Below are positions 1-23,334 of a stretch of 23,334 nt of DNA, piece after piece. Origin of the DNA: a virus. The DNA lies in the IMG/VR virus record IMGVR_UViG_3300028361_000128, positions 1 to 23,334 of that record. One strand, given 5' to 3'. The position numbers and the translations under genes were made by a program. The notes under the pieces were generated by a model. It had not been told where the DNA came from, did not search any database, and worked only from the letters and a program-made list of their open reading frames with translations. Position 1 is the first letter of the stretch; each line of letters opens with the position of its first letter.

Positions 1-1
1 T

Positions 2-250
2 ACAGGAAAACCAATACCATCAGAGGTACTTAAAGAAATAGCAGAAAAGTTCGACAAGGACATAGTAGTGATGGTCGCATGGGACTTAGAAAACGGACAC
101 CTACACGGAGTCTCATACGCAAAAGGAAACGTACACAAAGCAGGAGCTCACACTATGAGCAAAGCATTCGTCAGTATGGCAGGCGGAGACATCAAAGACG
201 CAGTAGAGTTCGAAACATTATCAGACGATCACACCAAGAAAACGTCATGA
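2..250 (+). CDS. C-terminal part of an unrecognised phage protein (5' truncated)
   Basis: An open frame enters from the left edge and stops with TGA at 248-250, giving about 82 residues. The first internal ATG (68) would discard residues that read as ordinary protein, so the true start lies outside the window. The visible part has a short helix, then a hydrophobic beta strand (DIVVMVAWD) and a His/Gly-rich turn (NGHLHGVSY), then a helix around AGAHTMSKAFV. This fits a small alpha/beta protein of the type scattered through phage early regions, but I do not recognise the family. The stop overlaps the next start as ATGA, so the two genes are probably translationally coupled. Confidence 0.6.
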   Translation, partial: TGKPIPSEVLKEIAEKFDKDIVVMVAWDLENGHLHGVSYAKGNVHKAGAHTMSKAFVSMAGGDIKDAVEFETLSDDHTKKTS

Positions 251-534
251 GTAACTACATCGAACAGGTCAGAGCAAACCTCGCAAAGAGAATCGACGTA
301 GAGCCAGCACTCCTAGACCTCTACACACTGCTGGCAATCGTACGTGGGACCCAAACAACATACGAAGACGTACACGACGCATGGTCAGTCTGGCGAAACC
401 AAACAATGCCTACACATCAATCAATCGTACCGTTCGAGGAACTGAGCAAGCGAGTGCAATCGATGGATCGAGAATACGCAGAGGCAATCAAGGAGACAGC
501 GAGGGAGATTAATCCGAGGAATATAACGTTCTAG
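247..534 (+). CDS. Small phage protein with RyR-like / DUF7701-like motif
   Basis: 95 residues. I chose ATG 247 because it overlaps the upstream TGA as ATGA; a longer frame from 79 would lie mostly inside the upstream gene. The pattern is: LYTLLAIVRG near residue 25, EDVHDAWSVWR near residue 40, then H-x-S-I-V-P-F-E-E-L and a later D-R-E-Y. The spacing of V-H-x-x-W, H-x-x-(L/I)-V-P-(F/Y)-x-x-L and D resembles the RyR repeat and the related phage family I know as DUF7701. That assignment is from memory of the pattern. The function is unknown; a small ligand-binding or protein-binding module in the phage early block is possible. The next gene starts 2 nt after the stop. Confidence 0.65.
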   Translation: MSNYIEQVRANLAKRIDVEPALLDLYTLLAIVRGTQTTYEDVHDAWSVWRNQTMPTHQSIVPFEELSKRVQSMDREYAEAIKETAREINPRNITF

Positions 535-536
535 GT

Positions 537-752
537 ATGGATTACCAAAAAACAGCACTCGAAGAACTTCATACTAGGAGAGACACTAGACAAAGTAAAA
601 TGAAAACTAGCGACAAGATAATCCACTACATCATACTCATCGCATCAATAGTTGCACTGATAGCAGTGGCACTAGATGCAGTATCATTCGGAATAGCAAT
701 ACCGAGTACGCTGGCATTGGTCTGGACACTACATAATTTATATTGGATATGA
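537..752 (+). CDS. Small two-helix membrane protein
   Basis: 71 residues from ATG 537. The alternative ATG at 601 gives a 50-residue version starting MKTSDKII, and the sequence does not decide between them. The N-terminus is polar and basic. Two hydrophobic stretches follow, roughly residues 29-45 (IIHYIILIASIVALIAVA) and 48-68 (VSFGIAIPSTLALVWTL), consistent with a hairpin membrane protein. No family is recognised. It could be an accessory holin, superinfection-exclusion or host-takeover protein, but nothing in the residues settles this. It sits in a run of tightly packed genes and its TGA stop overlaps the next ATG. Confidence 0.55.
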   Translation: MDYQKTALEELHTRRDTRQSKMKTSDKIIHYIILIASIVALIAVALDAVSFGIAIPSTLALVWTLHNLYWI

Positions 753-1105
753 CATCAGTAAACGAATCAAACGCATACCAGAGAGGCAAGCGAGACGGAT
801 ACGACATCGGACACAGAGCAGCCACTCAAGAAACCTACAAACAAGCAATGTCACTCCGCTGGATGAAGATAGCAATTGCAGTCCTAATCGGATTCGCACT
901 GGGGATGGCTACAGAAGCACACGCACAGACGGCTACAACGTCGCTCACAGTGGTAATACCAGTGACAGTGGGAGCAGAAGTGGTATGCAACCCTACAAAC
1001 TGCCCAGAGCTACCACAGGAGCAACCAGCACAGGTACAGAACATAGAAGAGGATAGTACTTTACTGCAGAGAATATGGTCTGCTATACTGAAAGCACTAA
1101 CATAA
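749..1105 (+). CDS. Single-pass or secreted small protein with AHA-type cleavage site
   Basis: 118 residues from ATG 749, which overlaps the previous TGA (ATGA); a TTG at 743 is less likely. Residues about 1-37 are polar and charged, followed by a hydrophobic segment (MKIAIAVLIGFALGMA) ending in T-E-A-H-A-Q. AHA followed by Q resembles a signal-peptidase I site, so the protein may be anchored or exported with an unusually long n-region. An internal ATG just before the hydrophobic segment could give a conventional signal peptide. The mature part is Thr/Val-rich, has two cysteines five residues apart (CNPTNC), and ends in a short amphipathic helix. No family is recognised. Confidence 0.6.
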   Translation: MTSVNESNAYQRGKRDGYDIGHRAATQETYKQAMSLRWMKIAIAVLIGFALGMATEAHAQTATTSLTVVIPVTVGAEVVCNPTNCPELPQEQPAQVQNIEEDSTLLQRIWSAILKALT

Positions 1106-1111
1106 ACAATC

Positions 1112-1636
1112 ATGGCAACAAAAAAAGGAACAACTCGAAAGAGCTCCGCTAAGAAAGCCACCAAGAAAACGAGCAAAAAGAAACTTGAACAACTTGAAAA
1201 GAATGGGCTAGTTCAAGATAAACCTAAAAGCTCTCATGGTGGAGCTAGAGCGAACTCTGGACCCAAAAAAAACGACGACAGGGAGCGTTTGAATACACTC
1301 AAAGACCAAGCAGAACTCCACGCACTCGAGGAGGTTCCAATCACTGTCACAGTTAACGGCCAGACACAGAACATCAAGATGACACGAGCACAAGCACTGC
1401 TCGACATGCTGTTCACGGAGGGAATTAAACGCAAGAGCATACCAGCAACCAAAGAGTACTTCGATAGAACACGAGGGAAGTCACGACAACCAGTCGAACA
1501 CTCAGGAGAAATCAAGACAGACGACCAATACATCCCAGACGACCCAGCAGTAGAGGCCGCACACAATGCCTACGTGACAGAACGCAAGAAGCTAATCGCA
1601 CAGGGATACTATGAATCAGCTGATGGAGAAGAGTAG
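1112..1636 (+). CDS. Terminase small subunit (probable)
   Basis: 174 residues. The first 35 are very Lys/Ser/Thr-rich. Next comes GGARANSGPKK at about 43-53, the Gly/Arg/Lys signature often seen near the start of phage small terminases (GGxRxGxGRK type). Residues 65-125 look helical and contain TRAQALLDMLFTEGIKRK and KEYFDRTRGKSRQPVEHSGEI, again typical of small-terminase C-terminal regions. It lies directly before TerL and overlaps it by 26 nt, the usual terS-terL arrangement. Small terminases recognise phage DNA and regulate the large subunit. I see no clear helix-turn-helix, so the DNA-contact region is inferred. Stop is TAG. Confidence 0.7.
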   Translation: MATKKGTTRKSSAKKATKKTSKKKLEQLEKNGLVQDKPKSSHGGARANSGPKKNDDRERLNTLKDQAELHALEEVPITVTVNGQTQNIKMTRAQALLDMLFTEGIKRKSIPATKEYFDRTRGKSRQPVEHSGEIKTDDQYIPDDPAVEAAHNAYVTERKKLIAQGYYESADGEE

Positions 1637-3251
1637 AGACGACCTCAAACGTCGCTCACTAACGTACTGGATAGACACAGAGCGGATAGTAAACGAGGAC
1701 GGCAAAGCAATCGACCTCGTCAACTTCTATTTCCTACTAGACATCTACGAAGACCAGAGTAAGAAGATAGTGGTCAAGAAGTCCGCACAGTCTGGAATCA
1801 GTACGTGGGCTATTCTTCGTGGTCTACACCGAGGACGGTATCAAGGAATCAATCAGATCCACACACTGCCGACCGTAGGAGACGCCAACACATTCGTACA
1901 GTCGAAAGTGAACATGATAATCAAGAACAACGCCTGCCTCAACACGAAGATGAGTAAGGAAGACACAGACAGCGTCGGCCAGAAGCAAATGGGTAAGGGC
2001 TTTTTATTCTACAAAGGAACGATCGGGAAGACGTCAGGTATTATGATTACCTCAGACAGCAACGTATACGACGAGTTCGACTTCAGTAACCACGACAACA
2101 TCAGCAACTATCAGTCACGCCTCGAGGGAGCAAACAGCTTAAAGATGGAAGCGTGGGTATCAACACCGACACTACCAATGTTCGGCATAGATGCAGAGTA
2201 CGAGGAAAGCGACCAGAAGCACATGCGATTCAACTGTCCGCACTGCAAGCATAGACAGCACATGGACTGGGAGAAGAACGTAGACCACGAGCGGATGCGA
2301 TACCGATGCTCGGGATGTGACGGCACAATAGACAACAAGCTGTTCCCACTCTGGTATGCACTAAGCGGAAAGGGAGAGAAGTTCGAACACATAGACATGC
2401 GATGGGAGGCACGCTATCCAGAGCGAGACGTGTCAGGGTATCAAATCAATCAGATGATGGTGCCGTGGAAGTCAGCCAGAGAACTGATACAAGAGTTCAA
2501 CAAACTCAGTGCATCAGGAGAGCTCGACTACTTCTACAACTTCAAACTAGGACAGCCGTACATGGACACTGACAAGAAAGTAACGGGCGGACTATTCTAC
2601 AAAAACATCACCAGCAGAGAGGTGGTAGAAACTCACAGTGTAATGGGAGTAGACGTGCAGGGGAGCGAACTGTATGCGATAATTGGAAACAAGGAAGCAA
2701 TCTTCGGAATCACCAAGTGCGTCGACGAAGTAAATGGACTGGGCAAAACCATCAAGTCCAAGTGGGACAGACTGGCAGAGCTCATGGAAGTCTACGACGT
2801 ACGTACCTGCGTGATAGATGCGACATTCAAACCGAACGACGTCCTAGCATTCGCTAGAAGATTTCCAAACCGAGTCTACATGAACTGGTATCAGCCAGCA
2901 CCGAAAGGTGGCCAGATATTCAGGTTCGGAGACAACGTCAAGTTTAGCGACACAAACGCTAAGAAGCTAACGTTCGAAGAAAAGGTAAAAGTACTAACCG
3001 ACCGAGAGCGTGCCATCGATAAACTGATAACACACCTCGACAACGGAGCTCACCAGTTTTCATACAGCAAAGAAGATCCGAACTTCAAGGAGCTCGTCAA
3101 ACATGCAGAGACAATGTACGCACGGGTAATAGAAAACAAAGACGGCACAGTTAGAAGAGAGTGGGCGAACACAGGGAAGAACGACTACTTCCATGCACTC
3201 GTATACTACGAAGTGGGAATGCACAAAGCAAAGCTATTTACAAGCAAATAA
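1611..3251 (+). CDS. terL: Terminase large subunit with zinc-ribbon insert
   Basis: 546 residues: the ATP-driven packaging motor and nuclease. The Walker A-like loop is KKSAQSGIST (56-65) and Walker B is NVYDEFD (151-157, with D154 and E155). A CxxC...CxxC zinc ribbon follows (C209, C212, C233, C236), as in GpA-type large terminases. The RNase-H-like nuclease acidic residues are visible at D348 (MGVDVQ), D403 (CVIDAT) and D525 (KNDYFHAL). Length and domain order are normal for the family. Start ATG 1611 overlaps the small subunit; ATG 1623 is an alternative start four codons in. The portal gene begins 17 nt after the stop, behind a promoter-like TGTTACAAT. Confidence 0.93.
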   Translation: MNQLMEKSRDDLKRRSLTYWIDTERIVNEDGKAIDLVNFYFLLDIYEDQSKKIVVKKSAQSGISTWAILRGLHRGRYQGINQIHTLPTVGDANTFVQSKVNMIIKNNACLNTKMSKEDTDSVGQKQMGKGFLFYKGTIGKTSGIMITSDSNVYDEFDFSNHDNISNYQSRLEGANSLKMEAWVSTPTLPMFGIDAEYEESDQKHMRFNCPHCKHRQHMDWEKNVDHERMRYRCSGCDGTIDNKLFPLWYALSGKGEKFEHIDMRWEARYPERDVSGYQINQMMVPWKSARELIQEFNKLSASGELDYFYNFKLGQPYMDTDKKVTGGLFYKNITSREVVETHSVMGVDVQGSELYAIIGNKEAIFGITKCVDEVNGLGKTIKSKWDRLAELMEVYDVRTCVIDATFKPNDVLAFARRFPNRVYMNWYQPAPKGGQIFRFGDNVKFSDTNAKKLTFEEKVKVLTDRERAIDKLITHLDNGAHQFSYSKEDPNFKELVKHAETMYARVIENKDGTVRREWANTGKNDYFHALVYYEVGMHKAKLFTSK

Positions 3252-3253
3252 AG

Positions 3254-3262
3254 TGTTACAAT
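3254..3262 (+). promoter_or_regulatory. Candidate extended -10 promoter before portal
   Basis: TGTTACAAT has the TGn + TAnAAT form of an extended -10 element. The hexamer TACAAT (3257-3262) ends 6 nt before the portal ATG at 3269, so initiation at the usual distance would fall on or beside the A of ATG and give a leaderless message. No convincing -35 is visible about 17 nt upstream. The same nonamer nearly matches the GTTACAA half-site of the palindrome at 21921-21948, so it could instead be a regulator site. Confidence 0.35.
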
Positions 3263-3268
3263 AAAACC

Positions 3269-5278
3269 ATGTCATCAGATGCAGAAACAACACAATCAGT
3301 CGGAGAGTACTCTCCGTCAGATGAGGAGCAAAAGGTCATAAACAAATGGAACAAACGCTTCAAGGTAGCGGAGCGTTTCCGTGACCCATACGAAAGAAAG
3401 ATGCTTCGAATGTGGAAGCTCTATCGTGCGTATAGAGACAAGACGAACTATGCATATAACACTAACCTGATGCCTCCAATCGGGTTCGAAATCGTGGAGA
3501 CAGTAAAGCCACGACTCTCAGCCGCTAAAATGAGGACGCGGATTTTTCCTATTAACAAAGACGACGTCGGCAACGATGCAATAGAAGAGTGGGACAACCT
3601 GATCACGTACGACTTCGATATCATGGACTTCGAAGAAAAGAAAGTAGACTGGATAGACTCAATGCTTAAGTACGGGAACGGCTACGCACACCTCTACTGG
3701 GTAGACGGAGAAGATGGTGGCGACCCAGGCATGGACATCATCGACAACTGGCTACTGTACTTCGACCCGAACGCTGGGCCGAGACTCAAAGACTCAGAGT
3801 GGGAGATAAAACAAACATTCAAGAGCAAGGCACGCATCGAGAAAGAAGAGAAGAAGCGAGACGTCCGAGACGAAGAGGTAGAAGAAGACTACGAGGGAGA
3901 CGACGCAGAAGAGATAGAAGACGAAGAGACAGGGGAAACTAAGCGAGTAGTTAAAGCACACGGCGTCTACAAGAACCTAGAGTTCGTAAAGGACGAGAAG
4001 ATAGCAGACGATCCACGAAGCGAGCGACTGGAACTAGAGTCACTAAAGATGGGACAGATAGACGGCAACTCACGACAAAGCGACGACACGCAAATCTCAA
4101 GCAGTGACAAGCTAGAAGAAACAGAACTGGTAGAGATATGGGAATGCTTCGACCACGACACTGACGAGATTGTTACAATCATGAACCGAAAGGTACTCGC
4201 ACGAGAAGAAGACAATCCATACATAGACATCGAAGACGGCCGAATGATTATCGACCTGCCATGTATCAGACTGCCGTGGAGTGCATACTCAATGGCCATC
4301 ATGGAACCAGTAGAGACAATCATCCACGAGATTGCAGACTCACGAAACCAAGCAATGGACTCGATAGTCTTCAACCTAGATCCAATCAAGAAAGTAAAGA
4401 AAGACTCAGGGATAACAGCAGACGATATAGTCACAGGACCCGGAGCAATATGGGAACTAGAGAACGTAGACGACGTAGTACTAGAGCGAGGGGAAGCTCC
4501 AAACAACTCATGGGTAGAGAAAGACAACCTACTGCGTCGAGAGATTCAAAGCTCACTAGCACTCTCAGAGTACGTGCGAGGACTACCAGCATCACCTGAT
4601 GAACCAAACAGTAAGGTAGAGACACTACTACAACAGACGCAGATTCGATTTAGTCAGATGGTGAGACAGTACGAAACAGCACTAACGGACATCGTCAACA
4701 TCCTTATCAAGATGAACCAGAAGTTCCTCACAGAGAGCAAGACCTACCGACTCATAGGAGACGACGTAGACTTCAAAGTGTTCACAGAAGAGACGAAAGA
4801 GGTACGGGTAGACGCACGAGTAGAGCTAGAACCAAAGCCAGAGATTGGACCCGAACAGCGTAAGAAAGAAGTGCTGGAACTCTACAAACTATTCGTAAGC
4901 GAAGACCAGCCAGCCGAGGGAGACGAAGAAGCAATGAAGCAGTGGAAGTCACGTAAGCGAGAGATGCAGAAGATGGTACTCGATGAATACGACAAGAGTC
5001 AGTACGAAGAAGTACTACTAGGGATGGAAAAACTAGAGGACGCACAGCAGGACAAAGCAGACACAGAGGAGTCAACCGTAGAAGCAGGAGAAGAAACGAC
5101 ACCACTACCTACTACAATGAATGCACTGCCACCACAACCACTAGCACCAATCCCTGAACTGCCACCAGAGGGAGGCAATCCACTATCTCCAATCCCTAAC
5201 AGTCCTGTAGCTCCTAGCGGTTCACCACCGCCAGGATTCCTACAGGCACTGCTCAGTAGGATGAGAGGAGGGCAGTAA
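3269..5278 (+). CDS. Portal protein
   Basis: 669 residues from ATG 3269 (MSSDAETTQS). A longer frame from 3161 would lie inside TerL and adds a poor-quality N-terminus. Large size, position between TerL and scaffold/capsid, and a helical N-terminal half fit P22-like portals, the dodecameric gate for DNA entry and attachment site of the tail. Residues about 192-230 form a strongly acidic, low-complexity insert (EEVEEDYEGDDAEEIEDEE). The core is more conserved in style: ETELVEIWECF, then IHEIADSRNQAMDSIVFNLDP, then SEYVRGLPASPDEPNSK and a long helix. The last 60 residues are Pro-rich and end LLSRMRGGQ. Family call is from context plus these patterns. Confidence 0.85.
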   Translation: MSSDAETTQSVGEYSPSDEEQKVINKWNKRFKVAERFRDPYERKMLRMWKLYRAYRDKTNYAYNTNLMPPIGFEIVETVKPRLSAAKMRTRIFPINKDDVGNDAIEEWDNLITYDFDIMDFEEKKVDWIDSMLKYGNGYAHLYWVDGEDGGDPGMDIIDNWLLYFDPNAGPRLKDSEWEIKQTFKSKARIEKEEKKRDVRDEEVEEDYEGDDAEEIEDEETGETKRVVKAHGVYKNLEFVKDEKIADDPRSERLELESLKMGQIDGNSRQSDDTQISSSDKLEETELVEIWECFDHDTDEIVTIMNRKVLAREEDNPYIDIEDGRMIIDLPCIRLPWSAYSMAIMEPVETIIHEIADSRNQAMDSIVFNLDPIKKVKKDSGITADDIVTGPGAIWELENVDDVVLERGEAPNNSWVEKDNLLRREIQSSLALSEYVRGLPASPDEPNSKVETLLQQTQIRFSQMVRQYETALTDIVNILIKMNQKFLTESKTYRLIGDDVDFKVFTEETKEVRVDARVELEPKPEIGPEQRKKEVLELYKLFVSEDQPAEGDEEAMKQWKSRKREMQKMVLDEYDKSQYEEVLLGMEKLEDAQQDKADTEESTVEAGEETTPLPTTMNALPPQPLAPIPELPPEGGNPLSPIPNSPVAPSGSPPPGFLQALLSRMRGGQ

Positions 5279-5311
5279 ACTTTATAAGCACACCAAGTAA
5301 CCACAAATACT

Positions 5312-5566
5312 ATGGAAACAGAAGAAACAAACGAAGAAGAAATGGAGATGGAAGTAACCTCTCCAGAAGAAAGCATCGCAGAGTTCGCTACATCAGTAGC
5401 AGACAAAGCAAAGATGGTAGAAGCAGGAGAGATGACAGTCGCAGACTTCGTTAGCGGATGTATGGAAACGCTCGGAGCAATAGAAGTGGCAGGGCCAGCA
5501 CCAGAAGTATCGCCAATGGGCGGACTCGGAGGCAGTCAAGCATTCCCACTACCAGACGCAGAATAA
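5312..5566 (+). CDS. Small acidic protein between portal and scaffold
   Basis: 84 residues from ATG 5312. The first 20 residues are almost all Glu/Thr/Met (METEETNEEEMEMEV). Residues about 20-60 look like two amphipathic helices (SIAEFATSVADKAKMV; TVADFVSGCMETLGAI). The tail is Pro/Gly-rich and contains SPMGGLGG. The same PMGGLG string ends the scaffold protein encoded downstream, a shared tail that hints at a common binding partner in the procapsid. No family is recognised. An accessory scaffold or minor head role is inferred from position only. The leader (ccacaaatact) has no Shine-Dalgarno sequence. Confidence 0.65.
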   Translation: METEETNEEEMEMEVTSPEESIAEFATSVADKAKMVEAGEMTVADFVSGCMETLGAIEVAGPAPEVSPMGGLGGSQAFPLPDAE

Positions 5567-5571
5567 CCACT

Positions 5572-5868
5572 ATGAGTAACTACCAAGAACAATACGACAT
5601 CGCCCACGAGGTGCTAGAGATTACAGACAGCGAGGGATTCAAAACCTTACTGACTGAACTACAATCAAAAGTAACTCAGGTCACAAATGCTCTTGGTAGA
5701 GCAAACTCAGACATGGTCGATGCGGTCAAACGAGAGGGAGTAGACTCCGAGCGGTACGTGCAGAAAGTGGTAGCACTCTCGGCCGAACTAAACGGACTAC
5801 AATTCATTACCAATCAGGTCGAGCTCCATCGAAAGAGAAAGGAGTCGGCCGCTAAACACCTAGACTAA
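5572..5868 (+). CDS. Small helical head-region protein
   Basis: 98 residues from ATG 5572 (MSNYQEQYDI), directly after the previous gene's stop; an upstream ATG at 5458 in this frame would lie inside the previous gene. The sequence is entirely polar/heptad-like, predicted as two or three long helices (residues 5-50 and 60-92) with a basic end (HRKRKESAAKHLD). It has no cysteines and no hydrophobic segment. Probably a small coiled-coil structural or assembly protein; no family recognised. Spacing to the next gene is 2 nt (TAAct-ATG), indicating one transcription unit from the portal through the scaffold. Confidence 0.65.
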   Translation: MSNYQEQYDIAHEVLEITDSEGFKTLLTELQSKVTQVTNALGRANSDMVDAVKREGVDSERYVQKVVALSAELNGLQFITNQVELHRKRKESAAKHLD

Positions 5869-5870
5869 CT

Positions 5871-6146
5871 ATGGACTCATTCATGGAAAAGCTGATTGCA
5901 CTCCGCAACGGTGTCGGGAACGTAGCAAAAGGCACGTTCAATAACATGGCAAGCGTAGGAGAGCGGTCGCAACAGATGGCAGACGCTGAGAGGGCACGGA
6001 ACGAAGAGCTGATGACACAGGCATTCGGTTCACCAGAGGCGTACATGGAACAGCAGAACGCTACCAGTACACCAGAACTACCGCCGACACCAGGTCAATC
6101 ACTCGGGTCATTCTTTGATCGTATCAAGGCACTGCGAGGGGGATAA
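5871..6146 (+). CDS. Small head-region protein with Arg-Gly-Gly tail
   Basis: 91 residues. The N-terminus (MDSFMEKLIALRNGV) and C-terminus (GSFFDRIKALRGG) are similar amphipathic helices; between them is a polar helix and a Pro/Thr/Gln-rich linker (STPELPPTPGQS). The end resembles the portal C-terminus (GFLQALLSRMRGG), suggesting both tails bind the same surface, such as the inside of the procapsid or the scaffold. No family is recognised. It is placed between portal and scaffold, so a minor virion or assembly role is inferred from position. Confidence 0.6.
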   Translation: MDSFMEKLIALRNGVGNVAKGTFNNMASVGERSQQMADAERARNEELMTQAFGSPEAYMEQQNATSTPELPPTPGQSLGSFFDRIKALRGG

Positions 6147-6174
6147 TTTACAAAACAATTAAGCAACAAACAAC

Positions 6175-7023
6175 ATGGGAGATGCACGAATCGATAACCT
6201 AAAGGAAGAACTCGGCGAAGAAGAAGAGGTCGAGGAAACCGAAGAGGCCGAGGAGTCTGATGATGAAGAAGAGTCAGATGAAGAGGCCGACGAAGAAGAG
6301 GGGTCAGACGAAGAAGAGGAAGAGTCTGGCGACGAAGAAGAAGACTCAGGGGATGACGAAGAAGAAGATGACGAAGAAGATGACGAAGACATTCCTGAGA
6401 AGTTCAAAGGCAAGTCAGCCAAAGAAATCATCAAATCATATCAGGCACTCGAGAAACTCATGGGTCAACGAAACCTGACAAAGCAAGAACGCAAGGACTT
6501 GAAAGAGCTAGGATTTGACCGAAAGGACGTGGATGGCATGGAGGACATGAAGAAGATTGTAGAGGGTACAGACTTCACCAAAATGACGCCACAAGAATTT
6601 GCAACGTGGTTACTAGAGCAGAGCAACAAGCAAGCGGAAACTCGAGCTCAGGAAATCTACCGAAACGCCTCAACTGTTCAGCAAGCAGTAAAGACAGAGA
6701 TTGGGGAGGCAACAGATAAGTATCCACTCCTCAAGAGCAACAAAGAGTTCCGAGACCTCACACTGTCAGTCATCGAAGCAGACGCCGCTTCAGGAAAGAT
6801 GACACCGATCATCGAAGCCGCTGGACGAGTAGCAAAACTGATGGGAGCTAAGGAGAAAAGCGACAAGAAGAAGACCACAAAGAAACTCCGAAAGCGAACA
6901 GCAGTAGAGCAAAAAGGTTCAGGGTCAGGTGCTCCAAAAAAGACAGACGACCAGAAAGTCCTAGAGGGAATCCTAGGAGCTGGTGATAAAGGAGGAAACC
7001 CAATGGGTGGACTTGGTATATAA
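6175..7023 (+). CDS. Capsid scaffolding protein (probable)
   Basis: 282 residues, immediately before the capsid gene. Residues about 8-75 are an extreme Glu/Asp tract with scattered Ser. Then comes IPEKFKGKSAKEIIKSYQALEKLMGQ (about 76-101), the kind of short helix that follows acidic N-termini in phage scaffolds. A helical middle, a Lys/Arg-rich stretch near 225-243 (KSDKKKTTKKLRKR) and a Gly-rich end (GNPMGGLGI) follow. An acidic N-terminus with a basic C-terminal helix region is the usual layout of scaffolds that bind the coat protein through electrostatics and leave or are degraded on maturation. No protease gene is seen nearby. Confidence 0.75.
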   Translation: MGDARIDNLKEELGEEEEVEETEEAEESDDEEESDEEADEEEGSDEEEEESGDEEEDSGDDEEEDDEEDDEDIPEKFKGKSAKEIIKSYQALEKLMGQRNLTKQERKDLKELGFDRKDVDGMEDMKKIVEGTDFTKMTPQEFATWLLEQSNKQAETRAQEIYRNASTVQQAVKTEIGEATDKYPLLKSNKEFRDLTLSVIEADAASGKMTPIIEAAGRVAKLMGAKEKSDKKKTTKKLRKRTAVEQKGSGSGAPKKTDDQKVLEGILGAGDKGGNPMGGLGI

Positions 7024-7045
7024 TACTAAGTAGGAAAAGAGCATG

Positions 7046-7085
7046 GGTGTGGGACTGCCCCCAGACCACTGAGCCGTTACGACGG
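7046..7085 (+). promoter_or_regulatory. Two hairpins in the capsid leader
   Basis: The 124 nt between scaffold and capsid hold two inverted repeats. Arms 7046-7053 (GGTGTGGG) and 7060-7067 (CCCAGACC) pair 7 of 8 around a 6-nt loop. Arms CCGT (7074-7077) and ACGG (7082-7085) close a TACG tetraloop, which belongs to the stable UNCG class. A GGAGG at 7092-7096 lies about 50 nt before the capsid ATG, too far to serve as its ribosome-binding site. Likely roles are message stabilisation, processing or attenuation ahead of the most abundant product. No U-run follows, so a strong terminator is unlikely. Confidence 0.45.
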
Positions 7086-7147
7086 GAACTCGGAGGAAAT
7101 CTAAAACCAGACGACAACCAACTTATTAACGCTAAACACATAACATT

Positions 7148-8323
7148 ATGGGAACAGCTTCAGCACGAGACACTACTAACCTGACCGCACGAAAGTACGA
7201 CGTCAAAGATGTGGTCTCTCTATTGGATGTCAAAGAATATCCAATGCTCGCAATCCTTACCAATGCTGGGAAAGACATAGCATCTGGTAAAGGAAAAGCG
7301 ATGAAGAAGATGCAAACAACCGACCCTGAATTCAAGTGGTACGAAGATGAATTCGGAAGTCGGGAAGCGACAACTGCAACTGGTCAAACAGGAAAGAACA
7401 TCGCTTCAACCCCAGACGTGGCAGTGGCATCAGGACTCGGAGCACGCTTCGCAGTCGGTGACATTATCCAGTTTGTAGCCAGCAAGAACACATTCGAAGT
7501 AACAGCTATCTCAACAGATACGCTGACACTATCGAATGAGCTTGGTGGAGCAACAGGTACTGTCGACTTGTCGTCACTAACGGTCTGGATTATCGGAAAC
7601 GCCAACGAGGAAGGAGGTAACCTACGAGAAATCAAAGGTACAACTCCAGTCGAGAAAGTAGGTTACGCACAAATCTTCCGTACACCATTTGGTGTAACAG
7701 AGACAAGTGCAAACACTGAGACTCTCATCAAGGAGAACGACCTCGACCTACAACGACGCAAGAAAGGTATCGAACACATGGTCGATATCGAACGAGCGTT
7801 CTGGTTCGGAAAGAAAAGCAAGCGTACAGGTTCATCTGGGAAACCAGTCCGTACAACTGCTGGTGTCATTGACATCATCTCTACCTACGCAACAGCGAAC
7901 GTAGATACCGAAGCAGAGTGGGAGACATGGCTACAAGATGTATTCCGATACGGTAACAAAGAGAAGTACGCATTCTGCTCTCCGCAAATCATCACGATGA
8001 TTAACGGGTTCGCTAAGGCGAAAGTAGAAATCGTACAATCTGAAAAGACCTACGGAATCACTATCCTCAAGTACGTATCTGCACACGGTACCCTGAACTT
8101 GATCAAGCACGATCTATTCACGGGAGCACCATACGGTAACTACGCAGTAGCTGTCGACATGGAAGCCGCAACGTTCCGATACTTGAAGAACCGTGACACG
8201 AAACTGCTCACAGGTCGTCAAGCAAACGACGCCGACGAGCAAATCGAAGAGTACCTCACAGAGTGTGGACTCATGCTTGAACAAGAAAAGCGACACGCTA
8301 TCTGTTCATACTCCGCTCTCTAA
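7148..8323 (+). CDS. Major capsid protein (SU10 / DUF5309-like)
   Basis: 391 residues. Position after scaffold and length fit an HK97-fold coat protein. The C-terminal third carries patterns I associate with the SU10-like family: a His/Gly turn (SAHGTLNLIKHDLFTG), then NYAVAVDMEAATFRYLKNRDTKLLTG, then DADEQIEEYLTECGLMLEQEKRHA. Residues about 70-160 hold a Gly/Thr/Val-rich beta insertion, probably a surface or axial domain. No obvious N-terminal delta domain is present, consistent with the separate scaffold. The codons look different from neighbouring genes (more GGT and CGT), as expected for a very highly expressed gene. RNA hairpins flank it on both sides. The leader is A/T/C-rich without a Shine-Dalgarno sequence. 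Confidence 0.88.
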   Translation: MGTASARDTTNLTARKYDVKDVVSLLDVKEYPMLAILTNAGKDIASGKGKAMKKMQTTDPEFKWYEDEFGSREATTATGQTGKNIASTPDVAVASGLGARFAVGDIIQFVASKNTFEVTAISTDTLTLSNELGGATGTVDLSSLTVWIIGNANEEGGNLREIKGTTPVEKVGYAQIFRTPFGVTETSANTETLIKENDLDLQRRKKGIEHMVDIERAFWFGKKSKRTGSSGKPVRTTAGVIDIISTYATANVDTEAEWETWLQDVFRYGNKEKYAFCSPQIITMINGFAKAKVEIVQSEKTYGITILKYVSAHGTLNLIKHDLFTGAPYGNYAVAVDMEAATFRYLKNRDTKLLTGRQANDADEQIEEYLTECGLMLEQEKRHAICSYSAL

Positions 8324-8333
8324 TCTAGAGAAA

Positions 8334-8397
8334 CGGATCGTCAGATGGGAGAGACTTCTCGATGAACCTCTCCCATCGCATCGGGTGGCGATCCCGA
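8334..8397 (+). terminator. Structured element after capsid gene (possible terminator)
   Basis: A perfect 10-bp stem, GATGGGAGAG (8344-8353) with CTCTCCCATC (8368-8377), closes a 14-nt loop. It is enclosed by a second complementary pair, GGATCG (8335-8340) with CGATCC (8389-8394). The outer pair competes with a small hairpin TCGGG (8381-8385) / CCCGA (8393-8397). No T-run follows, so this may be a partial terminator, a 3'-end stabiliser or a processing site that limits expression downstream of the capsid gene. Confidence 0.5.
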
Positions 8398-8425
8398 AAC
8401 CATTAACAAACTAACAGTAAATACT

Positions 8426-8902
8426 ATGAGCAAATCAACAACATTTGTATCGAAGTACTTCCAACTGAAACTCATTCGTGAAAGTTCATACACGAAAGAG
8501 ATTGCAGGAAAGCTACTACCAACAAAAGGTAAGTACATCCAATTCAACCAGGGAGCATTCACTACCTCAGATGAGGAAGAGATTGAATTCCTAGAGAATC
8601 ATCCAAACTTTGGAAGCATCTTCATCAAGGTAGACAAGGATGCAGGTCGAGAACGAGCAGAGTACGTTCAGACTCTAGAAGAACGAAACGCTGAACTAGA
8701 AGACGAACTAGCAAAAGCAAAAGGTGAGGGAGCAGGAGTAGACCGTACAACACCAGATGGTAACGATGGTGGAGACAAGTACGATGCTCTAACTGGACCC
8801 GAACTCAAGGAAGAACTGACAAAGCGAAAACTCGCAGTGTCAGGTAAGGTAGACGAGTTACGAGACCGACTGCGAGAATCAGACGGCGGAGCTCAATTCT
8901 AA
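8426..8902 (+). CDS. Head-region protein with C-terminal SAP-type motif
   Basis: 158 residues. The N-terminal 70 residues look beta-rich (FVSKYFQLKLIRES; YIQFNQGAFTTSDEEEIEFLENHPNFG) and resemble small proteins often encoded just after phage capsid genes. Residues about 74-100 form a Glu/Arg-rich coiled coil. A Gly/Asp linker then leads to residues 119-152 (YDALTGPELKEELTKRKLAVSGKVDELRDRLRE), which fits the SAP helix-turn-helix DNA-binding pattern: L-x-x-x-L-x-x-R-x-L-x-(V/T)-x-G-x-K-x-(D/E)-L-x-x-R-L. The SAP call is strong by pattern; the overall role (head completion, DNA-contacting minor protein) is inferred. Confidence 0.7.
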   Translation: MSKSTTFVSKYFQLKLIRESSYTKEIAGKLLPTKGKYIQFNQGAFTTSDEEEIEFLENHPNFGSIFIKVDKDAGRERAEYVQTLEERNAELEDELAKAKGEGAGVDRTTPDGNDGGDKYDALTGPELKEELTKRKLAVSGKVDELRDRLRESDGGAQF

Positions 8903-8906
8903 TCCT

Positions 8907-9095
8907 ATGAGTAAAGCCAACGGCACAGCAGAGGTAACCATAGAAGCTGTCATCACAAGAGCTGATGGAACCAAGGAAGACTTGGGGGTGGTCTCACGAA
9001 GAACGGTCGACAAATCATTAGTAAGTAAACTATTTAAACGTCATGGCAACAGTACTAACAAACACCGGAAAGGCGAACATGATCAACGCCCTTAA
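8907..9095 (+). CDS. Small structural-region protein overlapping the next gene
   Basis: 62 residues from ATG 8907, 4 nt after the previous stop. It reads AEVTIEAVITRADGTKEDLGVVSRRTVD, a beta-hairpin pattern (TRADGTxEDLG) I recall from short proteins directly upstream of the LTNTGK-type phage protein. The last 18 residues overlap the next gene by 53 nt in another frame and are basic and low quality (KRHGNSTNKHRKGEHDQRP), so the functional part is probably the first 45. Either the overlap is real or the reading frame shifts. Role unknown. Confidence 0.55.
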   Translation: MSKANGTAEVTIEAVITRADGTKEDLGVVSRRTVDKSLVSKLFKRHGNSTNKHRKGEHDQRP

Positions 9096-9420
9096 CGGTG
9101 GCTCACACACAGCACCTCAGCACGTAGCATGGGGTACTGGAGCAGGAACTGCGGTAGAAACTGACACTACATTGTTCACTGAAGCATCAGAAGACAGAGT
9201 ATCAGGGACAAAGACAGTGGAGACCACCACAGTAACGAACGACACCTATCAGGTAGTAGCAACAATCACAGCGGATGGTACAAAGACCATCACCAACGCT
9301 GGACTATTAGATGCACTGACAGGTGGAGACCTCTACGTGAAAGGTGACTTTACAGGGATCGCATTGAACGCTTCAGACTCCATCCAGTTCACAATTAAGA
9401 TTGTGCAGGATCAGGCATAA
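9043..9420 (+). CDS. Phage structural protein, LTNTGK / WGTGAGT family
   Basis: 125 residues. The N-terminus (VLTNTGKANMINAL), QHVAWGTGAGTAVETDTTLFTEASEDRV, TNDTYQVVATITADGTKTITNAGLLDA and LNASDSIQFTIKIV together match a widespread family of small all-beta phage proteins encoded between capsid and tail genes, often annotated as tail-fibre-like or hypothetical structural proteins. The pattern is near-complete from end to end. The exact particle location is not established from sequence; a decoration, spike-base or fibre-adaptor role is possible. Its start lies inside the preceding 62-residue gene. A hairpin follows its stop. Confidence 0.75.
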   Translation: MATVLTNTGKANMINALNGGSHTAPQHVAWGTGAGTAVETDTTLFTEASEDRVSGTKTVETTTVTNDTYQVVATITADGTKTITNAGLLDALTGGDLYVKGDFTGIALNASDSIQFTIKIVQDQA

Positions 9421-9434
9421 CGTCTTGACATCGC

Positions 9435-9455
9435 AACCCACCAGCACGGTGGGTT
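9435..9455 (+). terminator. Hairpin, possible weak terminator
   Basis: Arms AACCCACC (9435-9442) and GGTGGGTT (9448-9455) form a perfect 8-bp stem with a 5-nt loop. It starts 15 nt after the stop of the upstream structural gene and is followed by only a short T-run (GGGTTTC). It could be a weak intrinsic terminator or a 3' stabiliser. The gap 9421-9502 holds nothing else obvious; the TTGACA at 9425-9430 lacks a -10 at a workable distance. Confidence 0.5.
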
Positions 9456-9502
9456 TCGGTGATGAGGACAATATCCTCGCCATTACTAGCAAACAAAATA
9501 TT

Positions 9503-9943
9503 ATGAACAAACAAGAACTACTAGCAGACCTAGAAACAAAGTCGCTCAAGATTGTGAAAACTGTAGAGGATACAGAAGACACAGCAAAGAACGAAGCTGG
9601 GGTACGATCGTACACAACTAACGTCATGGAGCAAGACGGGGATGTAGTGCAAGCTCGTAACATTGGCTGGTACACAATCAACGAGGGAACAGACGAAGAA
9701 GTAGCAGTACTTAGAGACCTGCCAAAAACTAAACGAGACTGGGTAGACAAATTCGAGTCTATGCTCAATCGACTATCTCCAAAAACATTTCTTCGATTTA
9801 AAATTGAAAGTGTTGATGAAGAAGACCGAAGTGGGTACGCAACGGTCATTCAAAAGAATGAAGACAAAACTGTATCAGAAGTACGTATCTTTATGTACCG
9901 AGACACCGTAGCAAATGAAAACACCTACGCAGTACTAAAATAA
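9503..9943 (+). CDS. Unrecognised structural-region protein
   Basis: 146 residues from ATG 9503 (MNKQELLADL), chosen over an upstream start at 9401 because that one would run through the hairpin and the previous gene. It looks alpha/beta: an N-terminal helix (ELLADLETKSLKIVKTV), then strands with charged turns (SYTTNVMEQDGDVVQARNIGWYTINEG), a helix (KRDWVDKFESMLNRL), then two or three strands ending VSEVRIFMYRD. No family recognised. Its place between the LTNTGK protein and the LamG fibre suggests a head-tail or fibre accessory role, by position only. Confidence 0.6.
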   Translation: MNKQELLADLETKSLKIVKTVEDTEDTAKNEAGVRSYTTNVMEQDGDVVQARNIGWYTINEGTDEEVAVLRDLPKTKRDWVDKFESMLNRLSPKTFLRFKIESVDEEDRSGYATVIQKNEDKTVSEVRIFMYRDTVANENTYAVLK

Positions 9944-9950
9944 GTAGCAT

Positions 9951-11576
9951 ATGGCATTCCCAGGCGACTACACTAAGTATCAAGAGGTAACGATTGATGC
10001 AACCAAAGTCAGTGCCGACCTTACTGACTACGTTGTATACGTCAACCTAGCCGACCTCGTGAAAGCGGGAGCGGACATTTTTGATACGTGTCGATCGGAC
10101 GGGGGAGATATTCGAGTCACGAAAACAGACGGGATCACTCAGCTTGCAGTCGAATTAGTAGCCATCGACACAACAGCAAAGACGGGAGAGCTTCACTTCA
10201 AATTCACTGGGACACTATCAAGTTCGACTGACACAGTTATTCGGATTTGGTACAACGGAGCTGATACAGTACCAGCAGTATCTTCAACTTATGGACGAAA
10301 CAATGTTTGGACTGACTTCCAAGCAGTTTTTCACTTCAATCAAGATCCTAGTGCTGGCTCACTAACAGACAGTACAGGGAATGGTTATAACGGAACAGCA
10401 GCAGGATCGATGACCTCTGGTGATTTAGTTGCTGGTAAATTCGGAAAAGCATGGGACTTTGACGGAGCAAATGACAGGGTAACTCTACCCACACCAACAG
10501 CTTTTCAAACAGCTATACAATCCGTAAGTGCATACGTGCAAAGTAGTGCCCCAAATACTTTGACTAGTCTGTTTTCAGTAGGTGATCTCTCAAGTCCTTA
10601 CAACAAATTTGCTCATGGTACAGGTGGGGGAATGTACAAAAGAACAAGTAATACCACCGGACCTCACCTAACACCAACAGTTGCATTCTCAAATGACACG
10701 TGGACTCACTACGCAGGAAATATTGAGACTAATGATTACAGAGTATACAAAGACGGTGTGGCAAATGGTGTAGATACGACAGATGGAAGAAATCCACTTG
10801 GTATGACTGGAGTTGATACAGCAGAAATTGCATCTCTTTCTTACAACGGAACAGCAACATCATATCCAGCTATCATTGATGAGTTGAGAATTCGAACTTC
10901 ATCAATATCAGGAAACTATGTATCTACTGAATACAACAACCAGAACACACCATCGACATTCTATGCTTCAGGAGATGAAGAGGGTGGTGTAATAACTCAA
11001 GCACTCACAGCAACCGCTCAAGCAGGAGCTTCATACGCAAAACAAATAGGAAAAGAAGTAGCAGTGACAGCACAGATGACTGCATCATTCTTACGATCAA
11101 TAAATAAAAGAATAACTGCAACAGCACAAGCAAGTACAGCAATCCTAAAAACACTAGGGAAGTCATTAGCAGTGACAGCACGAGCCACTGTTACTATAAT
11201 GACAACACAAGTGACTCTTAAAATCCTTACCGCAACGGCACAAGCGAACACATCACTTACAAAGATTTCAATCAACACAGTAGAACTGATAGTAACTGCA
11301 GCAGGAGCAGTAACAGTAACTACTCAAAAAGCGTTCAATAGACTGCTAACAGCAACTGCACAAGGAACAGCATCACTGGTGCAGTCAGGGCTCATTATCT
11401 CAAGAGAGCTACTAGTGGTAGCACGAGCCACAGTGACAATTCCACAAGCACTAACACTGAGTAAAATCCTTACCGCAACTGCGTCGGCAGTGGTATCATT
11501 AGCAAGAGACTTCGGTTTCCTCGACAAGTATCCAGAGAACGAGGCGACGTACGAAGATAAATATCCAGAACAATAA
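9951..11576 (+). CDS. DUF2341 + LamG-like fibre/adhesion protein with ATAQ repeats
   Basis: 541 residues. Residues about 10-97 match a DUF2341 pattern (YVVYVNLADL; GGDIRVTKTDG; IRIWYNG). Residues about 115-335 are a LamG/concanavalin-type jelly roll (AVFHFNQDPSAGSLTDSTGNGYNGT; FGKAWDFDGANDRVTLP; DELRIRTSSISGNYVSTEY), a fold that often binds glycans. Residues about 348-517 are around nine degenerate 18-22-residue units built on (L/A)(T/V)(A/V)TAQAxxSLxK. The C-terminus holds two DKYPE copies (DKYPENEATYEDKYPE). There is no signal peptide, which fits a virion component. It probably binds the host surface; glycan specificity is unknown. The frame is intact, and TAA is followed 1 nt later by the next ATG. 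Confidence 0.78.
   Translation: MAFPGDYTKYQEVTIDATKVSADLTDYVVYVNLADLVKAGADIFDTCRSDGGDIRVTKTDGITQLAVELVAIDTTAKTGELHFKFTGTLSSSTDTVIRIWYNGADTVPAVSSTYGRNNVWTDFQAVFHFNQDPSAGSLTDSTGNGYNGTAAGSMTSGDLVAGKFGKAWDFDGANDRVTLPTPTAFQTAIQSVSAYVQSSAPNTLTSLFSVGDLSSPYNKFAHGTGGGMYKRTSNTTGPHLTPTVAFSNDTWTHYAGNIETNDYRVYKDGVANGVDTTDGRNPLGMTGVDTAEIASLSYNGTATSYPAIIDELRIRTSSISGNYVSTEYNNQNTPSTFYASGDEEGGVITQALTATAQAGASYAKQIGKEVAVTAQMTASFLRSINKRITATAQASTAILKTLGKSLAVTARATVTIMTTQVTLKILTATAQANTSLTKISINTVELIVTAAGAVTVTTQKAFNRLLTATAQGTASLVQSGLIISRELLVVARATVTIPQALTLSKILTATASAVVSLARDFGFLDKYPENEATYEDKYPEQ
10985..11510 (+). repeat. Degenerate ~60-nt coding repeats (ATAQ-type units)
   Basis: The DNA encodes about nine successive units beginning CTN/GCN-ACA-GCN-ACN-GCN-CAA, translated as TATAQA, VTAQMT, TATAQA, VTARAT, TATAQA and variants. 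Units alternate between TATAQA-type and VTARAT/VTAQMT/VVARAT-type, which suggests a two-unit super-repeat of about 40 residues. At the DNA level the copies have diverged, so the array is old rather than freshly duplicated. Each unit probably forms a beta strand in a fibrous or stacked fold. Confidence 0.6.
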
Positions 11577-11577
11577 T

Positions 11578-12216
11578 ATGTCATCACTAGCAGACTACAG
11601 AGCAGACCTAGAAGCACTACTCTCGACAGTAGACCTGTCAGGGTTCTTCACTGAGGCAATCAAGAATGAGTTCATTAACCGAGCAGGGAAACGAGTATAC
11701 AACGCAAAGAAGTGGGCATGGTTAGAACACGCAGTAAAAACTCAATCAGAAGCAGGGATAGAATACTACGCACAGCCATCACGCTTCAAGAAAGGAAGTA
11801 TCCACCGCATCACAATAGGCGAGGGAATGTCAGAACTAGAGTACGACGTCGTAGCGTGGAATCTATATAAGCAAAACAAAGAACAAACTACAGGAGCACG
11901 AGTAGCATCAATACTAGGCAATCAATACTTCCTATATCCAGCACCAGAGACAGCAGGAGACGTGATAGGAATATACGGACAGCTCAAGTGGGTAAACTTA
12001 ACTAGCGACACTACAGAAAGCATCAATCCAGAAGCGTACGACGAGGCAATCATCCGACTAGCACTAGCAGATGCACTCAAGAAAGAGCGACGCTTCTCAG
12101 AAGCAAACAGTGAGACACGAGAAGTAACAGACGTACTCATTCCATCACTCTGGAGCGAAGACCAGAAACAAGATCCAAAAGGATACATCGGGCAAACAAG
12201 AAGCACACGCTGGTAA
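11578..12216 (+). CDS. Head-tail adaptor (P22 gp4-like connector)
   Basis: 212 residues. Mostly helical, with an N-terminal helix pair and INRAGKRVYNAKKWAWLEHAV at about 34-54. The N-R-(A/G)...W-x-W-L pattern is typical of phage adaptor proteins that ring the underside of the portal and pass DNA to the tail. It continues with a short beta region (GNQYFLYPAPETAGDVIGIYGQ), then a helix rich in Ala/Leu (DEAIIRLALADALKKERRFSEA). Length matches adaptors of short-tailed phages. It sits next to the hub protein, the expected pairing. Start ATG 11578 lies 1 nt after the preceding TAA. Confidence 0.75.
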   Translation: MSSLADYRADLEALLSTVDLSGFFTEAIKNEFINRAGKRVYNAKKWAWLEHAVKTQSEAGIEYYAQPSRFKKGSIHRITIGEGMSELEYDVVAWNLYKQNKEQTTGARVASILGNQYFLYPAPETAGDVIGIYGQLKWVNLTSDTTESINPEAYDEAIIRLALADALKKERRFSEANSETREVTDVLIPSLWSEDQKQDPKGYIGQTRSTRW

Positions 12217-12227
12217 AATAAAAACAT

Positions 12228-13655
12228 ATGTCAGAACTACAAAGCTACACAATCAATAACTTCAACGGAGGAATCAGTGACCTCAGCAACAAAGGCGTGC
12301 GAGGAGCTTTTAAGTTTGGCTACGGTATAAACCTACGTAATACATCCAGTGCATTGTCCTGCAACCAAAAGCTAAAGAAAGACTCGGGAGCAGTAGTGAC
12401 AGACCTGATACGTTTCGGAGTGGCCGCTACAGACGGAAACTGGTACGGATTCGGAGACACAGGGAGAATCTACCGACGCACATCAGGAGGAGCATGGTCG
12501 CTACTAACCACGGACCCAGACGGAGAGATACTAGGAGCCGCTGAATACATCCACAACGACGGAGCAGGAAACTACGTAAGCCACATCGTATGGGGGACAC
12601 GAACCAAACTAAAGAAAGTGAAGACGAGCAGTGGCTTCGGTACAATCACTACGGTGACAACATTCGAAAACGGCTTCGATGGCGAGTGGCACACCATGCT
12701 AGAAGCACTAGGTGTGCTGTTCTTCTGTGACGCAGACTTCCTCGGCATCCTAGACTACGAGGGAGCAGTCAATAAGAAAGCCCTACAGTTCCCGGGCGGA
12801 ATATACTCACGCTCACTACTGGACAACGCCAATATTATAATCATCGGAGCAACAGAAAAAGAGCGACAACGACGTGGCTTTCTATTTACATGGGACAAAC
12901 TAGCAGACTCTTGGATCACAAAAAAAGACCTGCAAGCACAGGGAGCACGCTCGCTAAACTTCCTAGAGGGAGGAGTCATGGTACAAACAGGCGAAGAGCT
13001 AAAGTACTGGGACACCGTAAACCTACTGCCACTAAAGCAATTGCCAGGCGGAGGCGAAACACAGCCAGGAGCACAGTCCGAGTATCAATCAATCGGACAC
13101 TTCGGCGTGCAGGGAGGAACAAAGAACGGAGTCTACGGATACGGCAGACGTGACAAAAACAGTCCATTCGCACTAGCACTAGAGTACATACCATCACACG
13201 GAGACTACGCAGACCCAGCAAAAAAGATTGGGAGTGTAAGCAATCACCAAGGCACAATGCTTGTGTCATGGTTCGACGGTACAAACTACGGAGTAGATGT
13301 AATAGACGACGACAACAAAGCCGTAGCTCTCTACCAATCACTAGAGATAGATGCAAACACTCCATACTCAGAGAAGCGATGGAGGCAGGTAAAAATAGTA
13401 ACAAGGCCTCTACCTGCAGGCACATCGATAACACTGCGAGCAAAGTCCAACAACGATGACGACTGGCAAGTATGCAAAACAGACTCGCAAGCAACAGCGA
13501 TGAATGTCACAGGACAGAAGAAAGCAATCTTTAACATTGCAGGAGCAGGCAAGGGAGAGATTATAGAACTAGAACTGGTACTAACACCAAACGGTAACGC
13601 AACGCCCGAGGTGCTCTCAGTGAACACCTACCACACAATGCTCACAATATATTAA
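12228..13655 (+). CDS. Tail hub / stabilisation protein (P22 gp10-like beta-propeller)
   Basis: 475 residues. The opening INNFNGGISDLSNKGVRGAFKFGYGIN...LSCNQKLKKDSG is a typical start for the podovirus tail-hub family related to P22 gp10. After it comes a long series of blade-like beta repeats with alternating hydrophobics and W/Y/G turns (NWYGFGDTGRIYRRT; GVLFFCDADFLGILDYEG; GVYGYGRRDKNSPFALALEY; MLVSWFDGTNYGVDV). The C-terminal 100 residues form a separate beta domain (RWRQVKIVTRPLPAGTSITL; IIELELVLTPNG). It would plug the adaptor ring, retain packaged DNA and hold the fibres. The assignment rests on pattern and neighbours. Confidence 0.75.
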   Translation: MSELQSYTINNFNGGISDLSNKGVRGAFKFGYGINLRNTSSALSCNQKLKKDSGAVVTDLIRFGVAATDGNWYGFGDTGRIYRRTSGGAWSLLTTDPDGEILGAAEYIHNDGAGNYVSHIVWGTRTKLKKVKTSSGFGTITTVTTFENGFDGEWHTMLEALGVLFFCDADFLGILDYEGAVNKKALQFPGGIYSRSLLDNANIIIIGATEKERQRRGFLFTWDKLADSWITKKDLQAQGARSLNFLEGGVMVQTGEELKYWDTVNLLPLKQLPGGGETQPGAQSEYQSIGHFGVQGGTKNGVYGYGRRDKNSPFALALEYIPSHGDYADPAKKIGSVSNHQGTMLVSWFDGTNYGVDVIDDDNKAVALYQSLEIDANTPYSEKRWRQVKIVTRPLPAGTSITLRAKSNNDDDWQVCKTDSQATAMNVTGQKKAIFNIAGAGKGEIIELELVLTPNGNATPEVLSVNTYHTMLTIY

Positions 13656-13657
13656 TC

Positions 13658-14845
13658 ATGAATGACAAAGTAAAAGAATTCGAGGTAAAAAACATCGAAC
13701 AAGATCCTGATAAAGATGTGGAGCTTCCAGAGATTCCAGCATGGGACAGGATATTCGGCCGACCAACCTCACTAGGAGACTTGGACCCAGATGCAGAGGC
13801 ACGACTAGATGACGTCGATGCTACCTTTTTGACGCTCGGTGACATTGCATTCCTAGACAGCATCACAGAAACAGAAATAACTAACGGTGCAATCACGACA
13901 CCAAAACTAGCAACGGGATCAGTGGTAGCCAGCAAAATACAATCAGGATCAATTACAACGAACAAGCTAGACTCAGAAGCAGTAACAGCAAACAAGATAA
14001 ATGTAGGTGACCTATTCGGTGAAAACATCAGTGCAACAGGAAGTATCACAGGAGCACTTATCCGAACCTCAAGCGGAGGCGACAGAGTGGAAATAGACGA
14101 CGTCGACGACTCAATCAAAATCTACGAGAGCAACGACCTGCGAATTGAGATATACGAAGACCGTATTACTTTTTATGAAGACGATGGCACAAGTGACGTG
14201 GTAAGTCTCTACGCATCACCATCAGGCAACTTTCTACTAGCAGGCACATCAGGCAATGATATATTTATCAGCTCAGACAGAGACCTCTTCTTAAACGCAG
14301 AGGACGACCTATTCATATTCTCAGATGATGAAATAACTATAAACACAGGGTCACTAGCAGATGACGTATACATCGGACTAGGGAGCAACACATTCATGCA
14401 GTTTGGTGACGGAAGAATATACCTCGACACCTACTTCGACATGCAAGGTAATAGCATTAATGACGCAGGAAACATAACCTGCGTGAACCTAACAGAGACA
14501 TCCGACATCCGACGAAAGAAGAACGTCAAACCACTAGCATACGGACTGCAGGAAATACTTAAGCTACAACCAATCCAATACCAATTTAAACAACATAATC
14601 AAAAGCAAAGCAACCGACGAGCAAAAAATCCATTACAAAAAGACAAAGTAATTGAAAAGAAGAAGAGCCAACAAAAGCACTTAGGATTCTCCGCACAAGA
14701 CGTATACAAAATACTGCCAGAGGTAACCGAGTACGCAGACAAAGATGGGGAGGAAACAGCACGCCTATACAGCACACAAATCATACCCGTGCTGGTGCGA
14801 GCAATACAGGAACTGCACAATGAGGTAGAATTACTAAAAGGATAG
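13658..14845 (+). CDS. Tail fibre/spike with C-terminal S74 intramolecular chaperone
   Basis: 395 residues. Residues 1-55 are polar with DRIFGRPTSLGDL. Residues about 70-115 contain a repetitive stretch (ITTPKLATGSVVASKIQSGSITTNKLDS) common in phage fibre shafts. The middle is Asp/Ile/Phe-rich beta, probably a triple beta-helix (DLFLNAEDDLFIFSDDEITINTG). From about 280 to the end is a peptidase S74 chaperone: the cleavage-site region SDIRRKKNVKPL, then HLGFSAQDVYKILPEV and a C-terminal helix for trimerisation. S74 domains trimerise the fibre and then cut themselves off. A Lys/Gln-rich insert near residues 309-338 enlarges the domain. Stop is TAG. Confidence 0.85.
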   Translation: MNDKVKEFEVKNIEQDPDKDVELPEIPAWDRIFGRPTSLGDLDPDAEARLDDVDATFLTLGDIAFLDSITETEITNGAITTPKLATGSVVASKIQSGSITTNKLDSEAVTANKINVGDLFGENISATGSITGALIRTSSGGDRVEIDDVDDSIKIYESNDLRIEIYEDRITFYEDDGTSDVVSLYASPSGNFLLAGTSGNDIFISSDRDLFLNAEDDLFIFSDDEITINTGSLADDVYIGLGSNTFMQFGDGRIYLDTYFDMQGNSINDAGNITCVNLTETSDIRRKKNVKPLAYGLQEILKLQPIQYQFKQHNQKQSNRRAKNPLQKDKVIEKKKSQQKHLGFSAQDVYKILPEVTEYADKDGEETARLYSTQIIPVLVRAIQELHNEVELLKG

Positions 14846-14847
14846 AT

Positions 14848-14855
14848 GCTACAAT
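14848..14855 (+). promoter_or_regulatory. Candidate extended -10 promoter
   Basis: TGCTACAAT (14847/14848-14855) has the TGn-TACAAT form also seen before the portal. It lies between the fibre stop and the ATG at 14865, so initiation would fall 0-4 nt before the start codon and give a near-leaderless message. The -35 region is poor. It could drive the coiled-coil, LysM and 1323-residue virion genes separately from the fibre. Confidence 0.3.
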
Positions 14856-14864
14856 AATAGATAT

Positions 14865-15077
14865 ATGGAAAAAAAAGAGCCAACATTAGAAGAGAAAATC
14901 CTCACTCAAATAGAGGATGTTGAACAACAGTACACAAAGAACGAGGACGAAATCCAAAGAGGAAAAGTACTGCTCAACCAACGCATCAACAAACGGATGC
15001 AACTCAAGGGTCAACATACCGCTCTTACCCGACTATTACCCAAGGAGAAATTACCAGCAAAAGATAACAAAGAGTAA
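14865..15077 (+). CDS. Small coiled-coil protein
   Basis: 70 residues from ATG 14865, 2 nt before the LysM gene. Almost wholly helical and charged: residues 6-58 have a heptad-like pattern (LEEKILTQIEDVEQQYTKNEDEIQRG and onward to LTRLLP), ending in a Lys-rich tail. There are no aromatic core residues except one Tyr. It could be a dimerising assembly factor or minor virion protein. No family recognised. The start is supported by close spacing with the downstream gene and the promoter-like TACAAT just upstream. Confidence 0.6.
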   Translation: MEKKEPTLEEKILTQIEDVEQQYTKNEDEIQRGKVLLNQRINKRMQLKGQHTALTRLLPKEKLPAKDNKE

Positions 15078-15079
15078 TC

Positions 15080-16153
15080 ATGGCATCAGCACAATACGTC
15101 GTAGAAAAAGGAGATACACTCGGAGGCATCGCAAAGAAGCTAGGTGTATCAACCAGCAGTCTGCAAGGATTCCGTTCAGGAAATGCAGACCTCATCTACC
15201 CGGGCGAAACACTTTCAATAAAGTCTCCAACGAACTCGCAAGCAACCGATCGTGCCAGCACTATCAGGACTGAGCTCGCAGGGCCAGAGCAACCACAAAC
15301 TGGAGCAGGAGATGGCACACCAAACGGTAGAGGGCAGTCACTAGACGACACCAGCACATCTGGTGGCTTTGATGTTTCTACACTCAGGAGAAACGTCGAC
15401 GATGCAAAAGCAAAACGAGACGAGGCATTCAAAAAGCTCGATGGCTTCCGAACCAGTAGGTACGAAGAGCTAGTGTCAGACAGAAAGTTAAACGACCGCA
15501 GAGATGAAATAGCGTCACTGGACGACCAGATAGCAGAAGCGAGATCAGTCCGAGATGCATCTATAAATAAAATTAGGAGTAACCCAGGAGCATCGGCAGC
15601 AACACTGACAGGAGAAGTGGCACGAGCTAACGACAAACTCAACGCAGATATAAATAACTTAATCAGTCAGCGAAACTCAGTAGCAGGAGAATACAACACA
15701 GGACTCTCAGAAATTGAACGAATGGTAGCGAACGAAGCAAAAGACATCGAAGCATCCTTCGGGTTCTTTGATAGCTCAGTATCAGAAGCAGAGCAAATGT
15801 TCCAAGCGTATCAAAAAGCAATCGTCGACCAATTAACAAGAGAAGACGACCGAGCATACGACCAAGCAAACGATCTACGAGACTTCGAGCAAGCACTAGA
15901 ACTGGCACGAATTAACAAAGCAGGAAGCGGAGCAGGAACAAACTTCACTATCCTCACAGACCAATTCGGTCGGCCGACAGTAGCAATCGACCGAAACAAT
16001 CCAACTCAACAGATAGACCTATCAGGAAACGAAGGATCAATGCCAACAGGAGGCGGTAGTAATCCAGCACTGATGGCCGCTCAAGCTCAGGCACAAGAGG
16101 CAAACAACGAGCCAGGTCTATGGGGGAGATTTACTAACTGGTTAGGATTCTAA
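15080..16153 (+). CDS. LysM-domain virion protein with long coiled coil
   Basis: 357 residues. Residues 5-48 are a complete LysM domain (YVVEKGDTLGGIAKKLGVST through LIYPGETLSI), a peptidoglycan/chitin-binding module. A Gly/Asn/Ser linker (about 50-95) leads to helices with heptad character (about 96-275: DDAKAKRDEAFKKLD; KLNADINNLISQRNS; QMFQAYQKAIVDQLTRED), a small beta region with FTILTDQFGRPTVAID, and an end that reads PGLWGRFTNWLGF. There is no signal peptide, so a virion location is more likely than an endolysin subunit. It sits directly before the 1323-residue protein and is probably part of the ejected or tail-tip complex that meets the cell wall. No catalytic domain is visible. Confidence 0.75.
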   Translation: MASAQYVVEKGDTLGGIAKKLGVSTSSLQGFRSGNADLIYPGETLSIKSPTNSQATDRASTIRTELAGPEQPQTGAGDGTPNGRGQSLDDTSTSGGFDVSTLRRNVDDAKAKRDEAFKKLDGFRTSRYEELVSDRKLNDRRDEIASLDDQIAEARSVRDASINKIRSNPGASAATLTGEVARANDKLNADINNLISQRNSVAGEYNTGLSEIERMVANEAKDIEASFGFFDSSVSEAEQMFQAYQKAIVDQLTREDDRAYDQANDLRDFEQALELARINKAGSGAGTNFTILTDQFGRPTVAIDRNNPTQQIDLSGNEGSMPTGGGSNPALMAAQAQAQEANNEPGLWGRFTNWLGF

Positions 16154-16165
16154 AAACAATACAAT

Positions 16166-19100
16166 ATGGCATCTCTCAAAGACCTACTATCAAGAGCGAA
16201 AGGCAAGCTCGAGAGAATCCCTGAAATCGCAAAAGAAACATTCGGTGACAGCAAAGAAGCGGTACAGGAATACTTCGAACCACAGCCAATACAAGACGGA
16301 ATACGTATCCGTGATTTTCTGCGTGAGACGCCAGCAAATGTAGGTGAAGTAGCAAAAGACATTGCACAAGGGACAGCACGATCATTCGACTTTGTAGGAC
16401 GAAAGCTGACACCATGGGAGGAAGACATTAGTCCAAAGACTGGCTTTAATAAAACAATGGATGACTTCCTATTTGGAGGAGCAGACAAACGAGCAAACAC
16501 ACTAACAGATGTAGGAGAGACAGAGCTCGGACTCGACAGAGAAAAAAAACCAATCCTCACACCACTAGCAGGACTCGGTATCATCGGACTCGACTTCGTG
16601 CCAGGAGGTCAGGGAAAGAGCAGAGGGTTCAAACAGTTCATTAAGTCGCTGACAGACGAGACGGCCGAGACGTTGGCCAAGAGTACTGATAGAGAACTAA
16701 TCGAAAGCACAGTACGTGAGTCAGCACCAGCACTGACAGATGACGAAGTAGTGAAGCTGGTGGATGACTTAGTAACAACCAAGAGCGTCGATGACGTGAA
16801 GAGTGTGGTGACTGGAAATGTAAACAAAGTAGAATACATTCCAGATGAAAAAGTCACAGCTCAAACACGAGCTCAAGGAACTATAGATATTAATGATCCA
16901 CGACTGGTGCCGTCAGAGGGAGACTGGAATACACTACGTAATAAAAATACAGAGACTGCACTCTACATAGACAAATTAAAAGCGGACATAGCAGATGGGA
17001 AACCAGTAGTGCCTGTGCGAGTGAGAATCACCACAGACGGTGAAGGAGACTTCCTAGAAGTGGTAGACGGACATCATCGATTAGCTGCTATGCAAGAGCT
17101 AGGAAAGAAAGACGTCCCATTTATATTTGACGAATACTCGACGCAGAAAATGAACAAAGGTACAAAAATAATCGATGACTTTGGACAAGAAGCTACTACA
17201 GTAACAGACAACCTCGTAGAACAAACCACATCACTCAAAGACTCAAAGCAACAGCAAATAGACCAAGCAATGATGGAAAGAGACTTCATGGAAGAATCAG
17301 TGCGAGACAATCCAGCAAGACAGCTTATGAAATTTATGGGTCGAGGAAACAACTCACTAGCAGAGATACAATACAGAGGAGAAAAAACAGGAGCGAAAGG
17401 AAGACAGCTAGACAGTATGGTAACTGAGCTAGGATTTAAAGACATGGACGAGGCACAAGAGGCAATCCAAGCGTACACGAAAGACAAAGAACGCCTCGAG
17501 GATGCAAAGCAAGTAGTGCGAGACTTGAAACTAGAATACAGCACGCTCCTAAAAGACGAGAGTGGAATTAAAATGGCAAAGGAAGCAATCGTCGAAGGAG
17601 TGCCAGAGGGCTATCAAAAAGGGGTAGACAAAGCACTCGATGCCGCTGAAAAAGAAACCAAGAAACTATCACCACGACGATTAGCAGACGCCAAAAAGTA
17701 CGGCATCAGCGAAGAAGTAATGGGACGAATGCTCTACAGTAAAGCTGGTGGGCGTCTTTCACATGAGCAGGCAAGCGACCTAGCACAAAGCATAAACGCA
17801 CCAATGCGTGACCTACTAGAAAAAGATGCAAAACAATTCCCACTCGATCGTCCAAAGATAGAAGCATACTCACAAGAACTGCAAGGGTACTTCGACAACG
17901 TCGTCAAACGATTAAAGGCAGACTCAGAGGCACATCCAAAAGACAAAGACCTCGCTACACAATACAAAGAGTCGTCACGTACCTACATGAAAGCACGCAC
18001 CACACTGGAGGCGGTTATCAGTGAAGCTGGGCGAGTGGTAGAGGGCTCAAAGGTTATCGGTAAATACTCACGACTGCCCGGCATGGACGGCAAGATTAAA
18101 CGAGTGCGAGAACAGATCGTGCGATACGCCGAAAACAATCCAAAGCACGCAGACCTGCCAACAGAGTTCGACATGGCACTAGAGACAGTGAACCTAAACG
18201 ACACTACACAGATGCTAGACTTCCTCACACAATGGAACCGAGCGTCATTCCTGCAGAAGCTATCAGAGTTCCAAAAAGCATCGCTACTCTCAGCACTATC
18301 AACGCACGCAGTAAACGCACTTGGAAACGCCATCCAGCAAGTGATAGACATTCCAGTCCGAGCACTAGCAGGGGGACTAGACGCAGGGAAGTCAGCAGTA
18401 ACAGGAAGCGAGCGAACAGTCTACGCAGGCGAGTCACTAGCACAGGTACGAGGAGCATTCCGCTCCGCTCCAGCCGCTATCAGACGAGCAACGAAAGCAC
18501 TGGCCAACGAACACTACGCACAGGAACTACGACGTACAGAAATCGAAGCAGGGACAGTAGTACCAGCAATCAGAGGACGCTTCGGTAAGGTAGTACGACT
18601 ACCATTTAGACTACTGCAAATGGCCGACCTCGGATTCCGTACAGTAAAAAGTGGAGCAGAGGGAGAAGCACTGGCCACTCGAATAGCAAAGATGGAGGGA
18701 CTAAAAGGCAAAGCGTACAAAGAGCGAGTAGCAGGACTCAAAGACAACCTGCCAGAAGACATGCTCGACCTCGTAGACGAACGAGTAGAACGGTCACTCA
18801 TGCTCGAAGACCTCGACGGAATACTAAAAACGATTGAAGACCTAAAGAATAAATATCCTGCACTGCAGTTTGTTATTCCGTTTTACCGAACACTGGTAAA
18901 CCTATCCAAAGAGGCGTACCGAATGACTCCAATCGGAGGCATCGGCCGAACAGTAGGAAAGCTCACACCAGGCCAAGCAGGGAGAAACATCGAGCGAGCA
19001 TTCAATAACAAATGGACTGCCAACGAGAATACAAAGATGGAAGAACTATCACGACAAATCATCGGGACAACTATCATGGCGTGGGTGGTAACGAATATGC

Positions 19101-20137
19101 TCAATGGAGACGTAGAGATAACTGGACCCGCACCAAGCAGTGCAGGCGACCGAGCAGTGTTCTACGGACAAGGAAAACTGCCACACTCAATCAGATATGG
19201 AGACAAGTGGATAGAGTTCCAACGAGTGCAACCAATCGGACAGCTCCTACAAGTAGGAGCATCAATCAGTGAAGCAATCGATGCGTACAAAAACACTGGC
19301 GAACTAGACGACGCAACAGTAGAAAAGGAAATGCTCAACTCAATCAGCGACATCGGGAGTATGGTATTCACACAGTCACCATTCACAGGAGCCGCCGACC
19401 TATTCGCATTGCTGTCAGGAGGTGAGTATGGAGAGGGATACTTCCAAGCAGGTAATCGATACATCGGTCAGCTGGCCGGAACATTCATTCCAAACATTCT
19501 ACGACGAGCAACCGTGGCACAAGATCCAATCGTATATGAAAAGCGAGACATCGAGTCACAGCTAAAAAGCCGTGTGCCAGGACTAGCTCAAACCTTAACA
19601 CCAAAGCGAGACATCTTCGGTGAGACAATCCGTCAGGGAGGGACACCAGCATCACGCTTTGCTTCACCAATCAGAACGTCACTCTCAATCGAGAACAAAC
19701 TGTACGATGAAATGGCAGACATTAAATACACGCCGACCGTACCGAACCGAAACGCATTCAACGAAGACCTTAGTGTCAAAGAATATGAAACACTGATGCT
19801 ATTTTATGGGCCGAGATTCCGAGACGAGATGTGGACAGTAGTAAACGATCCATCATACAACACACTCAACAACGAACAGAAGCAAGACATGCTAAGTAGT
19901 GTAAGCAGGAAAGTACTAAACTTCTCACGGCAAACATTGTTCCCAGTCTACCTAGAGAAAAACCAACTCCGAAAACAGTGGGAGCAAGAGGGTATCTCAC
20001 CAATGGTTATAGAAGACGCACTAAACATCCAGTTCCCCTACGACAAAGCAACACTGGAAATATACGCAGAAAACATCCTTGACGATAATATTCAACAGGG
20101 GGAGGCGAGACAAACCATAGAAGACCTATTACAATGA
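16166..20137 (+). CDS. Large internal virion / ejection protein with ParB-like domain
   Basis: 1323 residues, the largest gene. The N-terminal 110 residues are helical and polar. Residues about 215-320 contain a ParB/Srx-like domain: conserved-style VVDGHHRLAAMQELGKKDVPFIF preceded by PVVPVRVRIT. Long coiled-coil regions follow (about 350-620). The C-terminal half has alternating hydrophobic and amphipathic helices, including NALGNAIQQVIDIPVRALAGG, PALQFVIPFYRTLVNLSKEAYRMTPI and IIGTTIMAWVVTNML (about 965), like large polyvalent or internal-virion proteins of short-tailed phages that form a channel during DNA ejection. A tape-measure role is unlikely without long-tail genes. The TGA stop overlaps the holin ATG. 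Confidence 0.7.
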   Translation: MASLKDLLSRAKGKLERIPEIAKETFGDSKEAVQEYFEPQPIQDGIRIRDFLRETPANVGEVAKDIAQGTARSFDFVGRKLTPWEEDISPKTGFNKTMDDFLFGGADKRANTLTDVGETELGLDREKKPILTPLAGLGIIGLDFVPGGQGKSRGFKQFIKSLTDETAETLAKSTDRELIESTVRESAPALTDDEVVKLVDDLVTTKSVDDVKSVVTGNVNKVEYIPDEKVTAQTRAQGTIDINDPRLVPSEGDWNTLRNKNTETALYIDKLKADIADGKPVVPVRVRITTDGEGDFLEVVDGHHRLAAMQELGKKDVPFIFDEYSTQKMNKGTKIIDDFGQEATTVTDNLVEQTTSLKDSKQQQIDQAMMERDFMEESVRDNPARQLMKFMGRGNNSLAEIQYRGEKTGAKGRQLDSMVTELGFKDMDEAQEAIQAYTKDKERLEDAKQVVRDLKLEYSTLLKDESGIKMAKEAIVEGVPEGYQKGVDKALDAAEKETKKLSPRRLADAKKYGISEEVMGRMLYSKAGGRLSHEQASDLAQSINAPMRDLLEKDAKQFPLDRPKIEAYSQELQGYFDNVVKRLKADSEAHPKDKDLATQYKESSRTYMKARTTLEAVISEAGRVVEGSKVIGKYSRLPGMDGKIKRVREQIVRYAENNPKHADLPTEFDMALETVNLNDTTQMLDFLTQWNRASFLQKLSEFQKASLLSALSTHAVNALGNAIQQVIDIPVRALAGGLDAGKSAVTGSERTVYAGESLAQVRGAFRSAPAAIRRATKALANEHYAQELRRTEIEAGTVVPAIRGRFGKVVRLPFRLLQMADLGFRTVKSGAEGEALATRIAKMEGLKGKAYKERVAGLKDNLPEDMLDLVDERVERSLMLEDLDGILKTIEDLKNKYPALQFVIPFYRTLVNLSKEAYRMTPIGGIGRTVGKLTPGQAGRNIERAFNNKWTANENTKMEELSRQIIGTTIMAWVVTNMLNGDVEITGPAPSSAGDRAVFYGQGKLPHSIRYGDKWIEFQRVQPIGQLLQVGASISEAIDAYKNTGELDDATVEKEMLNSISDIGSMVFTQSPFTGAADLFALLSGGEYGEGYFQAGNRYIGQLAGTFIPNILRRATVAQDPIVYEKRDIESQLKSRVPGLAQTLTPKRDIFGETIRQGGTPASRFASPIRTSLSIENKLYDEMADIKYTPTVPNRNAFNEDLSVKEYETLMLFYGPRFRDEMWTVVNDPSYNTLNNEQKQDMLSSVSRKVLNFSRQTLFPVYLEKNQLRKQWEQEGISPMVIEDALNIQFPYDKATLEIYAENILDDNIQQGEARQTIEDLLQ

Positions 20138-20634
20138 AAAAGAACATGACTCTAGATTTTGTCCATACGCCGATACTAATAATAAAGCATCTAACATACT
20201 TCTTTGCATTCATTATCGGGTCAGTCGGGTTGGCAACCGAGTCCTTTGCTATATTCGGGGTATTAATTGTGATCGACACAATTACAGGAGTGGTAAGAAC
20301 AATTAGAATTAGAGGCGGAGATAGCTTCACTAGTCTACAGTTAACAGGAGGAGTGATATCAAAAGGACTGGTTATATCAGTACCACTTATCGTAGCGTGG
20401 GCAGGAAGAGGTGCAGGACTAGATCTGACACTCGTGGCACAAGGAGTACTGTCGGTATTGATTCTCGCTGAAGCATACTCAATACTAGGGAACATCCACG
20501 CCATTCGTATCGGGCGTGACGTGAAAGAGTTTGATGCAATCGCATGGATACTCGGCAACGTGCGAAAACAAATGGAGCATTATTTAAAAAACACAGGAGG
20601 CGATAAGACCGATGATGGTCAAAAAGACTTATGA
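20134..20634 (+). CDS. Holin (phage_holin_4 / TcdE-Cph1 type)
   Basis: 166 residues. Four hydrophobic segments are visible: about 12-30 (IIKHLTYFFAFIIGSVGLA), 31-53 (FAIFGVLIVIDTITGVV), 70-90 (GVISKGLVISVPLIVAWAG) and 95-118 (LDLTLVAQGVLSVLILAEAYSIL). The D-T-I-T-G motif after the second segment and GGVISKGL before the third are hallmarks of the family that opens holes for endolysin release. The C-terminus is polar. It overlaps the virion-protein stop (ATGA) and its own stop overlaps the amidase ATG, so lysis genes are translationally coupled. A second in-frame ATG at 20146 could give a dual-start pair; unproven. Confidence 0.85.
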   Translation: MKKNMTLDFVHTPILIIKHLTYFFAFIIGSVGLATESFAIFGVLIVIDTITGVVRTIRIRGGDSFTSLQLTGGVISKGLVISVPLIVAWAGRGAGLDLTLVAQGVLSVLILAEAYSILGNIHAIRIGRDVKEFDAIAWILGNVRKQMEHYLKNTGGDKTDDGQKDL

Positions 20635-21332
20635 AACTCACATACAAAGCAACACCAAACGTCTACGAACTAGATGGAGTTCCAGTAGCAATAGTTCTGC
20701 ACACCACACTCGGGTCAATCGAGGGAGCAGTAGCGTGGCTACGCACCACTCCAGAGGAACGTCAACGTCAGACAGGCGTAAAAAGCTACAGCTCGGCACA
20801 CGCAGTAATAGGGCGGTACGGAGAAGTAGTAGAACTAGCACCAGTAGACAAAGGAACGTGGCACGCAGGAAGAATAAGTAATCCAAGCAAGCGAGCACTA
20901 GATGTAATTCCAAAAACATTCCTAGGAGGCATAAAGAATCCAAACAAACACACGATAGGATTAGAGTTCGCATCAGGATACGACATCGACAAAGATGGCG
21001 TCCTAGAGGGATGGGAAAAACTCTACACAAAAAGTCAGATAAAAGCCGCAGTGGAATACGTCCTGACAAGAATAGAGCCACAAATTCTAGAGAAGTACGG
21101 CGTAGAGATAACATTCGCAGACGCAAACGTGATCACGCACCGAGACGTCACAGCCGACAAACCAAACCTTGAAATACAACGAGCAATGTTCCTCGCCGAG
21201 CTAAACAAGCAACGAGCAGAGCAAGGCGAAGATCCTGTCACTCCACCAAAACCAAAAGAGGTCACACTAAAAGTGGGACAAAAGGTTACAATTGGAGAGG
21301 TAGGCGAAGACTTTATACAACTAAAAATCTAA
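20631..21332 (+). CDS. N-acetylmuramoyl-L-alanine amidase (Amidase_2 endolysin)
   Basis: 233 residues; cuts the bond between muramic acid and L-Ala in peptidoglycan. Amidase_2 signatures: AIVLHTT (H24), SSAHAVIGRYGEVVELAP, GTWHAG (H78), and NVITHRDVTADKPN (H170). H24 and H170 are likely zinc ligands. Where AmpD-like enzymes have Lys-x-Asp as the last catalytic/ligand pair, this reads K-P-N (K177, N179), an apparent replacement of the Asp. A linker (PVTPPKPKEV) and a short beta C-terminus (TLKVGQKVTIGEVGEDFIQLKI) may bind wall. No signal peptide, consistent with holin-dependent release. The next gene starts 3 nt after the stop. Confidence 0.88.
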   Translation: MKLTYKATPNVYELDGVPVAIVLHTTLGSIEGAVAWLRTTPEERQRQTGVKSYSSAHAVIGRYGEVVELAPVDKGTWHAGRISNPSKRALDVIPKTFLGGIKNPNKHTIGLEFASGYDIDKDGVLEGWEKLYTKSQIKAAVEYVLTRIEPQILEKYGVEITFADANVITHRDVTADKPNLEIQRAMFLAELNKQRAEQGEDPVTPPKPKEVTLKVGQKVTIGEVGEDFIQLKI

Positions 21333-21335
21333 ACT

Positions 21336-21617
21336 ATGTACGCAACATTAATTTTTATCGGCACAGTACTACTGACGCAAATCATTAAGAAACATGTCTT
21401 CCCACGATTCGGAGCAACAGGAGTACATGCACTGACGTTCACCATCGCACTGGTAGGTCTGGGAATCTACGAATACGCACAAACAAATCCAGCATTCATG
21501 GACGTGATTGTATGGGCATTAGGATACCTCGCAGGAGCAGTAGCAATCTACGAAGTAATCCTGAAGAAGATTGGTATGCCATCCGCAACAACTCAATTGG
21601 AAAACGACCAAAGATAA
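21336..21617 (+). CDS. Three-segment membrane protein of the lysis cluster
   Basis: 93 residues with hydrophobic segments at about 2-19 (YATLIFIGTVLLTQIIKK), 28-46 (GVHALTFTIALVGLGIY) and 55-75 (MDVIVWALGYLAGAVAIYEVI), and a polar C-terminus (SATTQLENDQR). It follows the amidase by 3 nt. Size, topology and position fit a second holin or antiholin, but no family motif is seen. No lipobox or spanin pattern is present. It is the last gene before the main intergenic region; its stop (TAA at 21615-21617) lies inside the predicted promoter spacer of the following small RNA. Confidence 0.6.
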   Translation: MYATLIFIGTVLLTQIIKKHVFPRFGATGVHALTFTIALVGLGIYEYAQTNPAFMDVIVWALGYLAGAVAIYEVILKKIGMPSATTQLENDQR

Positions 21618-21625
21618 GTTACAAT
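21597..21625 (+). promoter_or_regulatory. Sigma70-like promoter for the small RNA
   Basis: TTGGAA (21597-21602) and TACAAT (21620-21625) are separated by exactly 17 nt. They match the -35 and -10 consensus at 4 and 5 of 6 positions. Initiation would be near 21632. The promoter overlaps the end of the upstream membrane-protein gene and points at the hairpin cluster. Confidence 0.5.
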
Positions 21626-21631
21626 GCAAGC

Positions 21632-21721
21632 ACCATGTTCGTGTTGGACATGGCCGAATGGCTTCGGAGACCGCAAGGTCACTCTCGAAAAGCATCCACT
21701 CAACCGAGTCGGGTGCTTTTC
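21632..21721 (+). ncRNA. Candidate ~90-nt structured small RNA
   Basis: Directly downstream of a 17-nt-spaced promoter are three successive hairpins. CCGA/TCGG (21654-21657, 21664-21667) has a 6-nt loop; GACC/GGTC (21669-21672, 21677-21680) closes a GCAA tetraloop (GNRA class); the third is a long terminator stem (21687-21721). Promoter, compact structure and terminator in about 90 nt make a self-contained transcription unit. No Shine-Dalgarno or conserved peptide is seen; the 40-residue frame from ATG 21635 reads through all hairpins and looks spurious. Function unknown; an antisense regulator or structural phage RNA are possibilities. It could also be only the 3' UTR of the lysis operon. 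Confidence 0.45.
21687..21721 (+). terminator. Intrinsic terminator at end of late operon
   Basis: Arms 21687-21701 and 21706-21721 pair over 15 bp with one bulged C (21710), one G-U pair and an AACC tetraloop. The 3' arm ends GGGTGCTTTTC, so a T-run sits at the base of the stem, balanced by GAAAA on the 5' arm; it may work on either strand. It is the clearest terminator in the window and closes the late gene block. Confidence 0.7.
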
Positions 21722-21739
21722 ATATGCACCATTCAAAAT

Positions 21740-21762
21740 CCTATAGGGGTACGTTGAACGTA
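21740..21762. repeat. Two short perfect palindromes
   Basis: CCTATAGG (21740-21747) is an 8-bp palindrome. TACGTT-G-AACGTA (21750-21762) is a 6+1+6 inverted repeat two bases further on. They lie between the terminator and the promoter region with no gene over them. Each could be a binding site for a dimeric protein; both are short enough to arise by chance. Confidence 0.35.
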
Positions 21763-21887
21763 AATAGCAAAAAGGTAGCAGAGGGCAGAACAGACACTAA
21801 AGAGCTTACAGGGCAATTCTAGGCGTCACAGAGCATGTATAGAAAAGTAAACAAAAGTAAAGAAACACACACATTAGCGTTGTGTAT
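21763..21887. other. Non-coding spacer, no clear feature
   Basis: This stretch contains no convincing ORF on either strand. It becomes A-rich towards 21835-21870 (repeated AAAGTAAA-type words), then holds ACACA...TGTGT (a weak hairpin around TTAGCG) just before the pyrimidine tandem repeat. The word TAGCGTT occurs at 21875-21881 and again at 21917-21923, flanking that repeat. Confidence 0.4.
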
Positions 21888-21917
21888 ACTCTCTTCTTCT
21901 CTACTCTCTTCTTCTCT
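21888..21917. repeat. Perfect 15-bp tandem pyrimidine repeat (2 copies)
   Basis: ACTCTCTTCTTCTCT occurs twice head to tail with no mismatch. The tract is nearly pure C/T on a strand that is otherwise rich in A and purines. Such tracts can be regulator sites, replication-initiation repeats or polymerase-slippage products. It lies 10 bp upstream of the large palindrome. Confidence 0.8.
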
Positions 21918-21920
21918 AGC

Positions 21921-21948
21921 GTTACATTTGTAACAATGATTGTTACAA
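21921..21948. promoter_or_regulatory. Operator-like palindrome with three GTTACA half-sites
   Basis: Arms TTGTAACAAT (21928-21937) and ATTGTTACAA (21939-21948) form a perfect 10+1+10 inverted repeat. A further GTTACA (21921-21926) pairs with TGTAAC (21929-21934) as an overlapping inverted repeat, so three half-sites alternate in direction. This is the arrangement expected for a dimeric repressor or activator that can bind two overlapping sites. It lies about 100 nt before the first early gene and just upstream of its promoter. Confidence 0.6.
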
Positions 21949-21976
21949 GTAGACAAAATTATACCCACAGCAAGCG

Positions 21977-22004
21977 TGGACAGTAGACAAAAAAGTGATA
22001 AGAT
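21977..22004 (+). promoter_or_regulatory. Candidate promoter for the early genes
   Basis: TGGACA (21977-21982) and TAAGAT (21999-22004) are 16 nt apart, with one and two mismatches to the sigma70 consensus. Initiation would fall near 22011, giving a leader of about 36 nt to ATG 22047. The 11-bp direct repeat AGTAGACAAAA (21948-21958 and 21982-21992) brackets the region, its second copy lying in the spacer. Confidence 0.35.
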
Positions 22005-22046
22005 ACACACAGGTCGAAGCCATTAACAGACCACCTAAACAACACC

Positions 22047-22661
22047 ATGAAAAACAAAAAGTACAGCGAAAGAGACGGCTACGGAATCTACACCACAGAC
22101 TTCCAAGCCACAGACGGACGACTGCAAAAAACAGGTAACTGGATTGCAGAGAACAGCATGGAGATACTGATACTCGCACTATTCGCAGGAATGGTAGCAG
22201 GCACAGGAATGCTCCTACACACAACAACGGTAGCCGCTGACACACTGATCGAGTACGTAGAACTAGAAGAAGATAACTACCAAGAAGAAAAAGTACTCGA
22301 AGCCATCACAGCACAAAGGATGGAGAAGCTCGCAGAAGAAAGTGTGGAACAGCCACCATACTGGACAGTAGAAAGCTATTGAAAGGTACAGGCGGAAGTG
22401 TCAGCGTACACATCCGATTCAGCCGAGACGGACGACACACCGTTCATCACAGCGTCAGGAGCTCGCACACGACACGGCATCATCGCCTGCCCACGCAAGT
22501 ATGACTTCGGAACAGAGGTAGAGATACACGGCGAACGATACATATGCGAGGACAGAATGAATAAACGATACGACGGCGAACACTTCGACATATGGATGCA
22601 CACAAAAGCAGAGGCATACAAATGGGGCAGAAGATTAGTAGAGGTAAAAATAATCAAATGA
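22047..22661 (+). pseudogene. Membrane-anchored 3D-domain protein interrupted by in-frame TGA
   Basis: One frame from ATG 22047 to TGA 22659-22661 is broken only by TGA at 22380-22382. The first part (111 residues) has a polar N-terminus, one membrane segment (about 38-57, MEILILALFAGMVAGTGMLL) and an acidic stalk. The second part reads KVQAEVSAYTSDSAETDDTPFITASG, GIIACPRKYDFGTEVEIHG, ICEDRMN, FDIWM and WGRRLVEVKII, the complete pattern of a 3D (double-psi beta-barrel) domain found in wall-active proteins. KVQAEVSAY supplies the first strand, so the domain begins before the GTG at 22398. The gene may be read through, inactive, or carry a base error; two separate proteins are the other option. 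Confidence 0.6.
22398..22661 (+). CDS. Alternative call: separate 3D-domain protein from GTG
   Basis: If the TGA at 22380 really stops translation, the downstream part could restart at GTG 22398 (MSAYTSDSAE), giving 87 residues. This version has most of the 3D barrel (TASG, GIIACPRKYDFGTEV, EDRMN, FDIWM, GRRLVEV) but lacks a signal, an anchor and half of the first strand. There is no Shine-Dalgarno sequence before the GTG. GTG starts are otherwise not needed anywhere in the window. Its stop overlaps the next ATG (ATGA). I consider this less likely than one interrupted gene. Confidence 0.35.
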   Translation: MSAYTSDSAETDDTPFITASGARTRHGIIACPRKYDFGTEVEIHGERYICEDRMNKRYDGEHFDIWMHTKAEAYKWGRRLVEVKIIK

Positions 22662-22828
22662 AAAAAGAACTCACAACAGAAGAACAGCTCATTGAACGAC
22701 GGGAGGGAACTAAAAAACGTATCGAGAAAAAACTATCGGTTCTAAAAGAAAGCTACGAAACTAAAAAAGCAATCCAAGAGAAGCGACTAGAAGAGGTGAA
22801 CATTGAATTAAAAGCACTCAAAAAATAA
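22658..22828 (+). CDS. Small coiled-coil protein before SSB
   Basis: 56 residues from ATG 22658, chosen because it overlaps the preceding TGA as ATGA; a longer frame from 22592 would lie inside the 3D-domain gene. Almost every residue is Glu, Lys, Leu, Arg or Ile (MKKELTTEEQLIERREGTKK; VNIELKALKK), giving one continuous helix that probably dimerises. No family recognised. The SSB gene begins 2 nt after its stop, so the two are co-translated. Confidence 0.6.
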   Translation: MKKELTTEEQLIERREGTKKRIEKKLSVLKESYETKKAIQEKRLEEVNIELKALKK

Positions 22829-22830
22829 CT

Positions 22831-23238
22831 ATGTACTTAAACAAAGCAATGGTCTACGGAAACCTGACACGGGACCCAGAACTCAAAGCACTACCATCAG
22901 GAAGTAATGTGACATCATTCTCAATCGCAACGAACCGAGTCTACAAAGACAAAGACGGAAACAAGCAAGAGTCAGTCGACTACCACAACATCGTAGTATT
23001 CGGGAAGCAAGCAGAGAACGTCGCAAAGTACCTCACGAAAGGATCAGGAGTATTCATCGAGGGACGAATGCAAACACGAAGCTGGGACAAAGATGGCGTG
23101 AAGCAATATCGCACAGAAGTGGTAGCAGACTTCGTACAGTTCGGGCCGAAGAAAGGAGAATCAGCACCAAAGAAAGAAGACGACGATGCACCAGAGTATC
23201 CAGAAGAAGAGATTAATCCAGAAGACATTCCGTTCTAG
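22831..23238 (+). CDS. ssb: Single-stranded DNA-binding protein
   Basis: 135 residues. The OB fold spans about 1-108: MYLNKAMVYGNLTRDPELKALPSG, FSIATNRVYKDKDGNKQESVDYHNIVVFGKQAE, YLTKGSGVFIEGRMQTRSW and YRTEVVADFVQFGP. A charged linker and the acidic tip INPEDIPF follow; the tip normally docks replication and repair partners. Length and layout are those of bacterial SSB tetramers rather than T7- or T4-type phage SSBs. The closest style I recall is the Patescibacteria version (LTRDPELRxLPSG, EEDINPEDIPF), which suggests acquisition from such a host. It protects single-stranded DNA during phage replication. Stop is TAG. Confidence 0.93.
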   Translation: MYLNKAMVYGNLTRDPELKALPSGSNVTSFSIATNRVYKDKDGNKQESVDYHNIVVFGKQAENVAKYLTKGSGVFIEGRMQTRSWDKDGVKQYRTEVVADFVQFGPKKGESAPKKEDDDAPEYPEEEINPEDIPF

Positions 23239-23241
23239 AGT

Positions 23242-23334
23242 ATGAAAAAATCATTCGAACAAAGAGTGAAAGAGGGATTTGGAAGCTACGGAATAAAAGA
23301 AATCAAAGTAGGTAAAAAAATTATAAAAACGGAG
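23242..23334 (+). CDS. Start of an unrecognised gene (3' truncated)
   Basis: 31 codons from ATG 23242 to the window edge with no stop. The visible part is basic and mixed (MKKSFEQRVKEGFGSYGIKE, then IKVGKKIIKTE). It begins 3 nt after the SSB stop and continues the early operon. Too short to assign. Confidence 0.5.
   Translation, partial: MKKSFEQRVKEGFGSYGIKEIKVGKKIIKTE

Follow-up and report, generated by a model that had tools for sequence, protein, structure and literature searches.

A single gene interrupted by a leaky stop codon is the best explanation for two adjacent open reading frames near the end of the window (the whole 23,334-nt stretch analyzed, IMG/VR virus record IMGVR_UViG_3300028361_000128). 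Low-level UGA readthrough, to which we assign a probability of about 0.6, would yield plenty of the protein that consists of the anchor alone and small amounts of tethered enzyme. An earlier note, made from the sequence alone, had described a membrane anchor/stalk and the 3D double-psi barrel of a wall protein sharing one frame with TGA 22380-22382 as their sole separator, and translation confirmed this: positions 22047 to 22661 comprise 111 residues, the TGA, 92 residues, and a final TGA at 22659-22661 (Table 1). The first open reading frame (ORF 1) was modeled by AlphaFold2 with one long helix (residues 37 to 98). UGA readthrough, one of several options in that note, became the leading one on account of the conserved stop, the shared frame, selection downstream, and fused relatives.

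Table 1. Coordinates of the split gene and associated features in the window
Feature	Position	Strand	Remarks
Promoter candidate, sigma-70-like, ahead of the gene	21977..22004	+	TGGACA, 16 nt, TAAGAT
ORF 1: cytosolic N-terminus, membrane helix, coiled stalk	22047..22382	+	111 aa, ended by TGA
First beta-strand of barrel (residues 111-121 of read-through product), with TGA inside	22377..22409	+	AlphaFold2 model
In-frame TGA, proposed readthrough site	22380..22382	+	TAT-TGA-A also in relative
3D/MltA-like double-psi barrel, predicted lytic transglycosylase	22383..22661	+	92 aa after TGA
GTG, rival start	22398..22400	+	Sole standard start codon between TGA and barrel core
Asp181 of read-through product, presumed catalytic	22587..22589	+	Putative counterpart of YuiC D162

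Conservation of the stop and selection downstream

The closest relative, IMGVR_UViG_3300028376_000015 (same genus), shares the gene order and has TAT-TGA-A at the same codon, with an A directly after the UGA in both genomes. Barrel proteins of the two are 80% identical, and the 92 codons after the TGA differ without frameshifts at a dS of 0.85 and a dN of 0.12 (ratio 0.14; Fisher test on changed and unchanged sites, P ~ 2e-10), a pattern indicating that this part is under purifying selection. The ORF 1 proteins are 71% identical, with residues 4 to 37 unchanged, and the stalk before the stop has a dN/dS of ~0.68 and several indels. On this comparison, the stop was retained over a period in which the downstream part stayed functional. 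Since the same stop occurs in a divergent relative with the downstream part in working order, occasional readthrough is probable.

The stop was carried by these two genomes only, both of one genus. Searches for further genus members, using the anchor, barrel, holin, amidase, and terminase as well as the large protein beside the lysis cassette, recovered none reaching the split gene: just two additional records came up, which cover the terminase or lysis region and stop short of this gene. Scanning DNA for a TGA spaced identically upstream of TDDTPF returned the known relative and unrelated sequence only. With two genomes, and hence little power, a hairpin after the stop folded no better than shuffled sequences, and excess nucleotide conservation after the stop was not significant (P = 0.14 and 0.63). 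The five codons between the TGA and the downstream GTG have 11 of 15 bases identical, mildly above the neutral expectation.

Architecture in other relatives

The alignment to homologous loci proposed in the earlier note favored one protein over two independent ones. We compared more than 30 phage and Patescibacteria sequences (from IMG/VR and Patescibacteria genomes) with readable upstream sequence, after setting aside loci cut at a contig end or beyond judging. In nearly all relatives other than the one sharing the TGA, the barrel is joined to an upstream protein in one unbroken frame. Most of these fusions have a membrane or signal segment, and one (L034) has no obvious membrane segment. At another phage locus (L038, around 4001), the frame between anchor and barrel is broken by two stops, perhaps by a frameshift or an error, making it a possible exception to the fused architecture.

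Barrel fold and predicted activity

The same note held that the residues right after the TGA begin the barrel, so that the domain would start before the GTG. The AlphaFold2 model read through the stop agrees, with strand 1 at residues 111 to 121 and the TGA at residue 112, the second residue of the strand; block 111 to 120 has a mean pLDDT of 91 to 98, and most structural matches in the PDB begin at model residues 102 to 114. The barrel came closest to YuiC (Z = 11.0 over 89 residues) and MltA (Z = 8.5 to 9.5). The "3D domain" label given earlier thus holds by fold (YuiC/MltA-like) but not by Pfam, where PF06725 scored 19.3 bits, below the curated cutoff of 23.8. A sequence search of the PDB gave chance-like matches only.

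We predict from the model that the barrel is a peptidoglycan-cleaving lytic transglycosylase. D181 is invariant in 29 homologues, as is D169, and the first of the three 3D/MltA aspartates seems, judged by motif only, to be replaced. In YuiC, threonine T91 orients the catalytic aspartate D162 (PMC4499186). Going by alignment end points, their counterparts should lie near residues 119 to 120 and at D181; with the T91 counterpart in that position, strand 1 probably contributes to the active site. The phage barrel resembles YuiC/Sps and MltA (PMC4499186) in its double-psi fold, its presumed catalytic Asp, and its extracytoplasmic placement in relatives but differs from them in a sequence too diverged for the Pfam cutoff and in the stop codon within its first strand.

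How readthrough would operate

The majority of ribosomes would terminate at the UGA, the product being a short membrane protein with a cytosolic N-terminus, one membrane helix, and an external stalk. A minority would insert an amino acid, probably Trp via near-cognate tRNA-Trp, to give a longer protein in which the YuiC/MltA-like peptidoglycan-cleaving barrel is held outside the membrane. The stop would then act as a fixed-ratio limiter that keeps a potentially damaging wall enzyme at small amounts. The earlier note had envisaged a regulated switch between anchor-only and full-length forms; we saw no sign of regulation, and a fixed-ratio leak is simpler. We infer that readthrough occurs, at what rate and with which amino acid inserted, and likewise the activity of the enzyme and the timing and purpose of the arrangement. 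The stronger statement, that programmed UGA readthrough in a Patescibacteria DNA phage fixes the ratio of anchor to anchored enzyme, with the stop inside strand 1 barring active enzyme otherwise, stands in our judgment at about even odds.

A possible separate start at the GTG

Two separate proteins, with the barrel initiated at GTG 22398 either independently or by termination-reinitiation, form the main rival reading, though a clearly less likely one than readthrough. Starting 15 nt after the TGA, translation would produce an 87-aa cytosolic barrel that might be let out later through the holin, and a holin and an amidase are indeed encoded nearby. The GTG is conserved in both genomes and is preceded at 5 nt by AGG in the window and by AGAGG in the relative, a possible ribosome-binding site; short intergenic gaps are also common in this phage. 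The same codon encodes a conserved hydrophobic V of strand 1 in the homologue alignment. A protein begun there would, by the model, lose residues 111 to 117, most of strand 1, including the conserved VxAE that lies ahead of the GTG and matches homologues such as L033 (VRAEVSAY). Truncations of this kind tend to have little effect on AlphaFold2 models. Of the two conceivable barrel products, only the read-through one has a membrane segment; a GTG start would drop the membrane or signal segment that most relatives possess, leaving the enzyme without export.

Nearly every gene in the window starts with ATG, behind A-rich sequence that mostly lacks a Shine-Dalgarno motif. By a lenient test, a Shine-Dalgarno motif preceded 8 of 55 gene starts in these phages versus 70 of 347 (20%) of all ATGs in the window, an approximate count in that 2 of the 27 window coordinates used (3284 and 9485) were off the ATG. 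Since the other starts examined were ATGs mostly lacking such sites, initiation at a GTG would be atypical here.

Genetic code, tRNAs, and host

A host that decodes UGA (as Gly under code 25 or Trp under code 4) would make the gene continuous in that host. This is improbable. Some Patescibacteria, the probable hosts of the phage, do use code 25, and phages of such hosts with genes compatible with code 11 have been reported (PMC10746230). In the relative IMGVR_UViG_3300028376_000015, TGA ends 10 of the 29 genes counted, often via an ATGA overlap with the next gene. In 16 other TGA-ended frames of that genome, a set that includes a few unverified ORFs, the run-on to TAA or TAG spans 0 to 39 codons, versus 92 codons with a recognizable fold after TGA 22380; the latter exceeds chance. 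Apart from this codon, TGA serves both phages as a regular stop, and the hallmark of a reassigned UGA under code 4 or 25 (TGA avoided as a stop, with many in-frame TGAs) was absent. Neither the window nor its relatives yielded a tRNA, the window and some of the records being fragments, so a suppressor tRNA in the phage, also among the earlier suggestions, is unlikely. With TGA an ordinary stop and no tRNA found, genome-wide UGA recoding or a UGA-reassigned host is unlikely. Selenocysteine at the UGA was considered and rejected: no Cys occurs at this position in aligned homologues.

The assignment to Patescibacteria as probable hosts follows from terminase relatives, present in 5 of 380 Patescibacteria genomes, and from the nearest cellular barrels, which are mostly from this group. 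The anchor had no match in the 380 genomes, nor did the barrel in the five with a terminase relative. Two phage relatives encode a tmRNA with the tag AKASIPSPYAHELGLKNTVLA* (L050:11116-11507 and L055:119-509), scoring 56.9 and 51.6 bits, respectively, against an Rfam gathering score of 47; BLAST matched these to Patescibacteria genomes in the 3' end only, and the window begins downstream of the matching place. Phage tmRNAs are already known elsewhere.

Decay following an ancestral nonsense mutation, with the anchor alone still in use, would fit the Pfam score under the family cutoff but is very improbable and largely refuted by the dN/dS of 0.14 over 92 frameshift-free codons past the stop. 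A TGA conserved at a dS of ~0.85 with selection acting downstream is neither the mark of a decaying gene, which also disposes of the recent nonsense mutation raised earlier, nor a base-call error. A base-call or assembly error at 22380-22382 is refuted, since an independent contig differing at about half of the barrel's synonymous sites has the same TGA.

Known parallels

Some RNA viruses are documented to append an entire domain by programmed readthrough. From a limited literature search, we know of no case in which a DNA phage makes a wall-cleaving enzyme in this way and lacks a suppressor tRNA. The closest parallel is the Q-beta A1 protein, made by UGA readthrough about 1 time in 15 (PMC8067240), where a single leaky UGA in a phage likewise gives mainly a short protein plus a rarer, extended one that bears a separately folded domain. 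Q-beta is an RNA phage with a structural protein and proven products, whereas the split gene belongs to a DNA phage and combines a membrane anchor and a wall enzyme by predicted readthrough. UGA is described as leaky in bacteria, with 6% readthrough in one Bacillus subtilis reporter (PMC7918605). Bacterial in-frame stops under purifying selection (PMC7918605) also resemble the present one in having a conserved stop and a dN/dS well below 1, but that work was a genome survey, and here a single phage gene has its stop at a domain boundary.

Phages with recoded stops may use suppressor tRNAs to restrain their late genes (PMC10746230; PMC11210395). As represented in PMC11210395, such phages (crAss-like and others; Borges et al. 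2022) share with the split gene an in-gene stop and a proposed limit on late or lytic functions. In that account, recoding affects many genes, often with suppressor tRNAs; the split gene is one gene in genomes where no tRNA was found and TGA is a normal stop. By analogy, the split gene would work like Q-beta A1 and differ from the recoded phages. If this holds, readthrough would offer a simple way to dose a dangerous enzyme. Gene callers, which would split the locus into one ORF begun at the ATG and another begun at the GTG, can misplace the start as well as the location of such proteins.

Gene neighborhood

The split gene lies downstream of a late operon with a holin and an amidase and of a region with a promoter-like site and upstream of a gene for a single-strand-binding protein. 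From these flanks, it seems to be the first gene of an early operon, separate from the holin-amidase lysis cassette, the timing being our reading of the layout. In the promoter candidate, a TG precedes the second hexamer, and both hexamers are identical in IMGVR_UViG_3300028376_000015; it is a consensus match only, at about chance level for the region. A small charged ORF (22658-22828) that separates the barrel from the single-strand-binding protein gene in the window is missing from the relative, where the barrel is terminated by TAA versus TGA in the window. Elsewhere in the window, the protein encoded at 9951-11576 has 48% identity to its counterpart in the relative, while its structural neighbors have 94 to 98%; it looks like the product of a host-recognition or diversifying gene.
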